Shown here piece after piece: positions 1 through 64,000 of a DNA stretch of 64,000 nucleotides (positions are counted from its first letter, which is position 1; the number at the start of each line of letters is the position of its first letter). Position numbers and translations under genes: made by a program. A model generated the notes under the pieces. The model was not told the DNA's origin. It searched no databases and saw only the letters and a program-made list of their open reading frames with translations. Origin of the DNA: an uncultured Nodularia sp. (lineage in GTDB: Bacteria; Cyanobacteriota; Cyanobacteriia; Cyanobacteriales; Nostocaceae); the NCBI GenBank assembly GCA_903911355.1, contig CAIWDD010000001.1, positions 186,001-250,000 on the forward strand, written 5' to 3'.

Positions 1-2
1 AA

Positions 3-28
3 AGGTAGAGAAAAATTATTCTCTACCT
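3..28 (-). terminator. Possible terminator of the DNA methyltransferase gene
   Basis: A perfect 10-bp inverted repeat (AGGTAGAGAA / TTCTCTACCT) with a 6-nt loop lies about 54 bases past the methyltransferase stop codon. On the minus strand it runs into T residues, but the window edge cuts off the rest of any T-run. It could also be a bidirectional terminator or a repeat. Confidence 0.45.
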
Positions 29-81
29 CTTATTTGAATAATTTAAAATATTTGATAATTTCCTTTATAATGAGTGTGAAA

Positions 82-975
82 TTATGTTGTAGTATTCGCC
101 TCAAAAATATTACTTTTTATCACATCCAAATTTAATTCTTGACCATTCTTATTTTTAACCTGATGATTTTTCTGAGGTGGTAAAAGTTCCTCTCCTTTAT
201 ATTCTAGTAATTCTAAAACCCGTCTCAAACCAATTTTTAAATATTCTTCCTGTAGTTCAATACTGATAGATTTTCTCCCTAATCGTTTAGCTACCGCAGC
301 AGTTGTAAAAGTACCAGCAAAGGGGTCAAGTATTAAACTTCCCTCATGACTACTTGCTAAAATAATTCTTTCTAGTAATGACTCCGGTTTTTGTGAAGGA
401 TGGTTTTCATATTCCGCCATGCGATATCTCACACGGGGAAAATACCAAGCATTACCGGGTACTTTTTCCGCATTATAAGGAGTAGGTACAGATTTTCTGT
501 AATCGATTAATTTACGTTCTGCGCCTGTTTTGGCGGCAATTTTAATATTATCACTATTAAAAATATAATTGTTTTTATTTTTGACGCAATGGAGAATGGG
601 TTCATACATTGAACCAAAGTATTTTGTAGCTTGTACTCCGGAGCTATCATAATGCCATATGATGCGACTGAGAATAGTTAACTTTTTTCTCAGGTAAATG
701 TCAAAATAAGGCATTGCTTGGGTGCTAGTCATGAGATAAATTGTCCCATTTGGTTTGAGAATGCGAATACACTGATCAAGCCATTGATATGACCAATTTA
801 AATATTCTGCTTCTGATTCCCATTTATCATGGAAATTGCTAAATTTCTTACCTATGTTATAGGGAGGATCAATAAAGATTAAATCTACGGAATCTGTAGG
901 AATATATTTTGATAAGGTGCTGATAGTATCACCATGAAAAATGGTATGTTGTTGATTTTGGTAGCGCTCAATCAT
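82..975 (-). CDS. DNA methyltransferase, beta-class (adenine- or cytosine-N4-specific)
   Basis: Predicted S-adenosylmethionine-dependent DNA amino-methyltransferase acting on a short target. The catalytic motif DPPYN is near the N terminus (residues 36-40) and the SAM-binding motif LDPFAGTFTT is near residue 215, so motif IV precedes motif I: the beta-class order. The SAM loop reads AGTF where AGTG/GSGT is usual. I start at the ATG at 975 because AAGGA sits 5 nt before it; an in-frame ATG at 999 would add 8 residues without a ribosome-binding site. No restriction endonuclease is visible to its right; the left side is outside the window. It may be an orphan regulatory methylase or half of a restriction-modification pair. 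Specificity cannot be read from the sequence. Confidence 0.85.
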   Translation of the reverse strand: MIERYQNQQHTIFHGDTISTLSKYIPTDSVDLIFIDPPYNIGKKFSNFHDKWESEAEYLNWSYQWLDQCIRILKPNGTIYLMTSTQAMPYFDIYLRKKLTILSRIIWHYDSSGVQATKYFGSMYEPILHCVKNKNNYIFNSDNIKIAAKTGAERKLIDYRKSVPTPYNAEKVPGNAWYFPRVRYRMAEYENHPSQKPESLLERIILASSHEGSLILDPFAGTFTTAAVAKRLGRKSISIELQEEYLKIGLRRVLELLEYKGEELLPPQKNHQVKNKNGQELNLDVIKSNIFEANTTT

Positions 976-1120
976 AATTATCCTTGACAACTTTACCATG
1001 TTTACATAAACATACGTGAAAAACTTTAGGTAAGAATTAATTCTCTACCACTTCAGTCCTTTGTACGTGATGTTAAATAAAAGCTATACCCAGCAAACTG
1101 CTGCTTGTTAACCAACTAAT

Positions 1121-1390
1121 TCACACTAACTCAGCAGCTAAAAGCCTACCTTGGACTGGTTCATACTCATCTTCCAGTAACCATAACTTAGCAGCTTCAT
1201 AATTATGACTAGAAAATATAACCTTATCACCCTGTTTGGGATCATAAATTTGACAGTTTCCCTCACTGTCGCAAAGCAATAAAAGAATATATGGAGGTGA
1301 TAACATCGGATCAATCCATACTTCTGTAAATTCCCAGTTATTCTTTACTAGGTCTGGTGCGGGGGATGACGTGGTATTGGTTGTCTGCAT
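1121..1390 (-). CDS. Small conserved cyanobacterial protein, 89 aa, unknown function
   Basis: No catalytic motif or membrane segment. The core, from about residue 17, has alternating hydrophobic strands (YILLLLCD...QIYDP...VIFSS) followed by an acidic helix ending EAAKLWLLEDEYE. I recall similar small proteins in Nostoc-type genomes, often beside the kind of gene that precedes it here, but I know no function. Its start lies inside the 3' end of the upstream gene, with a 53-nt overlap in a different frame, so the two are almost certainly co-transcribed and probably translationally coupled. A toxin-antitoxin or effector-immunity pair is possible but not shown. Confidence 0.6.
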   Translation of the reverse strand: MQTTNTTSSPAPDLVKNNWEFTEVWIDPMLSPPYILLLLCDSEGNCQIYDPKQGDKVIFSSHNYEAAKLWLLEDEYEPVQGRLLAAELV

Positions 1391-1682
1391 TGATTTTCAT
1401 CTCGCCATAGTAAAGTGGAACACGGCTACCATCTGGACTAATTCTATAACCTATTGGTTCAGTAAAAAACATTCCATAACGTTCATATTGTCGAATGGTG
1501 CCGATAAACTCGCCTTCTTCTATTATGCACTGTGCAACTTGATTCATCGTATTTTGATCATTAAACACATGAGCAGCGATTCCTTTTTTCAGAAGTCTTT
1601 GCATTTGGGGTGTTCCTGGTAAGTGCTTGGTAATATGTCTAAGGTCAAGGACTATTTGACGATTAATTAAATTTGATTTCAT
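1338..1682 (-). CDS. Small cyanobacterial protein resembling the DUF6972 family, 114 aa
   Basis: The pattern LRHITKHLPGTPQMQRLL... then HVFNDQNTMNQVA...GEFIG...YERYGMFFTEPIGYRI matches, as far as I remember, a cyanobacterial family annotated as DUF6972; the family name is recall, not a search. The conserved Arg, His and Tyr positions and compact alpha/beta pattern would suit a small RNase-like or binding domain, but this is conjecture. It is the first gene of a two-gene overlapping unit (53-nt overlap with the 89-aa gene). No signal peptide. The upstream flank holds a predicted terminator and a MITE-like element, so this is an accessory patch. Confidence 0.6.
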   Translation of the reverse strand: MKSNLINRQIVLDLRHITKHLPGTPQMQRLLKKGIAAHVFNDQNTMNQVAQCIIEEGEFIGTIRQYERYGMFFTEPIGYRISPDGSRVPLYYGEMKINADNQYHVIPRTRPSKE

Positions 1683-1833
1683 TTAATTTTTACAGCCTAA
1701 GTTGACATAACAAACTTACTGATGTGTAGATATCGGGCAAAATGCTATACATGGGACAAGCCCGTTATGATAGGTAGTGATACTACTATTGGAATGTCAA
1801 AAAGTATGACTTATATTACCGCTTCATTGACAT

Positions 1834-1859
1834 AAAAAAATCTCCCACACACTAGGAGA
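1834..1859 (-). terminator. Rho-independent terminator, minus strand, with no gene upstream
   Basis: On the minus strand a stem TCTCC / GGAGA with a 9-nt loop is followed directly by seven T residues. No minus-strand gene lies between this site and the clpC terminator near 2.9 kb. The only visible source of transcription toward it is the outward promoter in the left end of the MITE-like element at 1987-2015. Confidence 0.5.
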
Positions 1860-1986
1860 AATGAAAATGTCAGCGATTATGACCTTGTGGTACCTAAGCT
1901 GTGACTATATCTTTTATTGTTATGATTGCCTCTGCTATCCCTTTATAAAATTGACTTTATACATTTATCTTTACTAATTGTTGTAG

Positions 1987-2015
1987 TTTATAATGACACT
2001 CTGACGGGGTGACAA
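1987..2015 (-). promoter_or_regulatory. Outward promoter in the left end of the MITE-like element
   Basis: On the minus strand TTGTCA (complement of 2015-2010), a 17-bp spacer and TATAAA (1992-1987) form a near-consensus sigma-70 promoter. It would start a leftward transcript near position 1975-1980, toward the terminator at 1834-1859. Confidence 0.5.
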
Positions 2016-2247
2016 AAACCTTTGAATTAAATACGCAGCAAGGGTTTTGAAGGTTTGCGCCTTGAAAAAGTAAACATCATTTTCTGGCTTTATTGATTCT
2101 ATTCTCAATAACTAAACCCCACAAGTCTCATTTTTATGTTGGAATAGGTTTCCAATTTGTTTTAATCTTTTCAAGGCTGACTCTTTCATAATCCTTATTC
2201 CATAATGGTTTGAGCCTAAGTTGTCACCCCTTCAGAATGACACTATA
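1989..2247. mobile_element. MITE-like element, 259 bp, with 27-bp terminal inverted repeats
   Basis: The ends at 1989-2015 and 2221-2247 are inverted copies that match at 23 of 27 positions, both including the block GGGGTGACAA. The element carries no reading frame of note, which fits a non-autonomous miniature element. The outermost bases are TATA on both sides, so a TA target duplication is possible but cannot be proven from one copy. Each end contains a full sigma-70-type promoter pointing outward (listed separately). The family is not recognised. Confidence 0.6.
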
Positions 2248-2249
2248 AT
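2221..2249 (+). promoter_or_regulatory. Outward promoter in the right end of the MITE-like element
   Basis: TTGTCA at 2221-2226, a 17-bp spacer and a perfect TATAAT at 2244-2249 form a strong sigma-70-type promoter. It faces the 188-aa gene that starts 42 bases downstream and is the only obvious promoter for it. Confidence 0.55.
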
Positions 2250-2290
2250 AGCATAATAAAGTTATACATAGATAATTCATTGAAATTATA

Positions 2291-2857
2291 ATGTACAAAA
2301 TTTACAAAATTGATGCCAAAGAAAAAGAAACAGTTTTAATACAACTCAAACCGAAGAATAGCTGGCGGCGTATCACATATGCTGTGGTATCTGAAAAACT
2401 ACATAATACAGCAAATGAAATTTTGTACAAAAGAGGATTGTATTTTTTAGACTACCTCAATTTTATTTCTGATGACAAAAGTACAAAATTTGTTTTACTG
2501 ACACAAGATGAAACAGTGCAGGAATTAATTTCCAGCCTTTTGGATAAAGATACTTCTTATTTAAGATGCTCTCATTACGTTTTTGCAGGTACGTCTTGGA
2601 TTCCGTCTATTAAACAATTCGCTCTAGAATTTCCTGAACTCCATGAAATACTATTAGACCGTATTAAGCCTGAAAGTGATTTTAGTGTTGACATTGAAGA
2701 TACTACTATCGAGGATTGGTATGAACCAGATTACGGATATCACAGACCACAAACAAAGCTGGAGTATTATGGGTATGAACCAGATTACGAACTTCCTATA
2801 GATCAAGCTGAACGACTTTATGGAATACCTGATCCGAGATTAGTTGAAGATGACTAG
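2291..2857 (+). CDS. Hypothetical protein, 188 aa, with duplicated YEPDY motif
   Basis: I do not recognise this protein. It is soluble, with no signal peptide or membrane segment. Residues 1-130 look like a mixed alpha/beta domain; the C-terminal third is acidic and rich in Tyr and Pro, with two related segments, WYEPDYGYH near 143-151 and GYEPDYELP near 161-169. No Shine-Dalgarno sequence precedes the ATG. Its presumed promoter lies in the right end of the MITE-like element just upstream, so the element may have changed or supplied its expression. The AT-rich coding sequence and lack of neighbours fit an accessory gene. Confidence 0.6.
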   Translation: MYKIYKIDAKEKETVLIQLKPKNSWRRITYAVVSEKLHNTANEILYKRGLYFLDYLNFISDDKSTKFVLLTQDETVQELISSLLDKDTSYLRCSHYVFAGTSWIPSIKQFALEFPELHEILLDRIKPESDFSVDIEDTTIEDWYEPDYGYHRPQTKLEYYGYEPDYELPIDQAERLYGIPDPRLVEDD

Positions 2858-2903
2858 TCCATAACAAAACCCTCCTTCCTTTCTCTTACACCTGGTGCTT
2901 CAC

Positions 2904-2937
2904 AAAAAAAACGGTAGAGAACGGAAATTCCCCACCG
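2904..2937 (-). terminator. Rho-independent terminator of clpC
   Basis: On the minus strand a 10-bp stem (CGGTGGGGAA / TTCTCTACCG, two G-T pairs) with a 6-nt loop is followed by eight T residues, 26 bases after the clpC stop codon. Confidence 0.8.
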
Positions 2938-2962
2938 CTGATTTCAGTTTGATAATTTCTAA

Positions 2963-5455
2963 CTAGGAATCAACACCCTGAGTTAATAACTCGCGGCGCT
3001 GTTCAGCACTAACTTGAACGTTACCACTCTCGTCAACATCAACTAAGGCGGTATCACCATCCTTAATGCGACCAGAGAGAATTTCTTCAGCTAGGCTATC
3101 TTCTAACAAGCGCATGATAGCTCGACGTAATGGCCTAGCGCCGTAGCTGGGACTGTAACCCTCTTGAATCAGTCTGTCCTTAAAGCGATCGCTCACCTCT
3201 AAAGTGATACCCTTTTCAGTCAGACGACCAAATACTTCCTTGAGCATGATTTCGGCAATTTCGGTCACCTCAACCTTACTCAATTGACGGAAGACGATAA
3301 TTTCATCCAGACGGTTGAGGAATTCAGGACGGAAGTACTGCTTGAGTTCTTCATTAACCAGAGAGCGAATGCGGTTGTATTGAGTCTCAGTCGCATCATC
3401 AGCGAATTCAAAGCCGATACCGCCGCCGCCTTTTTCAATTACCTTAGAACCTATGTTAGAAGTCAGAATTAACAAAGTGTTCTTAAAGTCCACCGTTCGA
3501 CCTTTCGCATCTGTTAACCGTCCGTCTTCGAGAATTTGCAGCAGCATATTGAAGACATCGGGGTGAGCTTTTTCGATTTCGTCGAATAGCACCACAGTAT
3601 AGGGTCGGCGACGCACAGCTTCAGTTAACTGACCGCCTTCGTTGTAACCAACATAACCAGGAGGCGAACCAATCAACTTACTAACGGTGTGGCGTTCCAT
3701 GTATTCCGACATATCCAGGCGAATCATTGCTTCTTCAGAACCGAAGAAGTAGGAAGCCAAGGACTTAGCCAACTCAGTTTTACCCACCCCAGTTGGACCG
3801 GAGAAGACAAAACTAGCGATGGGTCGATTGGGATTCTTCAAACCGACACGAGCGCGGCGAATGGCACGGGAAACAGCTTTGACCGCATCTTCTTGACCGA
3901 TTAACCGCTGATGTAAGGTATCTTCCATGTGCAGCAGCTTTTCGGATTCTGATTCCGTGAGCTTGTTCACTGGTACGCCAGTCCAGGAAGCCACAATGTG
4001 AGCAATGTCCTCTTCGCCGACTACAGGCTCAACCGCTGGGCCCCGGGTGCTATCACTTGGGCTGGTAGAGGTATTAGTTTTACCTTGGGCGATGGCGCGA
4101 ATTTCGGCTTTGATTTCCATTTCGCGATCGCGCAGTTCCCCGGCTTTATCAAAGTCTTGAGAGCGGACAGCTTCGTCTTTTTCTTTTAAGATTTGCCGTA
4201 GTTCTTTGTCTAACTCTTTAGCTGCGGGTGGTAATTGGGAGTTCATTAAACGTACCCTAGAACCAGCCTCGTCAATTAAATCGATAGCCTTATCTGGTAG
4301 ATAGCGATCGCTAATGTAACGGTCAGATAATTTTGCCGCCGCCACCAAAGCCTCATCAGAGATTTTCAGCTTGTGGTGTTGCTCATAGCGTTCGCGCAAC
4401 CCGTGCAGGATTTCAATGGTTTCATCTACAGAAGGTTCTCCCACCATCACCGGTTGGAAGCGTCGCTCTAGGGCTGCATCTCGCTCAATGTGCTTGCGGT
4501 ACTCATCTAAAGTAGTAGCGCCAATACACTGTAACTCACCCCTAGCCAAAGCCGGCTTGAGGATATTAGCTGCATCAATAGCCCCTTCTGCAGCACCAGC
4601 ACCGATGAGAGTGTGTACCTCGTCAATTACCAGGATGACATTACCCGCCGAGCGGATTTCATCCATGATTTTCTTGAGGCGTTCTTCAAACTCACCCCGG
4701 TACTTGGTACCTGCTACTAGCAAGCCGATATCTAGGGTTACTACCCGCTTATCTTCTAGGATGTCGGGAACATCCCTGTTAGCTATGCGGGATGCTAGAC
4801 CTTCGGCGATCGCTGTTTTCCCTACCCCTGGTTCACCGATTAATACTGGATTATTTTTAGTCCGGCGGCCCAAAATTTGGATCACCCGCTCAATTTCTTT
4901 AGCGCGTCCTACAACTGGGTCTAGCTTGTTGTCCGTCGCCATTTGGGTTAAGTTCGAGCCAAACTCATCCAAGGTGGGAGTTTTGGTGCGTCCCGATGGC
5001 CCTGTGGCTGAAACCTCTGCTGTTTCTCCGAGCATTCGGATCACTTGGGTTCGTACCTTAGATAAATCTACCCCTAGGTTTTCTAGCACCCTGGCTGCTA
5101 CACCTTCCCCTTCCCGGATCAGGCCCAACAGCAGATGCTCGGTGCCAATGTAGTTATGCCCTAATTGGCGCGCTTCTTCCAAGGATAGCTCTAGTACACG
5201 CTTTGCCCGTGGCGTAAACGGAATTTCCACGGCCACAAAGCCCGAACCCCGGCCTATGATTTTTTCTACCTCAATCCGGGCATCTTTGAGATTGACACCC
5301 ATTGATTTCAACACTTTAGCCGCAACTCCCGTACCTTCCCCAATCAGACCTAGGAGGATCTGTTCGGTTCCCACGAAGTTGTGACCTAAGCGGCGGGCCT
5401 CTTCTTGGGCCAGCATGATTACCTTAATGGCTTTTTCTGTGAAGCGTTCAAACAT
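2963..5455 (-). CDS. clpC: ATP-dependent Clp protease ATP-binding subunit ClpC (Hsp100)
   Basis: AAA+ unfoldase that feeds substrates to the ClpP/ClpR peptidase and also acts as a chaperone. The order is complete: two N-terminal Clp repeats (residues 1-150; [14 protein letters not shown] and [14 protein letters not shown]), AAA-1 with Walker A GEPGVGKT, a coiled-coil/UVR middle region, AAA-2 with Walker A GPTGVGKT and Walker [12 protein letters not shown], and a C-terminal D2-small domain. The product is 830 aa from MFERFTEK, the universal ClpC start; an in-frame ATG 16 codons upstream is not conserved in the family. It is monocistronic, with its own terminator and a 422-bp upstream region. 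Nothing is missing. Confidence 0.97.
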
Positions 5456-5877
5456 GGCATTTTTCCCATCACCTGCGTCGTGCCGGTATGCTGATTTTAG
5501 CACAGGCTCTGCTTTTGGATGCCTGTATAAAGATTATAGGCCACGAAAAAATTTCGCCCCACATCCTGGCTTAATTGTTAGTTTTTTATTACTTGTTTTA
5601 TGGTTGCTATACTTAGGAGCTTGATTTTACTAGTGTTTCCCTGCTTTACAACTATCCAGCAAGCCGCTATGCTTAGGCTTTTATTTAACTATTTCCAAAT
5701 ATAGACTTATAACATACTTATCAGTCTCTATTCAAGAATATGCTGGAATAATAATTTATTTTAACTTTAAAAAAGTTATTGATTAAATATTTTAATATTA
5801 CATGGCAGCAAAAACATAAATTTTTTCTGGCTAATGTGATGCTCATCCCGGTTTAGCTAGGCATAATCACCCATGAG
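5456..5877. other. Intergenic region upstream of clpC
   Basis: AT-rich spacer between the 3' end of rimI and the start of clpC, both on the minus strand. It should hold the clpC promoter. I see no CIRCE-type inverted repeat, RNA gene or coding sequence in it. Confidence 0.5.
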
Positions 5878-6435
5878 TCAACCCATTTGCCAAAAAGATT
5901 TCCTTAACCCATAGACCACAGTAGTATGCCAATTCTCCAAAGTTTCTGCAAATTGGGGAGATTGTAAATCTGACAGCCACAACACTAGAGCATCCTCTCC
6001 ATTATCCTGGTAATAACCCCGCCGCCGTCCGGCTATCTTAAAGCCAAATTTTTCATATAAGGATATGGCCGCCAAATTAGAAGCGCGGACTTCCAGGGTG
6101 GCCCGCTCCAGTCCGCGATCGCTTGCGGTTTGAAGTAGAGAATACAGTAAAGCCTGTCCCAAACCTTGACGGTGATATTGGGGATGAATTGCCAAAATTG
6201 TAATGTGTGCCTCTTCTAAGATTGCCCAAAAGCACCCCATTCCTAGCAGTTTTGACCCATAAACTGGGGAAAATAAACCTAATAATTCACTGTTGGGACT
6301 GTTTAACTCTCGTTGATAGCCATCCATAGTCCACAGACCGCCAAAACAGGCTTGATCTAGTTCCAGGATGGCAGTTAGATCATTTAAAGTCAGGGATTTC
6401 AGTTTTAAGTCTAATAAGATCACGTTAATGGCCAA
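5878..6435 (-). CDS. rimI: Ribosomal protein S18-alanine N-acetyltransferase RimI
   Basis: GNAT-fold acetyltransferase that uses acetyl-CoA to acetylate a protein N terminus; in enteric bacteria the target is ribosomal protein S18. The acetyl-CoA loop HPQYHRQGLGQALL (Q/RxxGxG/A) and the following helix are intact, and RimI hallmarks LEVRASNLAAISLYEKFGFK and RRGYYQDNGEDALVL are present. The length (185 aa) is slightly above the usual 150-180, with a short C-terminal tail after the core. It is divergent from lysA across a 173-bp spacer. The true bacterial target in cyanobacteria is not settled, so substrate assignment is by family only. Confidence 0.9.
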   Translation of the reverse strand: MAINVILLDLKLKSLTLNDLTAILELDQACFGGLWTMDGYQRELNSPNSELLGLFSPVYGSKLLGMGCFWAILEEAHITILAIHPQYHRQGLGQALLYSLLQTASDRGLERATLEVRASNLAAISLYEKFGFKIAGRRRGYYQDNGEDALVLWLSDLQSPQFAETLENWHTTVVYGLRKSFWQMG

Positions 6436-6608
6436 TGGGTAAATAAATATGAAGATTGAAACATCCTTGAGGGGAAAAAAGCGCCGTTAACTGAACCTAG
6501 GCATATCTCCTGTTTCCACCCTATTTTGGTTAAACTGAAAATCGGGACGCTGAATGACCCCACGCCCAAAAAAATTTCAACTTTGAGCAAGGACAATTTA
6601 TAAGAACT

Positions 6609-8027
6609 ATGGTATCCACTCACCCCACTGGCGTTCAATATGCTGGTAGTCAATATTTACCTCAAATTCAAGGACGTGAAAACATCAATGTTTCCCCCAA
6701 CCAGGAACTTTTACCAGTTACCGCCAAACTTAACAGTCAGGACATCCTAGAAATTGGTGGGTGTGATGTCAAAACCCTGGTGGAGCAGTTTGGTTCACCT
6801 TTGTATATTTTAGATGAAGAAACCCTGCGTTTAGCTTGTCAGCAATATCGAGATACATATAAAAAATATTACCAGGGTGAATCTCAGGTACTATACGCAT
6901 CCAAGGCGTGGAACTGTCTAGCAGTTTGCGCGATCGCTGCATCGGAAGGATTAGGTATAGATGTAGTTTCGGGAGGGGAATTATATACAGCCATAAGTGC
7001 CGGTGTGAACCCGGATAAACTCTACCTCCATGGCAATAATAAATCTCATGAAGAACTGCTTTTAGCTATAGAGTCTGGTAGCACCATTGTGGCAGATAAC
7101 TGGCAAGAACTGCATACCTTGGTGAAGATGGCAGAACAAGCACCGGGGACATCCACTCCCATCCGGGTGATGTTGCGGTTAACCCCAGGAATTGAATGCC
7201 ATACCCACGAATACATTCGCACGGGACATTTAGATAGTAAATTTGGCTTTGACCCCAATGATTTGGACGAAGTATTTACCTTTGTCAGTCAGCAACCTTC
7301 TTTAAACTGCGTTGGGTTACATGCTCACATTGGTTCCCAAATTTTTGAACGCCAACCCCATCGAGATTTGGCTGCTGTCATGGTGCAGTGGTTAAAAAAG
7401 GCGGCAAATTATGGTTTAAGCGTCACAGAATTAAATGTGGGCGGTGGTTTAGGAATTAGGTACACTGAATCTGATGATCCCCCCAGTATTACAGAATGGG
7501 TGAAGGCGATTTGTGAAGTTATACAAGCAGCTTGTACTGCCGAAAATATTCCTTTACCAAAATTGTTGTGTGAACCAGGGCGATCGCTGATTGCCACAGC
7601 GTGCGTCACCGCCTATACTATGGGATCATCAAAGGTTGTGCCCGACATTCGTACCTACGTGACAGTTGACGGTGGGATGTCTGATAATCCCCGACCCATT
7701 ACTTACCAGTCAGTTTATCGAGCAGTAGTCGCTAACAAGATGTCTGCTCCCCTCACCCAAACAGTGACAATAGCTGGTAAGCATTGTGAATCAGGGGATA
7801 TTCTGATTAAAAATGCCCAACTGCCGGAAACTCAACCAGGGGATATACTCGTAATCATGGGGACTGGTGCGTACAATTACAGTATGTCATCAAACTATAA
7901 TCGCTTACCCCGCCCGGCTGCCGTTGTGGTAGCCAATGGGGAAGCAAATTTAATTTTGCGCCGCGAAAGTTATCAGGACTTGATTCGACAAGATTGTCTC
8001 CCAGACAGGCTCAACGTGCAGAACTAA
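6609..8027 (+). CDS. lysA: Diaminopimelate decarboxylase
   Basis: PLP enzyme for the last step of lysine synthesis (meso-diaminopimelate to lysine plus CO2). Fold-III alanine-racemase-like barrel with the PLP lysine in LYASKAWNC, the glycine-rich GGGLGIRY phosphate loop and the CEPGRSLIA motif. The length (472 aa) is typical for cyanobacteria, which carry an extra N-terminal extension of about 45 residues. The ATG at 6609 is taken as start. It is divergent from rimI; cdaA and uppS follow in the same direction after 150 bp, so they may be read from the same or an overlapping transcript. Diaminopimelate is also a peptidoglycan precursor, which fits a cell-wall-related neighbourhood. Confidence 0.95.
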   Translation: MVSTHPTGVQYAGSQYLPQIQGRENINVSPNQELLPVTAKLNSQDILEIGGCDVKTLVEQFGSPLYILDEETLRLACQQYRDTYKKYYQGESQVLYASKAWNCLAVCAIAASEGLGIDVVSGGELYTAISAGVNPDKLYLHGNNKSHEELLLAIESGSTIVADNWQELHTLVKMAEQAPGTSTPIRVMLRLTPGIECHTHEYIRTGHLDSKFGFDPNDLDEVFTFVSQQPSLNCVGLHAHIGSQIFERQPHRDLAAVMVQWLKKAANYGLSVTELNVGGGLGIRYTESDDPPSITEWVKAICEVIQAACTAENIPLPKLLCEPGRSLIATACVTAYTMGSSKVVPDIRTYVTVDGGMSDNPRPITYQSVYRAVVANKMSAPLTQTVTIAGKHCESGDILIKNAQLPETQPGDILVIMGTGAYNYSMSSNYNRLPRPAAVVVANGEANLILRRESYQDLIRQDCLPDRLNVQN

Positions 8028-8177
8028 TAACCGGTTTGTATAGTCACTAGCTAGGAAAATATCACTAATAGCTAATGACTCAACACTTGCTGTTTCCTCA
8101 AGGGTTAACCTTTGGGGCATGAAAATAACAGCAAAATGACAGAATATTGAGGGATAACAAAGAGTAATCCAGATGTC

Positions 8178-9101
8178 ATGAGAGATTGGTGGAAGCAATG
8201 GCTGACAAACCTGGGATGGTCGCAGTCCTTGCTGCTTGGGACTCTGGATATCTTGTTGGTGTTAGCGCTGACCTACATGATACTAGTTATTATTAGTGAG
8301 CGCCGAACACTGTGGATGGTGCGGGGTTTTATTATCTTAATGCTAGCTTCAGCACTCAGTGGCAGAATGGGTTTCCCTCTGCTCAATTTTGTTCTGGAAA
8401 AGTTAGTGATTGGCTGCGCTGTAGCAATGGCCGTGGCTCTCCAATCTGAATTTCGCCGATTTTTGGAGCAGGTGGGACGCGGTGAATTTCAGCAGTTATT
8501 TAAACCATCCAGTTTAACCATCCCCAACTCTGATAGTGTAATTGATGAAATTGTAGATGCGGTCAAAGAACTTTCAAAAAACCGCATAGGGGCTTTGCTA
8601 ATTTTGGAAACCACCGGTCCAATTCACGAGCGGGATTTTTCTGTCCCTGGAGTTAAGCTAAATGCTGATGTTTCTAAGGAACTTATACAGACGATTTTTC
8701 AGCCGAAAACTTTACTCCACGATGGGGCAACCTTAATCCGTGGCTCGCGTATTGTATCATCTGGTATAATTCTACCACTTTCGGGACGCACGGCCTCCCG
8801 CCAGTTGGGAACACGCCACCGGGCAGCCATGGGGATCACTGAGCGGGTAGAAAATTGTATCTGTGTGGTTGTATCAGAAGAAACGGGTTCTATTTCCTTA
8901 GCGGAACGAGGAACTCTCAATAGACCACTGACGATTAGGACACTCAAGGAGTCCTTAGAGGCTCGATTAGCGACAACTGTAGATCGGGAAGCTGTTGCTC
9001 CCAGTCTCTTAGGTTGGGGTCGTCAGATCGGTAGTAAAGCAATAGTAATAATTTCAGGTTTACTTGGATTACCATCGACCGCTTCTCGAAATAAAAAATG
9101 A
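8178..9101 (+). CDS. cdaA: Diadenylate cyclase CdaA (c-di-AMP synthase)
   Basis: Makes cyclic di-AMP from two ATP at the inner face of the membrane. Three N-terminal membrane segments (about residues 18-40, 48-62 and 68-88) are followed by the DAC domain with the two signature motifs: DGA at 182-184 (in LLHDGATLI) and RHR at 213-215 (in [10 protein letters not shown]). The length of 307 aa is slightly above the usual 270-280, owing to a C-terminal hydrophobic tail. Its stop overlaps the uppS start by 4 bp (ATGA). In Firmicutes cdaA sits beside cdaR and glmM; neither is here, so regulation in this organism must differ. c-di-AMP in cyanobacteria is linked to night survival and osmotic/potassium control. 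Confidence 0.95.
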
Positions 9102-9847
9102 CAGCACAACAAACTCAACTGCAATTTTTACCTTCTGACTTAAAACGAGAACTACTGCCAAAACACGTTGCAGTGATTATGGATGGCAATGGTCGATGGG
9201 CTAAACGTCAAGGTCTACCCAGAATTATGGGACATAAGCGCGGAGTGGATGCCCTCAAGGACTTGTTGCGCTGTTGCAAAGACTGGGGGATTCAGGCACT
9301 AACGGCTTATGCTTTTTCTACCGAAAACTGGAAAAGACCTCAGGAAGAGGTAAATTTTTTGATGACTTTGTTTCAAAGGGTTCTCCGCCAAGAACTGCAG
9401 GAAATGCTCGAGGAGAATGTTCAAATCCAGTTTGTCGGGAATTTGGATGCTCTACCTCCATCGCTGCAAGCTGAAATCTCCCGCTCAATGGCAGAAACCC
9501 GCAATAATCACGGCATTCGGTTTACTGTAGCTACTAATTATGGGGGACGCCAGGAAATTTTACAAGCCTGCCGGGCGATCGCCCAAAAGGTACAGCAAGG
9601 TGTCCTTAAACCTGATGAAATTGATGAACAGTTGTTTGAGGCTCACCTCTACACAGCAGGAATTACTGACCCGGATTTATTAATCCGCACCAGTGGCGAA
9701 ATGCGACTTTCTAATTTTCTGCTTTGGCAAATGGCTTACGGGGAAATTTATATTACTGATGCTCTGTGGCCAGATTTTAACCGGACTGAGTTTCACCGCG
9801 CTTTGTTTGCCTACCAGCAACGAGATCGGAGGTTTGGAAAGGTTTAG
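9098..9847 (+). CDS. uppS: Isoprenyl transferase (undecaprenyl diphosphate synthase)
   Basis: cis-Prenyltransferase that extends farnesyl diphosphate with isopentenyl diphosphate to make the C55 lipid carrier for peptidoglycan and glycan export. The catalytic block [17 protein letters not shown] holds the Mg-binding Asp (residue 29). [14 protein letters not shown] and the C-terminal [19 protein letters not shown] block are also present, so all family regions are intact. At 249 aa it has normal length. It is translationally coupled to cdaA by an ATGA overlap, placing second-messenger synthesis and lipid-carrier synthesis in one transcript. Confidence 0.95.
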
Positions 9848-10208
9848 GTTAAGGAGATTATAGCAAAAGTAAAAACTTAAAATACTTACTCTGAAATGCT
9901 TCGTTAGTTTTATCATCTCCCCAGCGCCCTGTCCATTGCTATAAATGCCCGAACACTTAAGTTTTTAATAGTTTTTAATCACGAACCCCACAGGCACAGG
10001 GAACACAGAGGAAAAACATGGCTAATCACCATATTCTTGATTGGGATTTTGGAGATTGTCTTGCTATTCCATGGTAATATGTGTATGATTTATAACTGAT
10101 ATCAAAATACTATTTGTAACTTGATAGATTAAATTAAGAGAGCGGGAGAGTGGGAAAAAATGCTACCTCACCCCCTGACACAGAGAAATTTAGGAGTCTC
10201 AGACCGGT
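9848..10208. other. Intergenic region between uppS and sbpA
   Basis: No gene or RNA recognised. AT-rich sequence near 10060-10140 presumably holds the sulfate operon promoter. No clear Shine-Dalgarno sequence precedes sbpA. Confidence 0.4.
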
Positions 10209-11273
10209 ATGTGGGTGCATAGTTGGAATCGATGGCAAAAGCAGCCTTTAAAAAGATATATTGCGCTATTTTTAATAGTAGTGTGTTTAAGTAGTGCGAT
10301 CGCCGCCTGTTCCCCTGGTAATAATGGTAACACCAGCAGAAAAGAACTAACCCTAGTGAGCTACGCTGTCACCCGTGCGGCGTACAAAAAGATTATTCCC
10401 CTATTTGTTAAATACTGGCGAGAAAAAACCGGAGAGATAGTCACCTTTGGCCAGAGCTACGGCGGGTCAGGCGCCCAAACCCGCGCCGTCATTGACGGTT
10501 TAGAAGCGGATATTGTCGCCCTAGCACTATCAGCAGACACTCAGCAACTCCAGGAAGCCGGGCTAATTAAACCAGGCTGGGAGAAAAAGACACCCAACGG
10601 CGACGGCATTGCCTACCGTTCCGTAGGGGTTATAGTTACCCGGGAAGGCAACCCCAAAAATATTCAAGACTGGGAAGACTTAGCCAGGGATGATGTCAGT
10701 GTGATTACTGCTAACCCCAAAACATCTGGTGGCGCTCGTTGGAATTACATGGCTTTGTGGGGAAGAGTGACCCAAACAGGCGGCACTGAAGAACAAGCCC
10801 AAGAATTTGTGACTAAGGTTTATGCTAACGTGCCCGTTTTACCGAGAGATGCCCGTGAAGCTACTGATGCTTTTTTCGCCCAAAAACAGGGAGATGTATT
10901 GATCAACTATGAGAACGAACTCATCTTAGCTAAACAACAGGGACAAAACTTACCCTACGTAATTCCCGACATTAATATCTCTATTGATAGTCCCATTGCC
11001 GTAGTTGATAGCTATGTTGATCAGCGAGGTAACCGGGAAGTAGCAGAAGCCTTTGTACAGTTTCTCTTTACCCCCGCAGCCCAGCGGGAATTTGCCAAAG
11101 TAGGCTTCCGACCGGTAGTACCAGAAGTAGTCGCGGAATTTGCCGATACTTATCCCCAAATCTCAAACCTGTTCACCATCGAGGATTTTGGCGGTTGGAG
11201 CCAAGTCAGCCCGAAATTCTTTGCCGATGGTGCAATCTTTGACGATATCCAAGCCAATATTGCCCGACCTTAG
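10209..11273 (+). CDS. sbpA: Sulfate ABC transporter substrate-binding protein
   Basis: Binds sulfate (or thiosulfate) outside the inner membrane and delivers it to the CysT/CysW permease. The N terminus has a basic stretch, a hydrophobic core (YIALFLIVVCLSSAIA) and Ala-Ala-Cys, so a lipoprotein signal is likely. The mature part has the sulfate-binding family pattern: TLVSYAVTRAAYKKIIPLF, FGQSYGGSGAQTRAVIDGLEADIVALA and ANPKTSGGARWNYMALWG. Normal length (354 aa). It is the first gene of sbpA-cysT-cysW, and cysT begins 22 bp after its stop. Such operons are normally induced by sulfur limitation, but no CysR-type site was identified. Confidence 0.95.
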   Translation: MWVHSWNRWQKQPLKRYIALFLIVVCLSSAIAACSPGNNGNTSRKELTLVSYAVTRAAYKKIIPLFVKYWREKTGEIVTFGQSYGGSGAQTRAVIDGLEADIVALALSADTQQLQEAGLIKPGWEKKTPNGDGIAYRSVGVIVTREGNPKNIQDWEDLARDDVSVITANPKTSGGARWNYMALWGRVTQTGGTEEQAQEFVTKVYANVPVLPRDAREATDAFFAQKQGDVLINYENELILAKQQGQNLPYVIPDINISIDSPIAVVDSYVDQRGNREVAEAFVQFLFTPAAQREFAKVGFRPVVPEVVAEFADTYPQISNLFTIEDFGGWSQVSPKFFADGAIFDDIQANIARP

Positions 11274-11295
11274 GGCTAAGTTCTATCCTGAAGCC

Positions 11296-12144
11296 ATGAC
11301 AGTTTCCAACTCACAGTCCACCTTCCCCTTCGCCCTGCAAAAGCTGAAGCGGTTTTCTTTACCCTGGGGCATCACCATTACCTATCTCTCTATAGTCCTG
11401 CTGTTACCTGTAGCAGCCTTGATGGTGCGGGCTGCAACCCTTTCCCCAGGAGAATTCTGGCGGCTAGCTACCGCTCCCGTTGCCCTGTCAACCTACACCA
11501 TCACTTTTGGTACTGCCTTCTTGGCTGCCGCTATTAACTGCGTTGCTGGTACCGTTACTGCATGGGTGCTGGTGCGCTATGATTTCCCCTTTAAACGGGT
11601 TTTAGATGCCGTCATTGACCTGCCCTTTGCCCTACCCACAGCAGTTGCAGGTATTACTCTAGCTACTGTTTACAGTGAGCAGGGCTGGATTGGCTCATTT
11701 CTCTCCCCCTTGGGCATCAGAGTCTCCTTTACTCGCTTGGGGGTAGCGGTGGCAATGGTGTTTATTTCCGTGCCTTTTGTCGTTCGTAGCGTTCAGCCTG
11801 TATTGCAAGAGCTAGATTATACCATCGAAGAAGCTGCCTGGTCTCTGGGGGCTTCCCGCTGGGAAACTTGTTGGCGGGTGGTGCTACCACCACTTATACC
11901 TGCTATCCTCACGGGTACAACCCAAGCTTTTGCTAGGGCGGTGGGAGAATATGGCTCAGTGGTTTTGATTGCTGCTAATATTCCCTATCAAGACTTAATT
12001 GCCCCCATTTTAGTATTCCAACGCCTGGAACAAAACGACATAGCCGGGGCTACCGCGATTGGTACAGTATTACTGCTAATTTCCCTGGTACTGTTGCTCA
12101 TGGTCAACTTACTGCAAGCTTGGAGGCAAAGTTATGACGGTTGA
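11296..12144 (+). CDS. cysT: Sulfate ABC transporter permease CysT (CysU)
   Basis: One of the two membrane subunits of the sulfate importer. About six membrane segments and the binding-protein-dependent permease EAA loop (EEAAWSLGASRWETCWRVVLP) that docks the ATPase are visible. I start at the ATG at 11296, giving 282 aa, because this removes a non-conserved 52-residue extension that would overlap the end of sbpA and begins just before the typical basic stretch and first helix. The 3' end overlaps cysW by 11 bp. Confidence 0.93.
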   Translation: MTVSNSQSTFPFALQKLKRFSLPWGITITYLSIVLLLPVAALMVRAATLSPGEFWRLATAPVALSTYTITFGTAFLAAAINCVAGTVTAWVLVRYDFPFKRVLDAVIDLPFALPTAVAGITLATVYSEQGWIGSFLSPLGIRVSFTRLGVAVAMVFISVPFVVRSVQPVLQELDYTIEEAAWSLGASRWETCWRVVLPPLIPAILTGTTQAFARAVGEYGSVVLIAANIPYQDLIAPILVFQRLEQNDIAGATAIGTVLLLISLVLLLMVNLLQAWRQSYDG

Positions 12145-13006
12145 ACCTAAATCTAGCCAGTCTTTACCAAGAGGGGTCAACTCCCAGAAGGATAGACAGT
12201 GGGGTAAATTTGCTTTGATTGCCGCAGTAATCACTTATTTAGCGCTGGTGTTACTTCTCCCGACCCTTTATGTATTCATTGGAGCCTTTAGCCGGGGTAT
12301 CGCCCCGTTTTTCGCCACTCTTATCGACCCAGATTTTACTCAGGCTTTGCGCCTCACAGCCATGGCTGTGGCAGTAGCTGTACCACTAAATGTAATTTTT
12401 GGTTTGTGTGCAGCTTGGGTAATCGCCCGCCGGCGGTTTCGAGGGCGCACTTTGTTACTCAGTATTATTGACTTGCCATTTTCAATTTCCCCCATTGTCA
12501 CAGGTTTAATGTTGGTTTCCCTCTACGGACGCAATGGGCTACTTGGATCTGTGCTACAGTCTCTGGACATCAAGATTATCTTTTCCTTCCCCGGTATTGC
12601 TCTGGCAACTATGATGGGGGGTATGCCTTTTGTGGCTCGTGAAGTCATCCCTATTTTGGAAGAAGTGGGAACTCAAGAAGAAGAAGCTGCCAAAACCTTG
12701 GGGGCTGGTGAATGGCAGACTTTCTGGCGGGTGACATTACCTTCTATTCGCTGGGGATTGTTCTATGGTATTATTCTGACCACGGCTCGCGCTATGGGAG
12801 AATATGGTGCTATTGCTGTCGTCTCTAGTAATTTAATTGGCCGTACCCAAACTCTGACTCTGTATGTGGAAGGGGCTTACCGCAATTACGATTCCCAAAG
12901 TGCTTTTGCAGCTTCGGTGGTTTTAGCGGGACTTGCTGGTGCAACGCTGCTGATTAAGGAGCTGTTTGAGCGTCGCATCCGGATAAAAGATCAAGAGAAC
13001 AGTTAG
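12134..13006 (+). CDS. cysW: Sulfate ABC transporter permease CysW
   Basis: Second membrane subunit of the sulfate importer, pairing with CysT. It has about six membrane segments and a clear EAA loop (EEEAAKTLGAGEWQTFWRVTLP). Normal length (290 aa), complete. It overlaps cysT by 11 bp, which suggests translational coupling. The operon ends here: the ATPase gene cysA, usual next member, is absent, and the following gene is an aminotransferase after a 138-bp gap. The ATPase must come from elsewhere in the genome. Confidence 0.94.
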   Translation: MTVEPKSSQSLPRGVNSQKDRQWGKFALIAAVITYLALVLLLPTLYVFIGAFSRGIAPFFATLIDPDFTQALRLTAMAVAVAVPLNVIFGLCAAWVIARRRFRGRTLLLSIIDLPFSISPIVTGLMLVSLYGRNGLLGSVLQSLDIKIIFSFPGIALATMMGGMPFVAREVIPILEEVGTQEEEAAKTLGAGEWQTFWRVTLPSIRWGLFYGIILTTARAMGEYGAIAVVSSNLIGRTQTLTLYVEGAYRNYDSQSAFAASVVLAGLAGATLLIKELFERRIRIKDQENS

Positions 13007-13144
13007 TAATGCTGTGAAGTTTCTGTTTTTTCAATGATTTTGGCTCAGTATCGTCGAGCCTTGGTTAAAAGGTAATTTGGCTTTTTAACTTATCTATTTA
13101 TTTATTGGCAAATATTAGTAACAAAGTATCAGCGAAAATAAATT

Positions 13145-14296
13145 ATGATACCCATGATGTCAATTAACAACAGTCAGCACTTACAACTTAAACCTCTAGA
13201 AATTCCCTTGCGTCTGCTATTGGGTCCTGGTCCATCCAATGCCCATCCCGCTGTTCTTGAAGCTATGAATCACTCACTGGTGGGGCATCTTGACCCGGCT
13301 TTTCTGGAACTTATGGATGAGATTCAATCTCTGCTGCGCTATGTATGGCAGACAGAAAACCACCACACCATAGCAGTTAGTGGTACTGGTTCAGCGGCAA
13401 TGGAAGCAACCATCGCCAATGCTACGGCACCAGGTGATGTAGTTTTGATTGGTGTAGCTGGTTACTTCGGTAATCGCCTTGTGGATATGGCTGGGCGATA
13501 TGGTGCGGATGTGCGCACTATTACTAAGCCTTGGGGGCAAGTTTTCAGCCTTGATGAAATCCGCATGGCTGTAGAACAACATCGTCCGGCAATTCTGGCT
13601 TTGGTTCACGCTGAAACATCTACCGGAGCACGTCAACCTTTAGAAGGAGTGGCTGAGGTATGTCGTGAATTTGGGACTTTGCTGTTGGTAGATACGGTGA
13701 CTAGTCTGGGCGGTGTGCCTATATTTTTAGATGCATGGGGAGTTGACTTAGCTTATAGTTGTAGTCAAAAAGGATTGGGTTGTTCTCCGGGTGCTTCACC
13801 TTTTACTATGAGCTCTCGTGCTGTAGACAAATTGCAGCAGCGCTCTACAAAGGTGACAAACTGGTATTTAGATATGTCATTATTGGGTAAATATTGGGGG
13901 AATGAACGCACCTATCACCACACAGCACCGATTAGTCTGTATTATGGCTTGCGGGAAGCACTGCGTTTAGTGGCAGAAGAGGGATTAGCTAATTGTTGGC
14001 AGCGTCATCAAGAAAATGCCGAGTATCTCTGGGAAGGCTTAGAAGATTTAGGATTAACTATGCACGTTGAGAAGGAGTATCGGTTACCAACTTTGACTAC
14101 TGTGCGTATTCCTATGGGAGTAGATGGTAAAGCGATCGCTCGGCAGTTACTGAATGAACATAACATTGAGATTGGCGGTGGTCTAGGTGAACTAGCCGGT
14201 CAAGTTTGGCGGGTGGGACTGATGGGTTTTAATAGTCGTCCAGAAAGCGTTGACCGACTTTTAGCGGCATTAAGGCAAGTTTTGCCAACAAGTTAG
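13145..14296 (+). CDS. Class V PLP-dependent aminotransferase (serine-pyruvate / alanine-glyoxylate type)
   Basis: Probably moves the amino group of serine or alanine onto glyoxylate or pyruvate, a photorespiratory reaction. Family marks: LLGPGPSNAHPAVLEAM at the N terminus, the cofactor loop SGTGSAAMEATIAN, LVDTVTSLGGVP with the PLP-ring Asp, and the Schiff-base lysine in SCSQKGLGCSPGASP. The C-terminal GGLGELAGQVWRVGLMG block is intact. Length 383 aa is normal. Several in-frame ATGs lie at the start (13145, 13154, 13157), so the exact start is uncertain by up to four residues. Cyanobacterial homologues were once described as a soluble hydrogenase subunit, which is now regarded as a misannotation. 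Confidence 0.9.
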   Translation: MIPMMSINNSQHLQLKPLEIPLRLLLGPGPSNAHPAVLEAMNHSLVGHLDPAFLELMDEIQSLLRYVWQTENHHTIAVSGTGSAAMEATIANATAPGDVVLIGVAGYFGNRLVDMAGRYGADVRTITKPWGQVFSLDEIRMAVEQHRPAILALVHAETSTGARQPLEGVAEVCREFGTLLLVDTVTSLGGVPIFLDAWGVDLAYSCSQKGLGCSPGASPFTMSSRAVDKLQQRSTKVTNWYLDMSLLGKYWGNERTYHHTAPISLYYGLREALRLVAEEGLANCWQRHQENAEYLWEGLEDLGLTMHVEKEYRLPTLTTVRIPMGVDGKAIARQLLNEHNIEIGGGLGELAGQVWRVGLMGFNSRPESVDRLLAALRQVLPTS

Positions 14297-14345
14297 GGGG
14301 TGAACACCATTGATAACTGAGTACCAATTGCTACTGGCAATATTT

Positions 14346-14888
14346 CTAGTTATTTGCTGCCATCAACTCAACTGCATCTTTGCCATCCCAATCTTGTAAG
14401 TAAACTCTTACTATTTCTTCTTTGGCGGTAGGTAGTTGCTTACCAATAAAATCTGGGTGAATTGGTACTTCTCTATGACCCCTGTCTACTAAAACAGCCA
14501 AGCGGATGACTTCGGGTCTACCATACTCAGTAACGGCATTCAAAGCGGCGCGAACTGTGCGACCTTTAAAAATCACATCATCTACTAACACAACTGTCTT
14601 CCCTGTGAGGTCAAAAGGGATGTTGCTTTTTGCCGGTGTCCTTAACCCAATTTTATCAAGATCATCTCGGTAGAATGTAATATCTAATGCTCCCACTGCC
14701 ACGCTGACACCTTCGAGTGTCTCAATCTGACGTGCCAATAATTCTGCTAAGAGCGCCCCTCTGGTATAAATACCAAGGAGTACCAGTTGGGATAAATCAC
14801 GGGACTTTTCCACAATCTGAGAGGCTAGGCGAGTTAATGTACGACGCAGGTCTTCTGATGAAAGAATTTCAACTACTTTGGCAGACAT
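14346..14888 (-). CDS. pyrR: Bifunctional pyr operon regulator / uracil phosphoribosyltransferase PyrR
   Basis: Type I phosphoribosyltransferase fold with the PRPP loop [21 protein letters not shown] at about residues 94-113 and the PyrR-type insert [12 protein letters not shown]. In Bacillus it binds UMP and pyr mRNA to cause attenuation and makes UMP from uracil; which role dominates in cyanobacteria is not known from sequence. Length 180 aa is normal. No pyrimidine gene or attenuator adjoins it. It is convergent with the aminotransferase gene, with a 49-bp gap holding a short hairpin (ATTGC / GCAAT). Confidence 0.93.
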
Positions 14889-14974
14889 AGTTTAGGGAAT
14901 GGGTAGAGAGGCCACTAATTGCTCATGTACAAGGCTATGGGAAAAAAATCTCCCCATGCCCTATTTCATCCATA

Positions 14975-15946
14975 TTAGTTAAGTGTATTAGCAATTAGGG
15001 GTATAGCGATCGCTACCCATAACCATAACAAAAAAGAATATCGAGTCAGCAATAAGGCATTGTGAATTACGGTTGGGGTAATGGGATGAATGACATCTCC
15101 TAAGAGGGGTTTTTGTTTAGGTACTCCCCCATACCAATTGGTACCGCCCATTTGCACACCCAAAATAGCAGCATAAGCACACTCGCTCCAGCCTGAGTTA
15201 GGACTGGGATCTTTTACCGCATCGCGGCAACATATTCGCCAAACATATAAGGGTTTACCTGATAGTAGAGCCAAAGTAATCACCGTTAAGCGACAAGGTA
15301 GCCAAGTTAAGTAATCCTCTAGCCTGGCACTAAACCACCCTATATAAGTATAGGGTGCTTGGCGATAACCTACCATGGAATCAAGGGTACTGCTAGCTTT
15401 GTATGCCAAAGCCAGAGGAATTAAACCCACACCCGGCACACAAGCGCCCACAATGGCATAAAAAAGTGGAGCCATAACTCCATCTGTAGCATTTTCTGTG
15501 ACAGTTTCTAACACAGCGCGCAAAATTTCTGGTTCTGAGAGATGTTGTGAATCTCTACCGACATAATTACTTAAAATATAACGGGCTGAGTCTAAATCTC
15601 CTGCTGTTAATGGTTTTAAAACCTTTTGTGCCGCTGTCCGAAGACTTTTCAAAGCAAAACAACTAGCTAAAATAATCGTTTCTAAGAAATTTCCCCATAA
15701 TGGATGGAGGGATTTGGCAGTTTGAATTATTAGCCAACCCAAACAGCCGCTACCAATGATTAAGGTTATGGCTAGGATAATTCCAGCTATCCGTTGAGCG
15801 TGAGAATGGTGACAGACCTTGAGAAAAAATCTAGTCAAGGGAGAAATTACCCACCCCATAACTTGGACTGGATGAGGCCAACCCCAAGGATCGCCAATTA
15901 AGTAATCTAATAGTGCAGCAAGGAACAAAATAACAGATGATGTCAT
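14975..15946 (-). CDS. cbiB: Adenosylcobinamide-phosphate synthase CbiB/CobD
   Basis: Membrane enzyme that attaches the aminopropanol arm to adenosylcobyric acid during cobalamin synthesis. Hallmarks: LDYLIGDPWGWPHPVQVMGW at the N terminus, LSEPEILRAVLETVTENATDGVMAPLFYA, then YKASSTLDSMVGYR and the DPSPNSGWSECAYAAILGVQMGG motif. Several membrane segments; length 323 aa is normal. It lies 26 bp downstream of the Rrf2 regulator gene and is probably co-transcribed with it. No cobalamin riboswitch is possible in the short gap, and none was seen upstream of the regulator. Confidence 0.94.
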   Translation of the reverse strand: MTSSVILFLAALLDYLIGDPWGWPHPVQVMGWVISPLTRFFLKVCHHSHAQRIAGIILAITLIIGSGCLGWLIIQTAKSLHPLWGNFLETIILASCFALKSLRTAAQKVLKPLTAGDLDSARYILSNYVGRDSQHLSEPEILRAVLETVTENATDGVMAPLFYAIVGACVPGVGLIPLALAYKASSTLDSMVGYRQAPYTYIGWFSARLEDYLTWLPCRLTVITLALLSGKPLYVWRICCRDAVKDPSPNSGWSECAYAAILGVQMGGTNWYGGVPKQKPLLGDVIHPITPTVIHNALLLTRYSFLLWLWVAIAIPLIANTLN

Positions 15947-15972
15947 TATATATGAAGGCGAATCACCAATTA

Positions 15973-16416
15973 CTAAACGACAAAACTAGCTTCTTCCCCA
16001 AGAGAAGCTTGCCAACTACGCGCATCATAATAAAGATCCGCCAGAGTAATACTGTATAAAGCCTCTTTGAGCTTTTGGTTAAGTCTTTGCCAAAGAGTGA
16101 ATGTTACCCAATCTTCAGTTTGGGCTGCGGTTGGGGTGTGACGTGGTAAACGAGTCATATTTTCACCAACTGACTCTAAAATTTGACCTATAGAAATTTG
16201 TGCTGGCTTTAATGCTAGCTGGTATCCACCAATGCTACCCCGAATTGATTTCACTAATCCAGCCCGGCGCATTTCTATTAGTAACTTCTCAAGGTAAGGC
16301 GCGGGGATATCTTGGCGAAGTGCGATCGCTCTCACTGGTGCAGGTCCATAACCTGGCTGTAAACTTAAATCTAGTAATGCCTTAACACTGTAGTGTCCTT
16401 TGGTAGTTAGTTTCAT
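15973..16416 (-). CDS. Rrf2-family transcriptional regulator
   Basis: Small winged-helix regulator. The first 80 residues carry the Rrf2 pattern: KLTTKGHYSVKALLDLSL, RQDIPAPYLEKLLIEMRRAGLVKSIRGSIGGYQLA. The protein has no cysteine at all, so it cannot use the Cys-ligated Fe-S cluster of IscR or NsrR; it must sense another signal or act as a partner protein. Length 147 aa is normal. It is the first gene of a two-gene unit with cbiB, an unusual partner for an Rrf2 protein, although co-transcription need not mean regulation. The start ATG is followed directly by the conserved KLTTKG. Confidence 0.9.
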   Translation of the reverse strand: MKLTTKGHYSVKALLDLSLQPGYGPAPVRAIALRQDIPAPYLEKLLIEMRRAGLVKSIRGSIGGYQLALKPAQISIGQILESVGENMTRLPRHTPTAAQTEDWVTFTLWQRLNQKLKEALYSITLADLYYDARSWQASLGEEASFVV

Positions 16417-16809
16417 GGTGACGAGTTTTGTTTATTTATGAGTTATCAGTTGTTTTGTCTTCACCGCTGACCGTTGAATAATTACTAATGCTCAGGATTA
16501 AACGAGCAGTTTTCCATATCATCTTTTGTTCTCATGAGCAAGGGATTTAAGTAAATAAGCCTTGAGAGTGGCTTTAGGAAACTTAAACAAATATAATCTA
16601 CTAGTCTTAACAAACTAGATATAGTTAGGAGCATTCCAAAGAATAGATTCCCTTGACAATGTTGGTAATTGTGCAACAATTTCATCTATGAGTGTAATAT
16701 ACTCAGAAAAGCTGAGATAAAAACTCAAGGATTTTGTTCCTACTAGCTCGATGTCAGCTAAAATAAATCCGATTCAACTACTCCAACCATTCATTTTTCA
16801 TCTAAGTTG
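16417..16809. other. Intergenic region between the Rrf2 gene and cyAbrB2
   Basis: Holds the divergent promoters of both genes. Around 16690-16716 there are two overlapping small dyads (GAGT...ACTC and CTCAG...CTGAG), about 95-120 bases before the cyAbrB2 start; these may be operator or leader structure. No gene seen. Confidence 0.35.
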
Positions 16810-17223
16810 ATGCCTAAACTGAAAAAAATAGAACCCCTAATGGGTGAAGAACTGCTCAAAAAAGTTAGAGAGCTAGAAACCCTGAGCAAAGAAGAAAAAG
16901 CCAAGCAGTGCGGCTACTATACCATTACCAAAAATGGTATAGAGCGTGTGAATATGATGAAATTTTTGAATGCCCTCATTGATGCGGAAGGCATTCAGTT
17001 AGACAGTTCACCCAGTGCGAATGGACGTGGCGGGCGCAGTGCTAGCTATAGAATTAGCGTGCAATCAAATGGTAATTTACTTATAGGTTCAGCTTATACA
17101 AAACAGATGAATCTCAAACCAGGAGATGAGTTTCTCATCACACTGGGGAAAAAACATATTCGTCTGAAACAGCTAGATGCAGATGCTGCCGAAGACATGG
17201 AAGCCATAGAGATTACAGCATAA
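16810..17223 (+). CDS. AbrB-family transcriptional regulator, cyAbrB2 type (CalB-like)
   Basis: Cyanobacterial AbrB-like DNA-binding protein. Homologues act as abundant nucleoid-type regulators of carbon and nitrogen balance. The N-terminal half holds the conserved helix and CGYYTITKNGIERVNMMKF; the C-terminal half holds the swapped-hairpin AbrB domain (YRISVQSNGNLLIGSAYTKQMNLKPGDEFLI), with cyanobacteria placing it at the C terminus. The wording matches the cyAbrB2 branch (Synechocystis Sll0822; CalB of Anabaena by memory) more than CalA/cyAbrB1. The start is the ATG at 16810, not the TTG directly before it. 137 aa, normal length. Confidence 0.92.
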   Translation: MPKLKKIEPLMGEELLKKVRELETLSKEEKAKQCGYYTITKNGIERVNMMKFLNALIDAEGIQLDSSPSANGRGGRSASYRISVQSNGNLLIGSAYTKQMNLKPGDEFLITLGKKHIRLKQLDADAAEDMEAIEITA

Positions 17224-17229
17224 TCAATT

Positions 17230-17244
17230 GTCAGTTGTCAGTTG
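17230..17244. repeat. Short tandem heptamer repeat
   Basis: Copies of GTCAGTT in tandem (about two exact and one partial) just after cyAbrB2. Such short tandemly repeated sequences are common between genes in heterocyst-forming cyanobacteria; no function is implied. Confidence 0.4.
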
Positions 17245-17331
17245 TTGATTTTTTCTAGTGACTACTGACCATTAGACAGATACTAATGATTTACTCTGAG
17301 CAGAGATGAAAGGCTGTCGCGTTAGTTATAA

Positions 17332-17377
17332 GGTGGTTGCAATTCACCTCCGGTTAAGTATGGAACTATAACCGGAG
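17332..17377 (+). promoter_or_regulatory. Two consecutive hairpins upstream of the zinc-ribbon gene
   Basis: GGTG/CACC around a 9-nt loop is followed directly by CTCCGGTT (17348-17355) / AACCGGAG (17370-17377) around a 14-nt loop. There is no T-run, so this is not a plain terminator of cyAbrB2. It may be leader structure of the next gene, which starts 54 bases later with a strong GGAGG site. Confidence 0.35.
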
Positions 17378-17430
17378 TCCTCTTGCTCCATTAAGATAGA
17401 GCTAGTAAATGGACTAAGCGGAGGAGGTAG

Positions 17431-17802
17431 ATGAATATACACACCTTTGATAAGGATTATATTAGTTGCCCAATTTGTCAAAGAAATCCTAAGCACAGAA
17501 TAGCCCAGTCTCATGTAGGCTTGTTTAGCTGTCCTTATTGTCAGCAAAGGCTAGTAGTCTGTCGCAGTGGCCATTATGTCCGTGATCCGTTTATACTTAA
17601 ACAAATAATGCTTTGTTCGTCTCTACGTCGTCAAAGTAGCCCTTTAGCTAGAATTACACGAGATTTTATTCTCAACAAGCGTCCTGTATTAGGGTTGGCT
17701 GTTGGTCTGGCTATTTTCTTGACTATGATCACTATGACGCAGCAAAATACCAGCTATGAAGGGCAACTTCCTACCACTGAGAAAATTCCAGAACAAGATT
17801 AA
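17431..17802 (+). CDS. Small membrane-anchored zinc-ribbon protein, 123 aa
   Basis: No family name recognised. The N terminus has two CxxC knuckles (CPIC near residue 11 and CPYC near residue 35), a pattern for one structural zinc ion, plus a further Cys-Arg-Ser-Gly-His. Residues near 88-106 form one membrane segment (VLGLAVGLAIFLTMITM), leaving a short polar tail outside. A strong Shine-Dalgarno GGAGGAGG precedes the ATG by about 6 nt. It is convergent with the glycosyltransferase gene, stops 12 bp apart. The arrangement of cytosolic zinc ribbon and membrane anchor suggests a small regulatory or assembly protein; this is inference. Confidence 0.75.
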   Translation: MNIHTFDKDYISCPICQRNPKHRIAQSHVGLFSCPYCQQRLVVCRSGHYVRDPFILKQIMLCSSLRRQSSPLARITRDFILNKRPVLGLAVGLAIFLTMITMTQQNTSYEGQLPTTEKIPEQD

Positions 17803-17814
17803 TCAATTTTCTGA

Positions 17815-19140
17815 TTACCAAGCCCAGTAGTTTGATTTCATTAATAGCAGTAGAGAAATATAACTTCCCCAAAGTAAAATTTTCAGGAATTCCCCATTAC
17901 CTCGTTCTGCTAAAATGGCAGCTAAAGTCATGGTCAGAGCCACAGCTGCAAAAATCAGCTGTAAATCTGTTTTCTCTACTGTGCCGGCACTGAAGTAAAT
18001 ACTAGCACCAGAAGCCACTACAGCTAGTATTGACAAACTGGCTATCCAAAGACGCGGATAGGATGATGCTACAGGAAGATTTTCTATTTCTGTTAACTCA
18101 GCACCAAAAGCTAAGGCTAGACTGGGGTAAATGGTTAATAAGTACTCAGGAGGTTTTATACTCATCAAGGATATGAGCAATAAATAGACGATACTCCATA
18201 CCAGTAAGAGTTTCGCCCAGCTAAGGTTAAGATTTGTCCAAATTAAGCGCGCAGTTTGGGGCAAAAAAATTAACCATGGCCATGTCCATTTGAGAATTTC
18301 CATGACATAGTACCATGGTGGAGCATTGTGTGTGTTAATACCTGTGTTGATGGGGGTTAATGATTGATTGACCAGGACGACAGAAGTAAAACTGTAACCA
18401 TAGTGCAACAGTTGCATAGTATACCAACCAGCCACAGGTAATATGCCAATGGTGATTCCTATCCAGAAGTACAAACTGGTGAGCAATCTGGGTGTATCCC
18501 AAAATAGAAAGACAATGGCGATCGCACCCAGTAATATGCCTAATAGCCCCTGAGTGAAGCAAATTAATCCCAGTGCAATTCCAATACCAAGACAGTAACG
18601 CAAATCCCGCCGCGATCGCAAGAGGCACCAAATCATGATGATAAAAAAGGTTACCACCGCTCCATCTAAAATAGCCAATCTGCCATAACGGACTACGGGG
18701 AGCATTGTCAGATAAATCAAGGAGCTATAAATAGCTACCCAACGTTGACGAAATATCTCCCGACTCAGACAATAGAGCCATGGCACGGAAAATGCTGTCA
18801 AAATTGAGCCGGGTAAGCGTGTAGTCCATTCATTCACGCCTCCCAAAGAATAAGCCCAAGCAATCAACAAATGTATCAAAGGTGGTTTGTTATAATAGGG
18901 TTCACCTAGTAAGGTAGGATGGAGCCATCTCATGGAACCCGGGGGAGCACTCCAGATTTCCTTGGCAACCTGTGCCACAGTAGCCTCATCCCCATCTCGT
19001 AAGGATAATCCTCCCAGATTAATACTAAACAGTAAGACTGCCGCCAACAGTAATACCATGAGCCATGCCCAATCAATCCATTGATTAACCGTGCGATGCT
19101 GTTTTTCTAGATAGTCCGAAACAAAACTTCTTTCTTGCAT
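17815..19140 (-). CDS. Membrane glycosyltransferase, GT39/ArnT-like (PMT superfamily)
   Basis: GT-C-fold membrane enzyme that would transfer a sugar from a polyprenyl-phosphate donor to a lipid or protein outside the membrane. The first loop after helix 1 holds the conserved acidic motif in LRDGDEATVAQVAKEIW and the aromatic/His-Pro run WLHPTLLGEPYYNKPPLIHLL typical of ArnT and RgtA-like proteins. About 11 membrane segments follow. At 441 aa it lacks the long C-terminal periplasmic domain of full ArnT (about 550 aa). Substrate unknown. Monocistronic, convergent with the zinc-ribbon gene. Confidence 0.85.
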   Translation of the reverse strand: MQERSFVSDYLEKQHRTVNQWIDWAWLMVLLLAAVLLFSINLGGLSLRDGDEATVAQVAKEIWSAPPGSMRWLHPTLLGEPYYNKPPLIHLLIAWAYSLGGVNEWTTRLPGSILTAFSVPWLYCLSREIFRQRWVAIYSSLIYLTMLPVVRYGRLAILDGAVVTFFIIMIWCLLRSRRDLRYCLGIGIALGLICFTQGLLGILLGAIAIVFLFWDTPRLLTSLYFWIGITIGILPVAGWYTMQLLHYGYSFTSVVLVNQSLTPINTGINTHNAPPWYYVMEILKWTWPWLIFLPQTARLIWTNLNLSWAKLLLVWSIVYLLLISLMSIKPPEYLLTIYPSLALAFGAELTEIENLPVASSYPRLWIASLSILAVVASGASIYFSAGTVEKTDLQLIFAAVALTMTLAAILAERGNGEFLKILLWGSYISLLLLMKSNYWAW

Positions 19141-19397
19141 ATTCTCTGAGCATGATTTTACTTACTGTTTTGATTACACACCCGACCTGAATACATCTCT
19201 AATGTTACCCATCAGTCAGAATATCTATTTTGAATAATTCCTAAATTCTCAGGTTACCTCAATTTTCCCTATGCATAAATAATTTTTCGGGAAATTCAGT
19301 TGAGTGTTCTTTAATTTATTTAACAATAATTAGCTGGTAGAAATGATACAAATATTAGCAAGATGAGTATGCTAACTATCTGTTGAGGAAATTGTCA

Positions 19398-20975
19398 ATG
19401 AGTTTAGCTTTTATTTTAGATATAACAATTGGTTTAATTTTTATCTACTTAATTTTCAGTTTGCTAGCTTCCGAAATTCAGGAAATGATCTCTACGGTTT
19501 TACAATGGCGGGCAGTGCATCTAAAGAAATCCATTGAAATTCTTGTAGCAGGTGATGCAGAAGATTCAGATGATGATAGGGTCATTGACTTTGTTAATGA
19601 ATTATATAACCATCCCTTGATTAAAGCTATCAACCAAGAATCAAAAGGTATTTCAAATTTACCTCGGCGGTTTACTTGGTTATTATCATCTCTTCTGGGA
19701 CAAGTTACCCTATCTGGAGGAAAAAAAAAGAAAAGTTTTTTTGGATATGTACAATACCAAAAAGGGAATATCAAAGATAACAATAACCAATCACATAGTA
19801 TAAAGCACAGCGGCCCTTCTTATATGGCAGCGGATACTTTTGCTAGAACCCTCATAGAAACATTAGGTATACCAGAACTAGTTCATAAGTTAACTGAATC
19901 AAGACTGATAAATTTTAAAGATGAACAGTTACATGAGATCCAAAATATTTTATTGAAGTTTCACACACAAGTAAATAGTATAGATGACCACATAACGCAA
20001 TTTTCCGTTAATATCTACCAAGAATTTACAGAAGTAGTTGAGAAAAGCTTTACCGAAATTATTGATGATTTCTGTAAACAAAAAGCTGACTTGCTGATTA
20101 GCATGAATCGCATGGCACAAAGTTTAGATAAATACATATATATTTTTCAGGAAGATATGCCAGATGAGTTTTTCGCCGGAAAAGCCTTACAAAAACTGAG
20201 ATTCCTCCGCGGGGATATGTTTAACGAGCTTGAAAAAACTATTTCCCTCAAAGGTTTAAGACCTCATATTAATGAAGTTGTGCAGTTAATCAATATAGGT
20301 AGTGAGGTTCACCAAGGATTAATAAATGAATTTAAAAACCAAAATATTGAAGCCGATAAAACATTTGAAAAATTGAGGGCAAAACTGCCGCAATCTGTAA
20401 TTAAGAATATGGCTAGTTTAGCAAAGCGTGCCGAAACAAAAGCTCAAAATACACAAGAAGCAATTTATATATTACAGCAAGAACTACAAGAGACATTTAA
20501 TCAATCAATGGAGCGATCTGCTGGAGTATACAAACGAAATGCTAAAGGAGTAGCAATTTTAATTGGCTTTAGCATAGCAGTGATTGCAAATGCTGATGCA
20601 TTCCATATTGTAAATAGACTATCAAAAGATTCTGCTGTCAGGATTGCTATTGTCAATAACGCTGGGCAAATAGTGAAGAATAATAATCTTAATGCATCTG
20701 GAAATTTAGCAGAAGTAAAAAAAGAAACTGAAGATGTATTAGCAACAATCCTCTTACCTATTGGTTGGAATGCGATTAATTTAAAACAACAACTGGACTG
20801 GGAGCCTAGTAAACAGGGTTATTTCTCCATCCAGAAATTTTTAACTATGATTTTCGGTTGGTTTTTAAGTGGAATTGCAATTGCCATGGGTGCACCATTT
20901 TGGTTTGATTTGCTGGGTAAATTTGTAAATGTTCGCAATACAGGTAAGGCAAATACATCTGCTGCTAAAAAATAA
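19398..20975 (+). CDS. Conserved membrane protein of unknown function, 525 aa
   Basis: One membrane segment at the very N terminus (IGLIFIYLIFSLLASEI), a long soluble, helix-rich middle of about 350 residues with coiled-coil character, and two C-terminal membrane segments (GVAILIGFSIAVIANAD and MIFGWFLSGIAIAMGAPFWF). The pattern LYNHPLIKAI, then PSYMAADTFARTLIE and the C-terminal GAPFWFDLLGKFVNVR recalls a family found in many unrelated bacteria with no assigned role. The start is the ATG at 19398, preceded by GAGGAA; a TTG 15 bases earlier contains that site. Its 3' end overlaps the convergent recombinase gene by 11 bp. Topology would place the middle domain on one side as a large lever or scaffold. 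Confidence 0.8.
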   Translation: MSLAFILDITIGLIFIYLIFSLLASEIQEMISTVLQWRAVHLKKSIEILVAGDAEDSDDDRVIDFVNELYNHPLIKAINQESKGISNLPRRFTWLLSSLLGQVTLSGGKKKKSFFGYVQYQKGNIKDNNNQSHSIKHSGPSYMAADTFARTLIETLGIPELVHKLTESRLINFKDEQLHEIQNILLKFHTQVNSIDDHITQFSVNIYQEFTEVVEKSFTEIIDDFCKQKADLLISMNRMAQSLDKYIYIFQEDMPDEFFAGKALQKLRFLRGDMFNELEKTISLKGLRPHINEVVQLINIGSEVHQGLINEFKNQNIEADKTFEKLRAKLPQSVIKNMASLAKRAETKAQNTQEAIYILQQELQETFNQSMERSAGVYKRNAKGVAILIGFSIAVIANADAFHIVNRLSKDSAVRIAIVNNAGQIVKNNNLNASGNLAEVKKETEDVLATILLPIGWNAINLKQQLDWEPSKQGYFSIQKFLTMIFGWFLSGIAIAMGAPFWFDLLGKFVNVRNTGKANTSAAKK

Positions 20976-22257
20976 AAATTAAGCGTAACTCCCAGTCTTG
21001 ATCGTGGCGGATAATTTGAATTTGTTTGATAAATTCTCGAAAGTAAAACCTCCTTTCTGCTTCTGATAAGTCTAACCAAAATTGGGGAATGGAAACGGCT
21101 TGAGCAACAGAACGCAAGTTGACTGGGGGAAGTGTTGCTAGTTTGGCTTGGAGTTGAGAAATTTCTGTGCGCAGTTTGTAAGCCCTTAACTTGGCTGTTT
21201 CGTCATCCAAAATCCCCGTTTCCACTAAAGCTGGTAACTGCTGGAGTATTTGTTGCTGATTTGCGATCGCTTGTACCAGACTATTCTTAATATTATCCAA
21301 TTGGGGAAAGTCCATTCCGTCCACAGCCAGAGCTAAGTCACGGCAAATAATTTTAATAGTATGCTGTAATACGTCATGGTAGGCGATCGCCCGACATTTA
21401 GTCCGTCGCTTACAGCTAATAGGACGTAAATAAAGATACTCTTTATCTTGGTGGCGCCGCGTGACGCGGGTAACTGTTGTATGTGACTGACACTCACCAC
21501 AAATAACCAAACCAGCTAAAGAACGGGGTGCGCTGGCGGTTCGAGAAGGTAAACGACTGTTGCGGCGTAAGATGCGGTCAACTTGAGCCCCTTCTTCCCT
21601 AGAAATAATGGGGATATGGGTATCAGAAATAATTTGATGATGGTGATAAGCTGTATCACCGCGATAAACGGGATTAGTTAGCCAGCGTCTCCCGGTAGTA
21701 ACAGAAATTTTCTTACCATATTTCTTGGCTAAATAACCAACTGCACCCCGTAGGGAACCGTAAAGTAAAAAGTGTTCAAAAAAATCTTTAACTACAGTTG
21801 CTGTACTGCGGTCAATAGTATATTTTTCTTTACTACGACGATAGCCATAGGGAGCTTTACCCGGAGGAGGTGAGGCTTGTAGACGATTAGATGCGTGTCC
21901 TTGGCGGATACGGCGGCTATGCTGCTGATTTGCGATTTCCTGAAGCAATTTCCACAAATCCGAGTCTACACGGGAACTTTGGGAAGTGTAGGGTTGTTCC
22001 TTAGCAATAATCATGATCCCCATTGCTTCGAGTTCATGCAAGCGATCGCTCACTTCCTCCAAAGTATCCCCCAATTCCCCTAAACTACGGATGAGGAGAT
22101 AATCTGCTGGTTGAGTTTTACAGTCTGTGATTAATTTTTGTAACTGCGATCTCTGACCCAAATCTTCATATATAGAATCAACCTCCCACCCCCAATCATG
22201 GGGATGAGGAGAAGATTCTAACAGGGGGTTACTGTAAGCATAAGCAATAATCTTCAT
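20965..22257 (-). CDS. Serine-recombinase family protein (XisF-like) with degenerate catalytic domain
   Basis: Domain order of a large serine recombinase: N-terminal resolvase-like domain (about residues 1-120), recombinase domain beginning GKAPYGYRR (133-141), zinc ribbon (CGEC near 250 and CKRRTKC near 280), coiled coil and C-terminal helix. Aligned without gaps to gamma-delta resolvase, the active-site block YARVS reads YAYSN, so Arg8 is Tyr and Ser10 is Asn; the DRLGR motif reads GELGD, losing both catalytic arginines. Ser9 could be a displaced nucleophile, but the arginine losses suggest it no longer cuts DNA. Resembles XisF-type proteins of heterocyst formers, whose active members excise the fdxN element. 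Its ATG overlaps the VOC gene stop (ATGA). Confidence 0.8.
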   Translation of the reverse strand: MKIIAYAYSNPLLESSPHPHDWGWEVDSIYEDLGQRSQLQKLITDCKTQPADYLLIRSLGELGDTLEEVSDRLHELEAMGIMIIAKEQPYTSQSSRVDSDLWKLLQEIANQQHSRRIRQGHASNRLQASPPPGKAPYGYRRSKEKYTIDRSTATVVKDFFEHFLLYGSLRGAVGYLAKKYGKKISVTTGRRWLTNPVYRGDTAYHHHQIISDTHIPIISREEGAQVDRILRRNSRLPSRTASAPRSLAGLVICGECQSHTTVTRVTRRHQDKEYLYLRPISCKRRTKCRAIAYHDVLQHTIKIICRDLALAVDGMDFPQLDNIKNSLVQAIANQQQILQQLPALVETGILDDETAKLRAYKLRTEISQLQAKLATLPPVNLRSVAQAVSIPQFWLDLSEAERRFYFREFIKQIQIIRHDQDWELRLIFIF

Positions 22258-22613
22258 TGCTGACTCAGTTCGATGATATTTCCATCCGGGTCTTGAGTGA
22301 ACAAAGCAGCGCGACCCGAAGCACTAACTTGAATGGGATAGTTGTGATGGAGTAATTCTTGTTGAGCATGATCCAAATCAGCTACACAAAAGGCTATATG
22401 AGGATTGCGTCCGCATTTTTGATTAGGTTTATCGGTAGGGACAGTATTTGCAACTATGAGATGAAGTTGATAATTCCCCACCTGATACCATGCACCGGGA
22501 TACTTTAAGGAGCGCTCGATTTTGGACAATCCCAATATTGTTCCATAAAAATTTTCCGCTTTTTCTAAGTCAGTCACGAGAATTGCTGTATGGAGACACT
22601 GAATAATCTGCAT
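22254..22613 (-). CDS. VOC-family (glyoxalase/bleomycin-resistance fold) protein
   Basis: 119-aa paired beta-alpha-beta-beta-beta protein. LHTAILVTDLEKAENFYGTILGL opens the first half and PHIAFCVADLDHAQQEL the second; the C-terminal FTQDPDGNIIELSQ gives the usual metal-binding Glu, and the first His is in CLHTAI. Substrate cannot be deduced; cyanobacterial members are generally annotated as VOC/lactoylglutathione-lyase-like. Its stop codon overlaps the recombinase start by 4 bp, so the two proteins are made from one mRNA, an odd pairing. Confidence 0.88.
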   Translation of the reverse strand: MQIIQCLHTAILVTDLEKAENFYGTILGLSKIERSLKYPGAWYQVGNYQLHLIVANTVPTDKPNQKCGRNPHIAFCVADLDHAQQELLHHNYPIQVSASGRAALFTQDPDGNIIELSQQ

Positions 22614-22697
22614 TGTCTATCTACTCATCAAGTAATAATCAAAGTTTGTAGTGAGAACTTTACTCCCATCTATTATCTATGATGCAGGATTTGGTTT

Positions 22698-23300
22698 TTG
22701 ACATCTCCCCCGGTTAAAACCTATCCATTACCCGGATCTTTCTTAACATTCGTGAGAGCGATCGCTCGCAAACCCCCAAACCTTAATCCTCCGTTGATGA
22801 TTCTCAATAAAATAAGGGTTTTATCAATAAAAATCAGGTACATTTTGTCAAGAGTAGGGAAATTTTCAAGCGTTGAAACCATTGCCACATAAATGTTTCA
22901 AGATTGTTAAGAAAGATGTGAGTAATGAATAGCCTGACAAGGAAAGGGTTAGGGTGGGGTAAAACAATATTTGATACACTAATCATACCTTTTAAAACAT
23001 CCTCTTAGCTGTGTGGCTACTTTTTTTAAAGTATTTGCAGCACCGTTACGGTCAGCGTTTACCAGTATCCCCGCAGACGTTTTATACAAGCTGCGTTTTA
23101 CCCTTTGACCTGACGGTTTCCATCCGTTGGGGTTTTCACCATGTTTCATCCAGGTAAGATGCTTTTGATGTATACGCTTTTTTAGTAATCGTTAATTTTA
23201 TGCCATATTCTGGACAAAGTTGTTTAAGACGTTCAATGAGTCGCCCTGTGGGGATGGGGACAAAGTTTTGATTCCCCAAGAGCTGGCCTGGCGTAGCCAT
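22698..23300 (-). mobile_element. Decayed IS200/IS605-type (TnpB) element
   Basis: Remnant of an insertion sequence read on the minus strand. It holds the C-terminal part of a TnpB-like gene and, 275 bases beyond its stop, a typical right-end signature: a GGTTTTAACC core, then GGGGGAGATGTCAA, ending at about 22698. The 5' part of tnpB, any tnpA and the left end are gone. The interval between the stop and the right end would have encoded the omega RNA. Confidence 0.6.
22979..23300 (-). pseudogene. tnpB: TnpB C-terminal fragment, frameshifted
   Basis: Too broken to appear as one reading frame. Translating the minus strand from about 23300 gives GNQNFVPIPTGRLIERLK, then LCPEYGIKLTITKKAYTSKASYLDE and a stop. 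Past a frameshift near 23140-23160 the reading continues KHGENPNGWKPSGQRVKRSL and YKTSAGILVNADRNGAANTL, ending at a TAG (22979-22981). The TSKAS motif and the NADRNGAAN block with its catalytic Asp are TnpB/IS605 OrfB hallmarks (RuvC-like nuclease). The CxxC zinc finger and N-terminal two-thirds are missing, so no active nuclease is made. Confidence 0.75.
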
Positions 23301-23448
23301 ACCTGCTGGTGGAAATCTTTGCTTTCCAGGACAAACTATTTATTATTATGGGAGTGAGACATCATCGCCTAATTCATACTGTTGAGCAATTTGCTATGGC
23401 AACACAGGCTATATTGCAATTAACCGATAATAATTAGGAAAAACACCT

Positions 23449-24135
23449 GTGTTTCCTCTCTATGATGAAAACCCCGCGCGAACCACTCCCTATTTAACTT
23501 ACGGGTTGATTGGTTTGAATATTGTTGTCTTTCTTCATGAACTCAGTCTATCAGGTCAAGAGCTAGAGCAATTTTTCGGGATGTACGCCGTCATACCACA
23601 ACAGTTAACCACTAATTTTTCCCAAGAGTGGACAGCTCTATTTACATCACAATTTTTACACGGTGGTTGGTGGCATCTGATCTCAAATATGGTATTTCTC
23701 TGGGTCTTTGGTAACAATGTTGAAGACCGTATGGGACACTTCAAGTATCTAATTTTTTATTTGTCGTGCGGTGCTTTAGCAGCCTTGTGTCAGTGGTTTA
23801 TCAGCACGGATTCTACCATTCCTTCTTTAGGCGCTAGTGGTGCGATCGCTGGGATTCTGGGTGCATACGTGATGCGCTTTCCGCAATCCAGAATTTTAAC
23901 CCTAGCTTTTTTCGGTTTTTTTGTCACCACCATCAGGATACCGGCAATTATTCTCATAGGGATTTTTGTCATCCAGAATGTGATATCCGGTCTAGCCAGT
24001 CTGCAAGCCGCTGCTAATATGAGTGTAGAAACAGGCGGAGTTGCTTACTGGGCACACATTGGCGGCTTTGCTTTTGGGATTATTCTGGCTCCCTTATTCG
24101 GGTTATTTCGACATGACGGCACCGGCGCTAGTTGA
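23449..24135 (+). CDS. Rhomboid-family intramembrane serine protease
   Basis: Cleaves substrates within the membrane. Six membrane segments; catalytic Ser130 in GASGAIAG and catalytic His203 in AHIGGFAFG form the dyad, and HxxxN (His76, Asn80 in HLISN) is present, so the active site is complete. 228 aa, normal for the short bacterial type. It starts with GTG, seven nt after TAGGAA. The gene lies just downstream of the TnpB remnant and 55 bp before ictB, with which it may be co-transcribed. Natural substrate unknown. Confidence 0.93.
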   Translation: MFPLYDENPARTTPYLTYGLIGLNIVVFLHELSLSGQELEQFFGMYAVIPQQLTTNFSQEWTALFTSQFLHGGWWHLISNMVFLWVFGNNVEDRMGHFKYLIFYLSCGALAALCQWFISTDSTIPSLGASGAIAGILGAYVMRFPQSRILTLAFFGFFVTTIRIPAIILIGIFVIQNVISGLASLQAAANMSVETGGVAYWAHIGGFAFGIILAPLFGLFRHDGTGAS

Positions 24136-24190
24136 CACCCCTCCCCCAATCCCTCCCTGTTTACAATTAATATTTTGTTGTTAATCCATA

Positions 24191-25618
24191 ATGAATTTAG
24201 TCTGGCAACGATTTACTTTATCTGATTTACCAATCAAAGAATATCTGGAAACAAGCTACTTACGCCGCTGTTTGGTGGGGTTATTACACTCTTGGCGGCA
24301 AAGTAGCATTTTGATGCAGTGGGGAGACAGCATCGCAGTAGTTTTCCTGAGCCTGCTGTATGCTCTTGCCCCTTTTGTATCCAGTAGCTTAGTCGGACTG
24401 TTGCTATTAGCTTGTGTCGGATTTTGGCTGTTGTTGACCTTATCTGATGAATCAGCACCGGCAAATACGCCGTTATTTACCCCCATTCATCTGCTGGTGT
24501 TACTTTACTGGGCAATTGCTGTAGTCTCTACAGCGTTATCACCAGTCAAGCAAGCAGCGTTTAAAGATTTGGTAGTATTAACACTTTATCTACTGCTGTT
24601 TGCCCTTTGTGCTAGGGTGTTGCGATCGCCTCGTGTGCGGTCTTGGATAATTATCCTGTATTTACATATATCTTTAGTAGTAAGTATATACGGGTTGCGG
24701 CAGTGGTTTTTCAAAGCTCGATCACTAGCAACTTGGGTAGACCCAGAATCTCCTCTAGCTCAGACAACTAGGGTTTATAGTTATTTAGGTAACCCCAATT
24801 TATTGGCTGGATATCTTGTAGCGGCGGTAGCTTTAAGCCTAGTAGCAATTTTTGCTTGGGATAGCAGGATCAAGAAAGCTTTAGCATTAACTATGTTTAT
24901 AGCTAATGCTGCTTGTTTAGTTCTCACTTTTAGTCGTGGTGGCTGGATTGGTCTAGTAGTGGCTGTAGTGACTGCCATGGCCTTACTAGTTTACTGGTGG
25001 AGTGTGGAAATGCCTCCTTTTTGGCGTACTTGGTCACTGCCGATAATTCTGGGAGGTATGATTGGGTTACTGTTGCTAGCAGTGATATTTGTCGAGCCAG
25101 TGCGACTGAGAGTTTTAAGTATTTTTTCGGGTCGTCAAGATAGCAGTAATAATTTCCGTAGAAATGTTTGGGATGCTGTGTTTGAGATGATTCGCGATCG
25201 CCCCATGATTGGGATTGGCCCCGGTCATAACTCTTTTAATCAAGTTTATCCACTCTACCAACGTCCTCGTTATACGGCTTTAAGTGCTTATTCTGTTTTT
25301 TTAGAGGTGGCTGTAGAAACTGGTTTGGCCGGTTTAGGCTGTTTCTTATGGCTGATGATTGTGACGTTTAATAACGCATTTGTACAAGTGCGACGATTGC
25401 GGCAATCTAGGAGTGTAGAGGGATTTTGGTTGATGGGAGCATTGGCTACTGTAACGGGGATGCTAGCTCATGGGACTGTAGATACTATTTGGTTTCGTCC
25501 TGAAGTCAATACGCTTTGGTGGTTAATGGTGGCTATAATTGCTAGTTACTGGACGCCCATACCTGAAGACCACAGTCAAAACGTGACTTCAAGTCACGTA
25601 AAACCCAGACCAAGCTAA
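24191..25618 (+). CDS. ictB: IctB-like membrane protein (O-antigen ligase/polymerase superfamily)
   Basis: Polytopic protein with about 10-11 membrane segments. The large extracytoplasmic loop near residues 170-205 contains RVYSYLGNPNLLAGYL, and the second loop has PMIGIGPGHNSFNQVYPLYQ and a Wzy/WaaL-type signature (YSVFLEVAVETGLAGL). Cyanobacterial homologues were named IctB for a proposed role in inorganic-carbon accumulation, but the fold is that of O-antigen ligases; direct bicarbonate transport is disputed. 475 aa, usual length. A TnpB right-end remnant lies immediately after its stop codon. Confidence 0.9.
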   Translation: MNLVWQRFTLSDLPIKEYLETSYLRRCLVGLLHSWRQSSILMQWGDSIAVVFLSLLYALAPFVSSSLVGLLLLACVGFWLLLTLSDESAPANTPLFTPIHLLVLLYWAIAVVSTALSPVKQAAFKDLVVLTLYLLLFALCARVLRSPRVRSWIIILYLHISLVVSIYGLRQWFFKARSLATWVDPESPLAQTTRVYSYLGNPNLLAGYLVAAVALSLVAIFAWDSRIKKALALTMFIANAACLVLTFSRGGWIGLVVAVVTAMALLVYWWSVEMPPFWRTWSLPIILGGMIGLLLLAVIFVEPVRLRVLSIFSGRQDSSNNFRRNVWDAVFEMIRDRPMIGIGPGHNSFNQVYPLYQRPRYTALSAYSVFLEVAVETGLAGLGCFLWLMIVTFNNAFVQVRRLRQSRSVEGFWLMGALATVTGMLAHGTVDTIWFRPEVNTLWWLMVAIIASYWTPIPEDHSQNVTSSHVKPRPS

Positions 25619-25619
25619 A

Positions 25620-25721
25620 GTCCAATGAACAGCAGAATTCAGGAGCCGCAATTAACCGGGGTCTAATCTAAGTGGACTCGTTGAAGCAAGAATATCCGCG
25701 GCTCCAACCCGGAAAGTATCA
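25620..25721 (+). ncRNA. Orphan omega-RNA / right-end remnant of a TnpB element
   Basis: AACCGGGGTCTAATCTAAG, GTGGACTCGTTGAAGCAAGA and an imperfect hairpin beginning TCCGCGGCT and ending CCCGGAAAGTATCAA match the typical 3' end of cyanobacterial IS200/IS605 elements, where the omega RNA scaffold precedes the right-end hairpin and TGTCAA terminus. No tnpB body adjoins it; upstream is ictB. Also visible is an 8-bp inverted pair GGAGCCGC (25642-25649) / GCGGCTCC (25698-25705). This is pattern recall, not a search. Confidence 0.5.
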
Positions 25722-25725
25722 AGGC

Positions 25726-26001
25726 TTAGTCCCTATATGTTGTAGTACTAGGAGCAGTGGGTTCACGATAAGCAGTAGGTTCCCCGCCACTTTTTCTACC
25801 AGCTAAACCAGCCAAACCAAATAGACCAATTAATCCTAACCAACCCCAATCAAAATCCCGGCGTTCGTAAACTGTTGTTCTGGGTGTAGTCTCAACTCTC
25901 GGTTCAGTAACTTGGGCATTTACAGGTAGAGTTAAAGGCAATATTGCCATACTCAAAGTGAGAAAGCCAGCACCAACTGCTTTGGTCAAAATAGGTGTCA
26001 T
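25726..26001 (-). CDS. Secreted WGxxGxxG-type small protein
   Basis: 91 aa. An N-terminal signal peptide (hydrophobic GAGFLTLSMAILPLTLPVNA, cleavage likely after NAQ region) is followed by a short polar linker and a single hydrophobic segment with the signature WGWLGLIGLFGLAGLAGRK, matching the cyanobacterial WGxxGxxG family. The C-terminal tail is Thr/Pro-rich. Function unknown; the Trp-Gly membrane motif plus basic stop suggests a sorting or membrane-anchoring signal like other C-terminal sorting domains. Monocistronic. Confidence 0.85.
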   Translation of the reverse strand: MTPILTKAVGAGFLTLSMAILPLTLPVNAQVTEPRVETTPRTTVYERRDFDWGWLGLIGLFGLAGLAGRKSGGEPTAYREPTAPSTTTYRD

Positions 26002-26134
26002 GGTGAAAATCTCTCATCCCTTCCAACTTTACCCACTAGTTTATCGATTCCCAGAACTTACCCAATCAATCCGTAGCCATAAACTGGGCTTTCTCTAAAC
26101 TCACACTGAGGATATATAGAGAGGTCAATGGGGC

Positions 26135-26602
26135 TTAATAATTTTTCATCGCCCGTTGCATATCACGTTGATCTTGCCGTTTTTTGAGGGATTCACGTTT
26201 GTCATGGATTTTTTTACCTTTACCAAGGGCTATACTCACTTTTACCCAGCCTCGTTTCAGGTACATTTTTAATGGCACTAGTGTTAAACCTTGCTGTTCC
26301 ACCTTCCCAATTAACTTACGAATTTCTTGCCGATGTAGTAACAGCTTGCGGGTACGACGCGGTTCATGATTAAAATATTGACCACTAGCGTTGTAAGGAG
26401 AAATATGGACGTTGATTAGCCATGCTTCGCCATCACGAATCAACGCATAACCATCTTGGAGATTAACTCTACCGGCGCGAATTGATTTAACTTCTGTCCC
26501 TGTCAACTCAACTCCGGCTTCAAAGGTTTCTAGGATTTCATACAAATAACGGGCTTGACGGTTGTCACTAATAACTTTGTAGCTTTCGCTCTTTTCGCTC
26601 AT
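26135..26602 (-). CDS. smpB: SsrA-binding protein SmpB
   Basis: Partner of tmRNA in trans-translation, the rescue of stalled ribosomes. Complete OB-fold: NRQARYLYEILETFEAGVELTGTEVKSIR, NLQDGYA, INVHISPY and the tmRNA-contacting EPRRTRKLLLHR. The basic C-terminal tail KKIHDKRESLKKR, which enters the mRNA channel, is present. 155 aa, normal. The tmRNA gene itself is not in this window. Confidence 0.96.
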   Translation of the reverse strand: MSEKSESYKVISDNRQARYLYEILETFEAGVELTGTEVKSIRAGRVNLQDGYALIRDGEAWLINVHISPYNASGQYFNHEPRRTRKLLLHRQEIRKLIGKVEQQGLTLVPLKMYLKRGWVKVSIALGKGKKIHDKRESLKKRQDQRDMQRAMKNY

Positions 26603-27024
26603 TGAAAAACTTTTTTGTACTTAAATTTGCTGGAAAAATGTTTGGATTGGCTGTAAGTGTGATATCTATATCAGCGTTAGTCCATATCCTTTTAATTTAA
26701 CTTTTTTTCAATTGTCAATTAAAAGTTAGAGGGGAGAAAATATTAATTTACACTATAGCGAGTATTATCTGTAGATGATTGGTTTATTGTTAAGAGTTAA
26801 AAAGCTACCTATAGCCTTTCAGCATTCAAAGTCGAACTTGGTTGTAATTTGGCAATACTGACTCAGTATTTAAGGTTTTCCTCATAAATCAAAAATAAGA
26901 GACTCATGAGCTGGTAATCGTGTCATACTATCAAACATAAGAATACTATTTCTGCTTGCGTTCACCGATGTACCTCGGATAAATCCGTTAATCTGAGTTA
27001 AAAAATGCTAGGGGTGTATTGTCC
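26603..27024. other. Divergent promoter region between smpB and the response regulator
   Basis: No gene found. AT-rich; it must contain the promoters of both flanking genes. A short dyad (CCG...CGG near 26969-26982) is the only structure noted. An AGGGG ribosome-binding site lies at 27010-27014. Confidence 0.4.
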
Positions 27025-27705
27025 ATGCCCTTGACTATTCTTGTTGTGGATGACGACCCGGGCACTCGTCTATCCATTAGTGATTATCTTGAACTGTCTG
27101 GCTACTCCGTAGTGACGGCGAATGACGGTCAAGAAGCTTTGAGAATGGTAGAGAATTACCATCCTGATTTGATTGTTACTGATATTATTATGCCACGAAT
27201 AAACGGCTATGAACTGGTGCGTCGGGTACGGCAGCAGCCGAAATTCAGGTTATTACCTGTAATTTTATTAACAGCACGCACTAAAACCCAGGAAAGAATT
27301 CTTGGCTACCAGTCTGGCTGCGATTTGTACTTACCTAAGCCATTTGAACTCGAGGAGTTAGCAGCAGCAATTCGTAATCTTTTAGAGCGATCGCAAATTA
27401 TTCGATCTGAATACCGCTTGTCTTATAAAGAGAATTTAGGCAATTTCATACCTTCCAAAGAGGTGACAATGCCTTCTCTATGGGCGGGTATTAGGGAATC
27501 CCATCAGTTCCTATCCTTGACCCCCAGAGAACAAGAAGTTTTGGAACTGTTGACTCATGGTTTATCTAATGCTGATATAGGAGGTGAATTACACTTGAGT
27601 CCGAGAACTGTAGAAAAGTATGTTAGCAGTTTATTAAGAAAAACTGACACCAGCAACCGAGCGGAGCTAGTGCGCTTTGCTATTACCCATGGCTTGGTTG
27701 AATAG
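27025..27705 (+). CDS. rre1: NarL-type response regulator, Rre1/Ycf29-like
   Basis: Two-domain transcription factor. The receiver domain (about residues 1-120) has DDD near the N terminus, the phospho-acceptor Asp in PDLIVTDIIMP, Thr in ILLTAR and Lys in LYLPKPFELEEL. The C-terminal LuxR HTH has LTPREQEVLELLTHGLSNADIGGELHLSPRTVEKYVSSLLRK. The wording matches the conserved cyanobacterial Rre1 (Synechocystis Slr1783) and red-algal plastid Ycf29, which respond to heat and other stress through Hik2/Hik34-type kinases; this identity is from memory. I start at the ATG at 27025, with AGGGGT upstream; a TTG two codons earlier is less likely. No kinase gene adjoins. Confidence 0.85.
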   Translation: MPLTILVVDDDPGTRLSISDYLELSGYSVVTANDGQEALRMVENYHPDLIVTDIIMPRINGYELVRRVRQQPKFRLLPVILLTARTKTQERILGYQSGCDLYLPKPFELEELAAAIRNLLERSQIIRSEYRLSYKENLGNFIPSKEVTMPSLWAGIRESHQFLSLTPREQEVLELLTHGLSNADIGGELHLSPRTVEKYVSSLLRKTDTSNRAELVRFAITHGLVE

Positions 27706-27707
27706 AT

Positions 27708-28193
27708 TTAGCTTTCTACTTGCTGACTGGTAATGTATGTGAGTAGACCTTCACAAGCATCCACAAGTAAATCAATCACTTGATGGAAGCCTTCCACTCC
27801 ACCATAGTAAGGGTCTGGAACTTCCTTGAGGGTATAGCGAGAGCAGAACTTACACATTAAGTAAACTTTATGGTCATACTGCCCAGTGGGGTCAAGAGCC
27901 AGGATATTCTCATAGTTCTCCTGATCCATTGCCAATATCATATCAAATTCCTGAAAGTCTAATTTTTGAAATTGCCGCGCGTGACCACGCAGTTTAATTC
28001 CTAACTTTGCACTAGCAGCCGCACTCATGCGTCTATCTGGCGGACTACCAATGTGATAACTGGATGTACCAGCAGAGTCGCAGAGGATGCGATCGCTCAA
28101 TCCAGACTGGTCAATAAGATGATTCATAATATTTTCTGCCGATGGGGAGCGACAGATATTCCCCAGGCAAACAAACAGCAGCTTATAAGGCAT
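27708..28193 (-). CDS. Low-molecular-weight protein-tyrosine phosphatase
   Basis: Removes phosphate from tyrosine or arginine residues of proteins. The P-loop CLGNICRS starts at residue 9 (CX5R, nucleophile Cys9 and Arg15). The general acid Asp is in the DPYYGG loop (VPDPYYGGVEGF). Both are intact. 161 aa from the ATG at 28193; a TTG six codons upstream lies directly on a GGAGGG sequence and is an unlikely start. Its stop is 2 bp from the response-regulator stop (convergent). Partner kinases or exopolysaccharide genes are not visible nearby. Confidence 0.92.
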   Translation of the reverse strand: MPYKLLFVCLGNICRSPSAENIMNHLIDQSGLSDRILCDSAGTSSYHIGSPPDRRMSAAASAKLGIKLRGHARQFQKLDFQEFDMILAMDQENYENILALDPTGQYDHKVYLMCKFCSRYTLKEVPDPYYGGVEGFHQVIDLLVDACEGLLTYITSQQVES

Positions 28194-28296
28194 AAAAATT
28201 CTATTTAGCAACCCTCCAGGGTCAAAAATCTACAGACACTAGTTTAATGGTTTTTGAGTGTAGAGACGCAACCCATGGCGTCTCTACAGCCAACGA

Positions 28297-28647
28297 TTAA
28301 AAATTAGGGAGTTCCAGACCGCTGGTCAAGACTTCCATTTGTTCGCGCATTGTGGCGGTGGACTTGCTATAGGCATCTTTCATGGCGACTGTTACGAGGT
28401 CAGAAAGTAATTCTGCACCTTGTGCTAGGGCCTCCGGGGCAATTTCCACCCGTCTGGGTTCTTGGTTACCACTGACAATCACCTTCACGAGTCCACCGCC
28501 GGACTCTCCCTCAATCTCCATTTGCTCCAATTGTTCTTGAAGCTGTCTGGCGCCTTCTTGAACTTGCTGCGCCTTTTTGAAAGCGTCGGCGAGTTCTTTC
28601 ATTTTTCCTAGACCACCAAAACCGAATCCCTGTCCTTTTCCTGTCAT
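28297..28647 (-). CDS. YbaB/EbfC family nucleoid-associated protein
   Basis: Small DNA-binding dimer of 116 aa. [53 protein letters not shown] matches the EbfC pattern with the GxVxVxxxG strand, followed by the usual C-terminal helix. In other bacteria the gene sits in dnaX-ebfC-recR; here it is upstream of a phosphatase gene (103 bp) and downstream of murB (93 bp), all on the same strand. The homologue is conserved across cyanobacteria. Confidence 0.93.
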
Positions 28648-28740
28648 AACTGATTTTCCCAGCGTGCGTTTAATATTAAACCAAATTTCATTATAGATGG
28701 GGTCGGTAGCTTGCCTGTTTTATTACTAATCTTTATTCCC

Positions 28741-29841
28741 CTAAGCAGCCACCTGAAACTCACCGATCATTTTTACTTCTGGCTCTAAGCAAATTGACCA
28801 ATGTTCTTGAACTTGCTGTTGAATATGACGAATCAGACAGAAAATATCGCTGGCCTTAGCCCCACCACGATTGACGATGAAATTAGCGTGTAATAGTGCT
28901 ACTTGCGCTCCGCCAATTTGGTGTCCTTTTAAACCTGTTTGTTCAATTAACCAACCAGCAGCATAAGGTGTAGGATTACGGAAGACACTGCCACAGCTAG
29001 GGAAATTGTAGGGTTGGGTATTTAGTCGATGTTTTTTGTGTTCCTTTGTTACTTGCAAAACTCGTGCTGGATCGATACCTGGTTGGAGTTGAAAGGTGGC
29101 TTGGGTAACAATGCGTTGGCAAGGGTTCCCTGTGCAAGATTCACGATTTTGTAGTGATGAAGTTCGATAGCTGTAACCTATCTGGTCGGCGGTCAGAGTT
29201 TCTAAGGTACCATCCGGTAAAAGTACCTGAGCACTCACTAACATATCTGCAATACAGCTATGATGGGCCCCGGCATTCATGACTACAGCACCCCCAACTG
29301 AGCCGGGGATACCAACAGCCCACTCTAATCCTTGCCAACCTAATTTTGCTGCTTCCCATGCCAGATTGGGAATTGATTCCCCCGCCGCCACAGTTAATTG
29401 ACCTGTTTGGGGATCAAAGTGACTATGGCGCAGATGACGAGTAGAAATTACTAAACCCGGTAAACCGCGATCGCTCACCAATAGGTTGGAACCTGCCCCA
29501 AGTATTATTACGCCCAATTCTTGTTGTTTAGCATACTCAACACTAGCCTGTAGTGCTTCTAAATTACGAGGAGCAACGTACCATTCTGCTGCTCCCCCTA
29601 CTCTATAAGAAGTAAATGCAGATAAAGAAACTTGTGACTTAATAGCGCAATCCGTATCTTTTAAGTAAATTATTTTACTATTACCTAAATCTTGTATTTC
29701 CTGCTTCTCTGTAATTGAGTCAAAAACTGTGCAGACATTTGCAAGTGCCTGGGAGATTTTCATCTTGAGATAAATTTGTGAAATTTTTACATTTAAATGC
29801 CGTAAAAATACAGCAATAGAATCATTGCCAGAGGAAAACAC
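28741..29841 (-). CDS. murB: UDP-N-acetylmuramate dehydrogenase MurB
   Basis: FAD enzyme reducing UDP-GlcNAc-enolpyruvate to UDP-MurNAc for peptidoglycan. FAD-binding [44 protein letters not shown], the Tyr-Arg YSYRTSSLQ and the catalytic Ser in [11 protein letters not shown] are all present; the C-terminal Glu is in EPEVKMIG. The GTG at 29841 gives 366 aa; the family core starts much later, and an ATG at 29763 would give 340 aa, so the start is uncertain. It follows murC by 41 bp as in many cyanobacteria, and they form an operon. Confidence 0.95.
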
Positions 29842-29882
29842 CTTGGGGTAACTCAGTGTCCACCGTAATTGTTCTTCCTCAT

Positions 29883-31346
29883 CTAGGATGTGGCTGTAAC
29901 AGGTTCACAAAGTGTAGTAATTACTTCAGGGATGACCTGATTTAAATTCCCAGCACCTAGAAAGAGTGCTAAATCTCCGGAACGCAGGGTTTGTACCAAG
30001 AATTGACTCATTAAGGGTAAATGAGGTTCATAAAGCACCTGTGGATGCTGTTTGGCTATTGCTACTGCAAGTTGTTCACCGCTAATTTGCCCTAAATTAG
30101 GTTCACCAGCACTGTAAATATCTGTAACTATAACTAAATCAGCATGGGCGAAAGACTCAGCAAATTCCTCTAAGAAGGTGAGTGTGCGACTGTAGCGATG
30201 GGGTTGAAAAATAGCAACTACTCTTTGCCCTGGTCTCGACTGGAGACGTGCTGCAGCAAGAGTAGCGCGAATTTCACTGGGGTGGTGGGCATAGTCATCG
30301 ATAAAGGTAATACCGCCAACTTCTCCGCGCAACTCAAAGCGTCTTCTAGCACCTGCAAAAGTGGCAATGCTCTTGGCAATTGTGCCAAACTCTAAACCCA
30401 AGGCTCGACCAACAGCTACTGCCGACAGGGCATTGCTGAGATTATGCCGACTGAGCAAACGCAAATTCAATACTCCCAAGGGTTTGCCTTTCTCCCAAAC
30501 CAGGGCTGTGGTACCATCAGCGCGATAATCAATATTAGTAGCAGTATAATCAGCATCTGTTTCTGGATTGAGGCTGTAGGTAATTGTCGGTTGGAAACGA
30601 TGGCGTACCGTATCACAATCAATACAACCTATAAGGGTTTTACAACTAGAGGCAAATTTTTGGAAGATGCTAACTACTTCTTCTAAGGTCTCATAGTGGT
30701 CAGGATGATCAAGTTCAATATTAGTAATAATGCCAATTTCGGGACTGTGTTTCACCAGGGAACCATCAGATTCATCTGCCTCAGCTACCAAATACTTGCT
30801 TTCCCCTAATCGTGCATTTCCTTCCCAAGCGTCAACCTCACCACCCACCAGAATTGTGGGGTCTAAACCAGCTTGTAAGAGCATATAGCCAATCATGCTA
30901 CTGGTAGTAGTTTTACCGTGGGTTCCTGCAACTGCGATGCTATAGTAGTCTGAAATCAAGGCTGCTAGTACATCTGAACGATGCAAAATTGGACATCCTA
31001 ATTCCAGTGCTGCTTTGTATTCCAAATTGTTGGCATTAATTGCCGTTGAACAAACAACTTGAGGCAGTGTTGAGTTACTACCTGCGGCTAATATTTCTGG
31101 TGAGTTTAATATTACTTTATGAGCTGATTCACGAGATCGAAAGAACTCGATATTACTAGCCTCCTGTCTGCCAAAAATATGTGTTCCGATCGACTCCAAC
31201 TTGCACGTAATATGACTCGGACGAAGGTCGGAACCTGATACTGGCATTTGACGCTTGGCCAGAATGTATGCTAGGGCAGACATACCGATGCCACCAATTC
31301 CAATGAAATGAAATGGTCGGCCGCTAAAATCTACATAATTATTCAT
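29883..31346 (-). CDS. murC: UDP-N-acetylmuramate--L-alanine ligase MurC
   Basis: Adds L-alanine to UDP-MurNAc, first step of the peptide stem. The N-terminal domain has [17 protein letters not shown]; the ATP loop is [19 protein letters not shown]; the middle domain has [10 protein letters not shown] and [10 protein letters not shown]; the C-terminal domain has [16 protein letters not shown] and [10 protein letters not shown] start at the ATG at 31346 (487 aa) because AGAGGA precedes it by 6 nt; a GTG seven codons upstream is the alternative. First gene of murC-murB. Confidence 0.96.
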
Positions 31347-31757
31347 TGATGAGTCCTCTGACACCACACCATAATCACAAATGACACGCGTATCATACCA
31401 GGAATTTGATTTTTAGACTAACTGCACTTGCATTTTGTTTATACCTGATATTCAGATTATTTTCCTCTGTTTTTTTGCTGATTGAGAATGATTTTACCTT
31501 TCTTGAACGTTTTGGCTATTTCGGAACTGTTATTAAGATTATTCTGAGACTTGATGCCGCATCGGGACAGAAAATATTGTATTTCGCAATACCTTTTAGC
31601 CAGTTATTGAGTGATGTTGGCTACAGTCATACATTATTAATAGTGGAAATAGTTTTAAATTGAGAAATTTTCCATGAAACTTATCCGGTCTGCTTGAGCC
31701 AGATAGTATATTTGTATTATCATCTGGCGATATGGAATCAAGTTTAGGTATGACTGA
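31347..31757. other. Divergent promoter region between murC and nadD
   Basis: Contains promoters for murC-murB (leftward) and nadD (rightward). An 85-codon open frame on the plus strand is judged spurious. A perfect inverted repeat (GCCAGAT at 31698-31704, ATCTGGC at 31722-31728) lies close to nadD. Confidence 0.4.
31698..31728 (+). promoter_or_regulatory. Inverted repeat in front of nadD
   Basis: GCCAGAT and ATCTGGC flank a 17-nt AT-rich stretch, ending 29 bases before the nadD start. It could be an operator for a dimeric regulator or a leader hairpin. No T-run follows, so it is not a terminator. Confidence 0.35.
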
Positions 31758-32384
31758 ATGCAGCACATCGGAATCTTTGGTGGCACATTTGACCCAGTTC
31801 ATTGGGGACATTTACTCGTAGCCCAAACAACTTTATATCAAGTACCTCTGTCAAAGGTGATTTGGGTACCATCACTAAACCCACCCCATAAAAAAGTGGC
31901 TTTGTTTAAAAATCGCGGAGAAATGTTGAAATTAGCCACAAGAGGAAACTCAGCATTTACCGTCTCCTCCATCGAGGCAAAACGCTCTGGGACCTCCTAT
32001 GCCATCAATACCTTCATGGACTTATCTAGTTGTTATGCAGATACTCACTGGTACTGGATTACGGGTTTGGATACATTTCAAACTTTACCCCGTTGGTATC
32101 GTGGACGGGAACTAGTACAAATGTGTGATTGGTTAATCGCTCCCCGACAGCTAGGTGGTGAGACGACAGATCAAAGCGAGCTGATATGCAAGCAAGTGGA
32201 GCAACAACTCACACAGCAGTCGCTAACTATTCGCTGGCAACTATTGGACATACCTTTAATAGGAATTTCCTCAAGTCTGATTCGGAGACTTTGCCGCGAA
32301 AGCCGGTCAATTGGTTATTTAGTCCCGGAATCCGTCAGATCCTACATTAATACTCACAACCTCTACTCAGATAAATCTGAATAA
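31758..32384 (+). CDS. nadD: Nicotinate-nucleotide adenylyltransferase
   Basis: Joins nicotinate mononucleotide to AMP from ATP in NAD synthesis. The nucleotidyltransferase HxGH-type motif is clear in GIFGGTFDPVHWGHLLVA; WVPSLNPPHKK gives the substrate loop and ISSSLIRRLCRES the C-terminal ISSTxIR motif. 208 aa, normal. It lies 116 bp upstream of gap2 on the same strand and may share a transcript with this pyridine-nucleotide-dependent enzyme. Some cyanobacterial relatives fuse this domain to Nudix; here it stands alone. Confidence 0.9.
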   Translation: MQHIGIFGGTFDPVHWGHLLVAQTTLYQVPLSKVIWVPSLNPPHKKVALFKNRGEMLKLATRGNSAFTVSSIEAKRSGTSYAINTFMDLSSCYADTHWYWITGLDTFQTLPRWYRGRELVQMCDWLIAPRQLGGETTDQSELICKQVEQQLTQQSLTIRWQLLDIPLIGISSSLIRRLCRESRSIGYLVPESVRSYINTHNLYSDKSE

Positions 32385-32500
32385 AATATGTGTTTTTTTG
32401 ATCGATCTGAAAATTTATGGTTATTAATACTCCCCCCTTTGCGATATGATTGGGGTCAAAGATATCAATTTATAGGCATAAATACAGAGGGTAAGACACT

Positions 32501-33514
32501 GTGATTAGAGTCGCAATCAATGGTTTTGGGCGCATCGGACGTAACTTTGCACGCTGCTGGGTAGGCAGAGAAAATAGCAACATTGAGCTTGTTGCTGTCA
32601 ATGACACATCAGACCCTAGAACTAATGCTCATCTCCTCAAGTATGACTCAATGCTTGGGAAGTTAAAGAATGCTGATATTACAGCCGATGATAACTCCAT
32701 CATCGTTAATGGTAAGACTATTAAATGCGTATCGGATCGCAACCCAGAAAACTTACCTTGGAAAGAGTGGGGAATTGATCTGATTATCGAAGCAACAGGC
32801 GTATTTACCAGCCGAGAGGGAGCGCAAAAGCACATGAATGCTGGAGCGAAAAAAGTCCTGATCACCGCACCTGGTAAAAACGAGGATGGTACTTTTGTCA
32901 TGGGAGTGAATCATCACGAATATGACCACAACCAGCACAACATCATTAGTAACGCCAGCTGTACGACCAACTGCTTGGCTCCGATAGCCAAGGTATTAAA
33001 CGACAAATTCGGGATCATCAAAGGTACGATGACCACCACCCACAGCTACACCGGCGACCAGCGTTTGCTAGACGCTTCTCACCGGGATTTACGACGCGCA
33101 CGGGCTGCAGCTATTAACATTGTTCCCACCTCCACTGGTGCTGCAAAAGCAGTAGCACTAGTAATCCCAGACCTCAAAGGTAAACTTAATGGTGTGGCTT
33201 TACGGGTACCAACTCCTAACGTTTCAATGGTAGATTTCGTAGTTCAAGTTGAGAAGCGTACTATTACTGAAGAAGTGAATCAAGCTCTCAAGGAGGCTTC
33301 TGAAGGTCCACTCAAGGGCATTTTAGACTACAGCGAACTACAATTGGTCTCTTCAGATTATCAAGGTACTGATGCATCTTCCATTGTCGATGCCAACTTG
33401 ACTTTAGTCATGGGTAATGATATGGTGAAGGTGATGGCTTGGTATGACAATGAGTGGGGTTACAGCCAAAGAGTTCTAGATTTGGCAGAACTAGTGGCCC
33501 AAAAGTGGGTTTAG
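32501..33514 (+). CDS. gap2: Glyceraldehyde-3-phosphate dehydrogenase Gap2 (Calvin cycle, NAD(P)H)
   Basis: Reduces 1,3-bisphosphoglycerate in carbon fixation. The Rossmann motif [11 protein letters not shown] is followed by the catalytic Cys in [12 protein letters not shown] and the C-terminal [12 protein letters not shown]. The sequence belongs to the Gap2 branch: [20 protein letters not shown] and [16 protein letters not shown] are typical, and Gap2 accepts NADP as well as NAD. 337 aa, GTG start, 'gaggg' 9-14 nt before it. There is no C-terminal CP12-like extension with paired Cys, so redox control depends on separate CP12. Confidence 0.97.
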
Positions 33515-33752
33515 TCATGAGTGATGACTTTGAAATCATCTGTAACTGAAGCAAGAGCAACAGATCTTGCAATAGGAAACAAACGATAAATAACTGGTTT
33601 TTTGTTGTCTGCTGTTGGACAGCCAGTGGACGTTAAATAGGTGCTTGTGGAGGTGAGTCTGGTGGGGTTTTCAAAACAAAGATAACTGGAAGCCAGACAA
33701 ACCTCTAAAGCAAGAATCTCCTGTTACAGCCAAAGGCACAACGGTGAGAGTG

Positions 33753-34763
33753 TCAATGGGTAAAATGTTGAAATGCGCGGAAAATTTGTAATTTTTCGCG
33801 TTTTTTTTGCTCTTTATCTTCTACGACTACTTGGGAACCTGTGGTAATAGTTCCCACTATGGCGGCGCTTTCACCCAGTGTTGTCACCAACTGATTGGCA
33901 ATAACTTCTGGTAGGCACAGCACTAATTCAAAGTCTTCACCGCCGTAAAGGGCATATTCTAGAGCTTTTTCTGGTGTCAGCCAATGCTGAAAACTACCTG
34001 GTAAGGTGATTAGGCTGCTTTGTAGGATAGCGCCAACACCACTGGCGCGGCAAATTTGCAAAATGGCATCCGCCAAGCCGTCGCTGCTGTCCATACCGGC
34101 TATAGGGGGGTGGTGGGATGGGGAATAGGATTCGAGAATTTGCCAGAGTATGGGTAAAACATCTAATCTGGGTTGTGGGCGCTGGTGTACTGTGATTAGT
34201 GTCCTTTGTTCTGCATCGGTGAGGTTTTGCCTCAATTCGGGATGTAAGAGCAATTGTAAGCCGGCTTGGGATGCTCCATGAACACCAGTGACCATGATCG
34301 CATCACCCACTTGCGCCGCAGAACGTCGGATAATCCTTTGGGGATGAACTTGACCAAAGGCAGTAATGGCTATGGTGGTGACGGGCGATCGCACGATGTC
34401 ACCGCCAACAATGACGGTATTGTATTTCTGGAGGCATTCTGTCATTCCTTGATATAAGCGCTCAACCCAACTCACCATCACCTCGCCTGGTAGGGCCAAA
34501 CCGATGGTAATGCCCATGGGAGTGGCCCCCATTGCTGCCAAATCGGATAAATTAGCAGCCACAGCCCGCCAACCAGCATCTTCTGGGGATGTGGTAACAT
34601 CACTAAAATGCACACCATCCACTAGCACATCTGTTGTGACTACTAAAGATTTTTCTGGTGAGGTTAAAAGGACAGCGGCATCATCCCCAATCATTCCTGG
34701 GGGGCAGAAACGCTGCAATTTCTCTAAAATACCTTGTTCGCCAATATCTTTAACTTGGGTCAT
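33753..34763 (-). CDS. thiL: Thiamine-monophosphate kinase
   Basis: Phosphorylates thiamine monophosphate to the active pyrophosphate. ATP-grasp-like AIR synthetase fold with GDDAAVL, VTTDVLVDGVHF, AVAANLSDLAAMGATP and the Mg-binding DSSDGLADAI, plus YGGEDFELVL. All acidic metal ligands are visible. 336 aa, normal. Convergent with gap2; the 238-bp gap between them has no clear terminator. Confidence 0.96.
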   Translation of the reverse strand: MTQVKDIGEQGILEKLQRFCPPGMIGDDAAVLLTSPEKSLVVTTDVLVDGVHFSDVTTSPEDAGWRAVAANLSDLAAMGATPMGITIGLALPGEVMVSWVERLYQGMTECLQKYNTVIVGGDIVRSPVTTIAITAFGQVHPQRIIRRSAAQVGDAIMVTGVHGASQAGLQLLLHPELRQNLTDAEQRTLITVHQRPQPRLDVLPILWQILESYSPSHHPPIAGMDSSDGLADAILQICRASGVGAILQSSLITLPGSFQHWLTPEKALEYALYGGEDFELVLCLPEVIANQLVTTLGESAAIVGTITTGSQVVVEDKEQKKREKLQIFRAFQHFTH

Positions 34764-34841
34764 TAGTGATTAGTCAAATAAAAGAGGAGTATAATTAAAA
34801 ACTCCCCCAACTTTCGTATTTATTTAGAAATCTCTACCTTT

Positions 34842-35948
34842 CTAGGCGGCTGAGGGCTGAACCAAGTTTTCTATTCCTTGAATCACAGTTGCCGATTCAA
34901 TTTTGTCACCTTCTTTGAGCTTATCCAAAATTTCTTTACCATCAATGAGATAGCCAAAAACGGCATAGCGACCGTCTAAGAGGTTTCGTCCGGCAGGAGT
35001 GAGTTCTGGCTCAAACAAAAAGAAGAAAAATTGAGAAGAACCTCCATTTACTTCACCTTCTGGGCGAGCCATTGCCAAGGCGCCAAAGGAAGAAAAAGGC
35101 AGAACTGGCATATCGAGATAACGCCCAGCTTCTTCAAGAGTAATGCCATAAGTGGGTTCTTTCTCGCCTTCCACTAATATTTCTAAAGGAATAGGGCGGT
35201 ATTTGCCAGTTTTCGGATCAATGAAACCTAATTCTTTTCCTGGTGGATCTCCGGTTTGCAGCACGTAAGACTCTTCTGAACGGGTAAATTCTAAACCGTC
35301 ATAAAAACCTCGTTGCACTAAATCCACAAAGTTACCAGCTGTGACCGGGGCGCTATAACCGTCTACCACCACAGTCAAGTCACCTTTGTTAGTTTTAACA
35401 GCCACTGTAGCCCGACCTTTGAGTTGAGGTAGGTTACTATACTCAGCAGGTACTTCAAAGGGGAATGCAGTCACCATTGATTCTTCTAACTGGGTGACTA
35501 CATCGAGGAGTTTATTTCTACCTTCTAGAATTTGTTGTTTATCTTTAAGTTGTACCGCTGCTTGGAGTGAATCCACCCCAGATTTTAACTGGTTAATCCA
35601 AGCTTCGGCTTGAGGTTGGCGTTCTTCGGGAACGCTTGCTAGGATTTGGTTAGGTCTATCGAGAATCCGTGACGCTGTTTTCAGGTCGCTAGAGATAGCA
35701 CCCCATCGCCGATTTGCCCGCAGTTGGGTAGAGATATCCTCTAAACTGGCTTGCAGTCGCCGGACTGGTTTATTCTCTATCGGGAGTGCATACCTTAATA
35801 AAGCCTTGCCTTCAGTAATAGCATTTCCAGATGGCAGGGCTGCGTGACTAGGAGGAGTCCAGGTGGCTGTATTTATGCCTAAAAATATTGTTATTAACAA
35901 TATTCCCATTAGGCTGTTTTTCAGCCAGGATTTTAATATGTTAAACAT
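34842..35948 (-). CDS. Cyclophilin-type peptidyl-prolyl isomerase, exported (CYP38/TLP40-like)
   Basis: Exported prolyl isomerase related to the thylakoid-lumen cyclophilins of plants that help assemble photosystem II. The signal region SWLKNSLMGILLITIFLGIN ends at an SHA-A type site; an N-terminal helical domain (residues about 40-170, including ASLEDISTQLRANRRWGAISSDL) precedes the cyclophilin domain (VVVDGYSAPVTAGNFVDLVQRGFYDGLEFTR). The catalytic Arg of FxxxxR is kept in this part. I start at the ATG at 35948 (368 aa); a longer frame starts 19 codons upstream. Normally anti-parallel to efp, as here. Thylakoid or periplasmic placement cannot be told from sequence. Confidence 0.9.
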   Translation of the reverse strand: MFNILKSWLKNSLMGILLITIFLGINTATWTPPSHAALPSGNAITEGKALLRYALPIENKPVRRLQASLEDISTQLRANRRWGAISSDLKTASRILDRPNQILASVPEERQPQAEAWINQLKSGVDSLQAAVQLKDKQQILEGRNKLLDVVTQLEESMVTAFPFEVPAEYSNLPQLKGRATVAVKTNKGDLTVVVDGYSAPVTAGNFVDLVQRGFYDGLEFTRSEESYVLQTGDPPGKELGFIDPKTGKYRPIPLEILVEGEKEPTYGITLEEAGRYLDMPVLPFSSFGALAMARPEGEVNGGSSQFFFFLFEPELTPAGRNLLDGRYAVFGYLIDGKEILDKLKEGDKIESATVIQGIENLVQPSAA

Positions 35949-36238
35949 GATGGAATAACTCAAATGCAACATCACATTGTTGGCTGGGCTTAACCCATCA
36001 ATCATCTTCCCACAGTACGAGTGCTGAGTAATGAGGGAATTTAGGATCGGGGCTAAAATTATCTATCACGGTCTAGTCTTTCCTGTAGGGTTTGTGAGTT
36101 GCTTGTTGCTGGCAACCAAAAAGACCGCGCTGACTCACCATACCTGAATGAATTGACTAATTACTTGATGATTAACTACTAATTACGACTCTTGAAGGGT
36201 ACAATAAATGCCGATTGTCTTCCAAAACTTAAAGCTTC

Positions 36239-36796
36239 ATGATCTCTAGTAACGACTTTCGACCCGGTGTATCAATTGTCTTGGATGGGTCTGTATGGCG
36301 AGTAGTAGAATTTCTCCACGTTAAACCAGGCAAAGGTTCTGCCTTTGTACGTACAACTCTCAAGAGTGTCCAAACTGGCAAGGTGCTAGAAAGAACATTC
36401 CGCGCCGGGGAAACTGTACCACAAGCCAATTTGGAAAAAAGCACGATGCAGCATACCTATAAAGAGGGCGATGAGTTCGTCTTTATGGATATGGAAACCT
36501 ACGAAGAAAGCAGATTGAGCGCGGCGCAAATAGGCGATCGCGTCAAGTACCTGAAAGAAGGTATGGAAGTTAACGTTATTCGTTGGGGGGAGCAAGTTCT
36601 AGAGGTGGAATTACCCAACTCTGTGGTGTTGGAAATTGTCCAAACTGATCCAGGTATCAAGGGTGATACGGCTACAGGTGGAACTAAGCCAGCTACTCTG
36701 GAAACAGGAGCAATCATCATGGTGCCATTGTTTGTTGCTCAAGGTGAGCGTATCAAAATTGATACCCGTGAAGATAAATACTTAGGCAGGGAATAA
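36239..36796 (+). CDS. efp: Translation elongation factor P
   Basis: Frees ribosomes stalled on polyproline. Three beta-barrel domains: KOW-like N-terminal part with the tip lysine (Lys32) in [16 protein letters not shown], middle domain, and C-terminal OB with [17 protein letters not shown]. 185 aa, complete. It is divergent from the cyclophilin gene and followed at 110 bp by accB, a pairing conserved among cyanobacteria. No tip-modifying enzyme gene (epmA/earP) adjoins it. Confidence 0.97.
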
Positions 36797-36832
36797 GTTG
36801 ACTTTGTGACCACCAAGCAATTTTGATTTCAG

Positions 36833-36858
36833 TCCCTATATTTAGGGATTAAATCCCT
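36833..36858 (+). promoter_or_regulatory. Two mutually exclusive hairpins between efp and accB
   Basis: TCCCTA / TAGGGA (36833-36848) can pair, but the same AGGGAT can instead pair with ATCCCT just downstream (36844-36858). The two stems share one arm, which would suit an attenuation-like switch or may just be a decayed palindromic repeat. No T-run follows. Confidence 0.35.
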
Positions 36859-36906
36859 GCCACATTGATAATTTTGACTTACGGTTAGGTCGAGGTAATA
36901 AAAACT

Positions 36907-37386
36907 GTGCCATTGGAATTTAATGAAATCCGCCAACTACTGGCAACTATCGCCCAAACAGACATTGCAGAAGTAACACTTAAAAGCGATGACTTTGAAC
37001 TAACAGTACGCAAATCAGAGCGAGAGAAACTTACCGAATCGCCAAATCAGATCGTCGAGGCGGGAACAAGTCGTGTTTTGGATAATACTGCCGCTGCTTC
37101 TACTGTGCAGTTACCAGCAAATCCCCCATCACTGATTGATAAAAGACTAGTAGAAGTTCCTTCCCCCATGGTAGGAACCTTTTATAGCGCTCCCGCACCA
37201 GGTGAAGCACCTTTTGTGAAAGTGGGCGATCGCGTCCGTAGCGGTCAAACAGTCTGTATCATTGAGGCGATGAAACTGATGAATGAAATTGAGGCAGAAG
37301 TATCCGGACAAATCATGGAGATTCTGCTGCAAAATGGCGAACCGGTGGAATATGGCCAAGTTTTGATGCGAATTAACCCCGATTAG
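36907..37386 (+). CDS. accB: Biotin carboxyl carrier protein of acetyl-CoA carboxylase
   Basis: Carries biotin between biotin carboxylase and carboxyltransferase in fatty-acid synthesis. N-terminal dimerization helix region, Pro/Ala-rich linker (residues 55-80) and biotinyl domain with the biotin-attachment lysine at 123 in EAMKLMNEI. 159 aa, normal. GTG start with GAGGT upstream. It follows efp on the same strand; accC is not adjacent, as is common in cyanobacteria. Confidence 0.96.
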
Positions 37387-37816
37387 GTATTAATTTATCA
37401 AGATATCAATCACGCAAGAGTGAGATCCCCTACCTTTTCTGCCGCGTACACACCAGCCCAAAAAGCGAGAACTCAAAGGTTCTACCCCTCTGCTTGGCAA
37501 GGAGAGGATCTGGGGGTGAGGTCAAACCCCACTAATAAAGTCTTTTACAGCGCCTTTCATCTGAGTTAGGTACAAAAGGGCGGGCACTGATGCCCACCCC
37601 ACAAGATTTATGATATTCAGCTGTGTACTTTATTTACTTGAAAACTGCCGGATGTATTGATTTAAACCGAGTAGCTTTTTTTGGAGGGTGTGTTGTCGCG
37701 TAGCGCAACGCACCCTCCTGAATTTTCGGTGCGTTAGGACTAAAGTCCATAACACAACGTACCCAAATCAAAAGTTTTAGACTTATGTGTACACATTAGA
37801 CCTTTGCAGGAGGGGA
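37387..37816. other. Convergent intergenic region with palindromic repeats
   Basis: Lies between the 3' ends of accB and the GerMN gene. It holds three hairpins: GGGCGGGCA / TGCCCACCC at 37578-37599 and two in the repeat unit at 37683-37763. No coding sequence seen. Confidence 0.5.
37683..37763. repeat. Tandem palindromic repeat (REP-like)
   Basis: First hairpin 37683-37718: a 13-bp stem GGAGGGTGTGTTG / CAACGCACCCTCC (one G-T pair) with a 10-nt loop. Second hairpin 37728-37763: GGTGCGTT / AACGTACC outside and GGACT / AGTCC inside. GTGCGTTA-type palindromes recur between genes in Nostoc and Anabaena genomes. Confidence 0.6.
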
Positions 37817-38404
37817 TTAAAGCGGATAGTTTTGCTCAAAGCTTTGACGAGTCAATGGCTGCAACACTTCCACACCCTCCCCACCTAAAAACTCCAACTT
37901 TTCTCCCTCGACCTCAATGTATACTTTCGCATTTGGATCTAGTGTTGTGGCTGTATAAATAACTTGTCCAATGCGACCGACCATCGATGTTGAACCGCCA
38001 CCTTTAGTAAAATCTTCAGATAAATTAACGTGAACCTCACCATTCTCGATTTTGAGCCCCAGCAACTTGGTTTCTGGGGGGATAGTTGTAGAATCTGTCC
38101 CTTCTGTTGGTCCGGCCAATAAAGCTTGGAAGGCTCTTTCTAAAACTTGGTTGGGTTGCGTAGCAGCTATTTCCACCGGTTGGGGAACCAAATCCAACCC
38201 TGTATCCCTTGGTTTAAGCCAGTAAACATGAGGTGTTTGCCCTTGCACAGTATCTCTTGGCGTAATAGTTTGAGATGGACTGATTGGTGTAGGAGGCTGA
38301 TTAGAAGCAAGCCAAGCTACACCACCACCCACTAATACAACTGCTGCTGAGACTGCTGCAATTACACCAGAAGAAATACGTTTAGATCCTTGTTGGTTGT
38401 TCAT
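37817..38404 (-). CDS. GerMN domain-containing membrane-anchored protein
   Basis: 195 aa. A short cytosolic N terminus and one membrane segment (GVIAAVSAAVVLVGGGVAWLA), a Pro/Thr linker and one GerMN domain (VYWLKPRDTGLDLVPQPVEI through LRVLE-like core to the C terminus). In sporulating bacteria GerM is needed for spore coat/cortex work, and in other bacteria GerMN proteins are linked to cell-wall processes; its role in cyanobacteria is unknown. It is convergent with accB and about 356 bp downstream of proS. Confidence 0.87.
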   Translation of the reverse strand: MNNQQGSKRISSGVIAAVSAAVVLVGGGVAWLASNQPPTPISPSQTITPRDTVQGQTPHVYWLKPRDTGLDLVPQPVEIAATQPNQVLERAFQALLAGPTEGTDSTTIPPETKLLGLKIENGEVHVNLSEDFTKGGGSTSMVGRIGQVIYTATTLDPNAKVYIEVEGEKLEFLGGEGVEVLQPLTRQSFEQNYPL

Positions 38405-38760
38405 ATTTAAAAGGTTCCTGACAGGAGACTGAGATAGTGTGGTTCACAAGAGCAGCCTGATAAAAGACGATATCTATGAGTGGGAGTTTCTTGCAATCTC
38501 AAGAAGGCTTGATTTGTCTGAATTCTGTTGACTTGATATTTTGCTAATTTGAAGACAATTTCGGAACGGAAATTAAAAATCCCCTGGGTGAGGGTATTTC
38601 AGCAAGTCATCCTGCACCTATAGTAACTTGATTTCAGCTTTAATTTTAGCTAACCTGTCCACGGCTAACCTCCATTCTCAAGCTGGGGGCGGGCTTAACC
38701 TTTGATGATTGGTCATAGATACAATCGCAGGCGAGATACTTGCCCCAGCAAGGATGTATA
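38405..38760. other. Intergenic region between proS and the GerMN gene
   Basis: Contains the 3' flank of proS and the upstream region of the GerMN gene, both on the minus strand. A direct repeat GCTAACCT occurs twice near 38648-38672. No gene or clear terminator recognised. Confidence 0.35.
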
Positions 38761-40569
38761 TTATACTGCTAATGCCTCATTAACCCACTGTTCCAAAGTA
38801 TTAACTACTTCCTCGATGGCTATTTCTTGAGTTTCATGGGTGGCGCGTTTCACTACTTCTACTTTGCCATTGTTAATAGCCCGACCTGTAACTATTCTGT
38901 AGGGTATACCAATTAAATCGGCATCTTTAAATTTTACTCCCGCGCGTTCATCGCGATCATCAAGTAATGTTTCTACACCTGCTTTGTTAAGTTCAGTGTA
39001 CAGTTTTTGGGCGATTTCCACCTGTTGAGCGTCTTTAACGTTAGGAATTGTGACAATCGCATGATAAGGTGCGATCGCCACTGGCCAAATAATGCCATCT
39101 TGATCATAGGATTGTTCTACAGCCGATTGTGCTAGTCGTGATACACCCACACCATAACAGCCCATAAATAGCGGGTTTTCTTCTCCTTGTTCGTTCGTAT
39201 ACATTGCTCCCATAGCTTGGGAGTATTTAGTACCCAATTGGAAAATATGCCCTACTTCAATCCCTCTAGCGGTTTGGAGAATTTGATTACGGTCATGAAC
39301 AGCGCGATCGCCTGGTCTAGACTTGCGTATATCTACCACTAAACTAGGCAATTCAAATTGTTCTCCCCAATTAGCACCAACAACGTGATAACCTGATTCA
39401 TTAGCACCTGTAACAAAGTTTTTTAAATCAACGGCTGTTTGATCAACTAACCGGACAAACTGAGGATGTAAATCTTTCCGAGCAGCAATATAGTCATCTG
39501 CAACATCAGGGGCAAGATAACCTAAAGGTAAAGATTTAGCCGCCCATGTTTGCTGCATTTGGGCACTGGGTACATCCAAGCTAATAATAGCCTTAGCACC
39601 ATAGTTAGAAGCGAGTTTAGTCAATTCATTCTGCAACTTCACCTCATTAACTTCTTGGTCACCCCGGATACTCACCAAAAATAATACAGTCACACCATTG
39701 TCATAAAAAGTTTGGTAAAGGACATTTTTCACAACTTGAGTAGGAGAACATTTGAGCAGTTGACATACTTCCTCAATAGTCTGTGTTCCTGGTGTTTCCC
39801 GTTTCTCATAGCTTGTAAACGGAGAGATTACCGCATCCACAGCTAAAGAAACCGCCTTTTCCACATTAGCGGCATATTTACCATCTGGAGTGTAAAGAAC
39901 TTCATCCTCTCCAGCTTCCGCCAACACCATAAATTCTGTAGAACCAGAACCGCCAATAGCCCCAGAATCAGCTTCTACAGCCCGGAAGGCTAAACCAGAA
40001 CGGCGGAGCATATTGCTATAGGCCTGATACATATCTTGGTAGGTTTCCTTGAGACTGACCTCATCCACATGGAAAGAATAGCCATCCTTCATAATAAATT
40101 CCCGACCCCGCATCAACCCAAACCGGGGGCGAATCTCATCGCGGAATTTAGTTTGAATTTGGTATAAATGTAAAGGTAATTGACGATAGGAACGAATCAT
40201 ATCACGAGCAATAGTCGTGATCACTTCCTCATGAGTGGGCCCTAATCCCAACTGTTGTTCACGGCGGTCAACCAGGGAAAACATAATCCCCTCAGCCTTA
40301 GTGTAAGTATCCCAGCGTCCCGACTCCTGCCACAACTCAGCCGGTTGTAACTGGGGTAAGAGACATTCTTGTGCTCCAGTGGCGTTCATTTCTTCCCGGA
40401 CAATTTGGGAAACCTTTTGTAATACCCGCCACATTAAGGGCAAGTAAGTATAAATACCGCTACCGATACGACGAATATAACCCGCCCGCAGTAATAGTTT
40501 ATGGCTAGGAATCTCAGCATCAGCCGGATCATCCCTGAGTGTAACGAATAACATTTTTGATAGTCGCAT
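38761..40569 (-). CDS. proS: Prolyl-tRNA synthetase (bacterial type)
   Basis: Charges tRNA-Pro. Class II core with motif 1 [20 protein letters not shown], motif 2 [27 protein letters not shown] and motif 3 GVGVSRL; the editing INS domain (residues about 230-400) sits between motifs 2 and 3, and a C-terminal anticodon-binding domain ends the protein. The QxAK...FRDE bacterial form and 602-aa length are normal. Start at the ATG at 40569. Monocistronic. Confidence 0.97.
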
Positions 40570-40741
40570 CGTTATTTTCCCTTTGAAAAATTGCTAGTGT
40601 TGAAAATTAATTACATCTGAAGTTTGCCATAAACACATAGGATTTTGGCGGGAGATTAGGTAGTATATGAATCTTAAAACTCTTGTGGGGTGAGCATGGT
40701 GGCCGCCCTGGTATACCTGACATCGATGAAATGCGCTGTAA

Positions 40742-43417
40742 TTAATCAGCCGCCTCATTAACTGGGAACCTATCAATTAATTGCATCGCCCGATAAGCAT
40801 TGCGCTGGAAATCTTTAGATAAATGGGGAACATGGGGGATCTGGGATAATAAATCTAAAGTCCGGCGTAAAATTCTCACGACATCGCCTTCATCCAAAGT
40901 AGTATTCTCACAGAGTTCTGTCCACTGTTTCCCCAGGGCCCACTGTTCTACTATGGCAATTAATTCAAATTCCAACCAGATGGGCAAAGCGACATTGTAC
41001 CGCCTTTGCAGTTGAAATATTTTGCGGCGAATTCCCCGCAGTGTTGCCAAAGCTTCTACGACCTGGTTACTAAGTTCAAAGTGAACTCTACTATCTGGGC
41101 GGGGGGTTTCGATGACTAAAGCTGCAACTGCGGCGGCTAGATGGTGGGGATCCAAATTGTCCAATTGACCACTAGCGAACACCAAACCCAGCCATAATTC
41201 ATTTTCTCCGCGAATGGCTGCGGCAATTTGTCCTAACTGTGTGGGGACTAAGTTATCTAAACACTCAAAGTATTCCAAGATAGAAATTAAATTAACAAAT
41301 TCTTCCCAATGGTGTTGTGAGTGTTGCGCGACTTGTAATTGTAATTCTTCGAGTTCGGCTTCTAATTCCACATAACGAGCGCGGCGTTTAAAAATCTTGC
41401 TGACATTGCCAGATTTATGGATGGGATTAGCTTCTAATTCCTCTTGGACTGCGGTAACGCGACCCAGTTGTGCGGCTACTTCTGGGGACATATATAATGA
41501 GGCTTGTACTTGAGGAATACGTTGAGCGATGGCAAATGTTTCCTGATTACCGCGAAGTGATTTCCCTGGTTTTAACTGTAAGTCTGGGGGTGGTACGATC
41601 TGCTCTGGTACATCCACTCGTGGCAATTCAGCATACAAATCGATTACATCGGCAGTTGTGACTACATACCAGCGATTATCTTGCCCTAAACACACCAAGT
41701 AAGGAGCTTCTGAAGCAGCACTAGATGTTTTTCCCACTAAGACCGCTGTTATGGGTATGGACACATCTACGTCTTTCCCCTTGAGACTCAACAGAGTTCC
41801 CGACACTGCAAAGCTCAACATCATGACAAATTCTTCTTGGCGACTTTCTAGAGCTTGTTCTTGCAGGGTTGTCAATAACTGGCGTTCGACTTTCAAACGT
41901 TGTCGCAATTTCTGATAAACGGCTAGTTCATGTTCATTAACCGTGGCGATTTGTGCTTTGAGTTCGGCTAATTGGGTTTGTAGTGAGGCAATTTCTTCAT
42001 ACTCTGGTCTTAAATGCACCGTTGCCATGTACTGCCCAAAGCTGCGTTCTATCAGTTCTCTGGCTTGTTCGAGTGTGTGGATTTGCAGCAAGTTTAGTAC
42101 CATACCATAGCTAGGTGTAAACTGACTCACCAGGGGGTCTGGTTTAGATGTAGCTAAATACGCCGCTTCTTTTGAGCCTTCAAAGGGGGTTTGTACTGTA
42201 ACTACATGACCTTGTAAATCCATACCTCGGCGACCGGCCCGTCCTGCCATCTGGAGGAATTCAGAAGCGTTTAGTAGGCGATGTCCAGAATCAGTACGTT
42301 TGGAAAGGGTAGAAATTACTGTTGTCCGGGCTGGCATATTGATCCCTGCTGCCAAGGTTTCCGTAGCAAATACTACTTTAATTAGCCCCTGCTGAAATAG
42401 TTCCTCTACTAGTCCTTTCCACGCAGGTAAAATTCCGGCATGGTGAGCAGCAATACCTCTGTATAGAGGGGCAATTTGTCCAGAACGCCCAGCATCTGGA
42501 TTTCGGGTTAAAAAATCATCAATTTGCCGCCGTAATATTTGCGACTCATCATTATTGACTAGCCATAAATCACCAACTTCTGCCACAGCCTGATCACATC
42601 CGCGACGACTGAAGATAAAGTAAATCGCCGGGAGCATATCCCTTTGCTGTAGGTGACTGAGGGTGTAAGCTATCCCCGGGGCTTCTGGTCTGCCAGTTCT
42701 GCCCCTGTCTTGTTGTTTTCTTTTGCCTCTATTGGCCAGACGGGGGTTAATTTTAGTTTTGCTTTCATTGAGCAGAGGAAACAGCCCCTTGGGATTGCAA
42801 TAGTAAAATTCTAGGGGAACGGGACGAAAATCGGAATAAATCAGGTCTGTCGGACCGTGAACGCGATTTAACCAGTCAGTGAGTTGATCGCTGTTGGCAA
42901 CAGTTGCGGAGAGGGCTACTAGCTGAATTTCACGAGGACAGTAGATGATGGATTCTTCCCAAACTGTCCCCCGCTGGCGGTCATTCATGTAGTGACACTC
43001 ATCTAGCACTACGGCCTCAACGTCTACTAGGGAAATGCCCACTTGTCCTATGGGTGTGCCATAGAGCATATTGCGGAAGATTTCTGTGGTCATGACCAGA
43101 ATTGGTGCATCCCTGTTAATGGAATTATCTCCAGTTAACAATCCCACCAACTCATAGCCAAATTCCTCACGAAAATCACGTAATTTTTGATTGGACAGAG
43201 CTTTGAGGGGCGTTGTGTAAAATACACGCTTACCCCGGGATAAGGCTCTATAGATGGCATATTCCCCAACTAACGTTTTGCCCGAACCTGTAGGGGCACA
43301 TACGACTACGGAGCGTCCAGAATTTAGGGACGCGATCGCATCTTTTTGGAACTGATCCAGTGCAAAGGGAAATATTAACCCTAAGTCTAGTTCTGGAGAT
43401 GGTGCGGGATAATTCAC
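40742..43417 (-). CDS. SKI2/Mtr4-like DEAD/DEAH-box RNA helicase with DSHCT domain
   Basis: ATP-driven RNA helicase related to Ski2/Mtr4 and the plant plastid helicase ISE2, which helps organelle RNA processing. Motif I CAPTGSGKTLVGEYAI, motif II DECHYMND, SAT motif ALSATVANS, and in domain 2 motif VI AGRAGRRGMDLQG are complete. A ratchet/arch-like middle part and a C-terminal DSHCT region (NLDPHHLAAAVAALV through ELIAIVEQWALGKQW) follow. 891 aa, GTG start. Cyanobacteria lack an exosome, so the partner is unclear. 73 bp from proC on the same strand. Confidence 0.92.
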   Translation of the reverse strand: MNYPAPSPELDLGLIFPFALDQFQKDAIASLNSGRSVVVCAPTGSGKTLVGEYAIYRALSRGKRVFYTTPLKALSNQKLRDFREEFGYELVGLLTGDNSINRDAPILVMTTEIFRNMLYGTPIGQVGISLVDVEAVVLDECHYMNDRQRGTVWEESIIYCPREIQLVALSATVANSDQLTDWLNRVHGPTDLIYSDFRPVPLEFYYCNPKGLFPLLNESKTKINPRLANRGKRKQQDRGRTGRPEAPGIAYTLSHLQQRDMLPAIYFIFSRRGCDQAVAEVGDLWLVNNDESQILRRQIDDFLTRNPDAGRSGQIAPLYRGIAAHHAGILPAWKGLVEELFQQGLIKVVFATETLAAGINMPARTTVISTLSKRTDSGHRLLNASEFLQMAGRAGRRGMDLQGHVVTVQTPFEGSKEAAYLATSKPDPLVSQFTPSYGMVLNLLQIHTLEQARELIERSFGQYMATVHLRPEYEEIASLQTQLAELKAQIATVNEHELAVYQKLRQRLKVERQLLTTLQEQALESRQEEFVMMLSFAVSGTLLSLKGKDVDVSIPITAVLVGKTSSAASEAPYLVCLGQDNRWYVVTTADVIDLYAELPRVDVPEQIVPPPDLQLKPGKSLRGNQETFAIAQRIPQVQASLYMSPEVAAQLGRVTAVQEELEANPIHKSGNVSKIFKRRARYVELEAELEELQLQVAQHSQHHWEEFVNLISILEYFECLDNLVPTQLGQIAAAIRGENELWLGLVFASGQLDNLDPHHLAAAVAALVIETPRPDSRVHFELSNQVVEALATLRGIRRKIFQLQRRYNVALPIWLEFELIAIVEQWALGKQWTELCENTTLDEGDVVRILRRTLDLLSQIPHVPHLSKDFQRNAYRAMQLIDRFPVNEAAD

Positions 43418-43490
43418 TCAATCAAATTTGCAACCGGACTTTTTTACTATATTAACGGGTATTTGCCCTTGGTCATGAGGCGATTTTTCC

Positions 43491-44303
43491 TCACTTCCCC
43501 AATTCTTGCGATCGCAGTGCCGACGCTTTGACTGCTTCAATTAAAGCCGAGCGAAATCCTGCCCTTTCCAGTTGGGCAATACCAGCAATAGTGGTTCCAC
43601 CGGGACTGGTTACCCGGTCTTTGAGTTCTCCGGGGTGGATTTTGTGTTCTTGGAGGAGTTTTGCAGTGCCCAATACAGTCTGCACAGCCAGCTGATTAGC
43701 CAGACCCCTGGGTAAACCTGCGGCTACTCCTCCATCAGCCAATGATTCCACCATTAAAGCTACGTAAGCCGGACCACTACCAGACAGTCCTGTCACTGCA
43801 TCCATGAGCATTTCTGATACATCTACCACTTGCCCCACTGCCGAAAAAACTTGCTGTGCTAGTTTGTGATGATTGCCATTAGTATATGCTCCTAAACACA
43901 AAGCTGTAATTCCCTCCCCCACGGTGGCGGGGGTGTTGGGCATAGCTCTAATTACTGGTAGTTCAGGGAATGCTGATTCTAGTTGGCTTAAAGACACTCC
44001 TGCCAAAATCGAAATTACCAGGGGCGATATTTTTGTAGTCAGGACATCTGCTAATTCTTGAGCGATCGCACTGAACACCTGGGGCTTTACCGCTAATAAT
44101 ACTACTTCTCTCGCTTCCGTGAAGACAAGACAATTATCTGTAGTTAGATTTACATTATATGTTTGCCCTAAATAATTTTGGCGTGTCGGTTGGGGTTCAC
44201 TGACTATCACTTCCGATGGTTGATAGATTCCCCGGTCAATCAAGCGGGATAATAGCGCTTCTCCCATTACTCCGCCACCAATTAAGCCCAATTTAATAGT
44301 CAT
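43491..44303 (-). CDS. proC: Pyrroline-5-carboxylate reductase
   Basis: Last step of proline synthesis. Rossmann loop LGLIGGGVMGEALLSRL at the N terminus and the catalytic ASxGxGPAY-type motif GLSGSGPAYVALMVESLADGG followed by RDRVTSPGGTTIAGI toward the C terminus. 270 aa, normal length. The last member of the co-oriented run pipX-pipY-sepF-proC; it starts 112 bp after the sepF stop. The same gene order (yggS-ylmF-proC) is widely conserved outside cyanobacteria. Confidence 0.95.
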   Translation of the reverse strand: MTIKLGLIGGGVMGEALLSRLIDRGIYQPSEVIVSEPQPTRQNYLGQTYNVNLTTDNCLVFTEAREVVLLAVKPQVFSAIAQELADVLTTKISPLVISILAGVSLSQLESAFPELPVIRAMPNTPATVGEGITALCLGAYTNGNHHKLAQQVFSAVGQVVDVSEMLMDAVTGLSGSGPAYVALMVESLADGGVAAGLPRGLANQLAVQTVLGTAKLLQEHKIHPGELKDRVTSPGGTTIAGIAQLERAGFRSALIEAVKASALRSQELGK

Positions 44304-44415
44304 TAAGTTATATAGTCAATCAGAGCAGATTTAAACCCTTCATTGATGGCATAATACCATTTTGGTTAAACCTGCTCCTACAATCATCAAAAATTTGAGT
44401 TGAACTAATAGAACT

Positions 44416-45018
44416 TCATTGCACCATTCTGTTAAGGTCTGTACCCCAGCTTTGACTGGAAGTATTTGAGGGACGTGAAGGACGAGGGGGCGCTTGTGGT
44501 ACTTCATGCAGAACTGTCCCCGGGGTACTAACTTGCACACAACTGGGGGTAAACAAAAAGATACTTTCTCCAATGCGCTCTTGATGTCCGTCCAGGGCGT
44601 AGGTTCCCCCAGCTACGAAATCTACAGCTCGTTGTGCTTGATCAGGATCCATGATCGTCAAGTTTAAAACAACTGACTTACGCTCTCTGAGTGCTTTAAT
44701 AGCTTCGGGCATTTCTTCAAATGTTCGAGGCTCAAGTACTAACACTTCTGAAATTCCGTTAATTGATCCTGGCATGTTAATCACATTCCCCATGGTAGGC
44801 TTCGATCCTGAGGCTATATCATTACCCATTGTAGTCATGGGTTCCTGCCAGCGTCGATTTTGAGCACTAGCCGCTGCTGGTGGTGCTTGGGGATTTTCCT
44901 CTTGATACAGGTTCTGGTAGCGACCAGGATCTGTTTCCGGTTCGTCTTCGTAATATTCGTATTCCACCTGTTCATTGAGACCTACAAAGTCTCGAAGTTT
45001 AGTAAAAATTTTATTCAT
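44416..45018 (-). CDS. sepF: Cell division protein SepF
   Basis: Cytosolic FtsZ-binding protein needed for septum formation (named Cdv2 in cyanobacteria). An N-terminal amphipathic helix ([14 protein letters not shown]) for membrane binding, an acidic/Pro-rich linker (residues 17-75), and the C-terminal SepF dimer domain with [28 protein letters not shown], containing the glycine critical for function. 200 aa. The ATG has AGGAGC 6 nt upstream. It is downstream of pipY and upstream of proC on one strand. Confidence 0.95.
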
Positions 45019-45172
45019 TTTTATGCTCCTGATAAAAGTTACCCTTATTGATTTGGCCAGTAATTAATGTAGCCATATTAGCTCAGTACACAGCTAAGAT
45101 TGAATAATTTTCTTGCCGTTTATAGCTTTTATTGCAAATAGGGTTGGTCAATTGAAATTAGAGGGAACGCCT

Positions 45173-45186
45173 GTAGATTAACTTAC
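45173..45186. promoter_or_regulatory. GTA-N8-TAC palindrome (NtcA-like)
   Basis: Exact match to the NtcA consensus between pipY and sepF. No -10 box lies at the expected distance on either strand, and such a loose motif occurs by chance about every 4 kb. Low confidence, mentioned because PipX is the NtcA coactivator. Confidence 0.2.
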
Positions 45187-45223
45187 ACAAAATAACGCGT
45201 CAAGATTACAGCGTAATTATTGT

Positions 45224-45256
45224 TCCGGGTAAAAATTTTCTTTCCCGGATTTTTTT
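45224..45256 (+). terminator. Terminator-like hairpin on the plus strand
   Basis: TCCGGG / CCCGGA perfect 6-bp stem with a 14-nt loop, followed by seven T residues. The flanking genes are both on the minus strand, so the only product it could end is an antisense or small RNA from the sepF leader region. Confidence 0.5.
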
Positions 45257-45377
45257 GCTACTCATCTTGACTGAAATTTATTTTTTGTATGCTCATACAT
45301 AACCAGGGATGAATATATCTGTGTATTTTATCCCTAGTAATATTAATACCAGAAGCAAAAAATTAATGGTTCATATC

Positions 45378-46046
45378 CTAACTTCTCTCACCAAATAAGA
45401 TAGTACCTAATCTTACCATAGTTGCCCCAGCCTGTACTGCCAGTTGGTAGTCCCCCGACATACCCATGGAAACTTCCCGCATTTTTAGGTGCGACCAGTT
45501 TTGCTGCTCGATTTCTTTAGCTAATTTATATGTACTGTTAAATACATTCATTGTTTCCGCTTCATTCAATCCTAAAGGGGGAATTGTCATTAAACCCTGA
45601 ATTTGTAAATCCTCACATTTGTTCAGAGCCGGTAAGTCTGCTAGTAGTTGGGGAACGCTCCAACCTGACTTATTAGGGTCAGGGAGGATTTTCACTTGTA
45701 GGCAAACCTGAGGACTGACTCCTAACTGTGCTGCCAATTGATTTAAACGCTCTGCCAGTTTTAAACTATCCACTGAGTGAATCCAGTCAAATAATTCCAT
45801 GGCTTTTTTAGCTTTATTGCTTTGCAAACTGCCAATAAAGTGCCATGTAATATCCGATAAGTCTTGTAACTGGGCTTGTTTACTGGCTGCTTCTTGGATG
45901 CGGTTCTCGGCAAAATTACGAATTCCGGCATGATAAGCAGCGCGAATTGCTTCAGGGGGAAATGTCTTACTCACAGCCACCAATCGCACTGAAGCAGGTA
46001 GTGAACCACAAATGTTAGTAATACGTTCGCTCATGGAACTGGTCAT
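45378..46046 (-). CDS. pipY: PLP-binding protein PipY (YggS/COG0325 family)
   Basis: Single-domain PLP-carrier barrel that affects vitamin B6 and amino-acid balance. PLP-lysine in LVAVSKTFPPEAI, GENRIQEA-type motif (FAENRIQEAASKQ), FIGSLQSNKAKK and the C-terminal SMGMSGDYQLAVQAGATMVRLGTILFG. 222 aa, normal. It overlaps the upstream pipX by 4 bp, the arrangement that gave it its name: both act in the PII-NtcA signalling network. Confidence 0.95.
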   Translation of the reverse strand: MTSSMSERITNICGSLPASVRLVAVSKTFPPEAIRAAYHAGIRNFAENRIQEAASKQAQLQDLSDITWHFIGSLQSNKAKKAMELFDWIHSVDSLKLAERLNQLAAQLGVSPQVCLQVKILPDPNKSGWSVPQLLADLPALNKCEDLQIQGLMTIPPLGLNEAETMNVFNSTYKLAKEIEQQNWSHLKMREVSMGMSGDYQLAVQAGATMVRLGTILFGERS

Positions 46047-46321
46047 TGGAATGTGCGCTGGAAAACACTCTGAAGTTGATCGTACTCCTGGGATGGACCA
46101 CTGCGACGCAGAGTACGCAAGCGATTTTCCAACAACATTCGGGCTTCAGTACGTCCTATGGACTGAAATTTGAGACCTTTAATATCGTTGGACACCACAA
46201 AAAATAAACGTTGGGCATAAAGTGTAGTGAATAGATCCTGGTTGTCATCGACCATACAGATCCGATAAAGCAAACCCCAAGTTGGATGATTGATGTAGGT
46301 TTCTAAGTTTTCTGGATTCAT
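46043..46321 (-). CDS. pipX: PII-interacting protein PipX
   Basis: Small coactivator that shuttles between PII (low 2-oxoglutarate) and NtcA (nitrogen limitation). An N-terminal Tudor-like domain (YINHPTWGLLYRICMVDDNQDLFTTLYAQRLFF) and two C-terminal helices (RTEARMLLENRLRTLRR) are intact. 92 aa, usual 89-92. First gene of pipX-pipY, 4-bp overlap. Confined to cyanobacteria, so it is a good lineage marker. Confidence 0.96.
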   Translation of the reverse strand: MNPENLETYINHPTWGLLYRICMVDDNQDLFTTLYAQRLFFVVSNDIKGLKFQSIGRTEARMLLENRLRTLRRSGPSQEYDQLQSVFQRTFQ

Positions 46322-46605
46322 TTAACAGTCAAGTTGGGAGTATATATCTCTTCGTAGTTCAGTACAAATGTTCACAAGATAATACACCCCTTTTGCCAGC
46401 ATCTTTCGTGAGCTTATAAGAAAATTAGTGATTCTGGCCTTTGAATGGCAGTTATCAAAACCTGCGTCCTGTGTGTAATTGGCAGATGAGGTTGGTAACA
46501 GGAAAGTAGAAATGCACAACAAACCACTAAGGTAATTACTTTAGTCTCTTTCCATATTGCCATAATTATTCGCCTGTGGCACAAAATAGCTCAGAGGATC
46601 AGCGA

Positions 46606-47535
46606 CTAAGCCATATTTCCTATAACTAGCCTAGCAACCCAAAATAGGGTAAGCATAGCGATCGCCAGCCAATCTCTAGCCCTCAGACGTAATTCATGCC
46701 ATTTGACTTGATGCTCACTAGGACTAGTGAACCCCCGCACCATCATAGCGTTAGCCATTTGTTCGGCTCGTAGCAGGAGATTTTTTAACAGTCTCTGTGC
46801 TACGATCATCCAAACTTGAGCTGCTCTTTTCCAGCCCAGTTTTTTCCAATTAATCGCCCTAGTCATTACAGAGCGAATTAAATTCTGCACCTCTTCCAGA
46901 ACTAGGGGGATAAATCGCAAGGACAAAGTTAAGGTGAGGGTAATTTCAGTTACCGGCACTTTCAACCTTGCCAAGGGCTGCATTAAACTTTCTATAGCAG
47001 TGGTGATTTCTTCGGGTGCGGTTGTCAGTAGATAGAGGTTACTGCTATAAATCACAGTAAATATAATTGTACTGACTCTAATAGCCAAATCAATTGAGCG
47101 ACGAGTTACCCTAACGGGCCCTTGATGAAATAGAATGTAGCTGTATTTTTTGTTTTCCTGTGTTGGTACTGAAACAATCTCGGCGTTATTACTGGTACTT
47201 CCTGGAGGAATTAATATCTGTTCCCTAGCGGGTAAACGCTGCTGATAGCTTACACCCAGACCATCGGGACTAATACTAATAATCGCAAAAACAAACACAG
47301 ACAATGTTAACAGCCATACCATTTGCTGTTTCCAGACTCGCTGGGGTATTCTGGCCATTACAGTCAAAATAATTAACAGTGCAACTAGTAGTATTCGCCA
47401 CTCGTTATTAGCAAAGGTGTAGCTAGTGAGAAAACTCATCAACCAACCAATTTTCACCCGTGCATCGAGTTTGTGTAGCCAAGTTTGCGGCTGTTCTAGA
47501 TACAGTCCAAGGGGTAGCGATCGCAATAAGTCCAT
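46606..47535 (-). CDS. ECF transporter T component, CbiQ/EcfT family
   Basis: Membrane coupling subunit of an energy-coupling-factor (vitamin or metal) importer. About five membrane segments and the two cytosolic AxR-type coupling motifs that bind the ATPases: one near TRAINWKKLG and one in LLRAEQMANAMMVRGFTSP. 309 aa. No ATPase (EcfA/CbiO) or substrate-binding S component is in the window, so the substrate is unknown. Placed between der and pipX on the same strand, a conserved cyanobacterial neighbourhood by my recollection. Confidence 0.87.
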   Translation of the reverse strand: MDLLRSLPLGLYLEQPQTWLHKLDARVKIGWLMSFLTSYTFANNEWRILLVALLIILTVMARIPQRVWKQQMVWLLTLSVFVFAIISISPDGLGVSYQQRLPAREQILIPPGSTSNNAEIVSVPTQENKKYSYILFHQGPVRVTRRSIDLAIRVSTIIFTVIYSSNLYLLTTAPEEITTAIESLMQPLARLKVPVTEITLTLTLSLRFIPLVLEEVQNLIRSVMTRAINWKKLGWKRAAQVWMIVAQRLLKNLLLRAEQMANAMMVRGFTSPSEHQVKWHELRLRARDWLAIAMLTLFWVARLVIGNMA

Positions 47536-47624
47536 TTATCAGTGCTAAGTAGTAGAGAGTCAGGCTTGATATTGACTATTTTGGCCTGACATAGGCGAAA
47601 TTTAACCCTGAGAAGATGTTAAAC

Positions 47625-48989
47625 TTATTTGACACGAGTTGCTCTGTTGACGCTACCTAGTTCCATCTCTCGGACTTTTTTACTGCGCCAAATTAACCGG
47701 ATAGGTGTACCTTTAAATCCTAATTGTTGGCGGAATTGCCGTTCAATGTAGCGGCGGTAATTGTCATTAAAGCGTTTAGCTTCGTTGACGAATAGGGCGA
47801 TAGTTGGCGGTTGCACCGCCACTTGAGTACCATAATAAATTTTACCTTGACGACCGCCACGTGTAGCCGGGGGTGAATGCCAACTTACAGCATCTGTGAG
47901 GACTTCGTTAATTACAGAGGTAGTTACACGGCGTTTGTGGGACTCAGCAGCTTCATTCACCAAGTCTAAAATCTTATTTACCCGTTGTCCTGTGGAAGCA
48001 CTAACAAATATAGTTTCTGCCCATTCTGTAAAATGTAACCGGGCTTCGAGACTCTTTTCGTAGTCGTAAATAGTGTATGAATCTTTTTCGATGGCATCCC
48101 ATTTGTTCACGACGATTATACAAGCTCGACCCTCGTCGATAATCCGCCCGGCTAATTTTTGGTCTTGGTCTGTGACTCCATCTAAAGCATCAACCACTAA
48201 TAAAACCACATCGGCGCGGCGAATGGCCTTAAAAGCACGGTTAATACTAAAGAACTCTGTACCGTATTCTATTTGTTTTTTTCTGCGAATGCCGGCGGTG
48301 TCAATCAAGCGATAAATTTGCCCATTGCGTTCAACCACGGTATCAATAGCATCGCGGGTTGTGCCGGAAATAGGGCTAACAATTGATCTTTCTTCTCCCA
48401 CAAAAGCATTTAATAAACTGGATTTACCCACATTGGGGCGGCCGATAATCGCCACCTTAATCTCGTTAGTTTCTTCTACTTCCGTGACCATGGGGATGTG
48501 AGTAATTAACTCATCGAGTAGTTCCCCAGTACCACTACCATGAATTGCTGAGATAGGGAAAGGTTCCCCCAACCCTAAAGACCAAAATTCAGATGCTTGA
48601 ATTGCGCCTTGTTCTGGGGATTCACATTTGTTCACAGCCAGTAACGCCGGTACTGGTTGCTGACGTAACCATGTAGCAATTTCTTGATCTGAACCTGTGA
48701 GGCCAGTTTGACCATCTACAACAAAAATTGCCGCACTGGCTTGTGAGAGTGCGGTGAGTGCCTGTTGGCGAATTAGGGGCAGAAATTCCGTATCATCGTT
48801 AAATACTAAGCCCCCTGTATCTACAACGATAAAATCCCGATCGCGCCAGTAAGATGGCATATAAGTGCGATCGCGCGTTACACCCGGTTCATCGTGGACA
48901 ATCGCCGTTTGCTCCCCGGCGAGACGATTAACCAGGGTAGACTTGCCCACATTCGGGCGACCGATAATAGCAACAATTGGCAGTCCCAT
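47625..48989 (-). CDS. der: Ribosome-biogenesis GTPase Der (EngA)
   Basis: Tandem-GTPase factor for 50S assembly. Two G domains, each with GRPNVGKS (near residues 9 and 185), DTGG/DTAG and NKCE/NKWD motifs, then a C-terminal KH-like domain ([24 protein letters not shown]). 454 aa, complete. First gene of a co-oriented series der-cbiQ-pipX-pipY-sepF-proC on the minus strand. Monocistronic transcription is possible, as the 89-bp gap to cbiQ would fit a promoter. Confidence 0.97.
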
Positions 48990-49152
48990 AAAACCAGGGT
49001 GAGTGAGAGTAATAGGGTATTATATCATTTATTTATTGTAATCATTTTCAGTTCTGATGTAGTTGATCGAGGCTGATGTGGTGTTTTGAGTCAGAACTAC
49101 CGATTAATAAGCTTATAATTATAATCCTACCATAAACAGCTTGGCATTATCT

Positions 49153-49878
49153 ATGAGTCGTTCAGCCCCCTATCAACCTTTGTTGTTGCGAGTTCTCCAT
49201 GGTATTAATGGAATTTTGGTCATTACTTCCATCATTACTGGATTCCTAGTTTACAATACATTCGATGGCAGATTTGGCCAAGTCCTGATTCCTAGAATTG
49301 ATCCAATTCAAGATATTCATGGAACTGTAGCTTTGTTCTTTTTACTGTTATTACCAGCTTTTGTACTTTATAGCTTTCATGCGGGAGAAAGACGCCTATT
49401 ACAACCAGACTCCATACAAAATTTAACACAGGTTGGTCAACCTATTTTGTGGGTAAGTTTACAACGCATTATCAATACTCTGATGTTGCTGTCCTCGGTT
49501 TTGGCGGTAATATCTGGCAGAATGATGAAAGAGGAATGGCTACCTACAAGAGAACTTGATCACTTATGGTATTACTGCCATCTGATAGCTTGGGTAATTA
49601 TGGTTTGTTCTTTAGCGATTCATATTTTGATGTCTGCTAAAGTAGGTGGTGCGCCATTGTTACTATCAATGTGGTCATGGAAATTCCGCCCAGGAGATAG
49701 TCCGAAAAACTGGTATAGTCGTTTGCGTAGTTGGTTGGGGAATTTTCCCCTTAATAATTTCAGTAACCAAATTAACCAGTTAATACAGAGTAATTTTTCC
49801 CTGAGAATTATTGAGGGTGTTGTGTTGCTTGGAATTATAGCGGCATTTGTGTTGCCACTGGTTTTCTCTGGTGGATAA
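49153..49878 (+). CDS. Cytochrome b561-like membrane protein
   Basis: Four to five membrane segments with His residues placed for two b hemes: LLRVLHGINGIL (helix 1), IQDIHGTVALFF (helix 2), LWYYCHLIAWVIMVCSLAIHILM (helix 4, two His). This resembles the cytochrome b561 / Ni-Fe-hydrogenase b-subunit type that passes electrons through the membrane. 241 aa from the ATG at 49153; a TTG four codons upstream is the longer alternative. Partner redox protein not adjacent. A polar insert (RPGDSPKNWYSRLRSW) lies between helices 4 and 5. Confidence 0.83.
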   Translation: MSRSAPYQPLLLRVLHGINGILVITSIITGFLVYNTFDGRFGQVLIPRIDPIQDIHGTVALFFLLLLPAFVLYSFHAGERRLLQPDSIQNLTQVGQPILWVSLQRIINTLMLLSSVLAVISGRMMKEEWLPTRELDHLWYYCHLIAWVIMVCSLAIHILMSAKVGGAPLLLSMWSWKFRPGDSPKNWYSRLRSWLGNFPLNNFSNQINQLIQSNFSLRIIEGVVLLGIIAAFVLPLVFSGG

Positions 49879-49980
49879 TAAATATTATCGCAAAAATATT
49901 TACTATTGAGCATATTCGCCAAAGAATCCTCTGACTAAAGCCAGAGGAAGGAAAATAACTATGTCTAAAATTTGACAATT

Positions 49981-50616
49981 TTACTTTTGATTTAGAGCAA
50001 CTCTTAACTGACTCAGCAGATGATTAACGGCGGTAAAACTTGGGTTTTTCGCCAATGCTTGCAGAACTACGGGGCTACTTTCCTGCACAATTTGATTATA
50101 TGCAGTCAGAGCATCATTAAACTTATTAATATCCACATTTTGGTCTGGTCCTGTGAGTTCACTTAAAGCATTTACCAGTGATGTTACTGGTGATGGTGAC
50201 ACTTCTAAACTCACTATAGAAGATTTGACCTGATCTACATTATCTCCACCCTGCAAGATATATTCAATGGAATCAGAGGGCGTATTTTTAGCCAGACTTG
50301 CACTGAGTAGATGATCGAGAACTGCATTTAAATCATTCTGAACTTCCGGGGAGACCCTCAAAACTCCCGCCGAAAAATTACCATCATTAACAACTTGAAC
50401 ATTAACGCCGGATGCCGGTACAATGTCACCCATTGAGGAAGCAGAATCTATACCAGTTCCCGGTACAATCTCCTTATCTCCAATTAAAGAGGCAGAATCT
50501 GGAGAACTACCCGGTACAATCTCCTTACCAGCATAGGCTCTATGAGGCGCAGCCGCCAGATAAGTAAAACAAGCCAATGCTACCGCCAAATTTAGCAAGA
50601 ATGTTTGTTTCTTCAT
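49981..50616 (-). CDS. Secreted protein with EIVPG repeats, unknown function
   Basis: 211 aa. Signal peptide (MKKQTFLLNLAVALACFTYLAAAP..AYA), then two near-copies of an 18-20-residue unit (KEIVPGSSPDSASLIGD, KEIVPGTGIDSASSMGD) and a third partial copy (IVPASG), then a helical C-terminal domain (residues about 85-210). No enzyme motif. It is 24 bp downstream of a predicted outer-membrane beta-barrel gene, so both are likely exported together. No close family recalled. Confidence 0.7.
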   Translation of the reverse strand: MKKQTFLLNLAVALACFTYLAAAPHRAYAGKEIVPGSSPDSASLIGDKEIVPGTGIDSASSMGDIVPASGVNVQVVNDGNFSAGVLRVSPEVQNDLNAVLDHLLSASLAKNTPSDSIEYILQGGDNVDQVKSSIVSLEVSPSPVTSLVNALSELTGPDQNVDINKFNDALTAYNQIVQESSPVVLQALAKNPSFTAVNHLLSQLRVALNQK

Positions 50617-50640
50617 GATTTTTATGGTTGATGAAATTGC

Positions 50641-51999
50641 TTAAAACTTGAAACTGTACCCTGCACTCAGCGCAAAACCTAAGCCAGTATCAAAATTACG
50701 ACTAATGTCTGTCAGAAGAGCATTGATAACTATAGGTCTATTTCTGAAAGGAGCAATAGAGGTACCTATATTCAGACGATTTCCCGTCCAGCTACTGACT
50801 AGGGATGCTTCAGGTATGACTCTTAAACCTACACTCCCGAAAATATTAGCATTATTTCCCCCTGCGGCTCTTGCGCCTAGAGAACGAAAACCGCCGTTAC
50901 CAAAACCCACAGAAATAGTCAAAGGTAATTGATGATGTGGGTTATCTGGTTGTAGTAGAAACGCCCTAGTAACGACTCCATAAATAGTGTCTTTATTATC
51001 GGAAGATTCTCCCCATTTGAGAGCATTTGACCAACCCACGGCTACAGATGTACGGTCACGTAAGTATTTGTGGAGTTTTAACCCCATATAGCCGCTAGTA
51101 CCCACATCAAACTCTCCACCTTTAAAGTAAGTACCTCCAGAACTGGCAAAGTTAACATTAACTTCCAACCCTAGAGATTTCAATGGATCTCCTAACCCAA
51201 AACCAGCGGAGTAAGAGCCATCTCGAAAGCCATCGGAATCTTCCTCTAAAGGGAAAAGTAAACCAACACCAACATAGACCTGACCACCACTTGCACCATA
51301 ACCAGAAGGAGTACCAGCTGTTGAACCAGGGAAAGCCCTTCGCGGTTCAGTTTTGATGATGCTTTCTTGGGTGTTGATGATGGGATCAATTAATAGTTCT
51401 TGGCGTAATGTATCACTATTACTAGGGATATCCTCCTCAGGTGATGAAACTTCTACATCTGTGCTCAATTCTGGTTGTTTTTGCGACAGTAAATTAACTA
51501 AATTAGTTGGCTGTGGGATTTCTTCTGGTGATTTTCCATCAATATTATCGTGGTTGGATGCCAATAAAATTTGACTTGCGTTGATTTTGCTGGTTAGTAC
51601 ATTCTTAGATGAAAAACCAAGATTAGCAACAGAGGAATTCCTGATTCTTTCAATTTCAATTTTAACAGCTAAATCCTCACTGTTACTTGTGTGTAATTTA
51701 ACGGATTTATTACTTTTTCTTGATGTTAATAATCTTTCGCGGAGGGTGATATGTGACTTTTCGTTACCTGGGTATATTGATGATTTATGGCTATTTTCCC
51801 CAGAATCAACCTGATTTATTTGATTTGGTAAAATCATATTCTTCTGTGCATTATCCGCAGCAGATACAGACTTTATGGTAATAGCTGTCAAAATCAGAAG
51901 ACAACTTAGTAAGACTGTCCCTAAGTTACAAAAAACATAGTCAAGTCTAATAAATTTACAGATGTCATTACTATTGCTGGTTTTTTGTATCTTATACAT
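50641..51999 (-). CDS. Exported protein with C-terminal beta-barrel, probable outer-membrane
   Basis: I do not recognise the family. Signal-type segment near the N terminus (LGTVLLSCLLILTAITIKSVSA), a Ser/Asn-rich low-complexity middle (about residues 55-210), and a C-terminal part of about 240 residues with alternating polar and hydrophobic strands and many Gly/aromatic residues, ending in Phe (FALSAGYSFKF), the usual mark for outer-membrane insertion. Start is the ATG at 51999 (452 aa); a longer frame begins 16 codons upstream. Forms a two-gene unit with the EIVPG-repeat gene. Confidence 0.7.
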   Translation of the reverse strand: MYKIQKTSNSNDICKFIRLDYVFCNLGTVLLSCLLILTAITIKSVSAADNAQKNMILPNQINQVDSGENSHKSSIYPGNEKSHITLRERLLTSRKSNKSVKLHTSNSEDLAVKIEIERIRNSSVANLGFSSKNVLTSKINASQILLASNHDNIDGKSPEEIPQPTNLVNLLSQKQPELSTDVEVSSPEEDIPSNSDTLRQELLIDPIINTQESIIKTEPRRAFPGSTAGTPSGYGASGGQVYVGVGLLFPLEEDSDGFRDGSYSAGFGLGDPLKSLGLEVNVNFASSGGTYFKGGEFDVGTSGYMGLKLHKYLRDRTSVAVGWSNALKWGESSDNKDTIYGVVTRAFLLQPDNPHHQLPLTISVGFGNGGFRSLGARAAGGNNANIFGSVGLRVIPEASLVSSWTGNRLNIGTSIAPFRNRPIVINALLTDISRNFDTGLGFALSAGYSFKF

Positions 52000-52680
52000 C
52001 ACAATATTGGTGAGATATTTACAGCATATTGCTTTGTTTGTTATCACAAAGACATGATGAACCAGCCCTGAGCGTTAGCGGCGCGTTTAGTAGATAAGCT
52101 ACAGGTTCATAGATTTAGACAGACTAACACAGATAAATTTGTAATTTATATGGATGAAAAATGTTAGATTAATCTTTATTTTTTGTTCAAAGTAAATTTA
52201 TATAAGCCTTGTCATCTGTATTTAGATTTATATTTGTTGAATTACTGATTATTTCTGTAGCGGGGGTTACCTAATTTCATAATTTGAAGTTACCAAGGAT
52301 GCACACAATCAAGTTATCAAACTGCTGGTTATACAAAATAAATGTTTAATATCTGAAGAAAGTAAGATGATCTGCTTGCTCAATAATGCAAGCTGAAAAC
52401 CCTTGAATATACAGCTTATTTTATATGTTTGAGTTATACTCTTAGGGGGCAAGATGCTGACAGTTATACTGCTTATGTGTGTATCTTATCTGGATGAATT
52501 GTTTTCATGCACCAGGCGCAAGGGTAAGATTTTTGTGGGGTTTTGAAACTCCCTACGCCTAACACAGGGTCTAGTATTAGTGAGGTTTTTTGCTTTTGAG
52601 TACGAAAAAAGTAATACCCTATTCAACGCCTTAGTAGGAAAAGCTTTCTGGGGGTAACTGTAAGGGGAAAAAATAGAAGA
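52000..52680. other. Intergenic region, 681 bp
   Basis: Between the beta-barrel gene and the 3' end of the SrfB-like operon. AT-rich, no gene or RNA recognised. A modest hairpin GTGGGG / CTCCCTAC lies near 52535-52560 without a clear T-run on the minus strand. Confidence 0.4.
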
Positions 52681-53790
52681 CTAACGCAAAGAGCGAAATA
52701 TAACCCTTCCTGGGGTTTCTTCTTGATTAATGCTCGCATATACCCGCAGACAAGTTAATACTTCCCCCGGAACACCGCCACAGTTGAGTTGGAGATCATC
52801 TTTAGAGAAAGAACAGACATCGGCATAAAGTCCAGATAACTGCCGAATCCGCACATCATAACCCATATTCACCGCCGTTTGAGCCATTTTTTTTAAAATC
52901 CGTCGTGATTCTTGCTGTAAATTACCCCACCAGGAATAACGCTCGACGGGTGGGACAAATACTAAGGAGTGTATGGCCTCATCTATATCTATCCAGGCAC
53001 GCAGACTTAACAACTCATCAGAATTTGACTCGGCTTGTTGCAAACGCTGCCAGCGATCGCTTAAAGTGTTTATATATTGAATGCGTTGTTCTGGCTGGGA
53101 GTGCAAGGGCATAATATCAAAGGTAAACACAGTCTTTAAAGCATGATGTAAGTCTGGGTCTATTTCGGTAAATCTCAGGAACAGCTGCACAAAGCCAGCG
53201 ATACAGTATAAATTACCATACTGGTCGGTTGGGTTAACTCCCGTATTTAATAAGGCTTTCTCAGACAAAGATAACCCGGACGCTGTTACACTCCCCTTCA
53301 GTCCGGGATAAATTATTTGATCACGGCTAAAAGGAAGTTCAGCAACGTGTAAATTATCTGGTAGTGCGCCTACTTGTTCAGCTAAATCTAAGGCGCGCGA
53401 TCGCCAAGCTGTGGCGATATTTTCGGGAACTCGCAGCAGTTGGCGGTGAATTTCGTTCCATAGGTCAGCATCGGTTTGGCTTTGTAGTTCAGCAGTACCT
53501 AAATATAACTTTAGTTCGGCATCAGCATTAAAAACCGACCGCAGATGAGTCAATTTTAACTCAGTTGGGAGAAATATCATGGCGATCGCATCTTCTGGGG
53601 TAGAATCTGGCGGTGCTTGCAATAAGGCGGAGATTTCCCGTAATAACTCCTCACATATTTGAGTACCGGGGTCGAGGGGAAATTCTGAGATAGCTTGAGT
53701 TAAAGTCGCCTCTAGTCCACGTAAACTAAATTTAAGTAATTTAGCCAACTCTGACCCTTGTATTGCTAATAACTGGCGTAATTGCTGCAT
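52681..53790 (-). CDS. Third gene of the SrfB-like operon, unknown function, 369 aa
   Basis: No family recognised. Soluble, mostly helical with no membrane segment or signal; an N-terminal helix pair (MQQLRQLLAIQGSELAKLLKF), a central part with LPFSRDQIIYPGLKGSV, and a C-terminal alpha/beta part. Start taken at the ATG at 53790; a longer frame begins 31 codons upstream in sequence unlike the rest. Same strand as the two large genes upstream, 135 bp after the Hsp70-like gene, so probably the third member of one operon. Could be a SrfA-like third component, but the sequence gives no direct proof. Confidence 0.7.
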   Translation of the reverse strand: MQQLRQLLAIQGSELAKLLKFSLRGLEATLTQAISEFPLDPGTQICEELLREISALLQAPPDSTPEDAIAMIFLPTELKLTHLRSVFNADAELKLYLGTAELQSQTDADLWNEIHRQLLRVPENIATAWRSRALDLAEQVGALPDNLHVAELPFSRDQIIYPGLKGSVTASGLSLSEKALLNTGVNPTDQYGNLYCIAGFVQLFLRFTEIDPDLHHALKTVFTFDIMPLHSQPEQRIQYINTLSDRWQRLQQAESNSDELLSLRAWIDIDEAIHSLVFVPPVERYSWWGNLQQESRRILKKMAQTAVNMGYDVRIRQLSGLYADVCSFSKDDLQLNCGGVPGEVLTCLRVYASINQEETPGRVIFRSLR

Positions 53791-53925
53791 GAGTATTAAT
53801 ACTAAAACTGATGATAGCGTTTCAAACCCCACCCCAACCCTCTGGTTATCAAGCAGAGGGAGCAAGAGGTGAAATATTATCAAACTCAGATGCTCCCGTC
53901 AAAGTACCTACTCAACCGAGGAAGT

Positions 53926-56900
53926 TTAATGTACACCACAAAAAGGGTCGCGTTCCTTATCCACTTCGTTAGGTTGTAGTTCTAATTCGGCCTGATAAAC
54001 ACATCCTGGCTGTTTAAGACATTCTTGACTAGTGGAGGTCCAATAGGGAACCTCCCCGGCGTGTATTCTCAGAAAACCTTTGTTATCAAGAGTCACGTAA
54101 TATTTACAAGGGTAATTGGTGGCGACATCCGGTTTACTTAATGCACCGATGCGGATCCATTTTTTGGTGTTAGTGGTGGTATCTGTTTGATAAATATAAA
54201 ATGTGTGCTGACGGCTTTGGGGAAAGGGAGGTAAAGGGTGACTGACTAAACCGGGTTGTGACTGCTGTTCCCCATGATGGACATAGTGAAATTCTCGCAA
54301 AAATTGACTATTATCTTTTCCTGCTTCAAAAACTAAATGATAGGCGTTGGGCTGGTCAACAGTTGCTGACTCAATCACATTGACTGCAATATCACCATCA
54401 CTTAAGTTGTGCTTGGGACTTTCTAAGGCAATATTCCACTTTAACTTACCATCAGCAAATAGGGCTGCTGTTTCGGAAGCTGCTAATAGTGCAGCACTTA
54501 CATCAATACCAGGAAGGTCAATTAAATAATGGGGGTTCCCTTGACAAAGTAAAACCCTAAATTCTAGAGTTTGGTCAATTTCAAATTGAACTTTGATTTT
54601 TTTGAGAAACTCAGTTTCTGACATTCCTAGTTTTTGCATCAGGTTTTTACCGTCAAAGCTCCCCCACAGTCGTAAGTCTCCCTCCTCGTAGTCTTGGCGG
54701 TAAATAATATTAATTAATTGTATCCCTTGCCATTCTGTGCGTACTTTGGCGGCTGTTTCTGTGGGACTGATTTGATAAAGTTCCTGTCCAGCTTTGAATA
54801 TGGTTAAAAGTTCGTTGCTTTGGGTTTTGCGTTTGAAGTTACAAGGTAGATAATAAAAGAGATTTTTCACGTCTATTTCTAACTGATTTGCTCCTTTGCG
54901 TAACAATTCCTTAGACTCTTCGGGGTCAAATCTCAGTCGGCGGAGTTTCTCAGCGTAGCAAGCACCGGCGGAGGTAGCGAGTTTTGTAAATTCCAAGACA
55001 AAGGTAATTCTTTCTGGGTTCCAGACGAAGTAAGGGGATTTACTAAATTCTTCGTAGATGTAGCGCTGTACCAATTCCAGGTTGCAAGTTTTACCAGATA
55101 AAATCAACCAGTCAACTTTATGAGTATTCCAAGCATCTATATTTTGCCCATGGAAACCCAGGCGACTTTCCATGAGTCCTTTAGCGATACCAATTCCCTC
55201 CTTAATAGTGGAAGCGGCGGCGCGTTCAAATTGTTCGCTGTCGATGATAACGCCAATATTATCAGGGGTTCTGACTTGAAATTTAATTCCACTTTGAGTG
55301 AGAAGTTCACAAATGTGAGTTTCGGAAATAGTAAAAGTTAAAAGATGATGCTCTGATTTTTGCCCCAGTTTGAGTTTAGCTGATTCAGCATGCTCCCAGA
55401 GAGTATAAAAGGTTTGTAGGCGCTGGGGTACTTGTTGCCATCTGGTGGGTAATACTTTCTCGGCAGTATCTAGGGCATCTTTATAAGCAGCATCACCATC
55501 AGGGTTTTCTTTATCTATACATTTTAATAAACTGCCACTTTGAAATTTTCCTTCTTCAAGAAAACGTTCATTTAATTCTGTGTTAATTAAATCTTCTAGC
55601 TTTTCGCTTTCGATGTCCCCTGTAGTTATTGCTGTTAACAAAAAGTCTGCGATCGCTAGTTTTAATAACCTAAATATTCGCAGGGTAATTAATTCACCGC
55701 CCAGCTGTAAATGACCTGATGATCCTAACAGTTTGGGAGTAAGTTTATAGTAACGTCCTCCTAATCCTCTATCTTCATGGTCTGCAAAGGTTGGGGTATT
55801 ATCTTCTAAAGTCAATTCAATCAAAGCTAAGTCTGTGGTTCCCCCGCCGATATCCAAAACGAGGACATTTTGCGACCATTTGTTTTCGACTTGACGACAA
55901 CGGGTTTTAAATGATTCAATGCCAATATTGAGATTACCACCAAATTCTCGCCATAAAAAGAAGATTGCGACTGAAACAGCCTCATCATAGGCGGTTTGGA
56001 CATCATCAATACCCAACTCTTCCACTAATTCTTTAACTTCCTTACGCACTAATGGGGGGGCGACAGTAGGGTAAGTTACAACAGCTGTAACGAAATCTCC
56101 ATCAGAAAACTTGCGCCTAGCGCGTTGGCGGTAATCTTCGGTTAAATCGATTAAATGGGCCCAAGCTGCTTGGATAAGTTGGTTAACATGAATTATTTCT
56201 TGCTGAGTATTTAAAATCACTGGAAAAGTGCGATCTTGTCCAAAGTAGCGCTTGGGTGAGTGGTGAAATCTGCTGATAATTTCTTTTAAAGAGACGCTGC
56301 TACCTTGGGCGATGGCTTTTTTTCTGTTATCCCTGGCTTCTCTACCCATCCGTAGTTGTAAATCTGTCAAGGTAAAGATTTCCAATTCGCTGGGTATTTC
56401 TGTATCACGGCGATTAATATCTAAGACGACGGGGATTAAGTTTTGGGATTCTAAAGTAGGTACACGAAAAACTTCATGGTATATTTGGTAAATTTTTTTG
56501 CTAGCGGCCCGCCGGAATTTCTCGCTGTTACCTAGACATAACTCTATTTGGCGAATTGCTTCTAAGAATCGCTCTTTTTGGTCAGTTTCAAAAACTGATG
56601 CTAGATTATGGGGTTCCATTTCTAGGTTTTTGCTCACATCAGCAATAAATTTCTCCCAGTCATGGGGGTTGACATCGGGTAAAGCTACCGATGGGGGGGA
56701 ACTCAACCACTCGGCCATGCGATGGCGTAACCTGATTTCTTGTTCCCTGGGTAAAATTTCGGCGATGGGAACCTCAATGGGATCAAAGAGTGTGACTGTA
56801 GAGTTGGATGTACCAAAATCCAATGCTAACCATCCAGGAAATCTTTTTTGTGGTTGGTTTTCAATATAGCTACTGGTTTCCGTGGGGGTGGTGACGGCTT

Positions 56901-57312
56901 GGGCCTCAATGATTTCTTCATCATCCATTAATGGTGACCAGAGATAACAGGAGGCTTCAGTTTCCCTGGGTTCAGAAAGTATGGGATCTCCTAAAGCATC
57001 TGAATCGAAATACTCAACAGTTACCGCCAAAGTACAGTTAATTGGTTCTCGTAAAGGGCGATTTAACTTACAAGGATATTGCTCTAATTGCCCGATTTGG
57101 GAAATTTTAGGAGTTACAGAATCAAATGGTTTATATGCTTTTTTTATTTGGAATGCTAATTCCTCCGGCGTACCGGTGACAATGCAATTAATTCTAGCAA
57201 TGTGAGGGACATTATCCCCTGCTGCTAGCAGTTGGATGGTGGGTAGTTCCAAATATTCTTTTTCTTTAATATGCACTTGAAAATTAGGTGCTAGCCGAAT
57301 CTCTACAGGCAT
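53926..57312 (-). CDS. Giant Hsp70/actin-fold ATPase, SrfB-like (1128 aa)
   Basis: Hsp70-type ATPase with a large N-terminal addition and a long C-terminal region. Phosphate-1 motif LALDFGTSNSTV at 162-173, connect-1-like VTYPTVAPPLVRKEV near 412, phosphate-2 DIGGGTTD at 487-494, GHLQLGGE near 533-540 and adenosine motif WLILSGKTCNLELV near 735-748, so the ATPase is complete. Residues 1-160 form an unrelated domain, and 750-1128 are mostly beta-rich and not an Hsp70 substrate domain. The protein resembles, by memory, the SrfB family (virulence-factor SrfB). It lies 102 bp after the dynamin-like gene and 135 bp before the 369-aa gene. No DnaJ or GrpE partner is nearby, so it is probably not a general chaperone. 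Confidence 0.82.
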   Translation of the reverse strand: MPVEIRLAPNFQVHIKEKEYLELPTIQLLAAGDNVPHIARINCIVTGTPEELAFQIKKAYKPFDSVTPKISQIGQLEQYPCKLNRPLREPINCTLAVTVEYFDSDALGDPILSEPRETEASCYLWSPLMDDEEIIEAQAVTTPTETSSYIENQPQKRFPGWLALDFGTSNSTVTLFDPIEVPIAEILPREQEIRLRHRMAEWLSSPPSVALPDVNPHDWEKFIADVSKNLEMEPHNLASVFETDQKERFLEAIRQIELCLGNSEKFRRAASKKIYQIYHEVFRVPTLESQNLIPVVLDINRRDTEIPSELEIFTLTDLQLRMGREARDNRKKAIAQGSSVSLKEIISRFHHSPKRYFGQDRTFPVILNTQQEIIHVNQLIQAAWAHLIDLTEDYRQRARRKFSDGDFVTAVVTYPTVAPPLVRKEVKELVEELGIDDVQTAYDEAVSVAIFFLWREFGGNLNIGIESFKTRCRQVENKWSQNVLVLDIGGGTTDLALIELTLEDNTPTFADHEDRGLGGRYYKLTPKLLGSSGHLQLGGELITLRIFRLLKLAIADFLLTAITTGDIESEKLEDLINTELNERFLEEGKFQSGSLLKCIDKENPDGDAAYKDALDTAEKVLPTRWQQVPQRLQTFYTLWEHAESAKLKLGQKSEHHLLTFTISETHICELLTQSGIKFQVRTPDNIGVIIDSEQFERAAASTIKEGIGIAKGLMESRLGFHGQNIDAWNTHKVDWLILSGKTCNLELVQRYIYEEFSKSPYFVWNPERITFVLEFTKLATSAGACYAEKLRRLRFDPEESKELLRKGANQLEIDVKNLFYYLPCNFKRKTQSNELLTIFKAGQELYQISPTETAAKVRTEWQGIQLINIIYRQDYEEGDLRLWGSFDGKNLMQKLGMSETEFLKKIKVQFEIDQTLEFRVLLCQGNPHYLIDLPGIDVSAALLAASETAALFADGKLKWNIALESPKHNLSDGDIAVNVIESATVDQPNAYHLVFEAGKDNSQFLREFHYVHHGEQQSQPGLVSHPLPPFPQSRQHTFYIYQTDTTTNTKKWIRIGALSKPDVATNYPCKYYVTLDNKGFLRIHAGEVPYWTSTSQECLKQPGCVYQAELELQPNEVDKERDPFCGVH

Positions 57313-57414
57313 TTATTTCTCCTGAAATTAATAATAAATTGCCAATTAAAATCTAGTATCTGTGGTTGAAGTTACCGAAAATAGTAAACAATTAAGGCTT
57401 TGAACCCTAAACAA

Positions 57415-59976
57415 TCAAGAATTTTTTGTACCTAGAAAATTATTCTCTTGATAAGAAATTGTGGCAACTTCTGCGAGAATCTGCAACCAATGGGGAATAT
57501 TAACTTTAGCTGGGGAGCTTTCTGCCGCAATATATCTGAGTAAAGCCTCTTTTTTAGAAATATTTTGCATACTGGGAATAATTTGATCTAAAATACCTTC
57601 TAGTTCAGCATTTATCTGCTGATTGATTTGGCTGACATATTGCACCAGATGCAGGCTAGCAGTTGTAATGATTTCATCTCGTAGTCGCAATACAAAAAGT
57701 TGGTGATTACCTGTTCTGGGTAAGTCTGGACTTTTTTCAGGAGACCAGTCAAAGATTTGACCAATATTGTGTTTTTCATCTCTACGGGCTAAGGGGAATA
57801 TGATTTGGGGTGAAATTGATTGTTCTTTGCTATTAATTTCGGCGATAATTGCTTCTAGCCAGTGATTAGGGTCACATCCTAACAGCAACTTGTAAAAAAT
57901 ATCGGCTTCTTCTATACCAAATTCGGTTTCAATATCTTGTTCCATTTCTGGATTTAGATTAGTCTGCAAATAATCCCGCTGTGGGGCTATCTGCTGGGAT
58001 AATTTATTTAATAAGTCGGCTAATGCTTGATGAATGCGCTCTCGGGCAAAGTCTTCTAATTCCTTGACAGTTTTCACAAAAGCTGCATAAAAATCTTCAC
58101 TTTTTGTAGGTAGGCTGCTATTAACTCTATTACCTCTGTCAAATAGTTTACCCGCTGCCCCTTTAAATTCCGCAATGGTGATATTACCATTGTTGGCTTT
58201 GTTGAATAGTAATGTCCACTCGTTCCAGTTGAGTATTTTAAATGTGAGTTCGTCTTTAACTACATCACTGACAATATTTCCCCACCGGTCTTTGAGTGGT
58301 TCTTTACCTAAATCTTTCTGAAAGTTGCGATAGGTTTTATCTAAACTTTCAATAGCAGATCGCAACTCAATGATGTTGTGAGTATCGGATGTGGGAATAC
58401 CTTGCTCGTGGATTTCGGTAATAATATTATTGAGGTATTCTTGTTGTAGCATTAAATTATCAGCAGCCCTATGGGTATCTTCATACAGTTGTTTTACTCC
58501 GTGATTGGCTACATGATTTTGAATTAATTCGCGCAGTTTGGCAATACCACCATCTTGGGCGAAGTAACTCAGTTGTCTACCTAAATGGCTCCGGGGATCA
58601 GATTCTAGCAGACGTGTGCTTAATAGTTGCCATTTTTGTTGCGATCGCCTAGACCGTTCCAGATAATCTGGATAATCTAAGTTAGTTAGAAATTCCGGTG
58701 AACCTGCTTTAACTTTACTAGAACGTTTTGCCAACTCAGCCAGTCCTAGCAGTGGGGATAATAAAACCATCCGTTCTTGTTCAATAATGAATGCACTAGC
58801 AGCATCAATGGTTGTTTGCAGAACTTTCAATTTACTTAAAACATCGTCTTCTTTTAGAGGTTCAGTATCGGCGATGAATTGGTCAAGTTCTCTTTCATGA
58901 CCTTGACTATCTAGAGGTAACTGATCAAAACGACCCACCCCCACCAAAATTAAATCTTTGAGGTCTTGTCCTGGGCGTTGCTGCTGCATCATAGTAAAGA
59001 TTTTATTGGCGCGATCGCTACCAGGGGTTTTCCCATTTAAAAGGATTAAAATTGTCTGTACTTCTGCTAGTTCTCGCAGTGATAAAAAGGTATCCCTAGC
59101 TCCGGAATTAGCAGCACCTAACCCAGGGAAGTCTAAGAGAATAAATTGGGAAGCACCGCTAAAATCCCAGATTTCCCGTGATATTTTCACTTCAATGTTG
59201 ACACGGTGGATGAGTGAAAAGCTGTTATGTAATAATTTAGTCGTGAGGTTCTGGGGTGGGCTGGGTAATCGAATATGAGATGAGGGTAAGTCCTCAAACC
59301 GAAGAGTTTGGATAGCTAATGGCTGTTCAGGTAGCTGTAGTCCTTCACGGGCGATGTTACCATCAATTTGATAGTGGATACCACACATTGCTTGGCCATA
59401 TGCTTGATAAGTGCGAAGGAATAATACCAACTCTCGTAATAAATAACGTAATTCTAAATTTTTGCTACTGTTCCATGCTTCTTCGCACCAGTTAATAATA
59501 TCTTTGCCAGTCTTTAATGTTGACAGGGGTATGGGTGGTAGTCCAGCTGCAGCACTCCGGCGACTTGCTTCCTGCAACATGAATTGCAGACACTCATTCA
59601 CCCCTTGATGAGAAAGATACTCTACCGTATAATTATTAGCCTGAGTAGTGACCAAGCCTGATTGCGGTACAATATGGATGGCTGTGACATTACCTGTAGT
59701 TGGGTTCTCACTAATTGGCAAAGCGTCAGCATATCCAATCAAGCTACCTAAAAGCAAAGTTTTACCGCTGCTGAATTCTCCCATGACTCCAATTCTAACT
59801 GGGGATGTGGCAAGTTCTACAGTTTTTTGTGCAGCTTCTCGGAGACGCACAAGACAATCATCTAGCCTCGTGGGTATCCAATCTTCTTGTTGAGAAGGGT
59901 ATTGGGGTACTAAGTCTAGTTTTTCCAAGATCAATTGTCCGTATGCTTTAAAACAATCTAATTGTTCCATTTCCAT
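57415..59976 (-). CDS. Dynamin-like large GTPase (SrfC-like), first gene of the operon
   Basis: G1 P-loop GEFSSGKT near residues 66-73, G2 Thr in PTTGNVT, G3 DFPGLG near 282-287; the G4 position reads GVGRFDQ where (N/T)KxD is normal, so nucleotide specificity may be loose. A long helical stalk-like region (about residues 380-853) follows with coiled-coil segments. Bacterial dynamins reshape membranes or protect against stress or phage. I start at the ATG at 59976 (853 aa) because GGAAAG lies 7 nt upstream; an in-frame ATG 5 codons earlier has none. Same strand as and 102 bp before the Hsp70-like gene. Confidence 0.82.
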   Translation of the reverse strand: MEMEQLDCFKAYGQLILEKLDLVPQYPSQQEDWIPTRLDDCLVRLREAAQKTVELATSPVRIGVMGEFSSGKTLLLGSLIGYADALPISENPTTGNVTAIHIVPQSGLVTTQANNYTVEYLSHQGVNECLQFMLQEASRRSAAAGLPPIPLSTLKTGKDIINWCEEAWNSSKNLELRYLLRELVLFLRTYQAYGQAMCGIHYQIDGNIAREGLQLPEQPLAIQTLRFEDLPSSHIRLPSPPQNLTTKLLHNSFSLIHRVNIEVKISREIWDFSGASQFILLDFPGLGAANSGARDTFLSLRELAEVQTILILLNGKTPGSDRANKIFTMMQQQRPGQDLKDLILVGVGRFDQLPLDSQGHERELDQFIADTEPLKEDDVLSKLKVLQTTIDAASAFIIEQERMVLLSPLLGLAELAKRSSKVKAGSPEFLTNLDYPDYLERSRRSQQKWQLLSTRLLESDPRSHLGRQLSYFAQDGGIAKLRELIQNHVANHGVKQLYEDTHRAADNLMLQQEYLNNIITEIHEQGIPTSDTHNIIELRSAIESLDKTYRNFQKDLGKEPLKDRWGNIVSDVVKDELTFKILNWNEWTLLFNKANNGNITIAEFKGAAGKLFDRGNRVNSSLPTKSEDFYAAFVKTVKELEDFARERIHQALADLLNKLSQQIAPQRDYLQTNLNPEMEQDIETEFGIEEADIFYKLLLGCDPNHWLEAIIAEINSKEQSISPQIIFPLARRDEKHNIGQIFDWSPEKSPDLPRTGNHQLFVLRLRDEIITTASLHLVQYVSQINQQINAELEGILDQIIPSMQNISKKEALLRYIAAESSPAKVNIPHWLQILAEVATISYQENNFLGTKNS

Positions 59977-59991
59977 AGAAATTCTTTCCAT

Positions 59992-60626
59992 GTCGCATCA
60001 ATTTCTGTGAGCTTTATAACATAAAACAATCTAAATGGCAGATATTGATAAAAGTTATCATCATATTTTTCCTGAGTACCAGATTATTTAATACTGTCCA
60101 TGGATTAATTATACTGATTTAAACAATTCTTAACCGGATGCTTATTTAAACAGTTAAAAACGAAAAAAATATCAACAGAATAAATATTATTGAGGGAATA
60201 TTCACAACTATCAAATTACTGACTTCTATGAACGAATATCTATCCCGGTTGTTCCATCAGATTTCCGCCCATGATGCTTATACTTTCAGCGGCTGTTTTA
60301 TATTACACAATATGAGTTGTAGTAAGAATTAAACAAGTCCTTCGGGGTGATGTCTGGGTAAGGATGATCCAAAAGTTACGGTTATTGTAGTGGGGGGGGA
60401 GTGTCTACGCCGCCACATTGACAGTATATTTCATCCTCTTGTGGCGTATGCCAATAGGGGACAGGATACTGCCGTCAGAATAATTTTACCATTTATACAT
60501 TTATATATTACGTTTTTACCTACAAGCTGTATCATATTCAGATGTATGCTTGAATAAGTTAGAGGGTGCTATATATATTTCTTCTGTCCGCAGTTAATAG
60601 ATTGATAGTTGAAAGGGTGTAAAAGG
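59992..60626. other. Intergenic region between the divergent SrfB-like operon and the coiled-coil gene
   Basis: AT-rich 5' region with promoters for both directions. A poly-G run of 9 (GGGGGGGGG near 60392-60400) precedes an imperfect inverted repeat CGCCACA / TGTGGCG near 60411-60447. A short stretch near 60330-60480 could be gene debris on the minus strand but no family was recognised. An AAAGGG ribosome-binding site precedes the gene at 60627. Confidence 0.35.
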
Positions 60627-60839
60627 ATGATTTATGAAGAAGATTATAATGCAGTTGAAGCGGTAAATGAACTATTGAGGAAAATTAGAATTAAAGAAAG
60701 TCAATTAAGAGTTGCTAAAACATCTAATCTGCTGTATACATCTGAAGTATTACAAAATCAAATATTACAGTTACAGCAAGAATTATCCCATTCAGAGAAC
60801 CCGGAAATTGCAGCATTAATGAGTTTATTGGATGATTAA
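60627..60839 (+). CDS. Small coiled-coil protein, 70 aa
   Basis: MIYEEDYNAVEAVNELLRK then ESQLRVAKTSNLLYTSEVLQNQILQLQQEL form one or two heptad helices; the tail is acidic (SLLDD). Start at 60627, 9 nt after AAAGGG; a TTG 18 bases earlier would put that site inside the gene. No family name recognised. It precedes a TPR gene by 11 bp, likely forming a two-gene operon. Confidence 0.6.
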   Translation: MIYEEDYNAVEAVNELLRKIRIKESQLRVAKTSNLLYTSEVLQNQILQLQQELSHSENPEIAALMSLLDD

Positions 60840-60850
60840 ATGTTATAATA

Positions 60851-61489
60851 GTGAGTTACAATAATATGCTAGAACAAAAACTGAGGCGTTGGGATGATGT
60901 GATTGCCAACCATCCCCATGAGCCTCAAGCCTATGTACAGAGGGGTATGGTTCATTTTCAGCTAGGAAATATTAATGCTTCTATTGCTGATTTTGACATA
61001 GCAGAAAAACTTGAGCCACGGTTAACACCATATTTGTGGCAAAGGGGACTAGCATATTATTATGCTGGTAGATTTGCAGAAGGCGCTAAACAGTTTGAGA
61101 CAGATTTAACTGTGAATTTTCAAGATGTGGAAGAAACGGTTTGGCGCTATCTTTGTGTTGCTGAAGCTGATGGTGTCACTGCGGCGCGTGAGTGTTTATT
61201 AGAAGTAAAAAATGACCCGCGATTGGTGATGCGGCGGGTATATGATTTGTATGCGGGGCGCTGTTCTCCTGATGTTTTAATTCAATTGGGTAAAAAGGCA
61301 GATAAGCGTACTAAATTTTACATTTATCTCTATGTGGGATTATATTTTGAGGCGGAAAAGCAACTGGAGTTAGCACAGGAATATATTAATCAAGCGGTTA
61401 GTAACAAGATTGATGATTATATGTGGTATCTGGCTTGTGTACATCAGAAGTTGCGAGTAACACAGGATGATGTTAGTGATTGCAACTAG
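60851..61489 (+). CDS. TPR-repeat protein (NlpI-like)
   Basis: About four tetratricopeptide repeats, clearest in PQAYVQRGMVHFQLGNINASIADFDIAEKLEP and PYLWQRGLAYYYAGRFAEGAKQFE, plus KFYIYLYVGLYFEAEKQLELAQEYINQAV near the end. 212 aa from the GTG at 60851; an ATG five codons in is possible. No signal peptide, so a cytosolic scaffold. It lies 11 bp after the coiled-coil gene. Partner proteins unknown; NlpI-type proteins in other bacteria help in envelope processes, but NlpI is a lipoprotein and this is not, so the name is structural only. Confidence 0.8.
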   Translation: MSYNNMLEQKLRRWDDVIANHPHEPQAYVQRGMVHFQLGNINASIADFDIAEKLEPRLTPYLWQRGLAYYYAGRFAEGAKQFETDLTVNFQDVEETVWRYLCVAEADGVTAARECLLEVKNDPRLVMRRVYDLYAGRCSPDVLIQLGKKADKRTKFYIYLYVGLYFEAEKQLELAQEYINQAVSNKIDDYMWYLACVHQKLRVTQDDVSDCN

Positions 61490-61722
61490 AGTGAGGGGAA
61501 TTGTTGCTCTTGACTGGATTTGTAAGGATATTTATATTACTCTATACAAAAATTGATTTATTCCTAGCGATCGCTGGCGCTGCAAAACAATGTATAATTC
61601 CGGCAGCCATATCAGAATCCAATATGAATAATCAAAGCAAATCAGTTCCAGGCAATGGTTAACTAATGGCATCTTAATATTCAAATTAACCAACGGTGTG
61701 ATGAGTATGACACTTGACAAAG

Positions 61723-62955
61723 ATGATTAAAATCTTGCATCTTGCGGATATCCACATGGGGAGCGGTTTCTCCCATGGGCGCATGAATCCAGACACAGGA
61801 CTAAATACACGGTTAGAGGATTTTGTCAAGACTTTATCCCGATGTATTGACCGGGCGCTCCAAGACCCGGTAGATATAGTCTTATTTGGCGGTGATGCGT
61901 TCCCGGATGCTACCCCACCGCCATATGTGCAAGAAGCTTTTGCAAGTCAGTTTCGCCGCCTGGTTGATGCAGATATTCCTACAGTGCTGTTGGTGGGGAA
62001 CCATGACCAACATTCTCAAGGAACGGGAGGCGCTAGTTTAAATATTTATCGCACTTTAGGGGTGCGGGGGTTTGTGGTGGGTGATACTTTAACCACTCAC
62101 TGTATTAATACCCCTAGTGGTAGGGTGCAGGTGATTACTTTACCTTGGCTGACTCGTTCTACGTTGATGACCCGTCAGGAAACTAAAAATGCTTCTTTGG
62201 CTGAGGTAAACGAAATGTTAACACAACGTCTAGAAGTGGTTTTAGAGGGAGAAATTCGCCGTCTTGACCCTGATGTTCCTACTGTGCTTTTGGCTCATTT
62301 AATGGCTGATAATGCTACTTTGGGCGCTGAACGTCTTTTAGCGGTGGGGAAGGGTTTTACTTTACCCCTATCTTTACTGACGCGACCTTGTTTTGATTAT
62401 GTGGCTTTAGGACATGTTCACTGTCACCAGAATTTAAATAAGTCTAATAACCCACCTGTCATTTATCCGGGAAGTATTGAACGGGTCGATTTTAGTGAGG
62501 AAAAAGAAGATAAGGGCTATGTAATTATAGAGTTGGAGCGGGGACGAGCTAATTGGGAATTTTGCCCTTTACCTGTGCGGAGTTTCCGCACTATTGAGGT
62601 GGATATATCACAAGCAGATGATCCTCAAGCTGCTTTAATCAAGGCGATCGCTAAATATAATATTGAAGATGCTGTGGTGCGGTTAATTTATCAAATCCGC
62701 TCGGAACAGATGGATGTTATTGATACTGCGGCTATTCATGGAGCTTTAAGTTTAGCTCACAATTACACAATTAAAGCAGAATTAGTCAGCCAATTGGCGC
62801 GTCCGAGAATTCCAGAATTAACCGCTAGTAGCAGTATTGACCCCAGGTCGGCTTTGCAAACTTACCTAAATAATCGTGAAGATTTAAAGGATATTGCTGC
62901 ATCTATGTTGGAAGCAGCAGAAAATTTACTCGCTGATGATGTGGTTGTCTTTTAA
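61723..62955 (+). CDS. sbcD: SbcD-like metallophosphoesterase / exonuclease subunit
   Basis: Mn-dependent nuclease of the Mre11 fold. Metal-binding blocks in order: ILHLADIHMGSG (motif 1), FGGDAFPD (motif 2), VGNHDQHS (motif 3), LLAHLM and ALGHVHCHQN. Here motif 2 has DAFPD in place of the common DLFD, a modest change. 410 aa from the ATG at 61723 (a TTG lies 3 codons earlier). It would pair with SbcC, an SMC-like ATPase, to open hairpins and DNA ends; sbcC is not in the window. RecJ follows after 54 bp, so two repair nucleases are neighbours. Confidence 0.88.
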   Translation: MIKILHLADIHMGSGFSHGRMNPDTGLNTRLEDFVKTLSRCIDRALQDPVDIVLFGGDAFPDATPPPYVQEAFASQFRRLVDADIPTVLLVGNHDQHSQGTGGASLNIYRTLGVRGFVVGDTLTTHCINTPSGRVQVITLPWLTRSTLMTRQETKNASLAEVNEMLTQRLEVVLEGEIRRLDPDVPTVLLAHLMADNATLGAERLLAVGKGFTLPLSLLTRPCFDYVALGHVHCHQNLNKSNNPPVIYPGSIERVDFSEEKEDKGYVIIELERGRANWEFCPLPVRSFRTIEVDISQADDPQAALIKAIAKYNIEDAVVRLIYQIRSEQMDVIDTAAIHGALSLAHNYTIKAELVSQLARPRIPELTASSSIDPRSALQTYLNNREDLKDIAASMLEAAENLLADDVVVF

Positions 62956-63009
62956 TGCTGGGGCGATCGCTGTGTGCTTTAATAATGAGAAAAGAATGCT
63001 TGAATAATT

Positions 63010-64000
63010 GTGCTAGAGGAAGCCTTACCAAAATCAACCATATGTCAACAGCGCCTACCACCTCAGCGTTGGCAAATTTATCGCCAGCAACCAGAATGCG
63101 CCGCTAGTCTGGCGGGGGTAACTAATGTTGCACCTATTATCGCCCAAATACTAATTAATCGTGGCATTACTACCCCAGAAGCAGCACAAGGGTTCTTAAA
63201 TCCTGAGTCCTTAAATTTACCTTCGCCTTTAGAAGAATTTCCTGACTTGTCGATTAGTTTGGATTTATTGCAGCAAGCGATCGCATCCCATGGTAAAATA
63301 TCCATCTGTGGTGACTATGATGCCGATGGTATGACTAGCACGGCTTTACTGTTGCGTAGTCTCCGGAGTTTTGGGGCTGATGTGAATTACGCCATCCCTA
63401 GTCGTATGCGTGATGGTTATGGGATTAATCAACGCATTGTTGAAGAGTTTCACGATGAAGGTATAAACCTAATTCTGACTGTGGATAATGGGATTTCTGC
63501 TTATGAACCCATAGCCAGAGCTAGAGAACTTGGTATGAATGTGATTGTCACCGACCACCACGACATCCCCTCTAAATTACCTCCAGCTAACGCCATCCTG
63601 AACCCCAAACTCATTGCAGAGTCTTCACCTTATCGGGGTGTGGCGGGTGTGGGTGTTGCTTATATTTTAGCAGTATCTCTAGGGCAACGGTTAGGAGCGA
63701 TTAAAGGCTTAGTGCAGCCGATGTTGGCTTTATTTACCCTAGGTACAATCGCTGATTTAGCACCTTTAATAGGTGTAAATCGTCGCTGGGTAAAACGTGG
63801 ATTAAAACATTTACCTCAGTCTAATTTACCAGGGATTAAAGCCCTAATTCAGGTTGCTGGTTTGCAGGTCAGGGAAGAGGGACAAGGGGAACTATTCCCA
63901 GGGGGAAATACTGCTTCTAAATCTTTAAAACCAGAAGATATCGGCTTTCGCCTGGGACCACGAATTAATGCTATTGGTCGTATTGGTGACCCTCAGACGG
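63010..64000 (+). CDS. recJ: Single-stranded-DNA exonuclease RecJ, 5' part (runs off the window)
   Basis: 5'-3' exonuclease used in recombination and mismatch repair. DHH superfamily: motif I CGDYDADGMTS, IPSRMRDGYGIN, LTVDNG and the DHH motif VTDHHDIPSKLP, then GVAGVGVAY and ALFTLGTIADLAPLIG. The start is GTG at 63010. The frame is open to the last base, so the C-terminal OB domain is cut off. An insert rich in Gly/Glu (GQGELFPGGNTASKS) lies near residue 300. 54 bp downstream of sbcD. Confidence 0.93.
   Translation, partial: MLEEALPKSTICQQRLPPQRWQIYRQQPECAASLAGVTNVAPIIAQILINRGITTPEAAQGFLNPESLNLPSPLEEFPDLSISLDLLQQAIASHGKISICGDYDADGMTSTALLLRSLRSFGADVNYAIPSRMRDGYGINQRIVEEFHDEGINLILTVDNGISAYEPIARARELGMNVIVTDHHDIPSKLPPANAILNPKLIAESSPYRGVAGVGVAYILAVSLGQRLGAIKGLVQPMLALFTLGTIADLAPLIGVNRRWVKRGLKHLPQSNLPGIKALIQVAGLQVREEGQGELFPGGNTASKSLKPEDIGFRLGPRINAIGRIGDPQT

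Follow-up and report, generated by a model that had tools for sequence, protein, structure and literature searches.

A gene-less MITE with IS4-family ends and outward promoter-like signals in a Nodularia contig

A 64,000-nucleotide stretch of DNA from an uncultured Nodularia sp., here called the window, contains a short element with a promoter-like signal pointing outward from each of its ends. The original prediction took it for a MITE-like mobile element with a complete promoter in each end. The locus thus raises the question of where these signals come from: are they carried by the element, are they made by the site in which it landed, or are they a chance feature of AT-rich DNA?

Boundaries, copies and family of the element

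The boundaries were set by a target duplication and by comparison with other copies. The features are:

2001-2235, plus strand: gene-less MITE of 235 bp, its extent matched to within one base by copies in the genome and in relatives
2001-2015, plus strand: left terminal inverted repeat, CTGACGGGGTGACAA, from the sequence and the copies
2221-2235, minus strand: right terminal inverted repeat, CTGAAGGGGTGACAA in minus-strand reading, identical to the left repeat at 14 of 15 positions
1992-2000: left copy of the 9-bp target duplication AATGACACT, read from the sequence
2236-2244: right copy of the same duplication, AATGACACT, read from the sequence

The two copies of the duplication are identical at 9/9 positions. 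The element had been placed at 1987-2249 with inverted ends of 27 bp. The sequence features described there are real, and an inverted repeat is present (1988-2015 against 2221-2248, 28 nt, 86% complementary), but the boundaries were wrong: the terminal repeat proper is 15 bp, and the bases beyond it belong to the duplication and the host flank. The repeat looks longer because the pre-insertion site was near-palindromic (TTATA-ATGACAC-TATAA) and imitates extra repeat. Correcting the boundaries to 2001-2235 therefore changes the meaning of the features. A single ORF of at least 40 codons, 44 codons long, overlaps the element.

The genome itself holds three copies, and the other two align to 2001-2235 within one base. 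Two copies in the sole sampled genome of the same genus give an alignment that covers this interval within one base and stops there. Among these four other copies, two lie beside 9/9 duplications, ACCAAACTA and GGATGTTTT, and a third has the duplication AGCTTTTCC; none was found beside the own-genome copy L003. L003 (contig 5 of its genome) and L076, from the same-genus genome, have a common right flank and different left flanks. L003 is probably an older insertion that was later rearranged.

With fragments and the own genome counted, MITE matches were present in 11 of 60 sampled genomes and in 32 of 217 Nostocaceae genomes. Searches of plasmid and phage collections gave no match at E <= 1e-5. 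After exclusion of fragments without two recognisable ends, 36 delimited copies were obtained; the duplication is 9/9 in 22 of them, at least 8/9 in 26 and 7/9 or less in 10. The inverted ends are more than chance, as 25 further delimited copies, at other sites, have such ends together with a duplication of 8-9/9.

The element is absent from the same locus in two relatives. In Dolichospermum planctonicum NIES-80 (L065) and Anabaena catenula FACHB-362 (L066), a gap of 92-95 bp separates the conserved blocks that enclose the element in the window, where the gap is 367-371 bp; the element is therefore missing from both. The DNA between the blocks is diverged and poorly conserved in both, and the alignment does not fix the exact insertion base.

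Full-length partners with such ends and 9/9 duplications were found in three genomes of the same family, 1270 bp long in G019 and 1272 bp in G032 and G027, their ends beginning CTGANGGGG. Two IS copies in G021 have no matching duplication. The G019 transposase matches DDE_Tnp_1 (PF01609) above the cut-off and belongs to the IS4 family (NF033591, 301 bits against a cut-off of 152); what we take to be its YREK signature is readable in the translation. Comparison with solved structures gave no meaningful match. Relatives of this transposase are present in 49 of 60 genomes, and Nostocales plasmids carry relatives annotated as IS4. The own draft genome yielded no intact partner transposase; its single 79-residue match to the G019 transposase lies in a remnant of about 272 bp that shares 80.5% identity with the end of the G032 IS.

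The MITE interior is not recognisable as part of any of the four tested ISs. Among 16 subterminal comparisons, that of the right end with G019 was matched by 4/300 shuffles; for the other 15, at least 33/300 shuffles were as good. With high confidence, the element at 2001-2235 is identified as a non-autonomous MITE whose ends are those of an IS4-family insertion sequence. It could be mobilised by IS4-family transposases, because the full-length partners share its ends and the 9-bp duplications. Its ends, duplication, copies, empty sites and full-length partners together uphold the mobile-element part of the original prediction.

Other MITEs of 221-244 bp have such ends and different interiors (L164, L169, L171 and L193-L198 in G110; also L165 in G121 and L166, L170 and L172 in G196); they are multi-copy in G110 and G196. 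In G021 several copies of the window MITE are about 259 bp long (L018, 1502-1760). Short stretches in many Nostocaceae genomes match query positions ~170-209, with identities of roughly 80-97%, which suggests that these longer copies contain a separate short dispersed repeat.

Promoter-like signals and the neighbouring ORFs

The MITE sits between an ORF starting at 1682 on the minus strand and an ORF starting at 2291 on the plus strand. The signals and their surroundings are:

2221-2226, plus strand: -35-like TTGTCA in the right terminal repeat, from a promoter scan
2244-2249, plus strand: -10-like TATAAT outside the element, formed by the last duplication base and five host bases
2010-2015, minus strand: -35-like TTGTCA in the left terminal repeat, from the sequence
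1987-1992, minus strand: -10-like TATAAA outside the element, formed by one duplication base and five host bases
2291-2857, plus strand: ORF of 188 aa downstream of the putative right hybrid promoter, from the ORF listing and from homologue and profile searches
1841-1859, minus strand: terminator-like hairpin and T run that faces leftward transcription

The right signal (2221-2249, plus strand) reads TTGTCA-17-TATAAT, an 11/12 match. The left signal, on the minus strand, has TTGTCA at 2015-2010, 17 bp, and TATAAA at 1992-1987. The motifs, their spacing and their outward direction were therefore read at both ends as the prediction had them. The claim of a complete promoter in each end did not survive the new boundaries, as both -10 boxes lie outside 2001-2235 and a copy that inserted elsewhere would bring along only a -35.

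It is thus extremely improbable that the element itself carries complete outward promoters. The window copy does have -35, 17 bp and -10 at both ends, but the 9-bp duplication and the other copies put the -10 boxes outside the element, and 67 of 72 ends, eight of them without a recognisable -35, lack a -10 of at least 5/6 at 16-18 bp. Promoters complete within the element were rejected because of this boundary. In the first 46 ends the -35 is TTGTCA in 29, TCGTCA in 15 and TTGCCA in 2; in the larger set 8/72 ends have none of the three. A -10 of at least 5/6 at 16-18 bp is found at 5/72 ends of the 36 delimited copies, and two of these five belong to the window copy. In the first 23 copies good -10 boxes were not enriched over 16-18 bp (3/46 ends at 5/6 or better, with 0-5 at other offsets). 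The paired arrangement is one of fusion promoters made by the site and not carried by the element, because the -10 boxes are outside and are rarely good across the other ends. A landed MITE whose ends contain -35 boxes thus accounts for the striking double-promoter pattern.

Whether such a fusion promoter is active is a separate matter. A fusion promoter toward ORF 2291 is plausible, and the chance that the right-hand hybrid promoter works is put at a little under even. Judged nearly as probable as not is a second reading, in which the arrangement is an inert, chance by-product of landing in AT-rich DNA and ORF 2291 uses another start. The surrounding 1.5 kb has no excess of promoter-like sites over shuffles (7 against 6.4, sd 2.3), a -10 of at least 5/6 at one of three spacings is available to 8% of local intergenic positions, and another site, a 10/12 match, lies at 2263-2292. 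Against the chance reading, none of the other six sites matches as well as the right one (11/12 at a spacing of 17 bp), and the stretch upstream of the ORF in L065 (2350-2510) has no promoter-like site where 1.2 would be expected from shuffles.

In a third reading the element acts chiefly at the RNA level, as a hairpin within transcripts that run across it, and not as a promoter donor. The window copy folds at -64.6 kcal/mol (z = -5.0), but inverted ends by themselves would lead one to expect a terminal hairpin. In the RNAalifold consensus of 19 copies, most of the 20 pairs belong to the terminal stem and 2 show two-sided change, and an Rfam search of 1-6000 gave no match at the gathering score. 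A conserved RNA signal is weakly indicated by the sequences, and the RNA-level reading is quite unlikely.

The -10 of the putative fusion promoter on the right ends 41 bp before the ATG at 2291. The downstream gene is not an orphan. Pfam and NCBIfam searches with the 188-aa ORF gave no match at E <= 0.001, and relatives were found at this threshold in 7 of 217 genomes, the own genome included; the two other full-length relatives, in L065 and L066, are about 70% identical. In G092 (L034) and G222 (L036) the last 43 and 34 codons of the ORF match, beside the same downstream DNA, and these remnants look like decay. In G155 (L035) 37 codons match within a longer open frame.

Activation of the left flank, the other half of the predicted effect, is doubtful. 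The minus-strand hairpin at 1859-1841 lies upstream of the ORF starting at 1682, between it and the putative transcription start, and L065 and L066 have a similar stretch in the alignment.

Bases outside the target duplication

Target statistics were computed for 26 copies (52 ends); 10 of the 36 delimited copies were left out with duplications below 8/9. Eleven of 49 loci were likewise left out (L187, L177, L179, L183, L171, L196, L172, L209, L199, L202 and L207). Reading outward, the first base outside the duplication is A at 33/52 ends (p 2e-6, uncorrected for the positions tried), the second is C or T at 36/52, the third A at 30/52 and the fourth A at 27/52. These A-Y-A-A bases correspond to positions 2-5 of a -10 box at 17-bp spacing, and the preference therefore gives more -10 matches when the spacing is exactly 17 bp. 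There the match to TATAAT averages 2.73, against 1.71-2.29 at the 19 other spacings; ends that match TATAAT at 4/6 or better number 16/52 against 1-10. In these 26 copies the -10 signal is visible only at exactly 17 bp, and good boxes are rare even there (at least 5/6 at 5/52 ends).

The bias does not depend on the window copy, without which the mean at 17 bp is 2.62, a value reached by 2/5000 shuffles. It is seen at the left ends alone (mean 2.65, 16/5000 shuffles) and at the right ends alone (2.81, 0/5000). Ten copies have the first outer A at both ends, 13 have it at one end and 3 at neither. Copies closer to the window copy, with the window copy itself omitted (24 ends), gave a mean of 2.58 (p 0.037) and at least 4/6 at 5/24 ends (p 0.18); among those farther from it (26 ends) the mean was 2.65 (p 0.0004), with at least 4/6 at 9/26 ends.

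A replication with four new sites (8 ends), a set too small for the purpose, showed no bias, with a mean of 1.62 and 0/8 ends at 4/6 or better; three of the four look like orthologues, or repeat readings, of sites in the existing count. In L262, L271, L277 and L278, which were picked by eye from 30 loci and have duplications of 7/9, 10, 9 and 10 bp, the first outer base is A at 6/8 ends. An additional search covering 14 genomes turned up no new two-ended copy.

Other elements with such ends behave differently. Full-length ISs (19 sites, 38 ends) prefer T outside the duplication, and their -10 matches peak weakly at 18 bp; for other MITEs (10 sites, 20 ends) the peak is at 19 bp, and a set of more distant ISs (9 sites, 18 ends) shows none at 17. 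The 17-bp bias is therefore not general.

The outer-base bias, detected and tested in the same data, is read as probable target choice and not as selection for one promoter, because both ends show it. A stronger proposal is that the target choice (T-T-R-T, 9 bp, A-Y-A-A) is tuned to promoter building, its outer bases sitting at the -10; this is considered unlikely. The corollary of such tuning, a tendency of insertion to create sigma-70 promoters that face outward at both ends, is similarly unlikely. Independent confirmation of the target bias would make this family a clean case in which to ask if the site preference of a transposase raises the chance that insertions switch on neighbours; for the Correia elements of Neisseria this has been suggested (PMC9330008).

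Anatomy, family and absence in relatives are directly established; from them we infer mobilisation in trans and promoter function in the following course of events. Most likely an IS4-family transposase that was once present moved the MITE in trans into AT-rich, near-palindromic intergenic DNA between the ORFs at 1682 and 2291. The insertion set the TTGTCA of the right end 17 bp from a host TATAAT, and the resulting hybrid promoter would probably add transcription of ORF 2291. The left end gained the same arrangement, and its transcript should stop at the hairpin. The doubling of the arrangement stems from the landing site, perhaps aided by the family-level A-Y-A-A preference.

Comparison with known systems

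The fusion-promoter principle is already known; the element itself is newly described. Among the literature matches listed, titles and abstract openings mention no such IS4-type MITE of Nostocaceae. IS4-family ISs of the Nostocales resemble the window MITE in their ends and 9-bp duplications; the partners are about 1270 bp long, whereas the window element has neither a transposase nor a recognisable IS interior. ISAsp10 of Anabaena sp. 90, of the IS10 subgroup of IS4 and 1270 bp long (PMC3542288, table 2), is likened to the partners by its description there and not by sequence.

For many IS families, among them IS1, IS2, IS5, IS6, IS21, IS30, IS256 and IS982, fusion promoters are described in which the terminal repeat supplies the -35 (PMC9330008). 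They share with the window MITE an outward -35 in the terminal repeat and a -10 supplied by the host; raised expression has been demonstrated for these ISs (PMC9330008), whereas the present case is a gene-less element known from its sequence.

A parallel in design is described for the Correia elements (CREE) of Neisseria. These are also short and gene-less, with a -35 inside and a -10 completed by the site, and a target preference that resembles a -10 box, as in the window MITE family (PMC2649163, PMC9330008). The -10 of the CREE Black promoter is completed by the insertion site (PMC2649163), and the target preference is described as raising the chance of fusion promoters (PMC9330008). There are two differences. 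First, part of the -10 of the Black promoter lies within the element, whereas the window MITE has no -10 base inside. Second, CREE use TA or similar short target sites, whereas the window MITE makes a 9-bp duplication (PMC2649163, PMC9330008).

Nezha and the MITEs of Anabaena sp. 90 are likewise short, gene-less, inverted-repeat elements of cyanobacteria (PMC3733652, PMC10969869, PMC3542288), compared here by description and not by sequence. The Anabaena sp. 90 MITEs are described as type II, with ends unlike those of the ISs in that genome (PMC3542288).
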